Positions 1 through 64,000 of a stretch of DNA of 64,000 nt are shown piece by piece. The position numbers and the translations under genes are program-made. The notes under the pieces were generated by a model, which was given only the letters and a program-made list of their open reading frames with translations, made no database searches and was not told the origin of the DNA. Position 1 is the stretch's first letter. Every line of letters begins with the position of its first letter. This stretch comes from Rhodospirillales bacterium (GTDB lineage: Bacteria > Pseudomonadota > Alphaproteobacteria > Rhodospirillales > Thalassospiraceae). The stretch covers positions 120,308 through 184,307 of the forward strand of contig JAHQVT010000005.1 of NCBI GenBank assembly GCA_019634165.1, in the 5' to 3' direction.

Positions 1-108
1 GATTGATCAATTTCCCCATCAAATGATCGTGCGAAGTGATCGGATGATGGGTATTGTGATCGAAATCAGATCAAACCAGATCAAACTAAATTAAATCACG
101 GGGCGGGT

Positions 109-1002
109 ATGTTTGAGTTCAAAGATATCGAGATATTGCAAGACATCGTCAAAGCGGGTGGATTTCGCGCAGCAGCACAGAAATACAATCTGTCGCAATC
201 GGCGATTTCGGCCCGTGTTTCCGGGCTTGAAAAGAAACTGGGCATGATGCTGTTTGACCGAAGCAACCGTCAGGTCCGCCTGACGGCAGCGGGATTGCGG
301 TTCATCGAAGAAGCCCAGCGATTATCACGTGCCCGCGATCGTATCTGGCAGGAATTGACCCATCCCGGCGAACTGAGCGGAACAGTCAGGATCGGGGTTG
401 CGGAAACCATCGTTCATACATTGCTGACCGATATGCTGAACAAGTTAAAAGACGATTTCCCAAAGGTGCGCTTTGAGTTGTCTGTTGATACGTCCGGGCA
501 GCTTGGCAAGGCACTTGGCGAAGATGACATGGATGTTGCGATCATGCTGCGCGAGTCGGTCCCGCAGGGGGCTGTTGCCGCGCCATTAAAGCCGGTTGAA
601 CTTGGTTGGTACTGTGCCGAGGATATGGAATTAGGCGATAAACCATTGTCCCTACGCGATTTGGCAGAGCATGCAATTGTGACTTTTCCAAAAGGAACGC
701 CACCGTTTCGTGAAGTCGAAAGCATCTTTGCCGCACCCGATATTTCGCAACCGGCTTTGCATGGTTCAGCATCGCTTTCGACGGTTAAACATCTTGTGGC
801 CGGGAACTTCGGAATTGGGGTTTTACCAACACTTATGGTGAATAATTCCGAATGGGACGATCATATCAAACCAATCCCGGTCTTGCCCGAAGCGGCCCTG
901 ACGGCATTGCATTTTGTCATTGCATATTACCCTGAACGAAATCGTGAAATTGGGGCTGCCATTCAGGAGGCGGCAAAGCTTTCTGATCAAAATGATCGTT
1001 AA
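109..1002 (+). CDS. LysR family transcriptional regulator
   Basis: N-terminal LysR HTH (FKDIEILQDIVKAGGFRAAAQKYNLSQSAISARVSGLEKKLGMMLFDRSNRQVRLT) plus substrate-binding domain. Confidence 0.93.
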   Translation: MFEFKDIEILQDIVKAGGFRAAAQKYNLSQSAISARVSGLEKKLGMMLFDRSNRQVRLTAAGLRFIEEAQRLSRARDRIWQELTHPGELSGTVRIGVAETIVHTLLTDMLNKLKDDFPKVRFELSVDTSGQLGKALGEDDMDVAIMLRESVPQGAVAAPLKPVELGWYCAEDMELGDKPLSLRDLAEHAIVTFPKGTPPFREVESIFAAPDISQPALHGSASLSTVKHLVAGNFGIGVLPTLMVNNSEWDDHIKPIPVLPEAALTALHFVIAYYPERNREIGAAIQEAAKLSDQNDR

Positions 1003-1078
1003 AAACGATCATAAACCAGTTTAAATGATTTCTTGACAAGATCGGTTCCATTTCTCAATCTTTCGTCAGAGGCAGAGA

Positions 1079-1954
1079 ATGGAACCAAAAATGAACGCAT
1101 CAAAAAATGCGGCCCGTTCCGTTGATACCCGTTCGAACGAAATTTCGCAGATCACGCCATTGGCGTTGCGCAAATCAATTCGACGCGGCGAACACACAGG
1201 AACGACGACCGGTTTTTCATCAGGGTATCTTCAGGGGAACCTTGCGATTTTGCCCGCAGACTATGCGGACGAGTTTCTGCAGTTTTGTGCAAAGAACCCC
1301 AAATCATGCCCGTTGATTGGCATGTCTGAACCGGGGAACCCGCATATACCGGAACTTGGTGCTGATCTTGATATTCGAACAGACCTTCCGGGCTATCGCA
1401 TTTTTCGTGGCAGTAAAGATTTCACCAGCGCCAGCGATGTCAGCGATGTCTGGCGCGATGATCTGGTAACGTTCGTTTTGGGATGTTCATTTTCATTCGA
1501 AGCAGCGATTACGCGCGGCGGTGTTCAGTTACGCCATATGGATGCGAACCGCAATGTCCCGATGTATGTGACAAATATCGAAACCACACCGGCTGGGCGT
1601 TTCCATGGTCTGCTGGTGGTGTCGATGCGATCTTTTGCGCCTGGCGATGCGATCCGGGCGATCTTGTATTCCGACAGATATCGTCTGGCCCATGGTGCAC
1701 CGGTTCATATCGGTGACCCATTGCAGATCGGTATTGCGGATATTATGAAACCGGATTTTGGCGATGAGCCCGTCATTCATGAGGGGGACATCCCGGTTTT
1801 CTGGGCGTGTGGAGTCACGCCACAAATGGCAATTCGCAATGTATTGCCGGAATTTGCCATTACCCACGAACCGGGCTTGATGCTTGTAACCGATGTTCTT
1901 GCAGAAGCCGCGGAGTTCTCCCTTCAGACGAAACCTGAACAACATCAAACATAA
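1079..1954 (+). CDS. Putative hydro-lyase, DUF1445 / D-glutamate cyclase-like (YcsI-type) family
   Basis: Motifs RRGEHTGTTTGFSSGYLQGNLAILP, FVLGCSFSFEAA, NVPMYVTNI, HGAPVHIGDP, PVFWACGVTPQ typical of DUF1445. Confidence 0.85.
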   Translation: MEPKMNASKNAARSVDTRSNEISQITPLALRKSIRRGEHTGTTTGFSSGYLQGNLAILPADYADEFLQFCAKNPKSCPLIGMSEPGNPHIPELGADLDIRTDLPGYRIFRGSKDFTSASDVSDVWRDDLVTFVLGCSFSFEAAITRGGVQLRHMDANRNVPMYVTNIETTPAGRFHGLLVVSMRSFAPGDAIRAILYSDRYRLAHGAPVHIGDPLQIGIADIMKPDFGDEPVIHEGDIPVFWACGVTPQMAIRNVLPEFAITHEPGLMLVTDVLAEAAEFSLQTKPEQHQT

Positions 1955-1979
1955 ACAACTTATCAGAGAGGACATTGTT

Positions 1980-3032
1980 ATGAAAAAGATGGTTTCTTCG
2001 CTTTTGGCGGTATCTGCACTTGGTGCTGGTTTTGCAGCCAGCCCTGCATTCGCCGAGGAGCTTTCGGTTGTCGGTAGCTGGAGCAGCTTGCCGCTTTATA
2101 AACAATATGAAAGCCCGTTCTGGACCGAGACTGTGCCAGCGGATTCCAATGGTGACATCACCGTTCAGATGACCACCCATGATCAGATGGGTATTGGCGG
2201 CGGCGACGTTTTCCGTTTGCTGAGCGACGGCGTATTTGACGTTGCCATGACGGTTGGCGATTACGCAGTTGGTGATGCGCCGGAACTTGAAGGCCTTGAC
2301 GTGCCGTTGGTCGCAAACACCGCAGCCGAAGCCCAAGCCATGGTCGAAGCAGCACGCCCGATGGTCGATGACATCTTTGAAGCACGTTTCAATTCCAAGG
2401 TTCTTGCCATTGCCCCATATCCGCCGCAGGTGGTTTTCTGCGCTGGTGAAGTTGGATCGCTTGCCGATCTTAAAGGCAAGAAAGTCCGTGGTTCCGGCCG
2501 TATGACGACCAAATTCCTTGAAGCACTGGGTGCGACGGGTGTGAATGTGGCGTTTTCCGAAGTTCCCGGCGCGCTTGAACGTGGTGTGATTGATTGTGCC
2601 GTTACCGGTGCCGGTTCTGGATACAGTGCTGGTTGGTGGGAAGTTTCCGATCATTTGATGACCATTCCGCTGGGCGGCTGGGATCCGGTTGTAACCGCGA
2701 TGAACCTTGATAAATGGAATGGTTTGTCAGCCGATACTCAGAAATTTATCACTGATGAAATCACGTCTAAATTCGAAGCTCCGGCATGGGCATCGGCTGC
2801 AGATGCGTTGAAAAACGATGTTGCTTGCCTGACCGGCAATGGTACTTGCCCGGCAGGTGATCCGGCGAATATGACGCTGGTTGATGTTTCGGATGCAGAT
2901 TTTGCACAGGCAAAAGCCATCCTGACGGAAACTGTTCTGCCGGAATGGGCAGAACGTGCTGGTAATGATTGGGTTGCACGCTGGAACGATAGCGTTGGCA
3001 AAACGGTCGGTGTTACCGTACCGCTGAAGTAA
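1980..3032 (+). CDS. TRAP transporter substrate-binding protein (DctP family)
   Basis: Signal peptide MKKMVSSLLAVSALGAGFAASPAFAEE; DctP-like body; followed by DctQ and DctM genes. Start trimmed from the 1893 ORF. Confidence 0.88.
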   Translation: MKKMVSSLLAVSALGAGFAASPAFAEELSVVGSWSSLPLYKQYESPFWTETVPADSNGDITVQMTTHDQMGIGGGDVFRLLSDGVFDVAMTVGDYAVGDAPELEGLDVPLVANTAAEAQAMVEAARPMVDDIFEARFNSKVLAIAPYPPQVVFCAGEVGSLADLKGKKVRGSGRMTTKFLEALGATGVNVAFSEVPGALERGVIDCAVTGAGSGYSAGWWEVSDHLMTIPLGGWDPVVTAMNLDKWNGLSADTQKFITDEITSKFEAPAWASAADALKNDVACLTGNGTCPAGDPANMTLVDVSDADFAQAKAILTETVLPEWAERAGNDWVARWNDSVGKTVGVTVPLK

Positions 3033-3062
3033 GTTTCAGCAATTGGCGGAGAGGCCGGAAAA

Positions 3063-3611
3063 GTGACCCATAGAATGCTTGCGGCCATCCGCCGCACAAA
3101 CCGCTTTATCGCGTTGCTCGTCGGACTTGTTCTGACGGGCACCGTGATCCTGATTATTGCAGAAATTTTGTTGCGCGAAGTCGGCATATCGCTTGGTGGT
3201 GCCGAAGAAATTTCTGGATACGTCATGGCAGGTGTTGCCAGTTGGGGGATGTCATATGCCCTGACCGAACTTGCCCATGTTCGTATTGATTTGATCCGAT
3301 TGCGTTTAGAAAGGCGCGGTCGGGCTATGCTTGATCTGATTGCGATTGTTGCCCTTGCCGGTGTGGCATCCCTTGTTGCGTTTCAATGCTGGCCGGTTCT
3401 TGAAAAAACCCTTGAACGGGGGTCGCGGGCCAATACGGTGCTTGAAACCCCGCTTTGGATTCCGCAGACGATTTGGCTTTCGGGTTGGATCTGGTTTGCC
3501 GTGTCATCCTGCCTTCTTGTGATTTTGACATTGGTTTTGTTGATGCGTCGTGACTTTGATCAGGCCGATGCCCTTGTCGGTGCGCGCTCCGAAGTGGAGC
3601 TTGAATTATGA
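3063..3611 (+). CDS. TRAP transporter small permease (DctQ family)
   Basis: Four-TM small protein between DctP and DctM; GTG start. Confidence 0.88.
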   Translation: MTHRMLAAIRRTNRFIALLVGLVLTGTVILIIAEILLREVGISLGGAEEISGYVMAGVASWGMSYALTELAHVRIDLIRLRLERRGRAMLDLIAIVALAGVASLVAFQCWPVLEKTLERGSRANTVLETPLWIPQTIWLSGWIWFAVSSCLLVILTLVLLMRRDFDQADALVGARSEVELEL

Positions 3612-4888
3612 TTTTTGCTGTAACAGCGTCACTTCTTGGGTTTCTGGCCTTATCCATCCCGGTTGGAATTGTTTTGTTCCTGCTGGGGATCGGGGTTGAT
3701 CAGTTCTTTACACCATTCCCGCTTTTGCGTGGCCTTGGTCAGGTGGTTTGGTCTTCATCAAATTCATCGACCCTGATTGCCATTCCGTTTTTTGTCCTGC
3801 TGGGTGAAATCCTTGTGCGCGGTGGGATTGCCGAGAAAACCTATGAAGCATTGGATAAATGGTTTTCGTGGCTTCCGGGTGGTTTGATCCACGCCAATAT
3901 CGGAACGGCGACGATGTTTTCGGCAACATCAGGATCGTCTGTTGCCACGGCAGCGACCGTTGCAACGGTGGCAATGCCGCAGGCCGAAAAGCTTGGCTAT
4001 GATCCAAAACTGTTTTCCGGGGCGATTGCCGCAGGCGGAACCCTTGGCATTATGATCCCACCGTCGATCAATCTGATTGTCTATGGGTTCCTGACCGAAA
4101 CATCGATACCGCGTCTGTTCTTGGCCGGGTTGGTGCCGGGGCTTTTGATGGCGCTTGTCTTTATGTTGGTGACGGTTGTTCTGTGTAAGATCAAACCATC
4201 GCTTGGCGGGCAAAGCCGGTCCTTTAGCTGGTCAGAACGAATAACGAGCCTTCGCCATCTGATCCCGATCCTGATCCTGTTTTTTGCGGTGATCGGTTCG
4301 ATTTATGCCGGCTGGGCAACGCCAACAGAATCTGCGGCCATCGGGGTTGCGATTGCCATGCTTATCGCGGCCTTTAACCGGGGTGTTTCCAACGACATGG
4401 TTAAGATGTGTCTGCTTGGAACAGTTCGGATTACCGCGATGATCATGTTGGTGATTATCGGGGCATATTTCCTGAACTTTACCCTGACCGCAGCAGGCAT
4501 GGGCCGTGAACTTAAAGACCTTTTGACCGGTCTTAATTTCAGTCCGATGGGCACCCTTTTGGTTGTGATCGCACTTTATATCGTGCTGGGTTTCTTCATC
4601 GAAACCTTGTCCCTGATGGTTGCGACCATTCCGATCATTGTGCCGATCATGACCGGCATGGGTTTTGATAAGGTCTGGTTTGGCATTCTTCTGATCGTTT
4701 TGATCGAGATGGCGCTGATTACGCCACCGGTTGGCTTGAACCTTTATGTCGTGCAGGGGGCTCGAAAGTCCGGGCGGCTTTCCGAAGTCATGCTGGGCAC
4801 GATCCCGTTCGTACTGGTGATGGCGGCGATGATTGTCGGTCTGATTTTCCTGCCGGAATTGGCACTTTTCCTGCCCGATTATCTTTAG
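3608..4888 (+). CDS. TRAP transporter large permease (DctM family)
   Basis: FSATSGSSVATAATVATVAMP, GGTLGIMIPPSINLIVYG, TPPVGLNLYVV motifs; 4-nt overlap with DctQ. Confidence 0.93.
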   Translation: MIFAVTASLLGFLALSIPVGIVLFLLGIGVDQFFTPFPLLRGLGQVVWSSSNSSTLIAIPFFVLLGEILVRGGIAEKTYEALDKWFSWLPGGLIHANIGTATMFSATSGSSVATAATVATVAMPQAEKLGYDPKLFSGAIAAGGTLGIMIPPSINLIVYGFLTETSIPRLFLAGLVPGLLMALVFMLVTVVLCKIKPSLGGQSRSFSWSERITSLRHLIPILILFFAVIGSIYAGWATPTESAAIGVAIAMLIAAFNRGVSNDMVKMCLLGTVRITAMIMLVIIGAYFLNFTLTAAGMGRELKDLLTGLNFSPMGTLLVVIALYIVLGFFIETLSLMVATIPIIVPIMTGMGFDKVWFGILLIVLIEMALITPPVGLNLYVVQGARKSGRLSEVMLGTIPFVLVMAAMIVGLIFLPELALFLPDYL

Positions 4889-5012
4889 GACCTAAGTGGT
4901 TTCTTTGATGACACCAATTGGCTGACGGGCCGGGGTATTTCCCGGTCCGGGCCCCTTTATGATGCCGCGCAACAGCACGGCAGCACAGAAATCCAAAAAG
5001 TGAGATCGAAAT

Positions 5013-5696
5013 ATGTTGATGAAATTCACCCTTGCGGGCTCAGAAATTGATTTTGACATTGTCCATTGTACGGTTGCCGGTTGGACCGGCCGCGATGCCA
5101 GTGCCATTCAGCACCATATTGATGAACTGGCAGCGATCGGCGTGAAGCCGCCATCAACTGTGCCGCTTTATTACCGGACCGCATCGGGCATGGTGACCCA
5201 GCAAGATGTGATTGAAGTGGTCGGTACCGGCACATCGGGCGAGATTGAGCCATTTCTGATTGCAAAGGATGGCACGCTTTATCTTGGTCTGGCATCAGAC
5301 CATACCGACCGCGAACTTGAAGCCCATTCGGTCGCACTTTCCAAACAGATTTGCGAGAAACCTGTCGCGTCGGAAATCTGGCGGTTTGACGAGGTTAAAG
5401 ACCATATTGAACAGATCGAAATGCGGTCATGGGTTCAAGAAAAAGACGGTGATGACTGGGTGCTTTATCAAGAAGGATTGATTGCATCCATTCGGCCTTT
5501 GAGCGACCTGATCGAAGGTTCTGGACTTATGAGCACGGCGGGCAAAGGCAAGGCATCGGTGATGCTGTGTGGTACCCTTGGGGCAAAGGGCGGTGTGCGT
5601 CCGGCACGTCGTTTCAAAATGGCATTGCATGACCCGGTGCTTGATCGCACCATTGAGTGCGCCTATGACATTAATGAACTGCCCGAAATCGCCTAG
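5013..5696 (+). CDS. DUF2848 family protein
   Basis: N-terminus MKFTLAGSEIDFDIVHCTVAGWTGRDASAIQHHIDELAAIGVKPPSTVPLYYR recalled as DUF2848; co-oriented with TRAP genes and amidase. Confidence 0.8.
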   Translation: MLMKFTLAGSEIDFDIVHCTVAGWTGRDASAIQHHIDELAAIGVKPPSTVPLYYRTASGMVTQQDVIEVVGTGTSGEIEPFLIAKDGTLYLGLASDHTDRELEAHSVALSKQICEKPVASEIWRFDEVKDHIEQIEMRSWVQEKDGDDWVLYQEGLIASIRPLSDLIEGSGLMSTAGKGKASVMLCGTLGAKGGVRPARRFKMALHDPVLDRTIECAYDINELPEIA

Positions 5697-5760
5697 AGAC
5701 CAAGCGGACCTTGGCAATGTGGCGCGCAGACAAAAAACATAACAGGACGGAGGCCGCCCG

Positions 5761-7035
5761 ATGGGTGCGATGATCGATAAGGCACAGGCAGCAATCGACA
5801 AGGTCAACGAACTTGGCGATCTGAAAGACAAAATCTTTACCGAGTTTAATCCCGAACGGATTTTGAACTCTGCGAAACAGGCGGAAGAACGTGTTGCTTC
5901 CCACCCCAAATTGCCACTTGCCGGGATGCTGGTATCGATCAAGGATTTGTATGACGAAGCAGGCATTGCGACGACGGCGGCCTCAAGGCTTTTGAAAGAT
6001 CGGGCAGTAGCAACGGCTGATTGTGATGTTGTGCGTTTGGTCAAGGAAGCAGGTGCCGTTCCGTTTGGGCGTACAACGCTGAGTGAATTTGCCTATTCCG
6101 GTGTGGGGTTGAACCCGCATTATGGCACGCCGGGTAATATCTTTGATCCGGCAGGCATTCCGGGTGGATCAACATCGGGCGGTGGTTTGACCGTTGCACA
6201 TGGGTTGGTTGATTTTGCACTGGGCACCGATACTGGTGGATCAATCCGTATCCCATCGGCAATCAATGGACTTTATGGGTTTAAGCCATCGCGCCTGTCC
6301 GTACCCGGCACGGGTATCCATCCACTGGCCGAAAGTTTTGACACACCTGGGCCGCTTGCCGGGGATCTTGAAACTGCGATTTCTGTGTTTGAAGTGATGT
6401 CAGGTCAATCGGTTCGCGCAGAATCAGGCGATGACCATGTTCTTCGTATTGGTGTGCCGGTTAATGCGTTTGTTGATGGGCTTGATGCGCGGGTAAAAGC
6501 CGATTTCGCAATGGTGTGCGAACAATTGCGATCATCCGGGCATGAATTGGTTGAGGTTGATCTTGGCTTTGTTGCCGAGAACGCCATCCTAAATAAAATG
6601 CTGGTTTCGTTCGAAGCGCATAAAATCTATTCCGGTGATTTTGACAAACTTGAAACCTGTGGCGATCCGCGCGTTTTATCGCGGATGAAATTTGCCGATA
6701 GTCTGTCCAAGGGTGACATCATCGCTGCCTATGCCACACGTACCGATGTTGTTTCGCGGTTTGGGGCGGCAATGGCGGATGTCGATGTGATGATTTCGCC
6801 GACCTTGCCGATGATGGCGCCGAAAATCGCCGAGGTCGAAGCCGATTTTGATAACCTCAATGCGATGATGTTGCGCAATACCAGCTATCTCAACCTTGTT
6901 GATGCCTGTGCCATTTCAATCCCGGTACATGTGGTCGGGCAGACAGTACCGGCGGCATTGATGATTGCCGCACCGCATGGGCATGACCGTGCGGTACTAA
7001 ATGCCGCGCGTCTGATTGATCCGCTGTTTGGTTGA
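5761..7035 (+). CDS. Amidase (amidase signature family)
   Basis: Amidase signature GIPGGSTSGGGLTVAHGLVDFALGTDTGGSIRIPSAINGLYGFKPS. Confidence 0.9.
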   Translation: MGAMIDKAQAAIDKVNELGDLKDKIFTEFNPERILNSAKQAEERVASHPKLPLAGMLVSIKDLYDEAGIATTAASRLLKDRAVATADCDVVRLVKEAGAVPFGRTTLSEFAYSGVGLNPHYGTPGNIFDPAGIPGGSTSGGGLTVAHGLVDFALGTDTGGSIRIPSAINGLYGFKPSRLSVPGTGIHPLAESFDTPGPLAGDLETAISVFEVMSGQSVRAESGDDHVLRIGVPVNAFVDGLDARVKADFAMVCEQLRSSGHELVEVDLGFVAENAILNKMLVSFEAHKIYSGDFDKLETCGDPRVLSRMKFADSLSKGDIIAAYATRTDVVSRFGAAMADVDVMISPTLPMMAPKIAEVEADFDNLNAMMLRNTSYLNLVDACAISIPVHVVGQTVPAALMIAAPHGHDRAVLNAARLIDPLFG

Positions 7036-7057
7036 TTTTTTCTGATCCGCACACATA

Positions 7058-7096
7058 GAAAAACGGCCCGGAAAAATCCGGGCCGTTTTATTTTAA
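7058..7096. terminator. Bidirectional intrinsic terminator between convergent amidase and dps genes
   Basis: AAAAACGGCCCGGAAAAATCCGGGCCGTTTTATTTTA inverted repeat with flanking A/T tracts. Confidence 0.8.
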
Positions 7097-7116
7097 TCTG
7101 ATGCTGTGACGCACGA

Positions 7117-7587
7117 TTAGCTTTCAAGCAGAGAGCGCAACATCCAAGCGGTTTTTTCATGAACCTGAATGCGGGCGGTCAGAAGGTCTGCTGTTGCGTC
7201 ATCGTCTGAACTATCGCAAATCGGATAGAGCGAACGTGCGGTTTTGATCAGGGTTTCATGACCTGCAACCAACTGCTTGATCATGTCCTTGGCCGCAGGG
7301 ACACCGGTTTCTTCTTCGATCGAGGTCAACTCGCCATAGGCTGAGAAACTGGCCGGGGCGAAGGCACCCAATGAACGGATACGTTCAGCAATTTCGTCGA
7401 TCGCCATGGCAAGTTCGGTATATTGCTGTTCGAACATGGTGTGCAGTGTCTGGAACATCGGACCCGTTACGTTCCAATGGAAGTTATGGGTCTTGAGGTA
7501 CAGCGCGTAGGAATCTGCCAGAACACGGCCAAGCCCGTCGGCGATTTCGGTACGGTTTGTTTCGTTAATTCCGATATCAATCTGCAT
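7117..7587 (-). CDS. dps: Dps family DNA-binding ferritin-like protein
   Basis: [41 protein letters not shown] Dps ferroxidase-site motif. Confidence 0.93.
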
Positions 7588-7700
7588 TTTCTATCTCCTC
7601 TCGTCGGGGGTGGGGAACCCCCTGAAGGTTTACTCTCTCAATCTCGTTACAGAGAGTATCGAACATACGGAAATGGTAAGCCAATCAATCGTTTATTTAT

Positions 7701-7727
7701 TTGCAATAGATCAATTCTATTACAAAA
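7701..7727. promoter_or_regulatory. Candidate OxyR-type operator upstream of dps
   Basis: TTTGCAATAGATCAATTCTATTACAAA near-perfect palindrome containing ATAG-N7-CTAT (7706-7720), about 120 bp upstream of the dps start. Confidence 0.5.
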
Positions 7728-7760
7728 AGTGTGGTTATTTTTGCAGCCTTTCAGAGCAGG

Positions 7761-9839
7761 CTAGTTCTTTGATTTTTGATGGGCGGAAACCACGGCATCG
7801 GCTTGTTTTCCGCCAAGTTCCTGCATGTGGGAATAGCTTCTGGTGAAAAAGCCGGTTCCTTGGGTTAGCGAACGCAATTCGGTGACCATATCAGCCGTTT
7901 CAGATGTCGGCATTTGGACGTCGATTTCGTCCCAACCTTGCCAGCCATCTTTGGCATTAAAGCCAAGGATTTGTCCGCGCCGTGTACTGACAAGGCGCTG
8001 GGCCTTGGATGTGAAATCAGACGGGATCGAGATGGTGCATTTATCCACCGGTTCTAACAAAACCGGTCCTGCGACCTTTAAGGCCTCGCCAATGGCAATA
8101 CGCCCGGCCATCTGGAATGCCTGATCGGAACTATCAACTGCGTGAAAGGAACCATCGACCAGCTTGACCGCAACATCCACGACGGGAAAGCCAAGTGAAC
8201 CGGACCGCAAGCCATCACGGACCCCTTTTTCCACAGCCGAGATATATTGCCGGGGGATCGCACCGCCCACAATATGTTCGCTAAATTCAAAGCCATCCCC
8301 GCGAGCGAGCGGACGCAGTTCAATCGCGGCATCGCCAAATTGTCCGTGACCGCCGGTTTGCTTTTTATAGCGCCCGCGTGCCGATACGGGTTTTCGGATG
8401 GTTTCAAGATAGCCGGTTAGAACCGGTGTTGGGGTTATTTCAAGGTGATAATGTTCGGCCAAATGGGCCATGGCGCATTGCAGATGAATATCGCCCTGAC
8501 CCGCTAGGACAAGCTGCCCTGTACTCGCGTGATGGCCAAAGGAAATGGATCGGTCCTGTTCGCAAAGATGGCGTAATGCTTCGGTCAGTTTAACGTCGTC
8601 TCCGGGTTTTGTGACCGCAAGCCCGGTTTCATAAAGCGGTGGCAGGGGATCGGGCCACAAAGTTTCCATTTCCCCATCGCTGCTGACCAATGATCCGGTC
8701 CGAAGTTTTTCCATTCTTGGCAAACCGACGATGGCACCGGTGGTACCAAGATCAAGTTTCTCATGCTTATCGGCATAGAGGGTACAAAGCCCGGAAACCT
8801 TATCTGTGCCAAGCGCGTCGCCGTTTTTGATCTGCCCCGATAAAATGCGGGCAAAACAAAACCGCCCAGCATGTGAAAGATGGGCGGTTTTAAAAATCTG
8901 CAGAACGGTTTGGGCTGGGTCTGGATCAATGCCCAGACGATGTGCGCAAACATCCGATGATGGGGCTTCGTGGCGTAGTGCCTTTAGCAATCGAATGATG
9001 CCATGATCATGTTCGCCCGACCCAAAGAACACTGGAACAATAAGGTCATTGGCCAGATCACGTTCAAGATTTTCATAGATGGTTTCAGTCGCAGGGTTTT
9101 GGTCTTCGAGAATTTGTTCAAGCAACCTGTCGTCAAAATCAGCCAGTGCTTCAAGCAATCCTTCGCGGGTTTGGCTTTCGCGAGTTGCAACGGTTGAAGG
9201 CATTGCGATCAGTTTGGAGGGTTGTCCTTCGAGATACTGATAGGTACGTTCTGACACGATATCGACAAAGCCGGTGATGGGTTCATCTGGGGAATTCATA
9301 TCGCGGATTGGAATTTCGCGGATCACCAAGGGGCGTTCCGAGATGGATTGAAGGGCATCAAAACTGTCTTGCAGACGGAAACTGGTATGGTCGGTTTTAT
9401 TGATGAAAATCAGATGTGGTATCCGGTTGCGATCAAGAAACTTCAATGTCGGGGCAACCGTCATCACCCGACTTGGGTCGGGCTCAACGACAACAATGGC
9501 AACATCGCAAATCATGGCGGCTTCGCGCGCATCTTGGGCAAAATCGACAGAGCCCGGACAATCAATGAAATGCCATTCTTCACCAAGATAGGTGGTTTGG
9601 GCACAGGTAAGTTCGGTGCTCATTTCACGGGATCGGGATTCTGCATTGTAATCGCCAACGGTGTTGTGATCACGGATGGATCCTTTGCGGTGGATGCGCC
9701 CGGTTGCGGCAAGCAGGCTTTCAAGCAGTGATGTCTTACCGCTTGAATAAGGGCCGATCAGGGCGGCAACGCGCGGTGGGTGCGCTGGGGATGTGGTTGG
9801 TTGGGGTGATGTCGAACTGGCACTGCTGGGCATTGGCAT
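7761..9839 (-). CDS. Elongation factor G-like GTPase
   Basis: P-loop GPYSSGKTSLLESLLA, RSREMSTELTCAQTTY, DCPGSVDF, NKTD; EF-G domain IV/V organisation but divergent P-loop. Confidence 0.9.
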   Translation of the reverse strand: MPMPSSASSTSPQPTTSPAHPPRVAALIGPYSSGKTSLLESLLAATGRIHRKGSIRDHNTVGDYNAESRSREMSTELTCAQTTYLGEEWHFIDCPGSVDFAQDAREAAMICDVAIVVVEPDPSRVMTVAPTLKFLDRNRIPHLIFINKTDHTSFRLQDSFDALQSISERPLVIREIPIRDMNSPDEPITGFVDIVSERTYQYLEGQPSKLIAMPSTVATRESQTREGLLEALADFDDRLLEQILEDQNPATETIYENLERDLANDLIVPVFFGSGEHDHGIIRLLKALRHEAPSSDVCAHRLGIDPDPAQTVLQIFKTAHLSHAGRFCFARILSGQIKNGDALGTDKVSGLCTLYADKHEKLDLGTTGAIVGLPRMEKLRTGSLVSSDGEMETLWPDPLPPLYETGLAVTKPGDDVKLTEALRHLCEQDRSISFGHHASTGQLVLAGQGDIHLQCAMAHLAEHYHLEITPTPVLTGYLETIRKPVSARGRYKKQTGGHGQFGDAAIELRPLARGDGFEFSEHIVGGAIPRQYISAVEKGVRDGLRSGSLGFPVVDVAVKLVDGSFHAVDSSDQAFQMAGRIAIGEALKVAGPVLLEPVDKCTISIPSDFTSKAQRLVSTRRGQILGFNAKDGWQGWDEIDVQMPTSETADMVTELRSLTQGTGFFTRSYSHMQELGGKQADAVVSAHQKSKN

Positions 9840-10249
9840 CTCCTTGATCAGGAAGACCGATATCCCACGAAGCTTGTGATAAGCTTATCAGCGGCTCCAT
9901 GTGTTGCTGTCGCGAACAGCAGCCGGTCTGAACGTTTCAAATGCCCGGTTTTGTCCGGGTTGTATTTCTATGATGGGGTTTTAAGCAAAATCAGTGTGCA
10001 GTGTATTGTGCACTTCGTGCAATGGCTTTGCGCCTTGTCGGGCGGTTTGTACATGCTTTAAATCGGCCATTCGATCTTGTATCGGCCTTGTATTGCTTGG
10101 CATACCCCTCAATAGATCATGGTTAATGCATGTTATATCAAGGGGTTGGTTCGACTGTGCCCTTATTTGACCACAATTCGCCCCGAAATCGCCTAATGCA
10201 GCCTGTTTTCCTGCCTTGTTTATCAGGCAAATTCATAACTGTCAGCCGA

Positions 10250-10399
10250 GGACGCGGTCAGCAAAATTTGTCCCCCCTCACGACGCTAGACCGGCTTTTT
10301 CAGGGTGTTCCCCCTCCTGAAATGCCACGGCTGACTCGGTCTCCCCAAGACCATAATGACCCCGAATAGTTGGGGCGGGTTTATCCCGCCCCTTTTTTT
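10250..10399 (+). ncRNA. Predicted structured small RNA 1 (C-rich loops, intrinsic terminator)
   Basis: Enclosing stem GTCAGC(10257-10262)/GCTGAC(10330-10335); hairpin TTTCAGG-GTGTTCCCCCT-CCTGAAA (10298-10322); hairpin GGTCT-CCCCA-AGACC (10338-10352); terminator GGGGCGGG-TTTAT-CCCGCCCC-T7 (10372-10399). 5' end not defined. Confidence 0.6.
10372..10399 (+). terminator. Intrinsic terminator of predicted sRNA 1
   Basis: 8-bp perfect GC stem followed by seven T. Confidence 0.85.
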
Positions 10400-10503
10400 G
10401 TCCGGTTTTGGTATTTGGTGCGGGCGCCCTAATTGCCCCAATTCGCCCCCAAATGGTCATGAAACACCGATTTTTGAGCCCCATTTCAACGGCATATTCC
10501 TTT

Positions 10504-10682
10504 TTGTCGGATGCGCAAACATCGATGCTGTGCCCTCCCTCACAACGCATCGAGGCCCGCTTAGGATGCTCTCTCCCCGAAGTGTCCTTTACCCCAACGG
10601 GCAAGGCACCGCATCCGATCGGTCTCCCCAAGACCATCTGTCCCCAAAGCCCGGGCGAGCATTATGCTCCCCGGGCTTTTAA
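10504..10682 (+). ncRNA. Predicted structured small RNA 2, paralogue of sRNA 1
   Basis: Enclosing stem TCGGATGCG(10507-10515)/CGCATCCGA(10610-10618); hairpin CGATGC-T-GTG-CCCTCCCT-CAC-AAC-GCATCG (10523-10552); hairpin GGTCT-CCCCA-AGACC (10621-10635), shared 19-mer TCGGTCTCCCCAAGACCAT with sRNA 1; terminator 10646-10680. Confidence 0.6.
10646..10680 (+). terminator. Intrinsic terminator of predicted sRNA 2
   Basis: AAAGCCCGGG-c-GAGCAT-T-ATGCTC-CCCGGGCTTTT long hairpin with one bulged C. Confidence 0.85.
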
Positions 10683-10793
10683 TTTCTGTATCTGGTGTGA
10701 AATATGATTTTGCTTGCCGTATTAGGCAGAGAGGCAGAGGGAGAAGTGCAGGAGTAGCGCAGCGGTGATTGGAGTGCGGCCTTTGGCGCGCGA

Positions 10794-12179
10794 TCAGCGG
10801 GCAACCTGATCTGGGGCTTGGACCGAGTTCTTTTCGGACAAAGCAATCGGAGCGATGCTAAGCACCTGGGTTGGTGTTTCTCGTCCGCGCACGGTTACGT
10901 CACCACGCGGAGTCCACGCCGGGATGTCGGCGTGATCGCCGCAGGATTGCACGGTTTCTTCGGTCGCAAGAATATAGCTGCCATATTGCTTGTTAAGTGT
11001 TTCAAGCCGTGCGGCAATATTGACGTTATCGCCATGGACGGTGAAGGTCAGGCGGTTTTCGGACCCAATCGCGCCAATCACGATTTCACCGCTATTGATG
11101 CCGCATCGGGTTTTAAGCTTACCGCCAAAGCTGTAGACGCGTGTTTGGGAAATTTCCTGAATGGCCAATGCTGTGCGGATGGCATTCAAAGCATGTTCTG
11201 AAACCGGCGTGACAGCGTTGAAGGTTATCAGCATGGCATCGCCTTCGAACTGGGTGATGACGCCCCCAAATCGGGTAATCACCGCATTGGTTTCGGTGAA
11301 ATACTCATTAAGCATCGTTGCCAGTTCTTTTGGGCTGAGTTTTTCAGAGACCGTTGAAAAACCTTCAATGTCAGTGAACATCACAGTTGCCACAACCGCT
11401 TCACCATCACCGGGCTTGATTTGGTGTTCGGCATGGGTGATGCGATCGGCAATTTCCGGTGAGACAAATCGTGATAAATCACGGGCGGCGATTTCATCAC
11501 TGACCGCGCGGATAAACGATCGTTTGGCGCGCATAACGGCAATGGCCAGCACAAGCGATACCAAGACAATGGCAATGATCTTGTCGATCTCGGCCCCGAT
11601 CAGAATCGAGTTCGATGTGAGATAGGTGACGTAGTCACGCGTGATCATGCTTTTGCCGCCCTCGCTCCAGAGAACGTAGCCTGTAAGGGCGATCCAGCCG
11701 ACAGCGGCGGTGCCACCGGCAATCAGGATATAGCGCGGATCAAACCGCAAACTGCGCAATGAAATGAAGATGAAGACATAAAGCACCGTCGGTGCTTTGA
11801 GATAGAAACTTGCCGGTTGCATATACTGGATATGGAAACTCCAGATCAGGACCATCAAAAGCCCAATATCGGCAATAACCGATAGGGTGAGAAACCTGCT
11901 GGTCAAGGCATTGCGATAGGCAAGGGCAAGTCGTTTTAGCGTGAACAGATAATACAGACCAAGCGCCCAAGGGACTGGATGGATGCCGTCACTCATCGAG
12001 GTTTTTGGCGCAATGGCATATAGGCTGGCAAAGATCGTCACCAATAAAAGCTGAACCCAGCCAATAAGCTTTTCGCTTTCGTCCTGTTGTTTCTTGATGG
12101 CGGACTGCACCCGTTCTGGAAGACGGGTTTTGGTGTCTTTGCCAAACAGGAATGCGCCAAGTGTGCTTCTCATTGCCAA
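10794..12179 (-). CDS. Membrane-bound class III adenylate/guanylate cyclase
   Basis: N-terminal multi-TM region, C-terminal VMFTDIEGFSTVSEKLSPKELATMLNEYFTETNAVITRFGGVITQFEGDAMLITF and GDNVNIAARLE cyclase motifs. Confidence 0.92.
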   Translation of the reverse strand: MAMRSTLGAFLFGKDTKTRLPERVQSAIKKQQDESEKLIGWVQLLLVTIFASLYAIAPKTSMSDGIHPVPWALGLYYLFTLKRLALAYRNALTSRFLTLSVIADIGLLMVLIWSFHIQYMQPASFYLKAPTVLYVFIFISLRSLRFDPRYILIAGGTAAVGWIALTGYVLWSEGGKSMITRDYVTYLTSNSILIGAEIDKIIAIVLVSLVLAIAVMRAKRSFIRAVSDEIAARDLSRFVSPEIADRITHAEHQIKPGDGEAVVATVMFTDIEGFSTVSEKLSPKELATMLNEYFTETNAVITRFGGVITQFEGDAMLITFNAVTPVSEHALNAIRTALAIQEISQTRVYSFGGKLKTRCGINSGEIVIGAIGSENRLTFTVHGDNVNIAARLETLNKQYGSYILATEETVQSCGDHADIPAWTPRGDVTVRGRETPTQVLSIAPIALSEKNSVQAPDQVAR

Positions 12180-12342
12180 CCGCTCCTGATTGCGATCATC
12201 GGGCCGTGCCCGGTTGCGTCATTGGGGCCATAGTGAAAGGTTGCCGTCCCCTTGCCAAGTAAGCAGGTGATGACGTTTGATCACGCTTGCGTGCTAAGGC
12301 TTTGTGCTGAGGCGTGGATGTTGGGACAGGGATGAAAAAGGC

Positions 12343-12373
12343 AAAAAAAAGCCGGGCAACAAATGTGCCCGGC
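12343..12373 (-). terminator. Intrinsic terminator of predicted sRNA 3
   Basis: GCCGGGCA-CATTTGT-TGCCCGGC followed by TTTTTTTT on - strand. Confidence 0.85.
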
Positions 12374-12530
12374 AAGTTTATCAGGGAGGCTTCACGTCTG
12401 GGAGACGTAGGACCCTTCGCAGGGCCCTGGGTAAGCCGGACAGGGCGTCCGGCTAAGACCGAAATTCGGTCAGGGAGAAAACTCTGTACCGCGCTGCGAC
12501 GTGTGTCGCTGCGGTTCGAGAGAGAAGATA
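12343..12530 (-). ncRNA. Predicted structured small RNA 3 (minus strand), or structured leader of the cyclase gene
   Basis: On - strand: hairpins GCGAC-ACAC-GTCGC, GACCGAATTTCGGTC, AGCCGGAC-GCCCT-GTCCGGCT, AGGGCCCT-GCGA-AGGGTCCT, ACGTCT-CCC-AGACGT, linker CCTCCC, terminator GCCGGGCA...TGCCCGGC-T8. 5' end not defined. Confidence 0.55.
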
Positions 12531-12709
12531 GCGTTTTTGACGGGAAAGACCACTGCCAAATTGCTTTTTCAGCCATGCAAAATATGCATAAATGTTTGGT
12601 AGTTCGTTTTTTCTATTTAACCTATTGAAAATAAACAAAATTATTGAGGATTATGAGCTGAGTACGGCAAAGAGCGCGTAAAACAGCAGCAATTTTTTTG
12701 CAGGAGCAC

Positions 12710-12744
12710 AAAAAAATGCCGGTAGCAGGGGGGGCGCTACCGGC
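12710..12744 (-). terminator. Intrinsic terminator of predicted sRNA 4
   Basis: 9-bp perfect stem GCCGGTAGC/GCTACCGGC then T-run on - strand. Confidence 0.85.
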
Positions 12745-12850
12745 ACAATTCAACAGGGAGGTTTACGTCTGGGAGACGCAAGGAATCTTGGGGGAGATTC
12801 CAGTGCCGGATAACGTTCCGACGGACGGATCATGCGGAGATCAGCGAAGA
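12710..12850 (-). ncRNA. Predicted structured small RNA 4 (minus strand), paralogue of sRNA 3
   Basis: On - strand: GGAATCT-CCCCCA-AGATTCC, CGTCT-CCC-AGACG, CCTCCC linker, terminator GCCGGTAGC-GCCCCCCCT-GCTACCGGC-A-T7; CGTCTCCCAGACGT(g)AA(g)CCTCCCTG block shared with sRNA 3. 5' end not defined. Confidence 0.55.
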
Positions 12851-13269
12851 TTGGAGCGATTTCGCTTTTGCGTCTGCTCACAACCTATGATGCAAATATA
12901 GGTTGGGTTATATTACATTTGAAGTATAAAAACTTCAGACCAACCATGCGTCAGATGCATGGCAGAAAAATGGCAGTAATTTTAAGTAATTATGACCAGC
13001 CCCGCGTCAAACGCACTTCGTTGGTTGCTAAAAATCCTTGTTCGAAGGTCTTAGGTAAGCGTTTTTGCATGAACCCTAGGGTTAAAATCACGCGCAGATT
13101 GTTATGAACCCTTTCTTGCGCGCAACATTGTTGCAATTTTTAAGAGATACTTTTGTAAAGTTCTGTCGCTAAAGAGGTTTTTGGACGCTGTGAGTGGGGA
13201 CGGCGGCCAAGGGTTTAGATGTGTGGTTTTAGGCGCGCGAATATCGCAAAGTTTGGAAAGTCCTGAAAC

Positions 13270-13302
13270 AACGCAAAACGGCCCGGCGAAAGCCGGGCCG
13301 TG
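13270..13302 (-). terminator. Intrinsic terminator of LysR gene
   Basis: AAAACGGCCCGGCGAAAGCCGGGCCGTG; T-run on - strand. Confidence 0.75.
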
Positions 13303-13324
13303 TATGCAGTGATAACCGATGGAC

Positions 13325-14269
13325 TTATTTGTCGCTGGCAGCTTTGGCCGCAGCGGCCTTTACCTTGACCTTGGTGATTTCTTCGATCAGGAAGTCACGG
13401 AAAACGGCAATACGTTTGGAATGACGCAATTCTTCGGGATAAACGAAGTAGGCATCAAAGCTTGGCCCTTCGAGTTCCGGCAGGATGCGCACCAGATTAC
13501 TATCAGCCGGAACCAAATAGTCCGGCAGCGCAGAAATCCCCAAACCAGATTCTGTCGCACGGAAAATACCATAGATATTATTCAGTTTCAGAATCGGGCG
13601 CATATCGGGTTTGAACTGCTGGGCTGTGGCCATCATCCAGTTGACGTTCGATACCGGTGGGCGTGCATCCGCACCATAAATGATCAGGCGGTGGTCTTTA
13701 AGTTCTTCTGGTGTTTTAGGCATGCCGTACTGTTTGATATATTCCGGCGCTGCAAACACGTGATAGCGCAATGTCATTAATTGGCGCTGAACCAGATCGG
13801 CCTGACGTGGCGGTTGCATACGGATTGCAACATCGGCTTCGCGCATGGCAAGGTCGAGTTCCTCGTCATTGAGAACCAGCGACAATTCGATTTCCGGGTA
13901 GCGTTCAAGGAATTCATTGATGCGCGGGGTCAACCAGGTTGAACCAAAGGCCACCGTGGTCGTAACCTTAAGCGGGCCACTTGGGCGTTCCTTGGATTCG
14001 CGAATACGGGCCTCGGCCATCGACAATTTGGCGAAAACGTCGTGGGCTGTGCGATATAACAACTCGCCCTGTTCGGTCAGGATAAGGCCACGGGCATGAC
14101 GATGGAACAGCGGAACCTTCACACTTTCTTCAAGTGCGCTGATCTGCCGGCTTACGGCCGACTGGCTCAGATTAAGGTTTTCCCCCGCATGGGTGAAGCT
14201 TCCAGCTTCTGCAACAGCGTGAAAAACACGCAGCTTGTCCCAATCCATAGACCTGCTCCTAGATGTCAC
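13325..14269 (-). CDS. LysR family transcriptional regulator
   Basis: MDWDKLRVFHAVAEAGSFTHAGENLNLSQSAVSRQISALEESVKVPLFHRHARGLILTEQGE HTH. Confidence 0.93.
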   Translation of the reverse strand: MTSRSRSMDWDKLRVFHAVAEAGSFTHAGENLNLSQSAVSRQISALEESVKVPLFHRHARGLILTEQGELLYRTAHDVFAKLSMAEARIRESKERPSGPLKVTTTVAFGSTWLTPRINEFLERYPEIELSLVLNDEELDLAMREADVAIRMQPPRQADLVQRQLMTLRYHVFAAPEYIKQYGMPKTPEELKDHRLIIYGADARPPVSNVNWMMATAQQFKPDMRPILKLNNIYGIFRATESGLGISALPDYLVPADSNLVRILPELEGPSFDAYFVYPEELRHSKRIAVFRDFLIEEITKVKVKAAAAKAASDK

Positions 14270-14503
14270 TGCCGCACGGTCGCTGCGCCAGTCCCCTGAT
14301 AATATTTCTCTTCTTGTATGGGCAATTTGGTTTCAACACTGTTAAGTGCCAGACACAAATTGTCCAAGCGCATGATTAATAACCAATATGAGGCCTGTTG
14401 CATTTTCTGCAAGCAGGCATTTTCCAAACTATGGATTTTGCAATGCCCTGTTGGTTAAGAAAAGTTAGGCGAATGGCGGGATGGGAACGGATTGTAACCA
14501 TTA

Positions 14504-14536
14504 AAAAAGGAGGACGCATTTTTGCATCCTCCTTGG
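14504..14536 (-). terminator. Intrinsic terminator downstream of trxB
   Basis: AAGGAGGACGCATTTTTGCATCCTCCTT with T-run on - strand. Confidence 0.75.
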
Positions 14537-14609
14537 TATTTTGGTGTCTATAAAGATAGCCAGAGGGTGTCGCCGCACGGCTATCCCGATAAACGATCTT
14601 AAAAGATGA

Positions 14610-15560
14610 TCAGTCTTCTTGTTCAGCAATGAACTTTTCTGCTTCAAGGGCAGCCATGCAGCCCATGCCAGCAGCAGTTACAGCCTGACGATAGATTTTG
14701 TCTGTTACGTCACCTGCTGCAAAGACACCTTTAATATTGGTGACCGTGCTGCCGGGGTTTACCAGAACGTAGTTTTCGTCATCCATCTCGACCTGACCTT
14801 TGAAGATGGCGGTTGCCGGATCGTGACCGATCGCAACAAAGAAACCATCTGCCGGAATGTCGGTAACTTCATCGGTTTTGATGTTGCGCACACGCACGGC
14901 TTCAACGCCGTCCATCGGGCCATCGCCGCCAAGAATGTCGTCAACTACGCTGTCCCAAACAACATCGATCTTTTCGTGTTTTAGCAAACGTTCCTGCAGC
15001 ATTTTTTCTGCGCGAAGTTCATCACGGCGATGGATCAAGGTGACTTTCGAGCAAATACCCGCAAGATAAAGAGCTTCTTCAACCGCGGTATTCCCGCCGC
15101 CAACAACCGTCACCGGTTTGTTGCGATAGAAAAAGCCATCACAGGTCGCACATGCCGAAACGCCGCGGCCATTGAATTTTTCTTCGCCCGGAAGGCCAAG
15201 CCAGCGGGCCTGCGCACCGGTTGAGATGATAACGGTTTGCGCAATATAGGTGTCGCCAGAATCGCCTTTGCAGACGAACGGACGTTTGGAGAAATCGACC
15301 TCGGTAATCAGATCATGGACCATTTTGGTGCCGACATGCTCGGCCTGTGCTTTCATCTGATCCATCAGCCACGGACCCTGAACGACATCGGCAAAGCCCG
15401 GATAGTTTTCGACATCGGTTGTGATCGTCAACTGACCGCCCGGCTGCAGACCCATCACCATCATGGGTTCAAGATTGGCGCGTGCCGCATAAATTGCTGC
15501 AGTGTATCCAGCAGGGCCGGAGCCGATGATAAGGACTTTGGTCTGATGTTCCTGGGCCAT
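14610..15560 (-). CDS. trxB: Thioredoxin-disulfide reductase
   Basis: IIGSGPAGYTAAIYAARANLEP, CATCDGFFYRNKPVTVVGGGNTAVEEALYL, VFAAGDVTDKIYRQAVTAAGMGCMAALEAEKF; start trimmed to MAQEHQTK. Confidence 0.95.
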   Translation of the reverse strand: MAQEHQTKVLIIGSGPAGYTAAIYAARANLEPMMVMGLQPGGQLTITTDVENYPGFADVVQGPWLMDQMKAQAEHVGTKMVHDLITEVDFSKRPFVCKGDSGDTYIAQTVIISTGAQARWLGLPGEEKFNGRGVSACATCDGFFYRNKPVTVVGGGNTAVEEALYLAGICSKVTLIHRRDELRAEKMLQERLLKHEKIDVVWDSVVDDILGGDGPMDGVEAVRVRNIKTDEVTDIPADGFFVAIGHDPATAIFKGQVEMDDENYVLVNPGSTVTNIKGVFAAGDVTDKIYRQAVTAAGMGCMAALEAEKFIAEQED

Positions 15561-15906
15561 GTTCTTTGAGTTCGTCCGAGCTAAATGAAAAACTGCGCTC
15601 GAACATATGGGCTGATCGGGCAAGACGCAACCGCTTCACGCAAAGTTTGCAGGCCTTTTTGCCGTTTTGGGGAGCATGATTTTCTGCTGTTGAGGTGCTT
15701 GGTTTGCCCGAAGCTTTGCAAACAGGGTTCAAGTCGCTGAACAGAAGGGGAGAAAACCGCACAAAAAGCGGATTTTACAGCATTTTCAGTTACGGCATCC
15801 AAGCACAAGATTGCATTCTTGATTGGATTATATTATTGCCAGCAACTTGCCTCGCTGTAATATTGTTTCAAACGGGGTAACTTTCGCGCACAGAATCGAG
15901 GAATAA

Positions 15907-16392
15907 ATGCAACGGGTCAAACTCGACAAGATCGACCGCAGAATTCTGCGCGATCTACAGGAAGATGGCCGCATGACCAATGTGGAACTTGCACGACGTG
16001 CAGGTATATCGGCCCCGCCCTGTTTGCGTCGTGTACGTGCACTTGAAGAAACCGGTTTCATTCAGGGCTATCATGCCGATGTTGATGCGCAGGCACTTGG
16101 CTATAACGTCACTGTTTTTGCGATGGTCGGTCTGGCAAGTCAGGCAGAACATGATTTGCGCGCGTTCGAAGCCCGTGCGGCAGCATGGCCTGAAGTGCGC
16201 GAATGCCACATGGTGGCAGGCGAGATGGATTTCTTGCTTAAGATCGTTTCCCATAGCTGGGATGAATATCAGAAATTCCTGACCACCCAGCTCACCGTTG
16301 CCGAGAACGTTAATCACGTTAAGTCGGCATTATCGATTCGCACCGCCAAAAACATGCCCGGTGTTCCGATTGATATCGAGGTTGAAGACTGA
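15907..16392 (+). CDS. Lrp/AsnC family transcriptional regulator
   Basis: LDKIDRRILRDLQEDGRMTNVELARRAGISAPPCLRRVRALEETGFIQGYHADVD. Confidence 0.94.
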   Translation: MQRVKLDKIDRRILRDLQEDGRMTNVELARRAGISAPPCLRRVRALEETGFIQGYHADVDAQALGYNVTVFAMVGLASQAEHDLRAFEARAAAWPEVRECHMVAGEMDFLLKIVSHSWDEYQKFLTTQLTVAENVNHVKSALSIRTAKNMPGVPIDIEVED

Positions 16393-16443
16393 TTGGTTCG
16401 GGTTACGGCCTGATATCAACTGACATCGTTAAATAGACGGTCG

Positions 16444-16474
16444 AACCGGCGCCATTGAGCGCCGGTTTTGTGTA
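16444..16474 (+). terminator. Intrinsic terminator of Lrp/AsnC gene
   Basis: ACCGGCGCCATTGAGCGCCGGTTTTGT. Confidence 0.7.
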
Positions 16475-16785
16475 TCTGAAGCTATTTTCTGATTACCCAG
16501 TTTGATGGAATGCGACAGGGCGCCTTGATCCTGCGCTTGGCATTTCGAGGCGTTCTTTTCCAATCCACCTTCATATTTTTCAGGCCGCGTTGGTCCGTTT
16601 GCGACAGTGGTTCGTACCTTGATTGAGCAAAAATCGAGATACGGGTTTTTACCTGTTTTGGATGAATTTCAGGCATCGATATGAAGCCTAGGGGTAAATA
16701 ACCTTGTAAAGAGTGTGGGATAAGCATACAAAACTTATACCTATACTAATGGGATAGTACGCATATCTAAGGGGCGTAGTCGGAA

Positions 16786-17163
16786 GTGTTCAGGAAATCC
16801 CACTTCAATGAGCAAAATTTGGTCGCGGATGATGCGGACTGGAAGGGGATAGGTCCGACAATAACGTTCGCGGTTTTTGGCGTTTTGCTGCTGCTGGTTT
16901 TGTCTTATCGACCAGCCGAAACTGGGGCCGAGGCCGGAGTGGGCATGGTTTTCCCATTTTCCATGTCAGAAGAAGAAATCCTTGTACAAGTTGGTGCTGC
17001 GGGCGGTCGTGTCGCGCGGTTTGGTGGTTTTGGCCATATGGCCGTTGTCGTTCGCGATGACGGCGTTGTGCCCAAAGCCACCGATTTTGGCGCAATTTTT
17101 AGTTTATCTCCGCTGGTTCTATCAGCGTGTTTTAGTTTGGACGAAACCAAAAACGCCTTTTGA
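16786..17163 (+). CDS. Hypothetical single-TM protein
   Basis: ORF with one TM segment ([17 protein letters not shown]) and globular C-terminus; no family recognised confidently. Confidence 0.5.
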
Positions 17164-17180
17164 AGGCTGGGTGCATACCA

Positions 17181-18644
17181 ATGGAAAAGTTACTAGAAAT
17201 TCGGGCAAATGCTCTGAAAGCACTGTTTGTTATTTTGACGCTGCACATCCCATTAAGCGGTATCGCAGGGTATGTTGCGGGCAATGATGCCATGTCGGCA
17301 CTGGTTGCCAGTGCAGTGTTTGCGGCTGTTGCTTATTTTGTCTATCGGGTGGCCGGGGCACAAGCGCAGGTGTCACGTTTTGTCGTATCTTCGGCGATGA
17401 TCTTGCAGGTTGGTGTGCTGGTTTATGCCCTGCGCGGGCATTCCTGGCAGATTGATGTGCATATGTATTTCTTTGCCGCCCTTGCGGTATTGGGGGCGTT
17501 GGTTTGCTGGAGAACGATTGTCGTCGTTTCCGGCGTTATCGCGCTGCATCACCTTATTCTTAATTTTGCAGTACCTTATTGGGTGTTCCCGGAAGGTGGG
17601 CAGTTCTGGCGGGTTGTGCTGCATGCGGTCGTCGTTATTGTTGAGGCCGGTGTTTTGATCTGGTCGTGCAAAAGCCTGTATTCGACACTTTCCAATGCAG
17701 AAGCAGCCCGTAGCGAAGCCGTAAAGGCCGCTACGGCGGCAGAAGATTTGCTTGCACAAAACGATCAGCTTCGTAAACAAACCGAAACTGATCGCGCGCA
17801 GTTCAAGCGCGAACTAGCAGATCAGATTTCAACATTGATCGGCAAATCGGCTGGGGCGGTTGATCAGGAATCTGTTCAGCTACAGCAACGTGCACAACAT
17901 ATGAATGATCGTGCGCGTGTCGGCCGTGAAGCATCCAAGGGGGCGGTGCACGCATCCGAAGAAACATCACAGAACGTGCAGTCTGCAGCATCTGCTGTTG
18001 AAGAAATCAACGCATCCGCTGATGAAATCACGCGCCAGATTGACCGTGCACGTGACATTACCAACAATGCGGTTGATCGTTCGTCAACGGCGAGTGAGCG
18101 TATTGAATGGTTGTCCAAAGCTGCTGAGAAAATCGGCGAAGTCGTTAGTCTGATTACCGACATCGCATCCCAGACCAATTTGTTGGCCTTGAACGCAACC
18201 ATTGAAGCGGCCCGTGCCGGTGAAGCAGGCAAAGGTTTTGCCGTTGTTGCCAACGAGGTCAAGAACCTTGCCAGCCAGACAGCCCGTGCAACCGATGAAA
18301 TCGCCCAGCAGATTTCGGAAATTCAGGCGGCAACCGGGGATTCTGTATCGGCGGTGAAGGGGGTTTCTGAAACCATTGGTGACATGGTTGAAGTCGCATC
18401 AACGATTTCGACAACCATGGATGAACAACAAGGGGCAACCCGTGAGATTGCGCAAAGCCTGAATGTGACGGTTGATGCAACCCGCGAGCTGTCGGAACTT
18501 ATTCATCAGTTGTCACAAATTTCCGAAGAAACCGGCCAAACGGCAACAGAGCTTTTGGGCAGTGCCGGTAATTTGGGAACTGAGGCTTCTAACCTTAACC
18601 ACAATGTTGAAGGTCTTCTTGAACGCTTGGCTAAGAATGGCTAA
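17181..18644 (+). CDS. Methyl-accepting chemotaxis protein with multi-TM N-terminal domain
   Basis: [57 protein letters not shown] hairpin tip signature. Confidence 0.93.
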
Positions 18645-18676
18645 TGCGATTGCATTGATCGCACCATCATCATCTG

Positions 18677-18706
18677 GAAAGCCGGGCAATCGCCCGGCTT
18701 TTTTGG
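18677..18706 (+). terminator. Intrinsic terminator of MCP gene
   Basis: AAAGCCGGGCAATCGCCCGGCTTTTTTGG. Confidence 0.8.
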
Positions 18707-18745
18707 TTTTGGCGAAGTGTGTGAATGGATCTGCAATGCAGGCAC

Positions 18746-18784
18746 AAAAAAACGGCCCGAATTTTCATCGGGCCGTTTTTTGAT
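18746..18784. terminator. Bidirectional terminator between MCP and greA
   Basis: AAAAAAACGGCCCGAATTTTCATCGGGCCGTTTTTTG. Confidence 0.8.
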
Positions 18785-18799
18785 TGGTAGCTTTCTCGC

Positions 18800-19282
18800 T
18801 TAGGAGAAATCGACCTTCAAAATTTCATAGCTTTTGGTGCCGCCGGGAACAATCACCTCGACAGAATCACCGACCGATTTACCGATCAAGGACCGTCCAA
18901 TTGGGGACGTCGTTGAAATGCGGCCGGAATTGATGTCAGCCTCGATCGGGCCAACGATCTGATAGGTGGTTTCTTCGTCGGTATCCTCGTCGACAAGTTT
19001 AACCGTTGCACCGAACTTCACAACACTACCCGCCAAGGACGGAACGTCGATCACTTCGGAACGGCTCAGAACGTCTTCAAGTTCGGCAATACGACCTTCG
19101 CAGAAACTTTGGCGCTCGCGTGCTGCATGGTATTCGGCATTTTCTGACAGATCGCCATGCTCGCGTGCTTCCGCAATCGCCTTGATGATCTCAAGACGCT
19201 CAACAGATTTGCGATGCTTCAGTTCACCTTCAAGGCGCTCATGCCCTTGCGGGGTCATTGGTACTTTTTCCATCGCGCTCAC
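18800..19282 (-). CDS. greA: Transcription elongation factor GreA
   Basis: [68 protein letters not shown]. Confidence 0.96.
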
Positions 19283-19378
19283 AGCCTATTCTTATTAGCG
19301 GTCGATACTACAAAATCAACCGCCCGGCATTTTACCGCCGGGCGGTCTGAATTCTTCGGTCAGGTTCGGTAAAGAACC

Positions 19379-22300
19379 TTAGTACTTGTCCCCAAGATAT
19401 TCCTGAACCGCGCGAACATCAAGTGCTCCGCGTTTCAGGTTGTCGATGGCGCGTAATGTTGCACGGGCACCGGCGACAGTCGTGTAGTACGGAATATCAT
19501 CTGTAAGGGCAGTTCGGCGGATCGAGAAACTATCGACCACGGCCTGTTTGCTTTCGGTGGTATTGAATACCAGGTTGATATCGCCGTTCTTCATCATGTC
19601 CACAATATGGGGACGTCCTTCCTGTACCTTATTGACCGGGGTGACGTCTAGCCCTTCTTTTTCAAGAGCTTCTGCTGTGCCGTGGGTCGCAACCACACCA
19701 AAGCCAAGGGCAATGGCATCGCGTGCGAGTTGAACAGCAGCCGGTTTGTCATGGTTTTTAACCGAGATGAAAACCTTGCCACCAAGCGGCAATGTATGGC
19801 CTGCGGCCATCTGTGCCTTGGCAAATGCGCGACCGAAATCGGTATCAAGGCCCATGACTTCGCCGGTTGAGCGCATTTCCGGGCCAAGCAGGGTATCAAC
19901 ACCGGGGAACCGGTTGAACGGAAGGACGGCTTCTTTAACCGCGATATGTTTGAACGGACCGTGATCAATTTCAAAGTCGCCCAGTTTTTCACCAGCCATG
20001 ATCCGCGCGCCGATCTTGGCAATCGGGTTGCCGGTTGCCTTGGCAACGAACGGTACAGTACGCGACGCACGCGGGTTGACTTCGATCAGATAGATCACGT
20101 CATCCTTGATCGCGAACTGAACGTTCATCAGACCAACAACGTTAAGCGCCTTGGCCAATTGAACGGTCTGGGCTTTCAGGCGGTCGATCATTGCCTCGTC
20201 AAGTGAATATGGCGGCAGCGAGCAGGCCGAGTCACCGGAATGGATACCGGCTTCTTCGATATGCTGCATGATGCCCGCGACAAAGACGTTTTCACCATCG
20301 GAAACCGCATCGGCATCAATTTCGATCGCATCCTGAAGGAAGCTGTCGATCAGAACCGGGCTTTTGCCCGATACCTGTACGGCTTCGGTCATATAGCGCA
20401 GAAGGTCTTCGGTGGTGTGGACGATTTCCATCGCACGGCCACCCAGAACATAAGACGGGCGGATAACGATCGGGTAACCAACACCTTCGGCAATCGTAAC
20501 GGCTTCATCAACCGAACGGGCAATACCGTTTGCCGGCTGTTTCAGGCCAAGATTGTTGACCAGTGCCTGGAAACGGTCGCGGTCTTCGGCAAGGTCGATG
20601 CTGTCAGGGCTGGTGCCAAGGATCGGGATACCGGCTTTTTCAAGGGCTGCTGACAGTTTCAGCGGGGTTTGACCACCATACTGAACAATCACGCCAAGAA
20701 GTTCGCCATTGGTTTGTTCAAGCTGGCAAAGTTCGATCACGTCTTCTGCGGTCAGCGGTTCGAAATACAGACGATCCGAGGTGTCATAGTCGGTTGAAAC
20801 CGTTTCAGGGTTACAGTTGACCATGATGGCCTCGATACCCGCTTCGCGCAGGGCATAAGCCGCGTGCACACAGCAGTAATCAAACTCGATGCCCTGACCA
20901 ATACGGTTCGGACCACCCCCAAGAATGATGACTTTCTTGCGATCGGTAACTTCGGCTTCGTTTTCAGGTTCGAAAAAGCCATCACCTTCATACATGGAAT
21001 ACATATAGGACGTGCGTGATGGGAATTCGGCAGCACAGGTGTCGATCCGTTTGTAAACCGGGCGCAGGCCAAGTGCCTGACGATCAGCACGAACGTCGTC
21101 TTCTTCGCGGCCAACCAGTTCGGCAAGGCGCGCATCCGAGAAACCAAGTTTCTTAAGACGCAGCAATTCCTGCTTGTCGGTTGGAATGCCGTTTGCGCGA
21201 ACTTTTTCTTCTTCGCTAACCAGCATTTCAATCTGTTTAAGATACCAAGGATCAAACTTGGTTGCCGAACGGATTTCTTCAAGCGTTAGACCATGACGGA
21301 ATGCCTGTGCCGCATAAAGAATGCGGAACGGGATCGGCTGGGTCAGCTTGGCGCGAATGGCGGCCTTATCAGGTGCGCCTTCGATTTTGACTTCGTTCAG
21401 GCCGGTCAAGCCGGTTTCCATCGAACGCAGGCCTTTCTGAAGGCTTTCGGCAAAGCAGCCACCGATTGACATGGCTTCACCAACCGACTTCATCGCCGTG
21501 CCCAGAAGTGCCTGAGCACCGGGGAACTTTTCAAACGTAAAGCGCGGAATTTTGGTGACGACATAATCAATGGTCGGCTCAAACGATGCCGGGGTCACAC
21601 CGGTAATGTCGTTATCAAGTTCATCAAGGGTGTACCCAACCGCAAGCTTGGCAGCGATCTTGGCAATCGGGAAACCGGTTGCCTTGGATGCCAGTGCCGA
21701 TGAACGCGATACGCGCGGGTTCATTTCAATGACGATCAGGCGGCCATCATCCGGGTTCACTGCGAACTGAACGTTCGACCCACCGGTATCAACACCGATC
21801 TCGCGCAGGACCGCCAAGGAGGCATCGCGCATGATCTGGTATTCTTTATCGGTCAAGGTCAGGGCAGGTGCGACGGTGATTGAATCGCCGGTATGGATGC
21901 CCATCGGATCGACGTTTTCAATCGAACAAATGATAATGCAGTTATCCGCATGGTCGCGGACAACTTCCATTTCATATTCTTTCCAACCCAGAATGGATTC
22001 TTCGACCAGAACCGTGTGGGTCGGCGAAATCGCCAGACCATTGCGCACAATCTGTTCAAACTCTTCGCGGTTATAAGCAATGCCGCCACCTTCACCGCCA
22101 AGGGTAAAGCTTGGGCGGATGATTGCCGGAAGGCCGGTGGTTTCAAGGGCAACGACCGCTTCTTCAAAGGTGCGAACCATTGCAGAGCGCGCACTTTCAA
22201 GGCCGATCTTGTCCATGGCTTCGCGGAACAACTGACGATCTTCGGCCTTTTCAATGACGTGCTTTTTCGCACCGATCATTTCAACGCCGTATTTTTCGAG

Positions 22301-22621
22301 CGTGCCGTCATCATAAAGGGCAAGGGCCGTGTTAAGGGCCGTCTGGCCACCCATGGTCGGCAACAGAACGTCTGGGCGTTCTTTTTCAATGATCTTGGCG
22401 ACCATTTCCGGTGTGATCGGCTCGATATAGGTTGCATCAGCCAAGTTCGGGTCGGTCATAATGGTCGCAGGGTTGGAGTTGACCAGAATGACGCGGTAAC
22501 CTTCTTCCTTCAGCGCCTTACAGGCCTGTGCGCCTGAATAGTCAAACTCGCACGCCTGACCAATGACAATCGGGCCAGCACCGATGATGAGGATTGATTT
22601 GATATCTGTACGTTTCGGCAT
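19379..22621 (-). CDS. carB: Carbamoyl-phosphate synthase large subunit
   Basis: [58 protein letters not shown]; full-length two-domain protein; start trimmed. Confidence 0.97.
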
Positions 22622-22717
22622 GTCGTTTTCCGCTTTTCGCAGGGTGGTGCGCATATGCAGCACCGCCTCGTTAAAGTCCGTTAATCGCGTATCTTTGGGC
22701 GTGTCCTGATCAGATGA

Positions 22718-23884
22718 TCAGGACTTTGCATCCTCGATCAGACCAACGAAACGTTTGAACAGGTAGTGGCTGTCATGCGGCCCCGGTGATGCTTCCGGGT
22801 GGTACTGAACCGCAAAGGCCGGTTTGTCTTTGACGCGAAGCCCCGCAAGCGATCCATCAAACAACGAGAAGTGTGTTGCTTCGACATTGTCAGGCAGGCT
22901 GTCTTTATCAACGACAAAGCCATGGTTCTGCGAGGTGATTTCGACAACACCCGTCGTGGTATCCTTCACCGGGTGGTTGGCACCGCGATGGCCGACATCC
23001 ATTTTCATGGTTTTGGCGCCAAGAGCCAGCGCCATCATCTGATGACCAAGGCAGATGCCAAAGACTGGCTTGCCGCTATTGATCAGTTTTTGAATGGTCG
23101 GAACCGCGTATTCGCCAGTTGCCGCAGGGTCACCCGGACCGTTTGACAGGAAGATGCCATCCGGGCTCATTGCCAGAATGTCTTCGGCTGATGTGGTGGC
23201 CGGAACAACCGATACTTTGCAGTCAAGGCTGGCAAGGTTGCGCAGGATGTTGCGTTTGACACCGTAATCAATGGCAACCACATGATGTTTGGCATTGCCA
23301 AGTTTGCCATATCCGCCTTCGCGGGCCCAAAGGGCTTCGTCCCAGTCATAGCCGGTGGTGCAGCTATTATCCTTGGCAAGGTCCATGCCTTCCAGGCCCG
23401 GCCATGCATTGGCCTTGGCAATCAGGGCAGGGATGTCAAAGGTGCCATCGGGGTTGTGACAAATCACACCGTTCGGCGCGCCCTCGTTTCGGATGCGTTT
23501 GGTCAGGCGACGGGTATCAACACCGGCAATCCCGATGCGGCCATGTTCGACCAGCCAGTCGTTGAAATGTTTCTGAGCGCGGAAGTTGGATGGGTCGGTA
23601 ATGTCCTGGCGCAGGATGCAGCCAAGGGCGACCGGGGTGGCATTTTCGATGTCTTCGTCGTTGGTGCCGACATTACCGATATGCGGGAAGGTAAAGGTGA
23701 TCATTTGACCGGCGTAAGACGGGTCGGTCATGATTTCCTGATAGCCCGTGATCGAGGTGTTGAAGCAGACTTCGCCGACGACCTCTCCTCGGGCACCGAC
23801 GCCGCGTCCCCAAAATACTGAACCATCTGCGAGAACCAGAACGGCAGAAGCACCAGGAGGCGGGGTGTGCGTGGGCGCTGACAT
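22718..23884 (-). CDS. carA: Carbamoyl-phosphate synthase small subunit
   Basis: GVDTRRLTKRIRNEG, PVFGICLGHQMMALALGAKTMKMDVGHRGANHPV, AVQYHPEASPGP; adjacent to carB. Confidence 0.96.
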   Translation of the reverse strand: MSAPTHTPPPGASAVLVLADGSVFWGRGVGARGEVVGEVCFNTSITGYQEIMTDPSYAGQMITFTFPHIGNVGTNDEDIENATPVALGCILRQDITDPSNFRAQKHFNDWLVEHGRIGIAGVDTRRLTKRIRNEGAPNGVICHNPDGTFDIPALIAKANAWPGLEGMDLAKDNSCTTGYDWDEALWAREGGYGKLGNAKHHVVAIDYGVKRNILRNLASLDCKVSVVPATTSAEDILAMSPDGIFLSNGPGDPAATGEYAVPTIQKLINSGKPVFGICLGHQMMALALGAKTMKMDVGHRGANHPVKDTTTGVVEITSQNHGFVVDKDSLPDNVEATHFSLFDGSLAGLRVKDKPAFAVQYHPEASPGPHDSHYLFKRFVGLIEDAKS

Positions 23885-24252
23885 TGGCAAATGTCCTTTC
23901 GGTTTATCCACGGTGAGACACGGAGTCTTTTTATATATAATATTTGTGCGCAAGCCGACTCAAACGGCTGCAATTAACCTGCATACCGGGCATGCAGACG
24001 TGCCAACAGGTTTCCAGTATGGGGAACTGTGCGCATAGGTTGCACCAGTCGAGCGTACTGAAAGCGGGGCAAGTGTTAATCCCGGTAGGCAAATTGGCGG
24101 ATGTCTACGGGAGTCGCGCGGGCATGTCAAGAACGCATCCAAACTTTTATTTCTCTAGGAAAATCAACGTTTTGCGAGGGCATGTTTTCTTTGCCTCGGA
24201 CGCTGTTTTGCGGTATGTTCGCTCCTTTCTTCCACAGAATCAGAGATGAGCC

Positions 24253-24708
24253 ATGCTGCGATCGCAGCTTAATGACGCTTTGAAAAAGGCTGTCCTTGCT
24301 AAGGATGCCTGCTCCGTAACCACCGTGCGCCTTATTCTGGCAGCACTTAAGGAACGCGATATCGCAGCACGGGGCGAGGGCAATACCGACGGTATTGCCG
24401 ATGATGAAATCGTCAATCTGCTTCAGGCAATGGTAAAACAGCGCCGCGAAAGCATCGAGATGTACACCAAGGGCAATCGCCCTGAATTGGCAGAACAGGA
24501 AGCATCGGAAATCGGTGTGATCGAAAAGTTCCTGCCTGCCCAGCTTTCCGATGAAGAAATCGAAGAAGCTGTGCGCGGTGCCGTTTCGGACCTTGGCGCG
24601 ACCTGTCTTAAGGACATGGGCCGTACCATGGCTGCTTTGCGCGAGAAGTATAGTGGCACCATGGATTTCGGCAAAGCCGGTGGTGTTGCCAAAAAACTTT
24701 TGGGTTAA
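24253..24708 (+). CDS. GatB/YqeY domain-containing protein
   Basis: MLRSQLNDALKKAVLAKDACSVTTVRLILAALKERDI...; located directly upstream of dnaG. Confidence 0.92.
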   Translation: MLRSQLNDALKKAVLAKDACSVTTVRLILAALKERDIAARGEGNTDGIADDEIVNLLQAMVKQRRESIEMYTKGNRPELAEQEASEIGVIEKFLPAQLSDEEIEEAVRGAVSDLGATCLKDMGRTMAALREKYSGTMDFGKAGGVAKKLLG

Positions 24709-24880
24709 TCCCAACAGGCCTATTTAATTGGAAGCCGGGCGTGTAAAATCGTCCGGCTTTCGTCGTCCCAAAGCCTGTGGATCGCTTTATAGTACCAAAG
24801 CGAGATAACAAGCAGGGCGGGGCAAAGACCATCAACAGGGTTGCGTCGAGGCGCAATAACATCATGGGATCGGGACAAAT

Positions 24881-26770
24881 ATGAGCTTTCCCCAGTCGTT
24901 CTTAGACGACCTGCGGGCACGGGTCGGACTGGCGGATATCGTCGGTTCATCGGTGAAGCTGATCAAGCGTGGCCGGGAATATTCCGGGCTGTGTCCGTTC
25001 CATTCTGAAAAATCCCCATCTTTCACGGTGAATGAACAAAAGGGTTTCTATCACTGCTTTGGCTGTGGTGCGCATGGTGATGTCATCAGCTTTGTGATGA
25101 ATACCCGTGGGTTGACCTTTGTTGAATCGGTCGAAGTTCTTGCCAATCAGGTTGGCATGGATGTGCCCAAACCGTCACGCGAAGCCCAAGAACGCGAACA
25201 AAAAGCCAAAACCCTTTATGAGGTGATGGAAGCAGCCTGTGCGTTCTTTGAGAAAATGCTTCGAATGCCCGAAGGCAAGGAAGGTCTGGAATATTTCCAT
25301 CGCCGCGGGTTGGACGATAAAACAATTTCCGAATTTCGTCTGGGCTTTGCCCCCGATAGCCGTGGGGCGTTAAAAGCCGCCTTAAAGCGCGAAGATATTG
25401 ACGAAAAACTGATGGTTGAGGCCGGGCTTCTGATCGAGCCCGAAGATGGCAACCGGCAAAGCTATGACCGTTTTCGGGGGCGGGTGATGTTCCCGATCCT
25501 TGATCGTCGTGGACGGGTGGTGGCGTTTGGCGGGCGTGTCATGGGCGATGGCAAGCCAAAATACCTTAACAGTCCCGATACGCCATTGTTCCACAAGGGG
25601 CGGCTTTTGTATGGCTTGCCGCAAGCCCGCGAAGCAGCCCGTCATGACGCGCCGATTATCGTGACCGAAGGTTATATGGATGTCATCGCGTTGCATCGCG
25701 CAGGTTTCCGGGGGGCAGTCGCCCCGCTTGGGACGGCGGTGACCGAAGAACAAATTGGCGAACTTTGGAAAATGGCCAATGAGCCGGTCATGTGTCTTGA
25801 TGGCGATGCGGCGGGTAAACGGGCGGCAGTGCGGGCGGCAGAACGTGCCTTGCCGATCTTGCGACCGGGGAAGTCATTGCTGTTTTCCATCCTGCCAGAA
25901 GGCGAAGACCCCGATAGCTTGATGGCCGGGGCCGGTGGGTTTGATAGTTTCCAGAAAATTATTGATCAGGCGGTTCCATTGGCCGAACTGGTCTGGCGGA
26001 TGGATGTTGGCGCGCATAAGATTGATACGCCCGAACGGCGTGCAGCCCTTGAGGCCGATATCAATCAGCGTATTTCAGTGATTGCCGACGAATCCGTTCG
26101 GTCACAATACAAGTCAATGTTTAATGACCGTATCTGGAAGCTGTTTAAGGGCGACCGTGGCGGAAAACAGGGATACAAGGCCTCATCTGGGGGCGGTTAT
26201 CAAAATAAAAAGTTTGTCCGGGGTGGCCGGCGTGGAAAAAATGACTACTTCTTGGGTCCGGCCGGGAAAGCAGTGCCGGGCATGTCACGACCACCAATGG
26301 GACAGAAGCGCGATCTGCAAGACTCCATACTTTTGCTGACACTGATCAACCATCCAAGCCTTCATGATGAGATCGGTGAACAGCTTGGAATCTATAGTTG
26401 TGCAGACTCCGCGCTTGACAATCTTCGTCGGGCCGTCTTAAAGCTGCTAGATGACGATCCTGGACTTGATTGTGAAACGATCAAGACCCATCTGGAGCGC
26501 GACGGGCTGTCAGAGACAGTTTTGCGGGTGGTTAGTGCGAATGTTATTGCGCACGCTGCTTTCGCCAAGCCCGAAACGCCGCTTGAACGGGCCTTGACGG
26601 GTTGGAAGCAAGTTTTTTCCATGGCTGTAAGCTCCCTGGAGGACGAAGAGGCAAAATACGCCGTCCGACAGTTGGCAGCAGATACCAGCGAGGAAGAATG
26701 GGAGAGATTTTCTCACAGGCGTGAGGATCTCGCTCGACGCCGGGAAAAAGTGTTTAAGCTCGACGACTGA
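24881..26770 (+). CDS. dnaG: DNA primase
   Basis: Zinc finger CPFHSEKSPSFTVNEQKGFYHCFGCGAHGD; TOPRIM VTEGYMDVIALHRAG. Confidence 0.97.
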   Translation: MSFPQSFLDDLRARVGLADIVGSSVKLIKRGREYSGLCPFHSEKSPSFTVNEQKGFYHCFGCGAHGDVISFVMNTRGLTFVESVEVLANQVGMDVPKPSREAQEREQKAKTLYEVMEAACAFFEKMLRMPEGKEGLEYFHRRGLDDKTISEFRLGFAPDSRGALKAALKREDIDEKLMVEAGLLIEPEDGNRQSYDRFRGRVMFPILDRRGRVVAFGGRVMGDGKPKYLNSPDTPLFHKGRLLYGLPQAREAARHDAPIIVTEGYMDVIALHRAGFRGAVAPLGTAVTEEQIGELWKMANEPVMCLDGDAAGKRAAVRAAERALPILRPGKSLLFSILPEGEDPDSLMAGAGGFDSFQKIIDQAVPLAELVWRMDVGAHKIDTPERRAALEADINQRISVIADESVRSQYKSMFNDRIWKLFKGDRGGKQGYKASSGGGYQNKKFVRGGRRGKNDYFLGPAGKAVPGMSRPPMGQKRDLQDSILLLTLINHPSLHDEIGEQLGIYSCADSALDNLRRAVLKLLDDDPGLDCETIKTHLERDGLSETVLRVVSANVIAHAAFAKPETPLERALTGWKQVFSMAVSSLEDEEAKYAVRQLAADTSEEEWERFSHRREDLARRREKVFKLDD

Positions 26771-26888
26771 TCTTTGTGTGTTATGCGCTTAAAGATCGGC
26801 GATCGGGCTATTTGTGATTTGCGCTGAATAAGACACAGTGCTTGGGACAACAACGGTACGAATGTACCCAGCGGGAAACGGGGAATAG

Positions 26889-28976
26889 ATGTCGTCTAAG
26901 ACTTCGAACGCTGAAGAGAAAAAGAACTCTTCTGAAAACGCAGACGGACCTCTTCTCGATACATATAAGGCGGCCATCAAAAAGCTCATTGCCAAGGGCA
27001 AAGAGAAAGGCCACATCTCGGTCGATGAGTTGAACAAGGCGCTGCCGTCGGAACATTTTTCGTCAGAGCAGATCGAAGACGTGATGAGCAATCTCAATGA
27101 GATGGGCATCAATGTCATCGATGCTGATGAAGCTGATGATAATGACGACAACGAAGAAGCAGAAGCCGATCCGAGTGGCAATATTTCTGCCGATGATGTT
27201 GGTCGTACCGATGATCCGGTGCGGATGTATCTGCGCGAGATGGGCAGTGTTGAACTGCTGTCACGCGAAGGCGAAATTGCCATTGCCAAACGTATCGAGG
27301 CCGGTCGTGACATGATGATTGGCGGGATTTGCGAATCCCCGCTGACCATCCGTGCGATTGTTAACTGGCATGATCAGCTTCAGGCTGGTGAACTTTTGCT
27401 GCGTGATGTTATCGACCTTGAAACCACCTATGGCGGTGGCCCGGAAGCGGAAATTGCAGCCGCAGAAGGCGACGAGGAAGACGCTGACGCTGAGACCGAA
27501 GTTGACGCAGAAGCAGATGTCGAAAGTTTCGACACGCCAAGCGAAGACGACGATGAGGACGCCGAAACCGAAACCCCGGAAGGACTTGTTGGGGATGAGG
27601 AAGAGGAAGAGGACGAAGATGAGTCCGAGACCTCTGAAGGTGAAGAAGGCGAAGAAGGTAGCGAACGTCGTGAAGACGATGACGACGATGACGAGAACGA
27701 GCAGGTCAATGTTTCGCTTTCCAAAATGGAAGAAGAACTGACCGAGCAGGTTCTTGAGAAATTCGAACTTATCGCCAAAACCTATGAAAAGCTTCATAAG
27801 GCGCAAGAACAGCGTCTTGTAGCGCATAACAAGGGTGAAGCCGTTCCGGCCGCGACCGAAAAGCGTTACAACAAGCTTAAGAACGAGATGGTCGATTTGA
27901 TGGAAGATGTTCACTTGAACAACTTCCGCATTGAAGAGCTTCTTGATCACCTGACGGGTTTGAACAACCGTTTGCTTGGCCTTGAAGGTAAACTTCTGCG
28001 CTTTGCCGATCGTTGCAAAATCAAACGTCCGGACTTCGTCAAACAGTATCAGGGCAACGAGCTTGACCCGAACTGGATGGAACGTGTTTCAGGGCTGCCG
28101 GGCAAGGGCTGGAAAGCCTTTATCGAACGCTATCCTGATGAAATTGCCAATCTGCGCGAAGGCGTTGGCGGTGTTTCCGCCGAGGTCGGCTTGCCGATTG
28201 GTGAATTCCGCCGCGTTTACGGTGTTGTCAACAAAGGTGAACGTGAAGCAGGCCGCGCGAAGAAAGAGATGATCGAGGCCAACCTGCGTCTTGTGATCTC
28301 GATTGCGAAAAAATACACCAACCGTGGTCTTCAGTTCCTTGACCTTATTCAGGAAGGCAATATTGGCCTGATGAAGGCGGTGGACAAATTTGAATACCGC
28401 CGTGGGTATAAATTCTCGACCTATGCGACCTGGTGGATCCGTCAGGCGATCACGCGTTCTATCGCCGATCAGGCCCGAACCATCCGTATTCCGGTTCACA
28501 TGATCGAAACCATCAACAAGCTTGTGCGGACGTCGCGCCAGATGTTGCATGAAATCGGTCGTGAACCGACCCCGGAAGAGCTGGCTGAAAAACTTCAGAT
28601 GCCGCTTGAAAAGGTTCGTAAGGTTCTGAAAATTGCCAAAGAGCCGATCTCGCTCGAAACCCCGATCGGGGACGAGGAAGACAGCCACCTTGGCGATTTC
28701 ATCGAAGATAAAAACGCCGTTCAGCCGCTTGATGCAGCGATTCAGGCCAACCTGCGTGAAACCACCACGCGCGTTCTGGCATCGCTCACCCCGCGTGAAG
28801 AACGTGTTCTGCGTATGCGTTTCGGGATTGGCATGAATACTGACCATACCCTCGAAGAGGTTGGTCAGCAGTTCTCTGTGACCCGTGAACGTATTCGTCA
28901 GATCGAAGCTAAGGCGCTGCGGAAGCTTAAACATCCGTCGCGCTCACGCAAATTGCGTTCGTTCCTCGATTATTAA
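26889..28976 (+). CDS. rpoD: RNA polymerase sigma-70 factor RpoD with long acidic insertion
   Basis: [38 protein letters not shown]-terminal region 4 HTH; hyperacidic segment at about residues 184-272. Confidence 0.97.
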
Positions 28977-29022
28977 GAATTCAGACGACGTTCGGGCTTG
29001 ACCTTGGCCCGAAAATCGCTAG

Positions 29023-29058
29023 TTTTCGGGACCGCACCGGTAACCTGGTGCGGTCTTT
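29023..29058 (+). terminator. Intrinsic terminator of rpoD
   Basis: GACCGCACCGGTAACCTGGTGCGGTCTTTTCT. Confidence 0.75.
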
Positions 29059-29083
29059 TCTATACCCCATCGTCTTTTCTTGG

Positions 29084-29157
29084 GGGCCCGTAGCTCAATT
29101 GGTTAGAGCCGACCGCTCATAACGGTCTGGTTGGGGGTTCAAGTCCCTCCGGGCCTA
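29084..29157 (+). tRNA. tRNA with CAT anticodon (elongator Met or lysidine-dependent Ile2)
   Basis: Complete cloverleaf: acceptor GGGCCCG/CGGGCCT, D-arm GCTC/GAGC, anticodon arm GACCG-CTCATAA-CGGTC, T-arm GGGGG-TTCAAGT-CCCTC; no encoded CCA. Confidence 0.93.
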
Positions 29158-29161
29158 CCGT

Positions 29162-29257
29162 GCAGCAATGTTCATATTATATGAGCATTGCTGCATCGCT
29201 CCCAAATTTCCCCATGCTTTTCGAAGACTGATTGTCACCTGAGTTGTCATAATTCGG
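29162..29257 (+). repeat. TGTCA-family repeat copy D1, with 33-nt perfect palindrome at its left edge
   Basis: GCAGCAATGTTCATAT-T-ATATGAGCATTGCTGC (29162-29194), then GCTCCCAAATTTCCCCATGCTTTTCGAAGACTGATTGTCACCTGAGTTGTCATAATTCG; near-identical to 42605-42686. Confidence 0.85.
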
Positions 29258-29258
29258 G

Positions 29259-30386
29259 TTATAGGTTCGACAGAGACGTCCTCATGCCAGTTCTTGCTGA
29301 TTGAGCGATGGCATGGATCGTTTTTTCGAATTCATAGGCATGGTCAAAATTCGGGTAGGGTGTTTCGTTTTCACGAATGGCGCGGAGCAATGCAGTTGCT
29401 TCGATGACTTTGAGGTCGTTAAAGCCAAGCTGATGGCCCGGGGCTGAGCAGAATTCACCGTATGGCGGGTGGGCCGGTGCGGTCAGGATGGTTGTGAAGC
29501 CCTGCTTGGCCTTGTCCCCGGTGTTGCTGTAGATATGAAGTTCATTCATGCGTTCCTGATCAAAGCAGATCATACCCTTGGTCCCGTGTACTTCCCACGC
29601 GAGCCGGTTTTTGCGTCCCCATGCCGACCGAGACGTCGACAGGCTGCCTTGCACACCATTGGCAAAGCGCACAAGGGCAGATGCTGTGTCTTCGTTCTCG
29701 ACATTTGCCCGCCCGCTACCATCGGCTAGTGGTCTGGTGACGTGGACGGTCTGCATGTCGGCTATGAGGCTTTCAATCGGGCCGACAAGACCATAAGCCA
29801 TTGACACAAGATGGCACCCCATGTCGCCAAGTGCGCCCAAACCTGCATCTGAGAGCTTTGCACGCCAAGTCCAGGATAGGGATGGATCAGCTTGATAATC
29901 TTCATCCACCCAGCCACGGAAATGTACGATATCGCCGATCTCACCTGCTTGCACCAGACGGCAGGCATGGGTGAATGCGGGGTTTTTGATGTAGTTGTAA
30001 CCCACCATGGTTTTCGTCCCGGCCTTGCGCGCCGCATCGCGCATTTGGCGTGCCTGATCAAGCGTCAGGGCAAGCGGCTTTTCGCAGTAAACATGCTTTC
30101 CGGCCTCAAGTGCTGCAATCGCCATATCGTAATGCAGGGTATTGGGTGTGGTTATTGACACGATATCGACATCAGGATCTGTAATGAGCGACATCCAGTC
30201 ATCGGTTGCACGGGCAAAGCCGAACTGATCAGCCATCTGTTTGGCTTTGTCAGCCGGAGTGTCACACAAAACGGCCAGGTGAGAATCGGGGACATCGCCC
30301 ATAATTGCCTTTGCAGCACCAAAAGCTAATGCATGCGCCTTGCCCATGAAACCCGTGCCAATCAGCCCAATCCCAAGAGATTTCAT
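29259..30386 (-). CDS. Gfo/Idh/MocA family oxidoreductase
   Basis: GIGLIGTGFMGKAHALAFGAAKA; ITTPNTLHYDMAIAALEAGKHVYCEKPLALT. Confidence 0.93.
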   Translation of the reverse strand: MKSLGIGLIGTGFMGKAHALAFGAAKAIMGDVPDSHLAVLCDTPADKAKQMADQFGFARATDDWMSLITDPDVDIVSITTPNTLHYDMAIAALEAGKHVYCEKPLALTLDQARQMRDAARKAGTKTMVGYNYIKNPAFTHACRLVQAGEIGDIVHFRGWVDEDYQADPSLSWTWRAKLSDAGLGALGDMGCHLVSMAYGLVGPIESLIADMQTVHVTRPLADGSGRANVENEDTASALVRFANGVQGSLSTSRSAWGRKNRLAWEVHGTKGMICFDQERMNELHIYSNTGDKAKQGFTTILTAPAHPPYGEFCSAPGHQLGFNDLKVIEATALLRAIRENETPYPNFDHAYEFEKTIHAIAQSARTGMRTSLSNL

Positions 30387-30410
30387 TTGCCCGAACTCCT
30401 CATCTGGTCA

Positions 30411-30432
30411 AAATAGAATTTTTGTTCTATTT
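30411..30432. promoter_or_regulatory. Candidate RpiR/IolR operator 1
   Basis: AAATAGAATTTTTGTTCTATTT inverted repeat in the divergent intergenic region; matches operators 2 and 3 (8-4-8 architecture). Confidence 0.6.
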
Positions 30433-30493
30433 AATGGATGATCATGGAACGCACGTTGCGTCAAGCAGAATCAAAACAGGAAAAACAAACGCC

Positions 30494-31324
30494 ATGAGTG
30501 ATCAGACAGCCCCCGTTTCGCTTGAGGAATTCAATCACCGATTGGCGGAAATATCCGAAACCATGCCCAAACGGCTGCGTCAATGTGCCGAGTTTGTCGC
30601 GCACAATACAGACCGGATTGCGGTTTCAACTGTTGCCGAATTATCGGTGGGGGCGGGGGTGCTGCCATCTGCCTTCATGCGGTTTTGCCAGTTGATGGGG
30701 TTTTCCGGCTTTTCCGAAATGCAGAAGATGTTTCGCGAAACCTATGCGCAGAAATGGCCTGATTACGCCACCCGGCTTGAAAATCTGCGTGCGACGGGCG
30801 ATGACAGTCCAAGTGGCTTGCTCGCCGAGTTCGTTGAAGCGGGGCGCTTGTCGCTGGAAAACCTAGCATCAACGGTAGATCTGGAAACGCTGGAAAAGGC
30901 TGTCGATGTACTGGCTACTGCCCCGATGATCCATGTGGTCGGATTTCGCCGCGCCTTTCCGGTGGCGAGTTACCTGTCATATGCGTTTGAGAAAATGGAT
31001 ATCGCTGCCGTGCTGCATGACGGGGTTGGTAACCTCAATCCCCGGCATGCGATCCGCAAGGGCGACGTGGTTATTGCGATTACCTTTGCCCCCTATTCGC
31101 AGGAGACAATTGATCTGGCGGCCTATGCGCACGGAATAGGAAACCGGGTGGTTGCGATCAGTGATGCGCAAAGCGGACCGATGCGAAAAACCGATACGCT
31201 GATGCTGTCGGTGTCTGAAGTCGATGTCGGTGCATTCAGGGCACTTTCAGCAACGATTTCGCTGGCGATTGCCCTTGCCGTCTCGGTCGGGGCGAAGCGT
31301 GACAAGTTGGTGGATGAAAAATAA
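30494..31324 (+). CDS. MurR/RpiR family transcriptional regulator (probable inositol regulator)
   Basis: RpiR HTH and SIS domain; immediately upstream of iolG; start trimmed to MSDQTAPV. Confidence 0.9.
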   Translation: MSDQTAPVSLEEFNHRLAEISETMPKRLRQCAEFVAHNTDRIAVSTVAELSVGAGVLPSAFMRFCQLMGFSGFSEMQKMFRETYAQKWPDYATRLENLRATGDDSPSGLLAEFVEAGRLSLENLASTVDLETLEKAVDVLATAPMIHVVGFRRAFPVASYLSYAFEKMDIAAVLHDGVGNLNPRHAIRKGDVVIAITFAPYSQETIDLAAYAHGIGNRVVAISDAQSGPMRKTDTLMLSVSEVDVGAFRALSATISLAIALAVSVGAKRDKLVDEK

Positions 31325-31344
31325 TTATTGAAAATCACAAAAAA

Positions 31345-31360
31345 TGGAATAAATATTCCA
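31345..31360. promoter_or_regulatory. Candidate RpiR/IolR operator 2
   Basis: TGGAAT-AAAT-ATTCCA perfect inverted repeat upstream of iolG. Confidence 0.6.
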
Positions 31361-31539
31361 ATATTGCTGTCTGTTAATGACGCAATTATCACCATGAACG
31401 GGTGCAAAAGACATCCGCAAGACTTTCCCGGAACTGTCTGAACTTCATGTGGTTTCCCTGCATCTTCTTGGGGCCACAGTAGCAGTGCGGGAGGGTCAAT
31501 CGCCAACATGGCGAGAACCCGAAGGGAAGGAACGTCGGA

Positions 31540-32544
31540 ATGCTTAAAATAGGTCTGCTGGGTGCAGGGCGTATCGGTCAGGTCCACGCGGTCAACATCG
31601 CCGCCCATCCGCAAAGTGAACTCGTCGCGGTGTCTGACAAGTTTGACGATGTGGCACAGAACCTTGCCAATGCGCATGGTGCTGCCGTCTGCACCAGCGA
31701 AGAAATCCTTGCCGACCCAGCAATTGATGCGGTCTTGATCGCGACATCGACCGATACCCACGCCGATCTGATGGAGGCCGCAACGGCAGCCGGCAAAGCG
31801 GTTTTGTGTGAAAAGCCGGTTGATCTTAATCTTAAGCGCGCGGTTGATTGTCTTGCACACTGCAAACCGCATGGCAAACCGGTGATGGTCGGCTTTAACC
31901 GGCGCTTTGATCCCAATTTTGCCTGTTTGAAATCGGCATTTGATAAGGGTGAAATCGGCAAGGGTGAATTGTTGTCGATTACCTCTTTCGATCCCGCACC
32001 GCCGCCGGTCAGCTATGTGAAGGTGTCCGGCGGTATCTTCCGCGACATGGCGATCCATGATTTTGATATGGCGTGCTGGATGTATGGCGAGCTGCCGGAA
32101 AAAGTAACTGCAATCGGATCAAGTCTGGTTGACCCGGAAATCGGAAAGGTGGGCGATTTTGATACTGCGATCACCACACTTGAATTTTCGGGTGGGCGGA
32201 TGGCCGTAATCAAGAACAGCCGACGTGCAGCCTATGGCTATGACCAGCGGATTGAGTTTTTGGGATCGGAGGGACTGCTTGCAGCTCATAACGTTCTGGA
32301 AAACACAGTCGAGAAAATCACCAGTGTCGGTGCGGTCAAGGCCAAGCCCGAGCATTTCTTCCTTGAGCGCTATGCAAAGGCCTATCAGATCGAATGGAAT
32401 AACTTTGTCGAGAGTGTTGAAGGCGTCAGCACCCTTGCCGTCACCCTCCAGGATGGCATTAACGCCCTGATCGTTGCCGAGGCTGCGGCCCTGTCGGCGC
32501 GTGAAGGTCGAGCCGTTAATGTGGCACAGGAAATCCCGGCCTGA
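31540..32544 (+). CDS. iolG: Inositol 2-dehydrogenase
   Basis: KIGLLGAGRIGQVHAVNIAAHPQSELVAVSD; GFNRRFDPNF; FRDMAIHDFDMACWM; iol context. Confidence 0.92.
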   Translation: MLKIGLLGAGRIGQVHAVNIAAHPQSELVAVSDKFDDVAQNLANAHGAAVCTSEEILADPAIDAVLIATSTDTHADLMEAATAAGKAVLCEKPVDLNLKRAVDCLAHCKPHGKPVMVGFNRRFDPNFACLKSAFDKGEIGKGELLSITSFDPAPPPVSYVKVSGGIFRDMAIHDFDMACWMYGELPEKVTAIGSSLVDPEIGKVGDFDTAITTLEFSGGRMAVIKNSRRAAYGYDQRIEFLGSEGLLAAHNVLENTVEKITSVGAVKAKPEHFFLERYAKAYQIEWNNFVESVEGVSTLAVTLQDGINALIVAEAAALSAREGRAVNVAQEIPA

Positions 32545-32672
32545 ATGGATGGGGCTGGCTAGGGTTGATGTTTAACCGGCGCGGCCAACAGGTTGCGCTG
32601 GTTTTTTTTCAGAGAGGCTCGGAGCGAGCCATCCCGCAGCGCAATAGAAAAAAAATATTGATTTTAGTAAAA

Positions 32673-32692
32673 AATAGAATAAAAATTCTATT
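32673..32692. promoter_or_regulatory. Candidate RpiR/IolR operator 3
   Basis: AATAGAAT-AAAA-ATTCTATT perfect inverted repeat upstream of the ABC transporter operon. Confidence 0.65.
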
Positions 32693-32825
32693 CACGGTTT
32701 CAGGAGGCAGGTTCGATCCGCGCCCCCAAATGCATGAAAGTCGCAGAAAGATGACTGATTGCTGGGAAATCACATAAATCCAATGGGACAACCCCAATAT
32801 TCATAGCCCACTAGGGAGGCAACCA

Positions 32826-33767
32826 ATGAAAAAGGCGCTTACAGCCGTTGCGGCAGCAGCATTTGCATTTGCCGGTTTGACCGGTACCGCATCCGCAGAG
32901 AATGAAAAATTTGTTCTAATAAGCCACGCTCCGGATTCTGATAGCTGGTGGAACGTGATCAAGAACGCCATCAAGGTCGCCGGTGGCGAGATGAGTGTGG
33001 AAGTTGAATACCGTAACCCGCCGACTGGCGATTTGGCTGATATGGCCCGCATTGTTGAGCAGGCTGCTGCAACCAACCCGGACGGAATCATTGTCACCAT
33101 CGCGGATTTTAATGTTCTTGAAGGACCGATCACTGATGCGGTCGACAAGGGTATTCCGGTCATCACTATCAATTCCGGGACCCAGGAACAGTCCGAAAAA
33201 CTTGGGGCGCTGATGCATGTTGGTCAGCCGGAATATGACGCCGGTTTTGGTGCTGGCAAGCGCGCAGCAGCAGCTGGCGCAAAAAGCTTTGTCTGTGTGA
33301 ACCACTACATCACCAATCCGGCATCTGTTGAACGTTGCCGTGGCTTTGCCGACGCCCTTGGTGTCGAGCTTGGCAGACAGATGATCGATAGCGGTCAAGA
33401 CCCGTCGGAAGTCAAAAACAAAGTAAGCGCGTATCTGAACACCAACCAGGATGTTGATGCGGTCCTAACGCTTGGCCCGAATTCAGCCCATCCGACCCTT
33501 GCGGCCCTTCGTGATAGCGGTCTGGCCGGCGAAATCATGTTTGGTACATTCGATCTATCATCGGAAATTGCCGATGCGATCAAAGCTGGCGAAATCAACT
33601 TCGCCATTGATCAGCAACCGTATCTGCAGGGCTACCTGCCGGTGGTTATCCTGACCAACTATGCCCGTTACAGCGTGCTGCCGTCCGGTCACATCAACTC
33701 GGGTCCGGGGTTCATCACCAAGGACAATATCGCGCAGGTCGAGAAATACGCAGGCGAATATCGTTAA
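32826..33767 (+). CDS. Sugar (probable inositol) ABC transporter substrate-binding protein
   Basis: Signal peptide; periplasmic binding protein type 1 fold; upstream of permease and ATPase in iol cluster. Confidence 0.9.
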   Translation: MKKALTAVAAAAFAFAGLTGTASAENEKFVLISHAPDSDSWWNVIKNAIKVAGGEMSVEVEYRNPPTGDLADMARIVEQAAATNPDGIIVTIADFNVLEGPITDAVDKGIPVITINSGTQEQSEKLGALMHVGQPEYDAGFGAGKRAAAAGAKSFVCVNHYITNPASVERCRGFADALGVELGRQMIDSGQDPSEVKNKVSAYLNTNQDVDAVLTLGPNSAHPTLAALRDSGLAGEIMFGTFDLSSEIADAIKAGEINFAIDQQPYLQGYLPVVILTNYARYSVLPSGHINSGPGFITKDNIAQVEKYAGEYR

Positions 33768-33843
33768 GTCTTCCTCCTGCCAAGGGCGTGCCGCTGGCCG
33801 CCCTTGGCCACCCCATCGATCTATCAGCTAAAAGAGTGATGCC

Positions 33844-34941
33844 ATGTCGGACGAGCGGATCAAGCAAGTCTCAGCCATTCGCCGTGCCATGATCAGGCCC
33901 GAACTTGGAGCGGTCTGCGGTACGATTCTGGTCTTTGTTTTCTTCTTCATGATTGCCGGTGACAGCGGGATGTTTTCCCCAGAAGGCATTCAGAACTGGG
34001 GCGTTGTTTCTGCTCAGTTCGCCATCATTGCAGTGGGTGCCTGCCTGCTGATGATTGCAGGCGAGTTCGATCTGTCTGTTGGATCGATGATTGGTTTTGC
34101 TGGCGTGGTGATCGCCATCCTGTCAGTCCAGTGGGGCTTGCCGGTTTGGCTCTCGATCATTGCTGCATTCATTGTTTGCATGGCGCTTGGTGCGCTGAAC
34201 GGCTTCCTGGTGATTAAGACCGGTTTGCCAAGCTTCATCGTGACACTGGCGTTTTTGTATATCCTGCGGGGCATGACCATCTGGCTTTCGATTCTGACAA
34301 CCCGCCAGACCATCATTGGTGGCGTAAAAGACGCGGCAGAGGGCGATCCGCTGGCATGGCTATTTGGCGGCGTTATCTTCAAGGGGGTCTTCCAGTGGCT
34401 CGGCGATGTCGGTGTGATTGAAACCTTTAGCCGTGGCTCACGTATTGGCCAGCCTGTGGTTGAAGGTCTGCCGATGCTGGTTGTCTGGGCGCTGGGACTT
34501 GTTGTTTTCGGGCATTGGCTGTTGACCAAGACCCGTTTCGGGAACTGGATTTTTGCATCGGGTGGTGATGCCCAGGCGGCAAGGTATGTAGGTGTTCCGG
34601 TCAACCGGGTTAAAATCCTGATGTTCATGTTTACCGCGTTTTGCGCCACCGTCTTTGCCACCTGTCAGGTGATGGAATTCGGCTCGGCCGCAGCGGACCG
34701 TGGATTGCTTAAGGAATTTGAAGCCATCATCTGTGTGGTGATTGGTGGTGCCCTTCTGACTGGTGGATACGGTTCTGTGATCGGGGCGGCTCTTGGGGCG
34801 TTGATCTTTGGTGTTGTTCAGCAGGGTCTGTTCTTTGCCGGTGCTGAAAGCTCGCTCTTCCGGGTGTTCCTTGGTGGTATCCTGATCTTTGCTGTCATCA
34901 TGAATACATATATCCGCCGCATGATTACGGGAGAACGGTGA
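33844..34941 (+). CDS. ABC transporter permease (ribose/inositol type)
   Basis: [51 protein letters not shown]. Confidence 0.92.
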
Positions 34942-35720
34942 TGAGCACGCCATTGATTGAAATGGACAATATCGAAAAGTATTTCGGTCCGGTCATCGCA
35001 CTTGGGGGTGTTTCCTTCAATGTCATGGAAGGTGAGTGCCACTGTCTTCTGGGCGATAACGGCGCGGGTAAATCGACCTTCATTAAAACAATGTCGGGCG
35101 TTCACAAACCAACCAAAGGTGTCATGCGGGTCAGCGGTCAGGATATCGCGTTTGACAGCCCACGTGATGCAATGGAAGCCGGGATTGCTACAGTCTATCA
35201 GGACTTGGCGATGATCCCGCTGATGTCGGTGACCCGCAATTTCTGGATGGGACGCGAGCCGCGCAAAAGCTTTGGCCCGTTCAAATGGATCGATTTCAAA
35301 CACGCCAACAAAGTCACCATGGATGAAATGTCATCAATGGGGATTAACTTGCGCGAGCCCGAGCAGGCCGTTGGCACCCTTTCTGGTGGTGAACGTCAAA
35401 CGGTTGCCATTGCGCGCGCAGTTTACTTTGGGGCCAAGGTCCTGATCCTTGATGAGCCAACATCCGCCCTTGGTGTGCGCCAGACATCGAATGTGCTGGC
35501 GACCATTGACCGGGTTCGAAAATCCGGGATTGGGGTGATCTTCATTACCCATAATGTCCGTCATGCAATGGCCGTGGGGGACAGATTTACCGTGTTGAAT
35601 CGTGGCCGGACTCACGGGACGGCAAAGCGCGGCGAAATCACGCCGGAAGAGCTGCAGGACCTGATGGCTGGCGGACAGGAACTGGCCGAGCTTGAAGGGT
35701 CGCTCGGAGGGACAGTTTGA
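34941..35720 (+). CDS. ABC transporter ATP-binding protein (ribose/inositol type)
   Basis: Walker [11 protein letters not shown], signature [32 protein letters not shown]. Confidence 0.93.
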
Positions 35721-37633
35721 TGAAGCGGCTTGATGTCATAACGATCGGACGGTCATCTGTTGACCTCTATGGCGCCCAGATTGGCGGGCAGCTTGAGGAC
35801 ATGGCGTCGTTCAACAAATATATCGGCGGATCGCCAACCAATATGGCATGTGGTACCGCACGGTTGGGTCTTAAATCCGCGCTGATCACCCGTGTGGGAG
35901 ATGAGCATATGGGACGGTTCATCCGTGAGAAACTTGTCGCCGAAGGTGTGGAAGTTCAGGGTGTGGTGACAGACCCGGAACGCCTGACCGCCCTTGTGCT
36001 GCTTGGTGTGCGTGATCAGGAACAGTTCCCGTTGATTTTCTATCGGGAAAATTGCGCAGACATGGCGCTGTGTGAAGATGACATCGATCCTGATTTCATT
36101 TCTGATGCACGCTGTGTCACGGTGACAGGCACGCATTTGTCCCATCCCAAAACCCGTGCGGCCGTGTTGAAAGCGGTGCGTCTGGCGCGGGATGCTGGTG
36201 CTAAAACCGCGCTTGATATCGATTACCGCCCCAATCTTTGGGGGCTTTCCGGACACGGGGATGGTGAAAACCGTTTCATTGCCTCGAACGCGGTGACAAA
36301 AGAATTGCAGGCAACCTTGCATCTGTTTGATCTGATTGTCGGGACCGAGGAAGAATTTCACATTGCCGGGGGGACGACCGATACCCTTGAGGCGCTGGAA
36401 AATGTCAGGGTGGTTTCGCACGCGACTCTCGTATGTAAACGCGGTCCGATGGGGGCGGTGGCCTTTACTGACCGAATTGGCGCAAGTCTTGATGATGGAA
36501 TCTCCGGACCGGGATTTGCCGTCGATGTGTTTAATGTTCTGGGTGCCGGTGACGGGTTTATGTCGGGGCTGCTCAAAGGCTGGTTGACTGATCAGGACTG
36601 GGAAACCTCGCTAAAATACGCCAATGCTTGCGGGGCATTTGCCGTGTCACGCCACGGCTGTACGCCCGCATATCCAAGTTGGGAAGAACTTAAATTCTTC
36701 TTTGATCGCGGGATGAAAACCCCGGAACTGCGCAATGACGCAGAACTTGAACAAATCCACTGGTCAACCAACCGGACTGGTGAATGGCAGGAAATGCGGG
36801 TCTTTGCCTTTGATCATCGGATGCAGCTTGAAGATCTGGCAGACGAGCTGAAAGTTTCGCGCGATCGTATTGGACCGTTCAAGGAACTTTGCCTGCGGGC
36901 TGCGCGGACAGTGTCGGGTGATAAACCGGGATATGGCATCCTGTGTGATCGCCGGTTGGGTCGCGATGCACTTTATGCAGCGGCGGGAACCGGGCTTTGG
37001 ATCGGGCGTCCGGTTGAAATGCCGGGATCACGGCCCTTGCAACTTGAAGTTGGCCCGGACATTGGCAGCAAACTGGCCGAGTGGCCGGTCGAGCATGTGG
37101 TCAAGGTTCTGTGTTTCTATCATCCGGATGATGACGATGAGACCAAGGCCGATCAGGAAACAACCATCATGCGCCTTGCGGATGCTGCACGGGCCAATGG
37201 TTTGGAATTCCTGCTTGAAATCATTCCATCCAGAGTGCGCGCTTGTGATGACGAAACAACCGCGAAGGTCATCAACCGTTTCTATGACATCGGGGTTTAT
37301 CCCGACTGGTGGAAACTTGAACCGATGAAATCGGATGGTGCATGGCGTAATGCGTGTGATGCTATTGCCAAAAACGATCCTTATTGTCGCGGGATTGTGG
37401 TCTTGGGGCTTGAAGCACCAGAGGCGGAACTTGTTGAAAGCTTTGAGGTTGCGGCACGCCATGACATGGTCAAAGGCTTTGCCGTGGGGCGTACCATCTT
37501 TGCCGCTGTTGCACGTGACTGGCTAAGCGGTGCGATGACAGATGAAAATGCCATTGCCGCAATGGCCCAAAAATACCGCGCCCTGTGTGATACATGGGAC
37601 GCGGCGCGCAAAAAATCGGGAGGAGCGGCATGA
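35717..37633 (+). CDS. iolC: Bifunctional 5-dehydro-2-deoxygluconokinase / DUF2090 (deoxyphosphogluconate aldolase-like) protein
   Basis: PfkB kinase N-terminus ([37 protein letters not shown]) fused to C-terminal DUF2090 region ([17 protein letters not shown]...). Confidence 0.92.
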
Positions 37634-39459
37634 AAACCGTTCGATTAACCGCCGCCCAAGCCATGGTGCGGTATCTCAGCGTTCAGTTTAACAACGATAA
37701 TTATCCCTTTTTCGGGGGCTGCTGGGCCATTTTGGGCCATGGTAATGTTGCCGGTATTGGTGAAGCACTGCATGGTGCAGGTGACAGCTTCCCAACCTGG
37801 CGCGGTCACAATGAACAAGGCATGGCCCATGCCGCGATTGCCTATGCCAAGGCGTCCAATCGCAAACGCGCCATGGCGGTGACGACCTCTATCGGGCCGG
37901 GTGCAACCAATATGGTGACGGCGGCTGCACTGGCGCATGTTAACCGTTTACCCGTGCTGATGATCCCCGGTGATGTGTTTGCCAATCGTGCGCCCGACCC
38001 GGTTTTGCAGCAGGTCGAGGATTTTGGTGACGGCACGGTTTCGGCCAATGACTGCTTTAAACCGGTCAGTCGCTATTTTGATCGTATCACCCGTCCGGAA
38101 CAGCTTTTGACCGCTCTGCCGCGTGCGATGGCGGTCCTGACCGATCCGGTTGAATGCGGGCCAGTAACCTTGGCGTTTTGTCAGGATGTTCAGGCCGAAG
38201 CTTATGACTGGCCAGAAAACTTCTTTGCGCAGAAAACCTGGAAACAGGTGCGTCCGCGCGCTGACCTTGATCAGATTGACGGGGCAATTGCTGCAATCAA
38301 GGCCGCGAAAAAGCCACTGATCATTGCCGGCGGTGGCGTGCATTATGCGGATGCCTGTGGCGATCTGTGCGATTTTGCGCATCGTCATAACATCCCGGTG
38401 GCCGAAACCCAGGCTGGCAAGTCAGCCTTGCCATGGGATGATGATCTTAATCTGGGTTCCATCGGGGTGACCGGGGCAAGCAGTGCCAATGCGATTGCGC
38501 AGGAAGCCGATCTGATCATTGCTCTTGGCACGCGGCTTCAGGATTTCACGACCGGAAGCTGGTCCCTGTTTACGGGGCCGAACCAGCGCATTCTGTCGAT
38601 CAATGTGGCCGCCTATGATACGCGCAAACATGATGCGATTTCGGTTGTTGGTGATGCCAAGGTGACACTGGCCGAACTGACCAATGCGCTGGGGGATCAT
38701 CGTGCGAATGCAATTGATCCGACGCTTAAGGAGAACTGGATTTCTGCGGTCAATAATGTCACCGCGATGCCAACCGGCAATGCGCTTCCAACCGATGCAC
38801 AGGTGATTGGTGCTGTTCAGCGCAGTACCGATGAAGATGCCATTGTGGTTTGCGCAGCCGGGGGGCTTCCCGGTGAGTTACACAAGCTTTGGAAAGCGGC
38901 CAAGCCGAATGGCTATCACGTTGAATATGGCTTTTCCTGTATGGGCTATGAGATCGCTGGTGGGCTTGGTGTGAAGATGGCACGCCCGGAGCGTGAAGTC
39001 GTCGTCATGGTGGGGGATGGCTCCTATATGATGATGAATTCCGAACTGGCGACCAGTGTGATGCTGGGCCACAAGATCATCACCGTGATTCTTGATAACC
39101 GTGGCTTTGGCTGTATCAACCGTTTGCAGATGGCAACAGGCGGAGAGAGCTTTAACAACCTTCTTGATACCGCCCGTCATGTTGAACCGTCAGCGATTGA
39201 TTTCACCGCTCATGCCGGTGCAATGGGGGCGATTTCCGAGAAGGTCTCATCCGTTACAGAGCTTGAAGAAGCCATGGGACGTGCGCGCAATGCGGATCGA
39301 TCCTATGCGATTGTGATCGATACCGATCCATTGCCCAGCACCGAGGCCGGTGGCCATTGGTGGGATGTTGCCGTGCCGGAAGTATCGGTTCGCCCGACGG
39401 TGAACGAAGCCCGCAAAAATTACGAATCTGCGCTGAAAAAACAGCGCCTCGGAGATTAA
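37630..39459 (+). CDS. iolD: 3D-(3,5/4)-trihydroxycyclohexane-1,2-dione acylhydrolase
   Basis: ThDP-dependent enzyme [19 protein letters not shown]...[21 protein letters not shown]; iol context; start trimmed. Confidence 0.95.
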
Positions 39460-39463
39460 GATC

Positions 39464-40369
39464 ATGATCCTTTATGGTACCAACCCTATTGCCTGGTCCA
39501 ATGATGATGACCAGACCCTTGGTGCAGAAATCAGCCTTGAGACCTGCTTGTCAGAAGCTGGCAAGATCGGTTTTGACGGCATTGAAAAAGGCCACAAAAT
39601 GCCGACCGTGCCGTCGGCATTGACAGCGGCCCTTGAGCCCCATGGTCTTAAGTTCGTTTCAGGCTGGCATTCGCTTAACCTTCTGACCCATTCGGTCGAG
39701 GACGAGAAAAAAGCAATTCAGCCGCATCTCGATTTGCTGAAGGCCATGGAGTGCGAGGTTTGCATTGTCTGTGAAACGTCAAACGCCATTCATGGAAATG
39801 ATAACGTTGCTCTGAACAATAGTCCGGTTCTGCACAATGATCATTGGATAAAGTTCGGTGCGGATGTTGAGGCGATTGCGGCCTATTGTGCCGATCAGAA
39901 CATTGATCTGGTCTATCATCATCACATGGGAACCATTGTTGAGACGGCCGATGAAATCCATGCTTTCATGGCCAATACCGGCCCGAAAACCAAGCTTCTG
40001 CTTGATACCGGGCATGCATGGTTTGGGGGCGCAGATCCCGAAGAACTGGCAACCCGTTACATGGACCGCGTGGGTCATATCCATTGTAAAAATGTGCGCC
40101 CGGCGATCAGCACGCAGGTCCGCGAAGAGGGACTTAGCTTCCTTGAAGGTGTGCGACGTGGTGTCTTTACGGTGCCCGGCGACGTTGAAGGTGGTGTTGC
40201 GTTTGAACCGGTTTTGAAAATCGCGGGCGAACATGGCTATTCCGGCTGGTTGGTAATCGAGGCCGAGCAGGACCCCAATGTACGCAATCCGTTTGAATAT
40301 CAGTCGTTGGGACTGAAAACGCTACGCGCCATGGCACAAAAAACCGGACTGGATAAAGGAGACGCCTGA
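39464..40369 (+). CDS. iolE: myo-inosose-2 dehydratase
   Basis: [47 protein letters not shown]; sugar isomerase/epimerase fold. Confidence 0.95.
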
Positions 40370-41175
40370 TGGCTGACTTGCTTCGAAAACCAAGCGGAAC
40401 CCGGGGAAAGGTTCACGACATTACTGCTGAAAGTGCCAATTGGGGCTATGTAGGATTTGGGCTTTATCACCTGAAAGCCGGTGAAAGTGCCAATGAGGCG
40501 ACCGGTGATCGTGAAGTCATTCTGGTTCTGGTTGAAGGCAAGGCACGGGTTTCGGTCGGCGATCAGGATTTCGGTGAACTTGGCAAGCGCATGAGCGTGT
40601 TTGAGCGTATTCCTCCGGCTTGTGTCTACACACCCAACGATGCCAACTGGAAAGCTGTGGCGACAACCGACTGTACGCTTGCGGTTTGCACAGCACCGGG
40701 CAAGGGTAACTATCCGGCGCGCGTGATCACGGATGTCAAGCTGGTCGAGCGCGGCAAAGGGGCCAATACCCGCTATATCCATCCAATTGCGATGGAAGAA
40801 AAAGACATTGCCGACAGCCTTCTGGTGACCGAGGTCTTTACCCCGCAGGGCAACTGGTCAAGTTATCCGCCCCATCGTCATGATGAGGATAACTATCCCG
40901 ACATGACCTATCTTGAGGAAACCTATTACCATCGCCTCAACCCAAGTCAGGGGTTTGGGTTCCAGCGGGTCTTTACCGAGGATGGCGAACTTGATGAAAC
41001 CATGGCGGTTTCGGATGGGGATGTTGTTCTGGTGCCGAAGGGCCATCATCCATGCGGTAGCCCGTATGGCTATGAGATGTATTATCTCAATGTCATGGCT
41101 GGTCCGATGCGCAAATGGCGCTTCCAGAACCACCCAGACCACGATTGGATTTTCCAGCGCGACAGCGAGACATGA
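40369..41175 (+). CDS. iolB: 5-deoxy-glucuronate isomerase
   Basis: SYPPHRHDEDNYPDMTYLEETYYHRLNPSQGFGFQRVFTEDGELDETMAVSDGDVVLVPKGHHP. Confidence 0.95.
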   Translation: MADLLRKPSGTRGKVHDITAESANWGYVGFGLYHLKAGESANEATGDREVILVLVEGKARVSVGDQDFGELGKRMSVFERIPPACVYTPNDANWKAVATTDCTLAVCTAPGKGNYPARVITDVKLVERGKGANTRYIHPIAMEEKDIADSLLVTEVFTPQGNWSSYPPHRHDEDNYPDMTYLEETYYHRLNPSQGFGFQRVFTEDGELDETMAVSDGDVVLVPKGHHPCGSPYGYEMYYLNVMAGPMRKWRFQNHPDHDWIFQRDSET

Positions 41176-41730
41176 ATTTAATTCCAGACTGGCGAAATGG
41201 AACATGACCAAAACAGATGGCCACGCTTTGCACAGCGGGTTGTCATGCACGTTGGCATCGCAATAATTTGCCTTCTCGGCGCGTTCTGGATTAATGGAGC
41301 CCTTTCGTCGTCGTCACAGTTGAAAACGAAGAACCTGGACTTTCAGGCTGAATCTACTCCGGTGACTGGATTGGCTTGTCGGACTTGGCTGCTGCGGGGT
41401 GTTCTGGAATGTGACGACACCAAAAACCGAGATCCCTTGAATGCACGATCTTACGCACCGTGTGGTTGGTCTTGTTAAAAGACAGATTTGTAACAGCAAT
41501 TACTTAGCCAACATTCTGATCGACCTTTAAGCGCGTGTTCGTTGTAAAAACTCGCGCGCCTTGTCAGTTGATATAACTCGGGAAGATTTGCACGCATCTG
41601 TGCCATTCCAGATTTTTATACTAAAGCGTGTCGCAGTTATTGAGCTTCTGGGGTTTCCAAAGAGAGATCAATCTGATTCTCTGTTCATGCAGAGAGGAGA
41701 TGTCATATGGAAAAACCTCATCCATAGGAA

Positions 41731-42325
41731 TTGCGAGAGCGGATAGTCGCCTTTGTTCAAGAAGGGCCTTCACATCGGGAGGCTGCTCGCCATTTCCGGG
41801 TTTCGCCGTGCTTTGTGAATAACATGATGCTTTTGTATCGGCGCACGGGCAGTCTGGCAGCAAAGCGCCAGGTTATGCGCCGGGCAAGGCCAAGCTCATT
41901 GCCAGGCAGGGGGGCTTGAGAAGCGTTTTGCCGAGAATGGCGAGATAACACTTGATGAATTGCATGTCGAACTGGCCGAATAGGGTGCTGATGTCCATCG
42001 CGCGACAGTCAGACGATTTCTCAAGAATATGAACTATAGCAATAAAAAAACACTTCACGTAAGCGAGCGGAACCGGGCGGAAATTGTCCGTCAGCGCCAA
42101 CATTGGACCCGTCGGCGCAAGCCGTTCTTTGACAGTGCTGTAAATCGTCTGGTGTTTATTGATGAGACCTCGACCAACACAAAATTGACAAACGCACCGG
42201 ATGGTCACCAAGGGGAATATGGTACCATGGCGATGCGCCGTTCGGGGGTTGGAAAACGCAGACATTCATTGTCGGATTACGCTGTGATGGCTTGGTCGCA
42301 CCATGGATACTTGATGCACCGATGA
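41731..42325 (+). pseudogene. Degenerate IS630-family transposase (frameshifted/interrupted)
   Basis: N-terminal HTH fragment MRERIVAFVQEGPSHREAARHFRVSPCFVNNMMLLYRRTGSLAAK then in another frame NRAEIVRQRQHWTRRRKPFFDSAVNRLVFIDETSTNTKLTNAPDG (IS630 DDE-type motif). Confidence 0.75.
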
Positions 42326-42471
42326 ACCGCTGGTCATGTTGGTGACCTGAATGGAGCTGCCTGCAAGTTCAAGGTCATTGAACAGCTTCGAAACAGTGCG
42401 TCAGATGAAATCCCATCCACCACCAGACGGCGCCGGAGCAATGCTGCCTTAGTTTGCATGGATTTGAGAAA

Positions 42472-42596
42472 TGTCATCTTTTCTGTCAATTCCGCAGCTT
42501 TTTGTCCTCTTTTGTGTCAATCAGTGTCAACTTTTCTGGCAATCATAAAAGCTAAGTTATTGGTTTAAAAGGAAGTTGGATGTCACCTTTGCTGGC
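42472..42596 (+). repeat. TGTCA-family repeat copy A (multi-site transposon-end-like)
   Basis: ATGTCATCTTTTCTGTCAATTCCGCAGCTTTTTGTCCTCTTTTGTGTCAATCAGTGTCAACTTTTCTGGCAATC...GGATGTCACCTTTGCTGGCA; strongly matches 62572 onward. Confidence 0.85.
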
Positions 42597-42604
42597 ACTT
42601 TACA

Positions 42605-42686
42605 AATGTTCATATCATATGAGCATTGCTCCCAAATTTCCCCATGCTTTTCAAAGATTGATTGCCACCTGAATTGTCATAATTCG
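42605..42686 (+). repeat. TGTCA-family repeat copy D2
   Basis: AATGTTCATATCATATGAGCATTGCTCCCAAATTTCCCCATGCTTTTCAAAGATTGATTGCCACCTGAATTGTCATAATTCG; near-identical to D1 apart from an 8-nt indel and a few substitutions. Confidence 0.85.
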
Positions 42687-42827
42687 TGCTAGCGCCCTAT
42701 GCCGAGCATAGGCTTGAACTACTCGTTGGTGTAGTGGGTGAAGGGAACAATTTTCGGCACCATCGGCGACGTTGCTTCCCAAAAATTCTTGAGTAAACGC
42801 GCTTGTGAAAGAAGAGTTTTTTCTCGA

Positions 42828-44279
42828 TTATTGGCAGGCCCTTATCGCCGGATAAGCAGCCTTGAACCCTTGGTAGGCATCATCAAATTCGGCACTCAGA
42901 GTTGCATTGGGGGAAATTGTTTCGCGGATTTCGGGAGTGCTCATGACGCTGTCCGGAGAGGCACCAGTTGCCGCTGTCATGCTAAGGCGCGCAGCGCCAA
43001 GGGCGGCGCCGAACTCGCCGCTTTTGGGCAGCGATAGCGGCACGCCAAGGGTGGTTGCGATCAGTTCGATCCAGTAGTGTGACGCCGAACCGCCGCCAAT
43101 GGCAATAAGTTGATTGAGCTTTGCATCGGTTGCGACAAGCGCTTCAAAACTGTCGCGCAGGCCAAAGGCAACACCTTCGAGCACCGCACGCGTCAGGTCT
43201 GCGCGGCTGGTGTCGGTGGCCAAGCCAGTAAAGCTGCCGCGGATTTCCGCATCGTTGTGCGGGGTGCGTTCACCCGAAAGATAAGGCAGATACCTTACTG
43301 AACCCGGCGTTCGCAGCGCGCCATTCAGTTCGGATGTCAGTTCAATCGGGTTTTGACCGGTGATGCGTGCAAGCCAGTTGAGACTGTCAGTAGCCGAGAG
43401 CATTACACCCATCTGATACCAACGGCCGGGAATGGCATGGCAGAAGGTATGAAGGGCTGTTTCCGGGGCTGGGTGATAACCGTCACGTGCTGAGAGCAAT
43501 ACACCCGATGTGCCGAGCGAGACAAAACCCTGTCCTTCATTTTGTGCACCGATACCGCAAGCCGCTGCTGCATTGTCACCAGCCCCGCCAGCAACTGAAA
43601 CCGGGCCATTCAAGCCCCATTTATCGAGAAGGGCCGGATGTAGTCGGCCGGCTTCTTCGGTGCCCTCGACCAGGCGTGGCATCTGATCGTGGCGGATATT
43701 GCCCGCTTCAAGCAAGGTGTCTGACCATCTGCGGTTTCCGACATCAAACCACGAGGTTCCAGCACTATCAGACATGTCCGCGACATAGTCCCCGGTCAGA
43801 TAGAAATTGAGATAGGCGGCTGGCAGCAGGACCTTGGCGGTTTTGGCAAAAATTTCGGGCTCGTTTTCGCGCACCCATTCAAGTTTGGGGGCAGTAAAGC
43901 CCGGGAAAACAATATTGCCGGAAATGGCGCGTACCTGATCTTTGGCATCCAGACGGGCGGCCTGGGCATGGGAGCGTGTGTCATTCCATAGAATGCAGGG
44001 GCGCAATGGGCGGCCCGCGTCATCGAGAAGGGTCGCGCCATGCATATGGCCGGCAACGCCGATACCGCGCAGCGCGGAAAACTGATAATACTGGTCGCGA
44101 AGTTCGGTGATGGCTTCTTCAAGGGCGGCAATCCAATCTGCCGGATTTTGTTCCGACCAGCCCGGATGCAGGTGTGCCGCATGATAGGCGCGTTCGGTCG
44201 CCCCGATCGGTTGACCGTCTTCATCGACAAGCAGCAAACGGACGCCAGAGGTTCCAAGGTCAATACCAAGAAAAGTCAT
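42828..44279 (-). CDS. xylB: Xylulokinase
   Basis: FLGIDLGTSGVRLLLVDEDGQPIGATERAY; FGY kinase motifs; polyol operon context. Confidence 0.92.
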   Translation of the reverse strand: MTFLGIDLGTSGVRLLLVDEDGQPIGATERAYHAAHLHPGWSEQNPADWIAALEEAITELRDQYYQFSALRGIGVAGHMHGATLLDDAGRPLRPCILWNDTRSHAQAARLDAKDQVRAISGNIVFPGFTAPKLEWVRENEPEIFAKTAKVLLPAAYLNFYLTGDYVADMSDSAGTSWFDVGNRRWSDTLLEAGNIRHDQMPRLVEGTEEAGRLHPALLDKWGLNGPVSVAGGAGDNAAAACGIGAQNEGQGFVSLGTSGVLLSARDGYHPAPETALHTFCHAIPGRWYQMGVMLSATDSLNWLARITGQNPIELTSELNGALRTPGSVRYLPYLSGERTPHNDAEIRGSFTGLATDTSRADLTRAVLEGVAFGLRDSFEALVATDAKLNQLIAIGGGSASHYWIELIATTLGVPLSLPKSGEFGAALGAARLSMTAATGASPDSVMSTPEIRETISPNATLSAEFDDAYQGFKAAYPAIRACQ

Positions 44280-44346
44280 TCCAAAGCCTTTTTTGCGGAA
44301 ATCGAAGCCAGTAACGCGACGTCAGTGACGTCGTCATAGCATGACA

Positions 44347-45036
44347 TTACTTAGAGTTGTGCAGAATTTCATCTCCAACCTCTTGAAGACTATCAAAAAT
44401 TTTCTTTGCCCCCGCGTCGTGGAGCCGCTGGCTCTGGTCGGCGCGGATGTCTTCAAGATGCGTCCCGCCGATAAAACCGAGTGGTGTCATTCCCGCCGCC
44501 CGTGCGCCTTTGACACCATGCGGTGAATCTTCAATCACTACGCAATTTTCGGGTGGGGCAGAGATACCTTCAGCGGCCAACAGGAATAGATCGGGGGCAG
44601 GCTTGCCATTGACGACTTGCTCAGCACTGTAGGCCGTGTAGACAAAGTGTGGTGCCAACCTGGAAATTTCGAGTGTAGCCCGCATACGGCGTAAAGAACT
44701 TCCTGTTGCCAAGGCAGTTTTGATCCCGGCGCCCATAAGACGTCGAAGGAGTGTTTCAGCACCCGCAATTTGTCGAAGCCGGGTTTCGTATTCGTCCAGC
44801 AAACGGGTCTCGACCCGATCAGTGAAATCATCCGGGCAGGCTTTGCCTAGCCGTTTGGAGACATGCTTGCAGATGTCCTGGATCGAAATACCCAAAAACC
44901 GGTCACGCACATAGTTGATGCTGACGTCATCAATGCCAAGGCACTGTATTTCGGTCGCGATGACTTCCAGCGACAGCGGCTCGCTGTCGACCAGACAACC
45001 ATCAAGGTCAAAAATTACCGCGGCAGGTACGCTCAT
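44347..45036 (-). CDS. HAD family hydrolase (beta-phosphoglucomutase-like)
   Basis: AVIFDLDGCLVDSEPLSLEV; VVIEDSPHGVKGARAAGMTPLGF. Confidence 0.9.
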   Translation of the reverse strand: MSVPAAVIFDLDGCLVDSEPLSLEVIATEIQCLGIDDVSINYVRDRFLGISIQDICKHVSKRLGKACPDDFTDRVETRLLDEYETRLRQIAGAETLLRRLMGAGIKTALATGSSLRRMRATLEISRLAPHFVYTAYSAEQVVNGKPAPDLFLLAAEGISAPPENCVVIEDSPHGVKGARAAGMTPLGFIGGTHLEDIRADQSQRLHDAGAKKIFDSLQEVGDEILHNSK

Positions 45037-45045
45037 TATCGGCTC

Positions 45046-46107
45046 CTAGATCCGTTGTTCTGTATCGCGATCGAACAGATGAACATTGGTCGGGTCGATC
45101 ACATAATAAAGCTCGGAGCCCGGACGGGCCGCTATGCGCTGTTTGACAAGAGCATCAATAAGATTGCCGTTGGATTTGGCGACGATCTGGGTTTCCGAAC
45201 CGGTCGGCTCTACCACCACGACCTTCATTGCAATGCCGGGTTCCCCGATATCGATATGTTCCGGGCGAATGCCATAGGTTACGCCCTGACCGAGTTCGGC
45301 TGAGGTTTCAGGGATTGGCAAGATCAATCCGTTATCAGACTCAAAGTGCCTTTTTCCGTCAGCCTCGCCGATCTTACCGTGGATAAAGTTCATCGATGGT
45401 GACCCGATGAAACCGGCAACAAAAACGTTGGTCGGATAGTCATAGAGTTCGAGTGGGGAGCCAATCTGTTCAACTCGGCCATCGCGCATGACAACGATCT
45501 TGTCGGCCATGGTCATGGCTTCGATCTGATCGTGGGTAACATAGACGATGGTGGTGCCAAGACGCTGATGGAGTTCCTTGATTTCAACGCGCATGGTGAC
45601 ACGTAGTTTGGCATCAAGGTTTGAAAGCGGTTCGTCAAACAAGAAGACCTGTGGGTCGCGGACAATCGCACGGCCCATGGCGACACGTTGACGCTGACCA
45701 CCGGAAAGCTGTTTAGGGTAGCGATCCAGAAGATGGGCAAGGTCAAGAATCTCGGCAGCATCGATGACCTTTTTCTTGATCTCGCTTTCTGGCTGCTTGG
45801 CCATCTTGAGCGGGAACCCGATATTCTCATAAACCGTTTTGTGCGGATAAAGCGCGTAGCTTTGGAACACCATCGCGATGTCACGTTCTTTGGGCAGGAC
45901 GTCGTTCACAACGCGCCCGCCAATCGAAATGGTGCCGTCAGTGATTTCCTCAAGCCCGGCTAGCATGCGCAAAAGGGTCGATTTTCCGCAACCTGATGGC
46001 CCGACCAGAACAACAAATTCGCCGTCCTTGATGTCAACATCGACACCATGCATGACCTGAACATTGGCGTACCGTTTGATTACATTTTCTATTTTTACGT
46101 CGGCCAT
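45046..46107 (-). CDS. ABC transporter ATP-binding protein (UgpC/MalK/SmoK type)
   Basis: [94 protein letters not shown]; start trimmed. Confidence 0.94.
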
Positions 46108-46118
46108 AAGGCTTCTCC

Positions 46119-47171
46119 CTATTGCGGCAGTTCTATCTGCATTTTGACATCCGCTGGTGGGGCGGATGCTGCGATATCGAATGCGCGCACGCTGTCTTCG
46201 AATGTGAATGTTCTGGTAATAAGTGGTTTGACGTCGATTGAACCGGAGCTCAGCATGGCAACACAGCGCGGAAAGACGTGGGCATAGCGGAAAATGTTTT
46301 CGACGCGCGCTTCGCGGATCATGGCCGCCCCGGCATCGTAGCTGATTGGATCGGGCTGCCCACCAATCATCACAACGCATCCACCCGGGCAGAGCGGTTC
46401 AAACACGCCTGCTGCGGCCTTTGGTGAGCCGGTAGCTTCAAAGACGACATCCACCCCCCAGCCATCGGTATTGCGTTTGACGATATCGGTGGTGTCTTGG
46501 GATTTGACGTCAATTGGCGTGATTGCCGGGCTGAGTGATGCCGCAATTTCGAGTTTCTTTTCGGCAAGATCAGCAACATAGACCCGTGCGCAGCCGCCAG
46601 CCAAGGCAGACAGTGCAGTAACGAGACCAATTGGGCCGGCACCAATCACCAGGGCAATGTCGCCGGGTTTGATTTTGGCCTTGGTCGCAGCGTGGACACC
46701 GACGGCAAGCGGTTCAACCATTGCGGCCTCGGCAAAGGAGACATTGCTAGGCAGTTTGAAGGTGAAGGCTTCGGGGTGCACACATGTCGGGCGCAAGATG
46801 CCATGCACCGGCGGAGTTGCCCAAAACCGCACAGCAGGATCGACATTGTACATGCCAAGGCGGGTAGCCTTGCTGTTGGGATCGGGCACGCCCGGCTCCA
46901 TGCAGACGCGATCACCAACCGAAAGGGTGGTAACCTCACTCCCGGTTTCTATGACGGTGCCAGATGCCTCGTGACCTAGGATCATCGGCTCATTGACGAC
47001 AAACGGGCCGATGCGGCCATGGGTGTAGTAATGCACATCGGAGCCACAAATGCCGACGGTGTGCATCTTGATGCGAACATCGTGCGGACCAAGGAGCTCT
47101 TCCACGCGGTCAATGGCAGGAAAGTCACGCAGTGTGATGTCATCTTTTCTTTCAAGAACCAGGGATTTCAT
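46119..47171 (-). CDS. Zinc-dependent polyol (xylitol/sorbitol-type) dehydrogenase, MDR family
   Basis: [68 protein letters not shown]. Confidence 0.92.
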
Positions 47172-47174
47172 GAC

Positions 47175-47435
47175 TTATCCTTTCCTGACAATGTGGACAG
47201 CAATCGCAAGGGCAATGACGTTCGAAATCCATATCGAGAGGCCCGTCGGTTCAATAAAGCGGAACCAGAAAAGTGACATCGCCACCCAGATCACAACCGA
47301 AATGAAGCAACGATCAAAGGCGTTAGTTTCAATCGGTAGAAAGCCTTGGGTTTCTTGCGTCTCGGTTGGTTTGTTTTCGTTATCTTCCTCGGTCAGAGGC
47401 GCTGTGTCGAGCTGCGGTGCGTTTTGTCTGGTCAT
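47175..47435 (-). CDS. Small membrane protein in polyol ABC operon
   Basis: 86-aa ORF with two predicted TM segments between permease and dehydrogenase genes, co-oriented and tightly spaced. Confidence 0.7.
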   Translation of the reverse strand: MTRQNAPQLDTAPLTEEDNENKPTETQETQGFLPIETNAFDRCFISVVIWVAMSLFWFRFIEPTGLSIWISNVIALAIAVHIVRKG

Positions 47436-47439
47436 GGTA

Positions 47440-48276
47440 TTATCCTTTTACCGCGCCAAACGTGAGGCCTGCGACAATGTGTTTCTGCACTAGGCCAAAC
47501 ACGATGAGCGCCGGGATCAGAGTGAAGACTGAAATGGTCGCCATGATTCCCCACTCAGTCCCTGTGGTCGTGACATATTCCGAAAGACCGGTTGTCAGCG
47601 TGCGGGCCTCGAAGTTAGTCAGTGTTGCGGCCAGAAGATATTCGTTCCAGGCAAAGACCCATGTCAGGATAAGGGTTACAGCCAGTCCCGGTCGGCAGAG
47701 CGGGACGACGATTTCGGTGATAACTTTCCACGGGCTGGCACCATCGACATAAGCGGCTTCATCAAGCTCACGTGGGATGGCATCAATCGTCGGGCGCAGG
47801 GTCCAGATCGCAAAGGGCAGGTTAAAGGTACAATAGACCAAGATCATGCCAATTCGGGTATCAAGCAGCGTGAAGTCACCGATGCGATAAACCTGCGTCA
47901 TCAAAAGAAACAGGGGCAATAGGAACACGGCCGGTGGCGCCATGCGATTGGTGATTGTCCAGAAGAAGATCGATTCCTTGCCGCGGAACTGGAAACGCGA
48001 CAGCGCATAGCAGGTAAAGAAGCCAAGAACGGTGCAGAGCACAGCGTTGCCCGTCGAAATCACCAGCGAATTGATCATGTAGCTTCGAAGCAGGCGGTTG
48101 CCGAGAACCTCGGTGTAATTGCCCCAATAGGGGTTGTCGACGATTAGATCCGGGGTGCTGAAAAGCTGCACGGCCGGTTTGACCGAAATGACAAACAACC
48201 AGTATATCGGGAACAGGGTCAGTAGACTGATGAAAATCCAGAAGATTGTCGTGAGGAGCGGATTACGCTTTTTCAT
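47440..48276 (-). CDS. Carbohydrate ABC transporter permease (MalG/SmoG type)
   Basis: EAAYVDGASPWKVITEIVVPLCRPGLAVTLILTWVFAWNEYLLA EAA motif; start trimmed to MKKRNPLL. Confidence 0.93.
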   Translation of the reverse strand: MKKRNPLLTTIFWIFISLLTLFPIYWLFVISVKPAVQLFSTPDLIVDNPYWGNYTEVLGNRLLRSYMINSLVISTGNAVLCTVLGFFTCYALSRFQFRGKESIFFWTITNRMAPPAVFLLPLFLLMTQVYRIGDFTLLDTRIGMILVYCTFNLPFAIWTLRPTIDAIPRELDEAAYVDGASPWKVITEIVVPLCRPGLAVTLILTWVFAWNEYLLAATLTNFEARTLTTGLSEYVTTTGTEWGIMATISVFTLIPALIVFGLVQKHIVAGLTFGAVKG

Positions 48277-48280
48277 GGTC

Positions 48281-49159
48281 TTATCCCTTCCGGTTTTTGC
48301 GCGGGGCCAGCATGCTGACATAGAGCAGCCAACAGACCACGATGGTCAGGTAAAGCACGATCACGGAAATGGTCGACCCGTAGCCGTAATTGGTTTTGGG
48401 AAAGACTTCCTTAAAGATGTGCACGCCAAGAAAACGAGTGGATGAACCCGGTCCACCGCCAGTCAGCATCCAGACTTCGTCCACAGTTCGCATGGCATCC
48501 ATCAGGCGGATAAAGACGGTTGCGACTACGGCCGGGGTAATCATCGGAAGGGTAATATGCCAGAAGGTCTGCGCCTTGTTGGCACCATCAATCTGGGCTT
48601 GTTCGAACGGATCACGCGGCAATGACACAAGGGCTGCGATTAATGTCAGAGTAACAAGCGGCGTCCAGTGCCAGATATCCATGATGACAATCGTCATAAA
48701 GGCCACAGGTGCCGATGTGCCGATATTCATGGTGATGCCAAACCACTCATCAAGATAGTGCGGAATGATGCCAATCGAGGGTGTGGTCATCAGTTTCCAG
48801 ACCGAGCCAACAATGATCGGTGCCATGATAAGTGGCAGGGTGTGAATGGTACGAAATAGGGATTTTCCCGGGAATTCCTTCATGAAGGCCTGTGCGAGTA
48901 GATATCCGATAATCAGTTCAGAAAATACGGCAAAGACCACAAAAGCCGCGGTTACCCCAAGTGAATTGAGGAAAGCGTCATCAAAGACGATGCGGCGAAA
49001 ATTTTCCGCCCCGTTAAAGATCATCTCGGGTGATGCCGCAAATGGGTTCCATTGATGGAACGAGACAAAAACGACATAGAGAAACGGCAAAACGCCGAAG
49101 AAAAACAGGATCACCAGCGTCGGGGCTAGGAGGATCCAACCGAGTTTGTTGGATTGCAT
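48281..49159 (-). CDS. Carbohydrate ABC transporter permease (MalF/SmoF type)
   Basis: EQAQIDGANKAQTFWHITLPMITPAVVATVFIRLMDAMRTVDEVWMLTGGGPG. Confidence 0.93.
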   Translation of the reverse strand: MQSNKLGWILLAPTLVILFFFGVLPFLYVVFVSFHQWNPFAASPEMIFNGAENFRRIVFDDAFLNSLGVTAAFVVFAVFSELIIGYLLAQAFMKEFPGKSLFRTIHTLPLIMAPIIVGSVWKLMTTPSIGIIPHYLDEWFGITMNIGTSAPVAFMTIVIMDIWHWTPLVTLTLIAALVSLPRDPFEQAQIDGANKAQTFWHITLPMITPAVVATVFIRLMDAMRTVDEVWMLTGGGPGSSTRFLGVHIFKEVFPKTNYGYGSTISVIVLYLTIVVCWLLYVSMLAPRKNRKG

Positions 49160-49280
49160 CGTCTACTCCCTGGAAAAAGATTCAGTCTGGCTGTCATGGA
49201 CCCAAAAAGGACCAAGCCGGTTCGTGGTCACTACCCGATGGAAGGACAGCGACCACGAGGGATGTTCTCAGGAAATAGAC

Positions 49281-50714
<1,434 letters not shown>

Positions 50715-50826
50715 TGGTTTTTCCTCCCGTTGGATTGATGGAAACCGCAATCAGCAATCTTGCGTTGCTTTAGGAATCGCGATTCCAGTCGCGGAAAGAA
50801 TGCATATGTATTAAAGTTGATGCAAG

Positions 50827-50858
50827 TGAAAATTTTCATTTGTAATTTTTCAATTACA
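50827..50858. promoter_or_regulatory. Candidate SorC-type operators between divergent regulator and ABC operon
   Basis: TGAAAATTTTCA (50827-50838) and TGTAATT-TTTC-AATTACA (50841-50858), two adjacent perfect palindromes. Confidence 0.5.
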
Positions 50859-50926
50859 TTTGTTAATTTACTGCCTAATAGCAAAACACACTGCCGAAAT
50901 GCGCAGGGTTAAGATAGGAAGCAGGC

Positions 50927-51883
50927 ATGCCAAGAGAGCCACTTGAGGACGGGGAAGGGTTCGTAACGGAGGTTTGTTGGCGTTACTATGTAAATGGCCA
51001 GACACAAGCTGAAGTCGCCCGCGATATGGGGGTTACGCGCCTTAGGGTCAATCAAGCGATTCAGAAGGCAAAGTCGCTTGGTCTTGTCAAAATCCAGATC
51101 GAATCGCCGTTTGTTACACGCCTTGAAGTTCAACAACGCCTTGAACTGGCCGGTGTGGCCAAGGCGCTTGTGGTGCCGGTAGATCACGCCAATTACGACA
51201 ATCATGCGCCGGTCGGGGCGGCGCTGGCGCATTATCTTTCGGCAACGCTTAAGAGCGAGCCCTGGAAACGCATTGGTGTGTCTTGGGGGGTGACCTTGCA
51301 GCGTGCGATGGAACGTTTGCCGCTGCATTCCTTGCCGGATCTCGAAATCCTGGCTCTGATGGGTGGGACGGCGGCTGGGTCATCCTTCAATGCCTTTAGC
51401 ATCGCGTCGGGTTTTGCCGAGCGGTTCGATGCCAATTATTCCCATTTGGTGGCCCCGATTTATCTGCCTGACGATGTCGATAAGGATGTCTTCCTCAGTC
51501 AGGAAATATATGCATCGCACATTGAGCGCTGTCTGTCGGCAGATGCGGCCTTGTTGGTGGTGGGTGATGTTTCTGACCTGTCTTTCATGGTGAAATACGG
51601 CTTGCCGCGGGATGTCACCATGCAGGAATTGCGTGACGCCGGGGCGGTGGGCGATGTATTGGGTCGCTTTCTGGATGCGGATGGCAACGAGATTGATCAT
51701 CCACTTAATGCCCGCACGGTCGGGGTTAATCTGAATGCGCTGGCAGATATCCCCAATAAGATCCTGACAGCGGCTGGCAAGCATAAGGTCCCGATCATCA
51801 AGTCTGCGATCAAGCGTGGTCTGGTCGATACGCTTGTCACGGATGACCTGACGGCGGACCTTCTACTTGAAGTAATGACATAA
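50927..51883 (+). CDS. SorC/DeoR-type sugar-binding transcriptional regulator
   Basis: WRYYVNGQTQAEVARDMGVTRLRVNQAIQKAKSLGLVKIQIESPF; C-terminal sugar-binding domain. Confidence 0.92.
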   Translation: MPREPLEDGEGFVTEVCWRYYVNGQTQAEVARDMGVTRLRVNQAIQKAKSLGLVKIQIESPFVTRLEVQQRLELAGVAKALVVPVDHANYDNHAPVGAALAHYLSATLKSEPWKRIGVSWGVTLQRAMERLPLHSLPDLEILALMGGTAAGSSFNAFSIASGFAERFDANYSHLVAPIYLPDDVDKDVFLSQEIYASHIERCLSADAALLVVGDVSDLSFMVKYGLPRDVTMQELRDAGAVGDVLGRFLDADGNEIDHPLNARTVGVNLNALADIPNKILTAAGKHKVPIIKSAIKRGLVDTLVTDDLTADLLLEVMT

Positions 51884-51968
51884 CCGTTTGTGCGCACATC
51901 AGTCAGCTACGACTTATGACAAAAAATAATTCACTGTGCACATCTTACATCAGGGAAAACGTTGACTT

Positions 51969-52700
51969 ATGACAGCTATATTTTCAGGAAAGAAAGTCAT
52001 CATCACCGGGGCCGGCAAGGGCATAGGACGTGCTTGTGCCCAAACCATGGCCGCGCGCGGGGCATCGGTCGTTGCGATGGCACGTACCCAAGCCGATCTT
52101 GATGCCTTGGCCAACGAAATCGGGGCTAAGGGCATTTGTGTTGATTTGGCCAATAGTGATGCCGCCCGGGCTGCGATGAAGTCGGCTGGTCCGGCGGATT
52201 ATCTGATTAATTGTGCCGGAACCAACGTCCTCGAAAGCGTGCTTGAGATGAGCGATGAAGGGTATGAAACCGTCATGGGAATTAATCTACGGGCCGCCCT
52301 CATCTGTGCGCAGGAATTTGCTCGTACGCGGATTGCGGCAGGCGGTGGCGGGGCGATTGTCAATGTCACCTCAATTGCCGGACATCGCGGATTTATTGAT
52401 CACATGTGTTATGCCGCGTCCAAGGCCGGGCTAGAGGGGGCGACGCGTGTGATGGCCAAGGAGCTTGGCTCGTATGGCATTCGGGTTAATGCGGTGGCGC
52501 CAACCGTTACCATGACGGAGTTGGCGGCTGCCGCATGGTCGGACCCGGCAAAACGTGACCCGATGATGGTGCGCCATCCTCATGGCCGATTTGCTGAGGT
52601 TGAAGAAGTCGCAAGATCGATCGTCATGCTGCTTGATGATGATACGTCCTTTGTTAGTGGCGCGGTTCTTCCTGTAGATGGCGGCTTTTTGGCTGTCTAA
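51969..52700 (+). CDS. SDR family oxidoreductase (L-xylulose reductase-like)
   Basis: KKVIITGAGKGIGRACAQTMAARGASVVAMART; YAASKAGLEGATRVMAKELG. Confidence 0.9.
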   Translation: MTAIFSGKKVIITGAGKGIGRACAQTMAARGASVVAMARTQADLDALANEIGAKGICVDLANSDAARAAMKSAGPADYLINCAGTNVLESVLEMSDEGYETVMGINLRAALICAQEFARTRIAAGGGGAIVNVTSIAGHRGFIDHMCYAASKAGLEGATRVMAKELGSYGIRVNAVAPTVTMTELAAAAWSDPAKRDPMMVRHPHGRFAEVEEVARSIVMLLDDDTSFVSGAVLPVDGGFLAV

Positions 52701-52730
52701 TCCCAAAACTAATTCTTTCGGAGATACATT

Positions 52731-53459
52731 ATGGCTCAATCACTTGAGGGCAAGATTGCCGTTGTGACCGGTGCTGCATCAGGTATTGGTCTTTCCACTA
52801 CGCGCGCGTTGCTGAATGCGGGCGCAATGGTTGTTATGGTGGATTACAACAGGGATGCGTTGTTCGAATTAGTCAGTGAACTTGGTGAGAACGCGATTGC
52901 ACAGCATACCAACCTTCTGGATGTTGATAGCTGCGCGGCGATGGTTCCTGAAATTCTGGAAAAGGTCGATCACATCGACATTCTGCACTGTAACGCCGGT
53001 TCCTATATTGGCGGTGATCTGGTGGAGACTGACACGGCAACCATCGACCGGATGCTGAACTTGAATGTCAACGCGGTGATGAAGAACGTGCGTGACGTGA
53101 TCCCGCATATGAAGGAACGCGGTACTGGCGACATTATTGTCACCGCATCTGTTGCAGGACACATGCCCATTCAATGGGAGCCGGTCTATTCCGGGTCAAA
53201 ATGGGCGATAACCTGTTTCGTGCAAACCATGCGCCGTCAGCTTAACAAGCACGGCATTCGGGTTGCGCAGGTGTCACCGGGGCCTGTGATTTCTGCACTT
53301 CTGGCCGACTGGCCCGAAGAAAACCTGCGCAAGGCTAAAGAAAACGGGGCGCTGCTTGATCCCGAGGAGGTTTCGGATGCAGTTATCTACATGCTGTCAC
53401 GTCCAAGAACCGTTACAATCCGTGATATGATCGTCCTACCGACCAACTTTGATATCTAA
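52731..53459 (+). CDS. SDR family oxidoreductase (polyol/ribitol dehydrogenase-like)
   Basis: KIAVVTGAASGIGLSTTRALLNAGAMVVMVDYN; YSGSKWAITCFVQTMRRQLNKHGIRVAQVSPGPV. Confidence 0.88.
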   Translation: MAQSLEGKIAVVTGAASGIGLSTTRALLNAGAMVVMVDYNRDALFELVSELGENAIAQHTNLLDVDSCAAMVPEILEKVDHIDILHCNAGSYIGGDLVETDTATIDRMLNLNVNAVMKNVRDVIPHMKERGTGDIIVTASVAGHMPIQWEPVYSGSKWAITCFVQTMRRQLNKHGIRVAQVSPGPVISALLADWPEENLRKAKENGALLDPEEVSDAVIYMLSRPRTVTIRDMIVLPTNFDI

Positions 53460-53489
53460 CTTTGCGGTCACTCCGGTAGGACTATAATT

Positions 53490-53522
53490 ATTTGGGCAGA
53501 TACCGAAATAATCTGCCCAAAT
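53490..53522. repeat. 12-bp perfect inverted repeat (hairpin)
   Basis: ATTTGGGCAGAT-ACCGAAATA-ATCTGCCCAAAT downstream of SDR gene; no T-run immediately after. Confidence 0.75.
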
Positions 53523-53526
53523 AGAA

Positions 53527-53640
53527 ATGTCAGCTTTTATGGCAGATGACAACAGGTGACAAAGAAGTTGTCGCTTTTGCCAAAGAAGCTTGTCGAGATA
53601 GACGTAAGACTTGTCGCGAATGAGCGACAGGTCACGTCAC
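53527..53640 (+). repeat. TGTCA-family repeat copy C (composite of A-type and D-type motifs)
   Basis: ATGTCAGCTTTTATGGCAGATGACAACAGGTGACAAAGAAGTTGTCGCTTTTGCCA...GACTTGTCGCG. Confidence 0.6.
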
Positions 53641-53872
53641 TAATTTCTTCTTTGATGTTGTCTGGCTATGTGCAGTTCTCAAAAATACTTCCTTACGATA
53701 CTGCAGATCGAATTTCTGCAAGAACTACCAATGCAGGGTCAATAATCGAGTCGAAAACTCGCACCAACCATTTTAATCAAGGATGTCATCTCCACAATCG
53801 CCAAACCTTAAGGCTTAATTGTGCCACTTATTTGGTAGAGTGGCGTAGCATTGCTGCTCGATGCTAAATGTA

Positions 53873-54643
53873 TTATCGCTTTCCAGTATCCGAATACTTT
53901 TCTCTGACAATGCTACGATCATCCTTAGCAATCGCAAGCCATGCATTGTGTTCTTTTTCTGCCGCAGCCAGACCTTCGCGGTTGATGATTTTCCTGGTAA
54001 TGGCGTTAGAGACGGCGCGTGCGCGTTTGTTATGCAAGATCCCAAGATTGTTTTGATCAAGCGCATCGACCTCTAGTTTGTCATACAGTGACAACAGCCG
54101 GTTCTGAACGGTACGCAATGAAAGCTTACGCCTGGTTGCAATTGCCTTGTCGGGAAGACCAAGGGCGATATCAAGTAAAATGATATATTCAAACTCGGTC
54201 AGGGCACTGCGTGAACGCATTTGCTGGTTCTGAATTTGGTGAACTTCACGATCAACAACAATTTGCGCCTCGATCAGAACAGACCGTAACGCCAAGCGCA
54301 TTTTATCCTGCGTGGCTGTTTTCAGCACATAGCCATAGGCTGCCTGATCGGGCACAATACGGGTTATGCCACGTAAATAGGCTTCATCAGAATAGTTCGA
54401 CCAGAACAGAATTCGGGTTTCAGGATGCGTCGCCCAGATGGTTCTGGCGGCGTCAATCCCATTGTGCTCCTTCATTCTCAAATCCATTACAATCGCCGAA
54501 ACTTTATGGCGATGCGCAAGTATTTCACCTTCTTTTCCATCATGCGCAATAAGAATTTCTTCGAACTCAGGTAGCGCATTTTCAACGATCTCCGTAAGGA
54601 AGTCGGCATGCATTTTGTCATCTTCAACCAGTAATATTTTCAT
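53873..54643 (-). CDS. NarL/LuxR-type response regulator
   Basis: KILLVEDDKMHADFL receiver; SALTEFEYIILLDIALGLPDKAIATRRKLSLRTVQNRLLSLYDKL HTH. Confidence 0.88.
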   Translation of the reverse strand: MKILLVEDDKMHADFLTEIVENALPEFEEILIAHDGKEGEILAHRHKVSAIVMDLRMKEHNGIDAARTIWATHPETRILFWSNYSDEAYLRGITRIVPDQAAYGYVLKTATQDKMRLALRSVLIEAQIVVDREVHQIQNQQMRSRSALTEFEYIILLDIALGLPDKAIATRRKLSLRTVQNRLLSLYDKLEVDALDQNNLGILHNKRARAVSNAITRKIINREGLAAAEKEHNAWLAIAKDDRSIVREKYSDTGKR

Positions 54644-55829
54644 GGCCGGCTCCTTTTCTGGTTCTGGCTACCTGAGGCAGGCGGACTGTTATCTGTGTAC
54701 CCTGCGAGGTTGTGATTTCGTATTTTGCGCCTATTAGCTGAGCGCGTGTTTTCATATGGTCCAAGCCATGGCAGGGCTTATGTTGATGTGACTGAAATTG
54801 GCCGTCATCTTTGATTTGGATAACCAAACATCCTTCATGATCTTCAGAGACCGAAACAGAAATATGGGCGGCTTGCGAATGAAGAACAGCATTGTTGATG
54901 GCCTCTTGGCAAATTCGGAAGATCGCAATGCGCGTCGTTTCCGGCAAAGAATCAACAGCGCCCTCTGTGCAATCTTCAACGTCGAACTGCATCGTGCTGT
55001 CATAGCTTACAGCGCGTTCCAAATGTGTGAGAACCGCGTGGTGAAAGCCGAAAAGCTCAAGGATTGATGGGATGGAAGTATCAATGATATCTCGCAAACC
55101 CTGGATCATATTTTGAACTTGCTGCTGCAGGCGATGGTGTTGAGGTTCCGTCAGGCCGGGACGGATATCACGCGCTATCCTCGTTAGATCGGCCAACGTC
55201 TGGTCATGCAAATCCATCCCGATGCGTTGTCGTTCGGCTTCCAACGCATCGGTAAGGCTCAAAGCTCCAAGACGTAGACCTTCTTCACGCGCAAGAATTT
55301 CGGCACGGAATATTGCTTCCCGGTTTGCCTTTTCATTCGCCCGTAACGCATAAAAATAGGGGGCGAGCATATCAGCGAGAATACGGACCTGCTCGACATG
55401 GGTTTCGTCATAGAAGTCTTCCTTTTTGGAAGAACAGTTCAGTGACCCGATAACTTCTCCAAGCACCTTCATGACAACACTCGCACGACTGCGGAACTCG
55501 TGATCCAAGATCGGAGCGCTGGCCGCGCCGGGGAAAATATAGCGTGGATCTTTAAGTGCATTTCCCGTCAGAAGATGGTCTGTTTTTCCAAGAAGAATAT
55601 CGCGAACAGGTGCTTTTCGGACTAGTGAGCGTATCGTGCTCCAGGTTGTCTGTAGACCGACTTCATAAGATGTTATCCATGTCTTGTCCGTGTCGATGAG
55701 GCATACATCAAGATGATCAAATTCAATAATCTTGTCGATTTCAGCTTTTACCGAGCGTAATGCGGAATGGATATCAAGATTACCTGCAAGCAGATTTGAT
55801 ATGCGCAGGTAATGAGCAAGGTCCGACAT
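54624..55829 (-). CDS. Soluble GAF-domain sensor histidine kinase (HisKA_3)
   Basis: GAF-like N-terminus without TM; ALEAERQRIGMDLHDQTLADLTRIARDIRPGL H-box; FRICQEAINNAVLHSQAAHISV ATPase; overlaps RR gene by 20 nt. Confidence 0.88.
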   Translation of the reverse strand: MSDLAHYLRISNLLAGNLDIHSALRSVKAEIDKIIEFDHLDVCLIDTDKTWITSYEVGLQTTWSTIRSLVRKAPVRDILLGKTDHLLTGNALKDPRYIFPGAASAPILDHEFRSRASVVMKVLGEVIGSLNCSSKKEDFYDETHVEQVRILADMLAPYFYALRANEKANREAIFRAEILAREEGLRLGALSLTDALEAERQRIGMDLHDQTLADLTRIARDIRPGLTEPQHHRLQQQVQNMIQGLRDIIDTSIPSILELFGFHHAVLTHLERAVSYDSTMQFDVEDCTEGAVDSLPETTRIAIFRICQEAINNAVLHSQAAHISVSVSEDHEGCLVIQIKDDGQFQSHQHKPCHGLDHMKTRAQLIGAKYEITTSQGTQITVRLPQVARTRKGAGHENITG

Positions 55830-56269
55830 GTTTGTGTCCTCCGCCTAAATCATATGCCGACGTATTTGGCCTGTCTTGCGGGAAGCCGCAACATGGATGC
55901 GTAACTCCGCAATCGTCGTGCGGCAACCGCTCTTTACGATTTTAAATCTTTTGATAAAAATCACCCAAAGGTTATGGATGAGTTTTGTAACCAAGAATGA
56001 TCTGCTTGCCGACCCAAGGTTAGGAAAGCAAACAAAGTAAGAAGTGCCATCGTCACGTTAGAGAAGAAGATGACATCTAAGATCATGTCCTCTGATGTTG
56101 ATGGTGCCGATTTCAGTGTTTGGGGCGGATCGTATTTGGCATGGCTTTCTGAAGATGTGCCGCAGCCATGAGAAAACAAAAATTGGGGCACTATTTGGGG
56201 GGTTAACGGCAGGGGCGCTGACCTGCAAAACAAAATCCAAAGAACAGCGCACTCACCGGGAGGAATATT

Positions 56270-57382
56270 ATGAAAAAACTACTTGGACTGACAACCGCCG
56301 CTGCGGCGCTTGTATTGACCTCGCATGTAGCATTTGCTGGCCCGAATAAGGTCTCCGGCCCTGGAGCGGATCCTGCCTGCTTTGCGCCAGTTTCGGACGA
56401 AACCACTTACTTCCAGTGGCCTGTTCGCGAAGGTCCCTACAAAATTGCTCTGGTTAACGGCTTCATTGCCAATGACTGGCGTGTTCAAATGATTGCAGTC
56501 GCAAAAGCCTATGCTGCCCAGCCAAGCGTGGCTGCGGACATTGAGGAATTCAAGGTTGTATCGGTTGGTGAAGATATCGCAGCGCAGATTGCAGCCTCTA
56601 ACAACTTCATTGACCAAGGTTTTGACGCAATTATCATTAATGCCAACAACACAGCTGCATTTGGCTCTGTCGTAAGAAAAGCAAACGAAGCAAACGTCGT
56701 CGTTCTTTCTTTTGATAATGTGATTGATAACCCGAACCAGATTGCCATCAATGTTGATCAAAAAGGTTTGGGGAAATCCGCAGGTGCGTTTCTTCTTGAG
56801 CAAAGTGGTGATGGTTCTGCCAAGTTCCTGCATGTACGTGGCCCAGCTGGGCAGCCTGTAGACATTGCGCGGAATGAAGGTTTCCGTGAAGTTATCAAGG
56901 CTTCTGGCCGTGACATTGAAGTTGTCGATGTTGTTGGTAACTGGGCACCCGGTGATGGTCAGAAAGTCACAGCCGATGCAATCGCGGCAGGCGGTGTTTT
57001 TGATGGCATCTACGTTCAGGGTGGGTCGCAAGGTGTTGCAACAGCGATGCTTGATGCTGGTGTATTCAAAGCGTCTATTTCAGGCGAAACAGAAAATGCG
57101 TTCCGTCAACTTTGCAATAGTGAAGGTTTGAGCTGTCAATCAGGTGGAACCGGTCCTGCACAATCTTCTGTGACAATCAAAACAGCAATTGCAGCCCTTA
57201 AGGGCGAGGTGGTTCCGTCAGAAATTGCATTGCCGACGTCTATTTCCTATGCGCCCTTCAAAGAAGGTGTCGAGATGTTCCCGGCATTGCCGGGGAGTTT
57301 TTTTGCAGGCAACAATTTTGATGCTTGCAATATCGGCTTTACGGCAGAAGAAATTGCCTCCCAAACCGGGGAAAACAACTAA
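56270..57382 (+). CDS. Sugar ABC transporter substrate-binding protein (ribose type)
   Basis: Signal peptide MKKLLGLTTAAAALVLTSHVAFAGP; type-1 PBP fold. Confidence 0.88.
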   Translation: MKKLLGLTTAAAALVLTSHVAFAGPNKVSGPGADPACFAPVSDETTYFQWPVREGPYKIALVNGFIANDWRVQMIAVAKAYAAQPSVAADIEEFKVVSVGEDIAAQIAASNNFIDQGFDAIIINANNTAAFGSVVRKANEANVVVLSFDNVIDNPNQIAINVDQKGLGKSAGAFLLEQSGDGSAKFLHVRGPAGQPVDIARNEGFREVIKASGRDIEVVDVVGNWAPGDGQKVTADAIAAGGVFDGIYVQGGSQGVATAMLDAGVFKASISGETENAFRQLCNSEGLSCQSGGTGPAQSSVTIKTAIAALKGEVVPSEIALPTSISYAPFKEGVEMFPALPGSFFAGNNFDACNIGFTAEEIASQTGENN

Positions 57383-57452
57383 TAGCAAGAAACGTCAAGA
57401 TACCGTCGACAGTCATGTGTCGGCGGTATTTTCTCTGGTTAGGAATACAATC

Positions 57453-59018
57453 GTGTCAGAGTTTAGTTCTCCTTATCTTTTATCGATGTCCGGCATCACC
57501 AAGCGTTATGGCGGCGTGCGCGCGCTTGAGAATGTCAGCTTTGAAGCCCAAAGAGGGTCTATCCACGCCTTGCTTGGTGAAAACGGAGCAGGGAAGTCAA
57601 CATTGATCAAGGTTCTTTCAGGGGTGGTGCAACCGGATGCCGGAACGATTGAAATCGACGGCAAACCTGTGACCTTCGCAAACCCGCAAGACGCCAATGA
57701 TGCGGGTGTTTCTTGTATCTTTCAGGAATTGTCCCTGCTTCCGGATCTTACGATAGCTGATAATATTAGTATCACGCGTCCTCCGCTCAAATTCGGACTT
57801 ATTGACCATCGTGCCCAGTGCAGAATTGCCAAAGAAGCTCTTGCGCGTGTCGGGGGTGAGAGTATCGACCCAATGGCCACGGTTAGTAGTTTGTCGCTAT
57901 CACGCCGACAAATGGTCGAGATCGCCAAGGCATTGGCGCGAAATCCAAAAATTCTAATTCTTGATGAGGCGACCTCTGCTTTAACCGCGGCTGATGTTGA
58001 GAAAGTTTTTTCGATGCTGCATCGGCTTAGGGAAGAAGGCATGGCAATCATTTATATCTCGCATAGAATGCCTGAAATAGCCGAATTGGCTGATATGTGC
58101 ACTGTGTATCGCAACGGCCAAAAAGTGGGAACATTTGAAGCTGGAACGAAGTCAGATAACGCTATTGTCGAGATGATGATTGGCCGTGAATATGACAGTG
58201 TGTTTCCTGTGAAGAGGGCACATGAGAGTGACGTCGATCCAGTCTTGAAAGTCAGGGACTTTTCCTGGGGCGGTGAGCTTAATGGCATCGACCTTGATAT
58301 TCGACCGGGAGAAATCGTCGGACTTGGTGGTTTGGATGGTCAGGGTCAGCGCCAATTGCAACTTGGCCTTTTCGGAACATTGATCGGCGCAACGGGATCT
58401 GTCGAAATTGATGGGAGACCGGTAAACCTAACGAGCCCCCGGATGGCAAAATCCGAAGATATCGGGATCGCACTGGTTCCTGAAGATCGCAAGCATGAAG
58501 GCTTGATGTTGTCGATGACAGTTCGAGAGAACCTGTCTTTTGCCGCCATTGACCAAGTTAGTCACATGGGGATTGTCGACCAGAACGCCGAAGAAATTGC
58601 CATTGATGAGATGGTCGAGCTTCTTAACATCAAGGCCGACGGAATTGATGGTCCGGTCGCATCTCTGTCAGGCGGCAATCAACAAAAAGTGGTCATTGGC
58701 AAATGGTTGATGACCAAACCGCGCATTATTCTTCTGAATGATCCTACCCGTGGCATTGACGTCGGCACGAAACAGGAAATCTATCAACTTCTGCAAGATC
58801 TGGCGGACCAAAATGCCGCCATTCTGTTCTATTCGACCGATTACGATGAATTGATCGGCTGCTGTGACCGGGTGTTTGTCATGTATGACGGCAAAATTGT
58901 GCGTACATTATCGGACGATGAGTTGAATGAAAAAAACCTGGTGTCTGCGGCGCTGAATCTTACCGATGATCAAAAGGCTCCTTCAAAAACAGCAAAAACA
59001 CGGGAGGCGAAGATATGA
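57453..59018 (+). CDS. Sugar ABC transporter ATP-binding protein (double ABC, RbsA type)
   Basis: LLSMSGITKRYGGVRALENVSFEAQRGSIHALLGENGAGKSTLIKVLSGV; second ABC LSGGNQQKVVIGKWLMTKPRIILLNDPTRGIDVGTK; start trimmed to GTG at 57453. Confidence 0.93.
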   Translation: MSEFSSPYLLSMSGITKRYGGVRALENVSFEAQRGSIHALLGENGAGKSTLIKVLSGVVQPDAGTIEIDGKPVTFANPQDANDAGVSCIFQELSLLPDLTIADNISITRPPLKFGLIDHRAQCRIAKEALARVGGESIDPMATVSSLSLSRRQMVEIAKALARNPKILILDEATSALTAADVEKVFSMLHRLREEGMAIIYISHRMPEIAELADMCTVYRNGQKVGTFEAGTKSDNAIVEMMIGREYDSVFPVKRAHESDVDPVLKVRDFSWGGELNGIDLDIRPGEIVGLGGLDGQGQRQLQLGLFGTLIGATGSVEIDGRPVNLTSPRMAKSEDIGIALVPEDRKHEGLMLSMTVRENLSFAAIDQVSHMGIVDQNAEEIAIDEMVELLNIKADGIDGPVASLSGGNQQKVVIGKWLMTKPRIILLNDPTRGIDVGTKQEIYQLLQDLADQNAAILFYSTDYDELIGCCDRVFVMYDGKIVRTLSDDELNEKNLVSAALNLTDDQKAPSKTAKTREAKI

Positions 59019-60040
59019 AAATTGCATTCGGTTCGATCAATCCGGGCCCCGCATTGAAGTGCATCGTATCTGGTGTGCGTGTGTCTGCGGCACAGCGCGG
59101 AATCCTGATTGCAATGCTGATCTTTACTTTGATGTTTGTGGTTTATGGCTGGAAACAGGCCGCCGGATTAACCCCCAACATGATTAATACAGCAGCCAAT
59201 AAGGGGGCGCTGTTGGCACTTGTTGCCATGGCTCAGACCTTACCCATTCTTACGCGAGGTCTTGATCTATCGGTTGGTGCGATATTTGTTCTATCGAACT
59301 GTCTGGCCTCTAGCGTTGTCGTCGGGGGGCCGGTTGCAACCACGCTCGGGATTATTCTTGTCCTTTTGGTTGGCTTGTTATGCGGCAGCATAAACGGTGT
59401 CATCATCGTCTACGGACGGCTCCAACCCCTTATTGCGACACTTGCGATGAGTGCGGTCTATTTTGGTGTTTCTCTGGCCATTCGTCCGCAACCTGGTGGG
59501 TCGGTCAATTTCGAACTTGCCGATTTCATGACGCAGTCAACCTTTGCAATCCCGCATACCGCGCTTCTTCTTTTGCTGGTTGTTGTGTTGATCTGGATCC
59601 CATATCGGCGCTCTGTCTTGGGGCGTGCATCCTTTGCCATCGGATCGTCAGAGCAGGCAGCTTACATGTCGGGTATTCCAATTGATCGGGCAAAAATTCT
59701 AGCCTATGCGCTTAGCGGGTTACTTGCAGCGATCGCAGGAATCCTACTGACAGCAATCACGTATTCGGGCGCGGCAAAAATATCGATTGCCAACGAGTAC
59801 ACCCTTAATTCGATTGGTGCCGTAGTCATTGGCGGAACATCGTTGTTCGGTGGCATGGGCAGCGCGATCGGGTCTATTTTCGGTGCGTTTGTGATGCGGA
59901 CGGTGGGGGATCTTTTGATCGTGTTTGACATCAACCCGGTCTTGCAACCGCTTTTCGTCGGCATTGTTCTGCTTGTTGCAGTGAGTCTTGGCTCGCTACG
60001 CGTTCTGCGGATCAAAAACAAACTAGACATATATCGGTAA
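59015..60040 (+). CDS. Sugar ABC transporter permease (RbsC type)
   Basis: AMAQTLPILTRGLDLSVGAIFVLSNCLAS; VIGGTSLFGGMGSAIGSIFGAF. Confidence 0.92.
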   Translation: MKIAFGSINPGPALKCIVSGVRVSAAQRGILIAMLIFTLMFVVYGWKQAAGLTPNMINTAANKGALLALVAMAQTLPILTRGLDLSVGAIFVLSNCLASSVVVGGPVATTLGIILVLLVGLLCGSINGVIIVYGRLQPLIATLAMSAVYFGVSLAIRPQPGGSVNFELADFMTQSTFAIPHTALLLLLVVVLIWIPYRRSVLGRASFAIGSSEQAAYMSGIPIDRAKILAYALSGLLAAIAGILLTAITYSGAAKISIANEYTLNSIGAVVIGGTSLFGGMGSAIGSIFGAFVMRTVGDLLIVFDINPVLQPLFVGIVLLVAVSLGSLRVLRIKNKLDIYR

Positions 60041-60049
60041 GGCAGCGAC

Positions 60050-61051
60050 ATGAGTTCTACTGGGGTAATCGCAAGGCAATTTGATCGGGCAACGATCATT
60101 GCATTTGCATGTATTGTTATTCTTTTGCTGGTTGGTGCCGCAGAAGAACCAGCCTTTTTGTCACCTAAATATTTGTTACAGCAACTTCACACAGCCGCCT
60201 TTTTGGGGGTCGTCGCGACGGGGGTCATGTTGGTCATCCTTCTTGGACATATTGATTTGTCCATCCCTTGGACAATTGGCGTTGGTGGTATGATGGCAAC
60301 AGGTGCCACCGGATTTCTCGGCCCGGAATGGGGGATCACGCTTGCTGTTCCGTTTGGAATTTTGTGCGGGGCGTTGATTGGTGCTGTGAACGGATTGGGT
60401 GTAGCATATTTACGTGCCCCGGCCATGATCTTCACACTTGGCATGAATGCCGTCGCGCAAGGTTTGATGGTTTATCATACCGGTGGTTTTGCACCACAAG
60501 ACAGGGCAACAGAGTTCATGCGTGAACTTGCTGTCGGGCATTTGTTTCCCGGCATTCCAAATCCCTTGCTGATATGGATCATCATGGGGGGCGTGGTCAT
60601 GTTCATGTTGAATCGAACAACGCTTGGTCGGCAAATCTATGCCATCGGCACTCAGGAACGCGCTGTGTTTCTGAGTGGTGTGGATACCCGCAAGGTTGTC
60701 ATGATCTGTTTTGTCATCTCCGGGGCATGTGCCGCAGCGACTGGTGTGTTACTTGCAGGCTGGGCCAACCGGTCGTATCAGGCCATGGGAGATCCCTACC
60801 TTCTTCCGACAATCGCTGCGATTATTCTGGGCGGCACCAATGTCCTGGGGGGACGTGGCAAATATGTTGGCACTGTTGCAGGGGTCATCTTGATCACAAT
60901 CTTGCAATCCATGCTTTCGGTGGTGCAGCCGCAACGGTACTTCGCACAACTTGGCATCGACATTCCTGCTGATACTTTCCGGCAGGTGGTGTTCGGAGTG
61001 GTGATTATTGGTATGCTGTTAATATATGGACGTCAGCAGTTGGTGCGATGA
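60050..61051 (+). CDS. Sugar ABC transporter permease (RbsC type)
   Basis: GVMLVILLGHIDLSIPWTIGVGGM; ILGGTNVLGGRGKYVGTVAGV. Confidence 0.92.
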   Translation: MSSTGVIARQFDRATIIAFACIVILLLVGAAEEPAFLSPKYLLQQLHTAAFLGVVATGVMLVILLGHIDLSIPWTIGVGGMMATGATGFLGPEWGITLAVPFGILCGALIGAVNGLGVAYLRAPAMIFTLGMNAVAQGLMVYHTGGFAPQDRATEFMRELAVGHLFPGIPNPLLIWIIMGGVVMFMLNRTTLGRQIYAIGTQERAVFLSGVDTRKVVMICFVISGACAAATGVLLAGWANRSYQAMGDPYLLPTIAAIILGGTNVLGGRGKYVGTVAGVILITILQSMLSVVQPQRYFAQLGIDIPADTFRQVVFGVVIIGMLLIYGRQQLVR

Positions 61052-61307
61052 TTTCCCGTATGCACTCCTAGGTCCACACCTGAATATGCAATGTCACTTA
61101 GTAGATCAGGAGTATGGAGCGGCGTCTTCTGTACGGCTGATATCTGGCGTGGAAACAAACGTCTGTGGCGCATTGATTTTCAATTTTCTGTGTGCCTTTT
61201 CCCATTTCGTTGTTGGATGACTAACGGGTTAGTCGGGGCAAAGAGCATAATTCTGGTCAGAATGATTGTCGGGTCGGTCGCGCACTGACCAGAGAAAGGC
61301 ATTGGAT

Positions 61308-62243
61308 ATGAACGAGCCATATCAAATTATCGATAGTCGATTTCGTAACCTTGTGCTGGCAAATGTCAGTTTGCGTCAAATCTCTGGCGGTCATTGGTGG
61401 ACGGAAGGGCCGGTGTGGTTTCCAGCGCATCAATGTTTACTGTTCTCCGATATTCCCAAGCAAAAAATCTATCGGTGGATGGTGGACGGAACTGTAAATG
61501 TGTTCCGGGAAAACTCACATTTTTCGAATGGACATACCAGAGACTATCAAGGTCGCCTCATCAGTTGCGAGCACGGATCGCGGTCTGTTACTAGGACAGA
61601 GCATGATGGCACAGTCATCACGTTGGCGGATCAGTTTAAGGGCAAACGTTTGAATTCGCCGAATGATGTCATCGTTAAATCCGATGGTAGCATTTGGTTT
61701 ACGGACCCTACATACGGCATTTTGTCTGACTATGAGGGGCATAAGGCCATGCCGGAACAACGTCATCGAAATGTGTTTCGGCTTGATCCAGGTACAGGGC
61801 ACTTGGTATCGGCCGCATCGGATTTCACCCAACCAAATGGCCTGGCGTTTTCACTGGATGAAAGGCTGCTTTATGTTGCAGAATCTGGTGGCAGTCATGA
61901 CGAAAATATTCCCGGAGTTATCCGTGTTTTCGACGTTGGCGACGACAACCATCTTGAAAGCCAGGGTGACTTTGTCACTTTGGATTGTGGCCTTCCGGAC
62001 GGGTTTCGGGTGGATTGTTATGGCAATATTTGGACATCGGCAGCAGATGGTGTGCACTGTTTTGACATTAATGGTGTGTTGATCGGTAAGATTTTAGTTC
62101 CGGAAACTGTATCAAATCTCACATTCGGTGGACCACGTGGAAATGAGTTGTTCATTACCGCAACGACAGGTGTTTATGCCATTCATGTCAATAGTGCTGC
62201 TGCTGTTCCCGATGTCTCAGAATGCTTCGTCAAAGTAACTTAA
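61308..62243 (+). CDS. SMP-30/gluconolactonase/LRE family protein
   Basis: GGHWWTEGPVWFPAHQCLLFSDIPKQKIYRW; RLNSPNDVIVKSDGSIWFTDPTYGI; start trimmed. Confidence 0.93.
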   Translation: MNEPYQIIDSRFRNLVLANVSLRQISGGHWWTEGPVWFPAHQCLLFSDIPKQKIYRWMVDGTVNVFRENSHFSNGHTRDYQGRLISCEHGSRSVTRTEHDGTVITLADQFKGKRLNSPNDVIVKSDGSIWFTDPTYGILSDYEGHKAMPEQRHRNVFRLDPGTGHLVSAASDFTQPNGLAFSLDERLLYVAESGGSHDENIPGVIRVFDVGDDNHLESQGDFVTLDCGLPDGFRVDCYGNIWTSAADGVHCFDINGVLIGKILVPETVSNLTFGGPRGNELFITATTGVYAIHVNSAAAVPDVSECFVKVT

Positions 62244-62335
62244 TCGCTTGGTTGCTGACCGGTTTTCCTGTCGCGGAAGGAAATAAAGTAATTGTCATCC
62301 CCGATTTGCCCACCTTTTAGGCCGTAAGTGAGGCT

Positions 62336-62521
62336 ATGTTGAAGTCGGTCTTCAACTACCATACGAATTTGCTGATATGGTCGGGTCAAAGGGATGTGAC
62401 CCTTGGCGAACATCAAGAGATGGTTAAGTGGATTGAAGCTAAAAATGCCGATCAAGCTGCCCAAGAGATGCAGTCACGCTTAAACCGTTCAAACGGTCTT
62501 TATCTCCATCGGGACGGATAG
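62336..62521 (+). pseudogene. C-terminal remnant of a GntR/FadR-type (FCD domain) regulator
   Basis: NYHTNLLIWSGQRDVTLGEHQEMVKWIEAKNADQAAQEMQSRLNRSNGLYL resembles the last helices of FCD domains; no HTH or N-terminal FCD upstream. Confidence 0.5.
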
Positions 62522-62571
62522 ACTTTCATTTTCCTGAACGTCAACGTGGAGCGAGAGCGTTTTAAGTGAAA

Positions 62572-62705
62572 TGTCAGCTTTTCTGTCAATTCTGCTGGTT
62601 TTTGACATCTTTTGTGTCAATCGATGTCAACTTATCTGGCAATCGAAAATGCCAAGTGGTTGATTTCGCTGTATGTCGAATGTCAGCTTTTGTGACACGT
62701 GACAC
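62572..62705 (+). repeat. TGTCA-family repeat copy B
   Basis: ATGTCAGCTTTTCTGTCAATTCTGCTGGTTTTTGACATCTTTTGTGTCAATCGATGTCAACTTATCTGGCAATC...GAATGTCAGCTTTTGTGACACGTGACACC; direct repeat of copy A about 20.1 kb away. Confidence 0.85.
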
Positions 62706-63187
62706 CAAAAATAATATGATATGATAAATGAGATATGATCGTGCACGGGCAAAGCTTTGCTTTGTCGGTTTTGTCATGATTCTGGGTTGTGATAACAAAA
62801 TAAAACACTAATATTTTGTAATTTTGAGGGGCTGGAAAGTTGCTTTAATTTGAGGATTTTCGCGCTTTTCTCTATCGAAGTTATGTTTTGTTCATCGCTA
62901 ATTTCATGCCAGTTATGTTCTTTTAAAAAGGGCTGATCCCATAGGTGTTCTGCGGAAAATATCAAACTTCATCGGCTGATTAGATTTGTCTAATCTGTTG
63001 TTTTAATTATTAAATTCACAGTTCTGCTATTTCCTTTTCCTGAAGAATATGCATCATCAAAGCATATATCTATAGTTGTCTTTGTTTTGGCTTTATCTCT
63101 AATTTACCGTCAATGATGCATTGGCTGGTGTGTTGAGGGGAGCTGAGGGGGAGATGTTCCCGGTTTTGTTGATGTCAGGAAGAAATC

Positions 63188-64000
63188 ATGTCGAACGATG
63201 AATTGATCGTGCTTGCAAATGCACCAGTTATAATTGACCCGGCAGAACTTTTGGCTAACGACGGGGCCGGGTATACCCTGACGTCCGTTCAGAATGCCGA
63301 GCACGGGACGGTATCGCTTGATGTTGACGGCAATGTGGTGTTCACGCCGGATGCGGATTATTACGGCCCGGCAGTGTTCAGCTATACGGTAGATGATGGT
63401 ACGGGCCAGACAAGCACGGCGACGGTGACGATTGATGTCAAGGCGACGCTTGATGAGAGCCACCTGATCAGTGCATCTGGTGGAAAACTCTCTGATCCTG
63501 ACAGATGGGATGCGGCGCAGTTGCAGGACGGCGGTCATGTGACGGTTTGGAATGAGGGTGCTTACACCTACCTGACCCTTACGAACGCGGACGGTACAAC
63601 GCAGCGGAACCGTTATGTGATGCCCAACTCTGCGGGTCATGTAACGGAGGTGAAGGTTGAGGGCCTTGCCGGTGGTGGTTTTGTGGTCTTCGAGAGCTCA
63701 TCGGCTTATTCGCCACAGAGGACCGCTTTCGTTGTGTATAACGCGTCTGGCAATGCCATTGGGCAGCGCCAACTGGTAACAGTTGAGAGCCGTCAACAAG
63801 GATCGCCTGAGATTATCGCTCTCCAGGATGGCGGTTTTGTTCTGCTGTTTAAGTACCGGATGACCGGCGGTTCTTCTGATGACACGTTTGGCCAGCGTTA
63901 TGACGCATCGGGTGATGCGATTGGCGAGCGTTTCGAGATCAGTGGTGCGGTGTCTGGCACCGATATGATGGCCAATGGTGTTGAGCTTACTGATGGTCGT
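63188..64000 (+). CDS. Large repetitive surface/secreted protein with Ig/cadherin-like N-terminal domain (partial, runs off window)
   Basis: Open frame from ATG 63188 to window end (271 codons, no stop): MSNDELIVLANAPVIIDPAELLANDGAGYTLTSVQNAEHGTVSLDVDGNVVFTPDADYYGPAVFSYTVDDGTGQTSTATVTIDVKATLDES...GQRYDASGDAIGERFEI; RTX-adhesin-like. Confidence 0.85.
   Translation, partial: MSNDELIVLANAPVIIDPAELLANDGAGYTLTSVQNAEHGTVSLDVDGNVVFTPDADYYGPAVFSYTVDDGTGQTSTATVTIDVKATLDESHLISASGGKLSDPDRWDAAQLQDGGHVTVWNEGAYTYLTLTNADGTTQRNRYVMPNSAGHVTEVKVEGLAGGGFVVFESSSAYSPQRTAFVVYNASGNAIGQRQLVTVESRQQGSPEIIALQDGGFVLLFKYRMTGGSSDDTFGQRYDASGDAIGERFEISGAVSGTDMMANGVELTDGR

Follow-up and report, generated by a model that had tools for sequence, protein, structure and literature searches.

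Four conserved RNA loci around a cyclase gene

What are the four C-rich loci that surround a class III cyclase gene in this 64,000-nucleotide window (the whole stretch of DNA analyzed), and do they form one unit with that gene? A sequence-only reading had described them as small-RNA-like loci sharing one small hairpin, each closed by a strong intrinsic terminator, and had proposed a single coordinated cluster possibly tied to cyclic-nucleotide signaling. The window was assigned to a marine Thalassospira bacterium because its LysR-type protein is 96 to 97% identical to the counterparts of T. australica and T. profundimaris. As seen in Table 1, the minus strand carries, in order, trxB, a LysR gene of the lsrB/vtlR type, locus 4, locus 3, and the cyclase gene, while loci 1 and 2 lie on the plus strand, on the far side of the cyclase.

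Table 1. Features of the window, with the basis for each
Feature	Position	Strand	Basis
Locus 1 promoter region	10197..10239	+	TTTTCCTGCC ... GGCAtATTC, common to locus 2 and array copies
Locus 1, putative sRNA	10240..10399	+	Fold z -4.1; genus alignment
Locus 2, putative sRNA	10506..10683	+	Fold z -6.7; 13 two-sided pair changes
Class III adenylate/guanylate cyclase gene	10797..12179	-	PF00211, E 6.9e-24
Locus 3, putative sRNA, ~176 nt	12344..12519	-	Fold z -6.3; genus conservation; R1 match
Inferred -10 element CTATCT of locus 3	12526..12531	-	Read directly; genus alignment; -10-like motifs elsewhere
Dyad TATGC-N7-GCATG, putative LsrB operator of locus 3	12574..12590	-	
Locus 4, putative sRNA, ~179 nt	12711..12889	-	Fold z -5.8; covariation; R1 match
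Inferred -10 element CTATAT of locus 4	12896..12901	-	Read directly; kept in genus
Dyad CATGC-N7-GCATG, putative LsrB operator of locus 4	12945..12961	-	
lsrB/vtlR-type LysR regulator gene	13328..14269	-	Pfam HTH_1 and LysR_substrate
trxB, thioredoxin reductase, upstream of lsrB	14610..15623	-	Pfam pyridine nucleotide-disulphide oxidoreductase

Direct reading bore out four structured, C-rich loci at the positions proposed, and none of 200 dinucleotide shuffles was as stable as the native fold (minimum-free-energy z scores in Table 1). The structure was conserved in homologues across Thalassospira through two-sided base-pair changes, which numbered 8 in locus 3 and 9 in locus 4 and were few (3) in locus 1. 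The C-rich anti-Shine-Dalgarno (anti-SD) motifs CUCCC, CCUCCCUG, and GGUCUCCCCAAGACC proved to be real and nearly invariant in the genus. Fold, conservation, and covariation thus support the proposal of multicopy putative sRNA genes with anti-SD C-rich loops and indicate that all four loci are conserved RNA genes. Open reading frames across loci 3 and 4 were rejected as spurious because homologues differ by 1- to 3-nt indels and show base-pair covariation. No recognized family emerged: an Rfam search gave none at threshold for the four loci, and the only match at gathering scores in the whole window was a tRNA. The one small-RNA sequencing study that we found for the genus (PMC6413936) was compared through 43 sequences of its 86-entry miRDeep2 table; none of the 43 maps in loci 1 to 4, and in T. 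australica a single one of them lies antisense close to lsrB.

Two of the original descriptions held in part. Strong T-tailed hairpins found by a terminator scan end loci 1, 3, and 4, but "strong intrinsic terminator" slightly overstates the end of locus 2, because its strong GC hairpin is followed by a weaker tail (UUUUAAUUU). The common hairpin is present as two related versions rather than one, GGTCT-CCCCA-AGACC in loci 1 and 2 and CGTCT-CCC-AGACG in loci 3 and 4, and homology between the two pairs is only weakly supported.

Loci 3 and 4 carry a module linked to lsrB across the class

Locus 4 runs from its hairpins through GGAAUCUCCCCCAAGAUUCC, an ACGUCU-CCC-AGACGU-type hairpin, and a CCUCCCUG linker to the terminator, with a start that would lie near 12889. 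Locus 3, with a probable start near 12519 and a mean column identity of 92% in the genus, has several hairpins, the anti-SD motifs UCUCCC and CCUCCCUG, and a terminator. A covariance model, R1, represents the 3' module of both loci (the ACGUCU-CCC-AGACGU hairpin, CCUCCCUG, and the terminator); in its source alignment (A2), 97.4% of cells were paired and 17 were doubly changed, against 4.6 in shuffles. R1 matched locus 3 with 80.9 bits (12410-12344) and locus 4 with 76.7 bits (12781-12711).

Matches to R1 were found in 140 of 296 class genomes and in all 29 Thalassospira genomes searched. Outside Thalassospira, most of 29 class loci carry it just downstream of lsrB (matches in 24; L056-L084). 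Of 80 named loci, 59 have the module downstream of lsrB on the same strand, usually about 220 nt past the gene in most genera; they come from many alphaproteobacterial families and include Kiloniella, Azospirillum, Reyranella, Nisaea, Pelagibius, Elioraea, and Acetobacteraceae. Among the 21 named loci without a match, 3 end too early to tell and 18 had room. Nearly every class genome with a match holds a single strong homologue of the regulator, mostly at 49 to 73% identity, and in the named loci outside Thalassospira the identity is 57 to 71%. A trxB homologue was present at 69 of the 80, a neighborhood already described for the VtlR/LsrB gene (PMC7486931).

In 60 distinct R1 sequences from lsrB loci, pairing reached 97.2%, with 164 doubly changed cells versus 45.5 in shuffles, and the covariation score was 0.513, compared with 0.135 in shuffles and at most 0.098 in slid controls. 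These class-wide counts were preferred because some covariation in the Thalassospira locus 3 terminator reflects element-borne replacement and not independent mutation. The evidence places loci 3 and 4 in an apparently old and widespread set of lsrB-linked putative sRNAs, which no Rfam model recognizes at threshold.

Some rearrangements of the two loci were also observed. In three genomes the 3' end of locus 3 houses a 4- to 6-kb element that encodes a phage-type integrase (checked with Pfam in one of the three), and this end is then present a second time. In L014 and L015, the 3' end of locus 3 is found in locus 4, a pattern as expected from gene conversion.

A conserved dyad precedes the module

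Upstream of the R1 module, a 17-bp dyad (YATGC-N7-GCATR) was present in 42 of 57 cases, against a mean of 0.25 in mononucleotide shuffles and 3 of 55 in a downstream control, at about 120 to 195 nt before the module. Within the 64-kb window it occurs only twice, before loci 3 and 4. In 17 of the 42 (5.2 in shuffles) the dyad is followed, mostly at a distance of about 42 nt, by a -10-like hexamer. We regard the dyad as a putative LsrB site by analogy with the VtlR box described in the literature, GCAT-N3-TG-N3-T; the box is matched exactly at locus 4 (GCATGGTTGGTCT, 12949-12937) and at 12 of 13 positions at locus 3 (GCATGGCTGAAAA). The box by itself shows no significant excess in the window (16 occurrences versus 14.4 expected); the LsrB-site argument is carried by the dyad and its position. 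At locus 4 the box would lie at about -60 to -48 from a start placed by the -10 element, compared with -61 to -49 for the box of S. meliloti abcR1 (PMC8844928).

The dyad also bears on whether the RNAs are instead 3' untranslated region (UTR) or terminator elements, locus 4 being mainly the end of the lsrB transcript and any functional RNA arising by processing, as in SorX. The short distance from lsrB to the module in most genera fits this explanation, as does the known RNase E processing of SorX from a 3' UTR. Nevertheless, we consider it improbable given the conserved dyad with its -10-like element, the strongly conserved sequence ahead of the terminators of loci 3 and 4, and the two full copies in Thalassospira, which lie about 0.5 and 0.9 kb past lsrB and are both preceded by a dyad of their own.

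Loci 1 and 2 form a separate, genus-specific family

Locus 1 comprises a closing stem (GUCAGCCG/CGGCUGAC), C-rich loops, the GGUCUCCCCAAGACC hairpin, and a terminator. In locus 2, a closing stem of GUCGGAUGCG/CGCAUCCGAU and C-rich loops are accompanied by the same GGUCUCCCCAAGACC hairpin, UGUCCCC, and a terminator-like hairpin. Both loci and the array copies have an extended promoter in common (TTTTCCTGCC ... GGGCATATTC), in which no dyad was seen. An exact-hairpin search found tandem copies, at least six in L195, five in L196, four in L197, and two in L198, all Thalassospira species without a good full-length match to loci 1 and 2; among 395 class genomes, the exact hairpin with the CCCC that follows it turned up in no genus but Thalassospira. 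These sequence features indicate a Thalassospira-specific anti-SD family, separate from loci 3 and 4. Its predicted targets, four TTGGGGAGA-N2-10-ATG sites with one before an ABC permease gene, are not convincing.

The proposal of one coordinated cluster, tied to cyclic-nucleotide signaling through the cyclase between its members, is very improbable. All four loci flank the cyclase in this genome, the GUCUCCC/AGAC hairpin idea is common to them, and R1 weakly matches locus 1 (19.4 bits, E 0.0019), with no match on locus 2. However, the promoters differ between the pairs, loci 1 and 2 were confined to the genus in the exact-pattern search, and a cyclase stands near lsrB at only 1 of the 80 named loci, a Thalassospira, and is absent from those outside the genus. 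The T. profundimaris locus, which ends about 2.4 kb past the second module, has no cyclase up to that point. Two families thus replace the single one proposed, and the link to cyclic-nucleotide signaling found no support here. The cyclase is probably a Thalassospira-specific neighbor and a bystander, and the meaningful neighbor of loci 3 and 4 is trxB-lsrB.

Relationship with known sRNA families

The best Rfam resemblance of the loci 3/4 module is to SorX of Rhodobacter (RF02784), which likewise consists of a hairpin, ACCUCCCUGUUG, and a terminator; the model scored 35.4 bits (E 4.5e-6) on locus 4 and 26.3 bits, with a maximum of 44.1 bits among other copies linked to lsrB, against a gathering score of 46.6. 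The alpha-r8/MmgR/SisA-D family (RF00519), multicopy in some species, also combines a hairpin, a CCUCCCU core, and a terminator, and its suhB/MmgR model scored 28.7 bits (locus 3) and 26.1 bits, with a gathering score of 41. According to PMC12559287, the alpha-r8 core 10-mer is UUUCCUCCCU, which follows a weak hairpin; its CCUCCCU is preceded by UUU, versus GAAG or AAA in loci 3 and 4. Loci 3 and 4 could accordingly be divergent alpha-r8 or SorX members that happen to sit beside lsrB, regulating through CCUCCCU with no LsrB circuit, and the identical order of parts agrees with this. We regard it as unlikely, however, because every match stays below its gathering score and because lsrB linkage and the dyad are kept across families here, whereas SorX derives from the ompR-1 3' UTR and alpha-r8 normally lies beside an FGase gene, with no LsrB dyad reported in the part of the source accessible. 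Another locus in the same genome, on contig C14, also has a weak suhB match. The CcsR1-4/cuckoo RNAs and alpha-r14 (NfeR1) resemble loci 1 to 4 as clustered siblings with anti-SD C-rich loops; the CCUCCUCCC loops that define CcsR/cuckoo RNAs are absent from loci 1 to 4, and no Rfam match was obtained.

AbcR sRNAs repress ABC-transporter mRNAs via Hfq. Like loci 3 and 4, AbcR1 and AbcR2 of Rhizobiales (alpha-r15, RF02345) are tandem siblings downstream of trxB-lsrB/vtlR, with an LsrB-type box near -60 (here as judged from the inferred -10 elements), a pair of anti-SD motifs placed in a hairpin loop and in a linker, and transporter solute-binding proteins as targets, predicted in our case. The arrangement that had been called unusual is thus largely the known rhizobial trxB-lsrB-abcR order (PMC7486931, PMC8844928), reordered and with a different sRNA sequence. 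AbcR1 synteny is described as spanning alphaproteobacteria (PMC8844928), and part of the synteny is therefore already known. The motifs differ: in AbcR, aSD1 CUCCUCCC occupies the loop of the 5' hairpin and aSD2 UUCCCCUC the linker, and loci 3 and 4 have UCUCCC and CCUCCCU instead. Both loci here carry the box, in contrast to S. meliloti, where abcR2 is RpoH1 dependent (PMC8844928).

The alpha-r15 model gave no match on the region of the loci up to an E value of 5. Among 31 relatives it gave weak matches only, and both loci examined (G000:C6 and G016:C2) were tRNA-gene clusters, the matches overlapping tRNA genes or lying next to them, so that AbcR was rejected there; in 296 class genomes it gave 0 matches, as did its control, which makes this search uninformative. 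By the evidence here, loci 3 and 4 appear to work like AbcR, but the model fails to match and the motifs differ, and they are not filed as AbcR. At least 2 of the 18 R1-less loci with room, both from Rhizobiales, show AbcR-type sequence after lsrB: Stappia L191 carries CCUCCUCCC and UUCCCCUC there, and Pleomorphomonas L192 scores 35.8 bits with the alpha-r15 model. Therefore, the same place holds AbcR in these genomes and R1 elsewhere. A literature search for AbcR, Rhodospirillales, and sRNA together found no paper, which is not proof of novelty.

Predicted targets and proposed mechanism

CCUCCCU is the exact complement of AGGGAGG. The genome itself contains 36 AGGGAGG-N3-10-ATG sites versus 6 for the reversed control, and 14 CAGGGAGG-N3-10-ATG sites, with an extra C, versus 2. 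Solute-binding proteins (DctP, SBP_bac_1, SBP_bac_5, and Peripla_BP_4) account for 10 of the 23 AGGGAGG genes examined, compared with about 4 of 49 window genes (Fisher p ~1e-3), a small background drawn entirely from this window. The target class is less distinct in other genomes, where Pfam and the N-termini suggested a share of about 5 of 18. Duplexes predicted for the linkers have energies down to about -15 to -22 kcal/mol. Given the SD complementarity, the solute-binding enrichment, and these duplexes, a translation block at the ribosome-binding site would be the most likely mode of action, although AGGGAGG may stand in solute-binding genes for reasons unrelated to an sRNA.

The reading that we favor, and consider likely, is that loci 3 and 4 are LsrB-controlled, AbcR-like sRNAs directed at SD sites and that loci 1 and 2 belong to another anti-SD family, one specific to Thalassospira. 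It draws on sequence, covarying structure, synteny, the dyad, and the SD enrichment. LsrB/VtlR would bind each dyad, some 60 bp ahead of the start, and activate transcription of loci 4 and 3, tandem siblings that would act like AbcR1 and AbcR2. The unpaired CCUCCCU and UCUCCC of their RNAs, presumably with the help of Hfq, would pair with the SD sites (GGGAGG) of mRNAs, many of them for ABC/TRAP periplasmic solute-binding proteins, and repress their translation. Loci 3 and 4 thus probably switch off nutrient-uptake genes. Loci 1 and 2 would be transcribed from their different, common promoter, and would have been duplicated into arrays of at least four to six copies in some species.

Implications

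More tentatively, and with somewhat less than even confidence, we propose that lsrB keeps an adjacent anti-SD sRNA across the class in two unrelated-looking bodies, AbcR in Rhizobiales and R1 elsewhere. The LsrB-sRNA circuit would in that case be an ancestral nutrient-uptake switch of the whole class, its RNA replaced or diverged beyond recognition, with a second, genus-specific anti-SD family expanding beside it in Thalassospira. AbcR sRNAs are known for regulating virulence and symbiosis in Rhizobiales, and a matching sRNA linked to lsrB in Rhodospirillales, Azospirillum, Acetobacteraceae, Reyranella, and Kiloniella would give the circuit a much greater age and a more general scope. R1 would provide a ready covariance model for a family that lies below Rfam thresholds, and the 17-bp dyad is a concrete candidate operator. 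The class-wide role of LsrB would become testable in free-living bacteria, and the Thalassospira arrays would offer a natural case of sRNA copy-number expansion.

Insertion, exchange and copy number at the sRNA loci

The 3' end of locus 3 serves as the insertion site of a 4-6 kb element in three of the compared loci, L197 (genome G010), L203 (G004) and L204 (G021). As seen in a domain test on L197, the element codes for a phage-type tyrosine integrase with Arm-DNA-bind_3 and Phage_integrase domains. In all three, a near-identical second copy of the locus 3 3' end remains after the insertion, and the locus 3 sRNA ends in a different terminator. In L014 (G008) and L015 (G003), the 3' module of locus 3 stands in place of locus 4's own, consistent with gene conversion between siblings.

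A search of class genomes with R1, the covariance model of this 3' module, identified 6-7 copies in each of two small genomes (G281 and G291; 1.6-1.8 Mb), part of them in tandem. Tandem arrays of the locus 1/2 family, with at least 4-6 copies, were observed in L195, L196 and L197 by exact-hairpin search.

A sequenced T. australica small RNA (2252 reads; PMC6413936) maps to the minus strand of L115 at 4524, antisense and ~100 nt past lsrB. Within the window, a Dps/ferritin-like gene lies close to the elongation factor G-like GTPase gene. The L208 locus, whose family matches are weak, is possibly the alpha-r8 RNA of the window's own genome.

Coordinates of the features described
Feature	Location	Strand	Remark
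Elongation factor G-like GTPase gene	window 7761-9839	minus	
Integrase-bearing element	L197 (G010) 1087-5160		inside locus 3 3' end
Weak suhB/alpha-r8, BjrC1505 and SorX matches	L208 (G000:C14:69900-71000), ~428-590	+

Follow-up and report, generated by a model that had tools for sequence, protein, structure and literature searches.

Tandem structured RNAs of Thalassospira form a genus-restricted family of putative multivalent anti-Shine-Dalgarno riboregulators

Two consecutive RNA genes on the plus strand

The window analyzed here, a 64,000-nucleotide stretch of Rhodospirillales contig JAHQVT010000005.1, contains at positions 10165 to 10681 of the plus strand two consecutive units, in each of which a conserved upstream region precedes a folded RNA of about 160 to 180 nt and its terminator. 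The flanking EF-G-like (7761 to 9839) and adenylate/guanylate cyclase (10794 to 12179) genes were not detected in some Thalassospira loci, where the RNA pair stays. An earlier note on this DNA had described tandem paralogous structured RNAs on the plus strand, a description strongly supported by the folds, the elements that the two loci share, and the recovery of homologues throughout the genus (see below).

The first RNA, sRNA 1 (10240 to 10399, +), is a type I copy, always the first in its array, with its ends placed according to the upstream region and terminator; the second, sRNA 2 (10503 to 10681, +), is a type II copy that scores 137 bits with R1, a covariance model built from 20 sRNA 2-type copies. 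Both transcripts fold better than all of 200 dinucleotide shuffles (z = -4.1 for sRNA 1 and -6.4 for sRNA 2). Judging from sequence, each locus would be a separate transcription unit with its own upstream region and terminator, and transcription probably extends slightly 5' of the interval initially given (10250 to 10682), to about 10240. The putative promoter regions (10165 to 10240 and 10430 to 10505, +) carry AATTCGCCCCGAAATCGCC at 10175 to 10193 and AATTCGCCCCCAAATGGTC at 10440 to 10458, with the -10-like sequences GGCAAATTC at 10226 to 10234 and GGCATATTC at 10491 to 10499; the upstream AATTCGCCCC repeat noted previously lies within 10171 to 10189 and 10436 to 10454. A similar element at the same spacing is found across 47 distinct copies. 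Its pattern has only two exact matches genome-wide, both at these RNA genes, which suggests a shared dedicated regulator of the pair.

In sRNA 1, the closing stem P1 (10241 to 10335) pairs GTCAGCCG (10241 to 10248) with CGGCTGAC (10328 to 10335). It is followed by the P4 hairpin GGUCU-CCCCA-AGACC (10338 to 10352), unchanged in nearly all copies, and by an intrinsic terminator (10372 to 10399) of eight G-C pairs and then seven T residues. In sRNA 2, P1 (10506 to 10619) pairs GTCGGATGCG (10506 to 10515) with CGCATCCGAT (10610 to 10619) and encloses the P2 hairpin (10522 to 10550), with a loop showing GCCCUCCCUC, and the P3 domain (10552 to 10602), in which an outer stem (about 10552 to 10557 with 10598 to 10602) is predicted to contain an inner hairpin with a CUCCCCG loop plus a single-stranded ACCCC. 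The same P4 hairpin (10621 to 10635) and a linker, AUCUGUCCCC, then lead to a predicted terminator hairpin with a short T tract (10648 to 10681). The long-range closing stems are thus both slightly longer than first reported, 8 bp in sRNA 1 and 10 bp in sRNA 2. The 19-mer TCGGTCTCCCCAAGACCAT attributed to both loci is exact at 10336 to 10354 and 10619 to 10637, the shared loop block is present as originally described, the invariant hairpin GGUCUCCCCAAGACC is common to both genes, and CCCUCCCU (10533 to 10540) does sit in a hairpin loop, that of P2, in the predicted fold of sRNA 2.

Covariation of the closing stem and conservation of C-rich loops

In the 20 type II copies, pairing is kept in 97.2% of cells, and 11 of 25 pairs show changes on both sides. 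The covariation score, 0.363 versus 0.191 ± 0.014 in shuffled alignments, was reached in none of 500 shuffles, while slid-partner controls scored at most 0.101 with pairing reduced to 27 to 44%. The signal covers P1 and P2; in P1, 7 of 10 pairs have changed on both sides and 99% of cells remain paired. The enclosing stem of sRNA 2-type copies therefore passes the kind of covariation check that the earlier note had proposed. That note had also read compensatory change from the differing closing stems of the two window copies; these two are insufficient by themselves, and it is the sRNA 2-type homologues that reveal it. The 16 sRNA 1-type copies compared also have the stem, in a nearly invariant form: its GUCAG/CUGA(C/U) core hardly varies and consequently gives little covariation signal of its own. 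Plus-strand transcription is supported by the G-U intermediates in P1, which would read as A-C mismatches on the complementary strand. P4 varies too little for covariation testing. Compared by eye, the P3 outer stem also appears to covary, its arms differing among copies and staying complementary (GCCCG/CGGGC, ACCUU/AAGGU, ACCG/CGGU, and CCUGC/GCAGG).

Hairpin loops predicted for the 47 distinct copies are rich in C (GCCCUCCCUC, GUCCCCCCUC, UCCCC, UCUCCCCAAGA), a few exceptions among the minimum-energy folds aside. C runs have an unpaired probability of 0.84, compared to 0.64 after shuffling and 0.33 for the remaining C residues. In these folds the stems drift while loop content stays C-rich, the conserved exposed part being CCUCCC/UCCCC. 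Loop content kept despite stem drift is a usual sign of functional loops, as the modeled structures would have it here. Protein coding was rejected, as the distance between closing stem and P4 differs among copies such that all three residues modulo 3 occur.

A genus-restricted family with variable copy number

DNA searches recovered homologues of sRNA 1 and sRNA 2 in 29 of 29 Thalassospira genomes, and the 24 records retrieved when 85,462 species were scanned for exact GGTCTCCCCAAGACCATNTGNCCCC matches all belong to this genus. With the covariance model, no credible member was found in 268 other genomes of the order at an E value of 0.05 (three weak matches, fewer than chance expects) or in 287 genomes of the class at 0.001; plasmids likewise yielded no relative. 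The taxonomic family was represented among the searched genomes by Thalassospira only. No Rfam 15 family could be assigned at either gathering or permissive thresholds. Overall, the data define a real, conserved structured RNA family, restricted to the genus in the genomes searched and absent from Rfam 15.

Two copies are usual; five genomes (G010, G011, G014, G018, and G020) have tandem arrays of five to seven. A tree built from 68 copies places the first-position (type I) copies in a single clade with support of 1.0. Within the expanded arrays, copies 2 and 3 cluster by position, indicating that part of the expansion is older than the species concerned; copies 4 to 7 are more alike. On contig C1 of G010, copy 5 and the cyclase gene lie about 41 kb from copies 1 to 4 (3332518 to 3373489), a gap most simply, and probably, explained by insertion into the sRNA array.

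Five sequences from a published list of Thalassospira "miRNAs" (PMC6413936) were also checked. Only one, TAACGTCTGTCCTTCGGATT, fell in an examined locus, near the LysR gene and outside the present RNAs: in T. australica (L109, 1197) its position is between lysR and the AbcR-like RNAs, not far from a hairpin-rich stretch resembling a mobile repeat.

An AbcR-like system on the opposite strand

In loci complete enough to compare, the gene order is lrp, trxB, lysR, two AbcR/SorX-like RNAs, the cyclase gene, the present RNAs on the opposite strand, the EF-G-like gene, dps, and an amidase gene. The LysR gene (13325 to 14269, -) adjoins trxB, and its product matches Agrobacterium LsrB (PDB 9HH1; PMC11975290) with 340 bits over 291 residues. 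LsrB has been called unique to Rhizobiales (PMC11975290), yet a close LsrB-like protein is encoded here beside trxB in Thalassospira. Downstream of lysR lie two tandem AbcR/SorX/mmgR-like sRNAs (12711 to 12788 and 12336 to 12413, -), kept in most complete Thalassospira loci, which match the SorX (35.4 and 26.3 bits) and mmgR (28.7 and 26.1 bits) models under the Rfam cutoffs. An LsrB/VtlR-type box, GCATGGTTGGTCT, is located upstream of this pair at 12937 to 12949 (-). The SorX model (RF02784) gave matches at E values up to 0.001 in 93 of 150 genomes of the order, some of them paired, with only three genomes over the cutoff, so that the Rfam model appears to be drawn too narrowly.

Rhizobiales have their tandem AbcR RNAs next to lsrB/vtlR-trxB (PMC7486931, PMC8844928). 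The neighborhood had first led us to expect an AbcR/ar15 identity for the plus-strand RNAs, an identity ruled out by the AbcR-like pair on the opposite strand. With the usual place of AbcR taken by this SorX/mmgR-like pair, the new family represents an additional system, not an AbcR orthologue.

A proposed multivalent anti-Shine-Dalgarno mechanism

The pair belongs to a new Thalassospira sRNA family whose members, by analogy with known riboregulators, probably act as multivalent anti-Shine-Dalgarno (anti-SD) RNAs. Each unit would give one trans-acting RNA of about 160 to 180 nt, in which P1, covarying in sRNA 2-type copies, would close a multibranch 5' domain. The hairpins of this domain, together with P4 and the single-stranded linkers, would expose about four to five CCUCCC/UCCCC tracts that could pair with G-rich ribosome-binding regions of several putative mRNA targets. 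The main effect would presumably be translational repression, possibly with Hfq on the terminator tail.

The precedents for this mechanism are AbcR1/2 and NfeR1, whose exposed anti-SD motifs block ribosome-binding sites (PMC8844928), GsrN, with a C-rich loop that acts on katG (PMC5869019), and the B11/6C RNA, in which C-rich loops engage G-rich leaders (PMC10470900). The exposed C/U-rich seeds expected of a trans-acting anti-SD sRNA are present, and their complementarity to SD regions is generic. Over 344 sampled genes, the loops preferred translation starts to coding sequence as pairing partners (for the P2 loop, 32% versus 17% at -9 kcal/mol or better); reversed loops showed the same preference, which is thus largely compositional and indicates capability, not specificity. 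A genome search for long complements of the P2 loop found no excess (10 matches versus 14 for the backward control). P4 is conserved almost absolutely, more than generic SD pairing would require, and this counts against the anti-SD model.

Alternative readings

The complex, closed multibranch folds look like cis elements, but a role as leaders or riboswitches is extremely improbable: a terminator lies after each RNA, with another copy or a convergent gene beyond it, as many as seven RNAs stand in a row, and no co-directional gene was found directly downstream when looked for, in agreement with the original opinion that these are not leaders. It is unlikely, though the repetition of near-identical loop motifs within each molecule, the invariant P4 loop amid otherwise variable stems, and the two to seven gene copies would all suit it, that the RNAs are titrators whose stable scaffold presents C-rich loops to sequester a single-strand RNA-binding protein, with array expansion raising the dose. 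CsrB/RsmZ RNAs sequester their protein through GGA loops; the conserved loops here are C-rich, not the GGA loops bound by CsrA, and the P2 loop varies among copies (GCCCUCCCUC, GCACUCCCUC, GUCCCCCCUC). We know, moreover, of no titratable C-tract-binding regulator in Alphaproteobacteria. Multivalent C loops able to pair with any G-rich RNA could also form a sponge that captures G-rich partner RNAs, such as another sRNA or a 3' UTR fragment, in place of ribosome-binding sites. We regard this as quite improbable, since no partner was identified and the loops resemble the anti-SD motifs of known translational repressors (PMC8844928).

A further reading concerns origin and is compatible with the anti-SD mechanism: the family might be a divergent branch of the AbcR/SorX/mmgR RNAs that arose when the neighboring AbcR-like pair was duplicated in inverted orientation and the duplicate gained a 5' domain. 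The 3' layout is alike (a hairpin with a UCUCCC(C) loop, a CCCC/CUCCC linker, and a terminator), SorY and mmgR are matched weakly (at 23.6 and 19.6 bits), and the family adjoins the AbcR-like pair in most complete loci. Such descent is nevertheless doubtful, as all matches are far under the gathering scores and none is to ar15, searches of order and class genomes found no intermediate form outside the genus, and no LsrB-type box lies upstream of these RNAs. Only tentatively, the RNAs might be a genus-specific class of multivalent C-loop RNAs, with up to seven independently promoted genes, that acts by dosage opposite and beside the AbcR-like system, either buffering translation initiation globally or titrating a C-tract-binding protein.

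These results add, for a cultivable marine genus, a well-supported family of structured sRNAs that Rfam 15 lacks. The family lends itself to natural tests of how the dosage of sRNA genes (two to seven copies) and multivalent C loops shape translation, and of how a new sRNA family originates beside an older one, the AbcR-like RNAs with LsrB/VtlR.

Comparison with known RNA families

The genome's 6S RNA (RF00013) lies elsewhere (C13:1400-1560, 79 bits), and this identity was rejected. AbcR1/AbcR2 (alpha-r15, RF02345) resemble the present RNAs as tandem homologues with several exposed anti-SD motifs, found here in the predicted folds, and in the lsrB/vtlR-trxB neighborhood. They differ in length (114 to 121 nt versus about 160 to 180 nt) and in setting: the present RNAs are on the opposite strand and not directly adjacent to the LysR gene, with two AbcR/SorX-like RNAs and usually the cyclase gene in between, and carry an upstream element of their own in place of the LsrB box (GCAT-N3-TG-N3-T), which in the window is found not upstream of them but upstream of the AbcR-like RNA at 12937 (-). 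The ar15 covariance model gave no match over 10100 to 10760 at E values up to 10 and none genome-wide at 0.05. NfeR1 (alpha-r14, RF02344) likewise holds several redundant anti-SD motifs in one RNA, but is 115 nt long, and the present RNAs have no ar14 match; we know of no enclosing stem of this kind in NfeR1.

The actinobacterial 6C/B11 RNA shares C-run hairpin loops that pair with G tracts near starts, but has two C loops and belongs to an unrelated phylum; the 6C Rfam model found no match here at E values up to 10. Caulobacter GsrN also pairs a C-rich loop with an mRNA 5' leader, but through one main loop, and activates katG expression; it is not known to us as a natural tandem array. For SorX/SorY/mmgR (RF02784, RF02651, RF00519), the SorX model had no match on the present RNAs, and the SorY (23.6 of 111 bits) and mmgR (19.6 of 41 bits) scores fell short of gathering. 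Those RNAs lack a 5' multibranch domain, whereas their hairpin, C-rich single strand, and terminator recur here as the 3' module.
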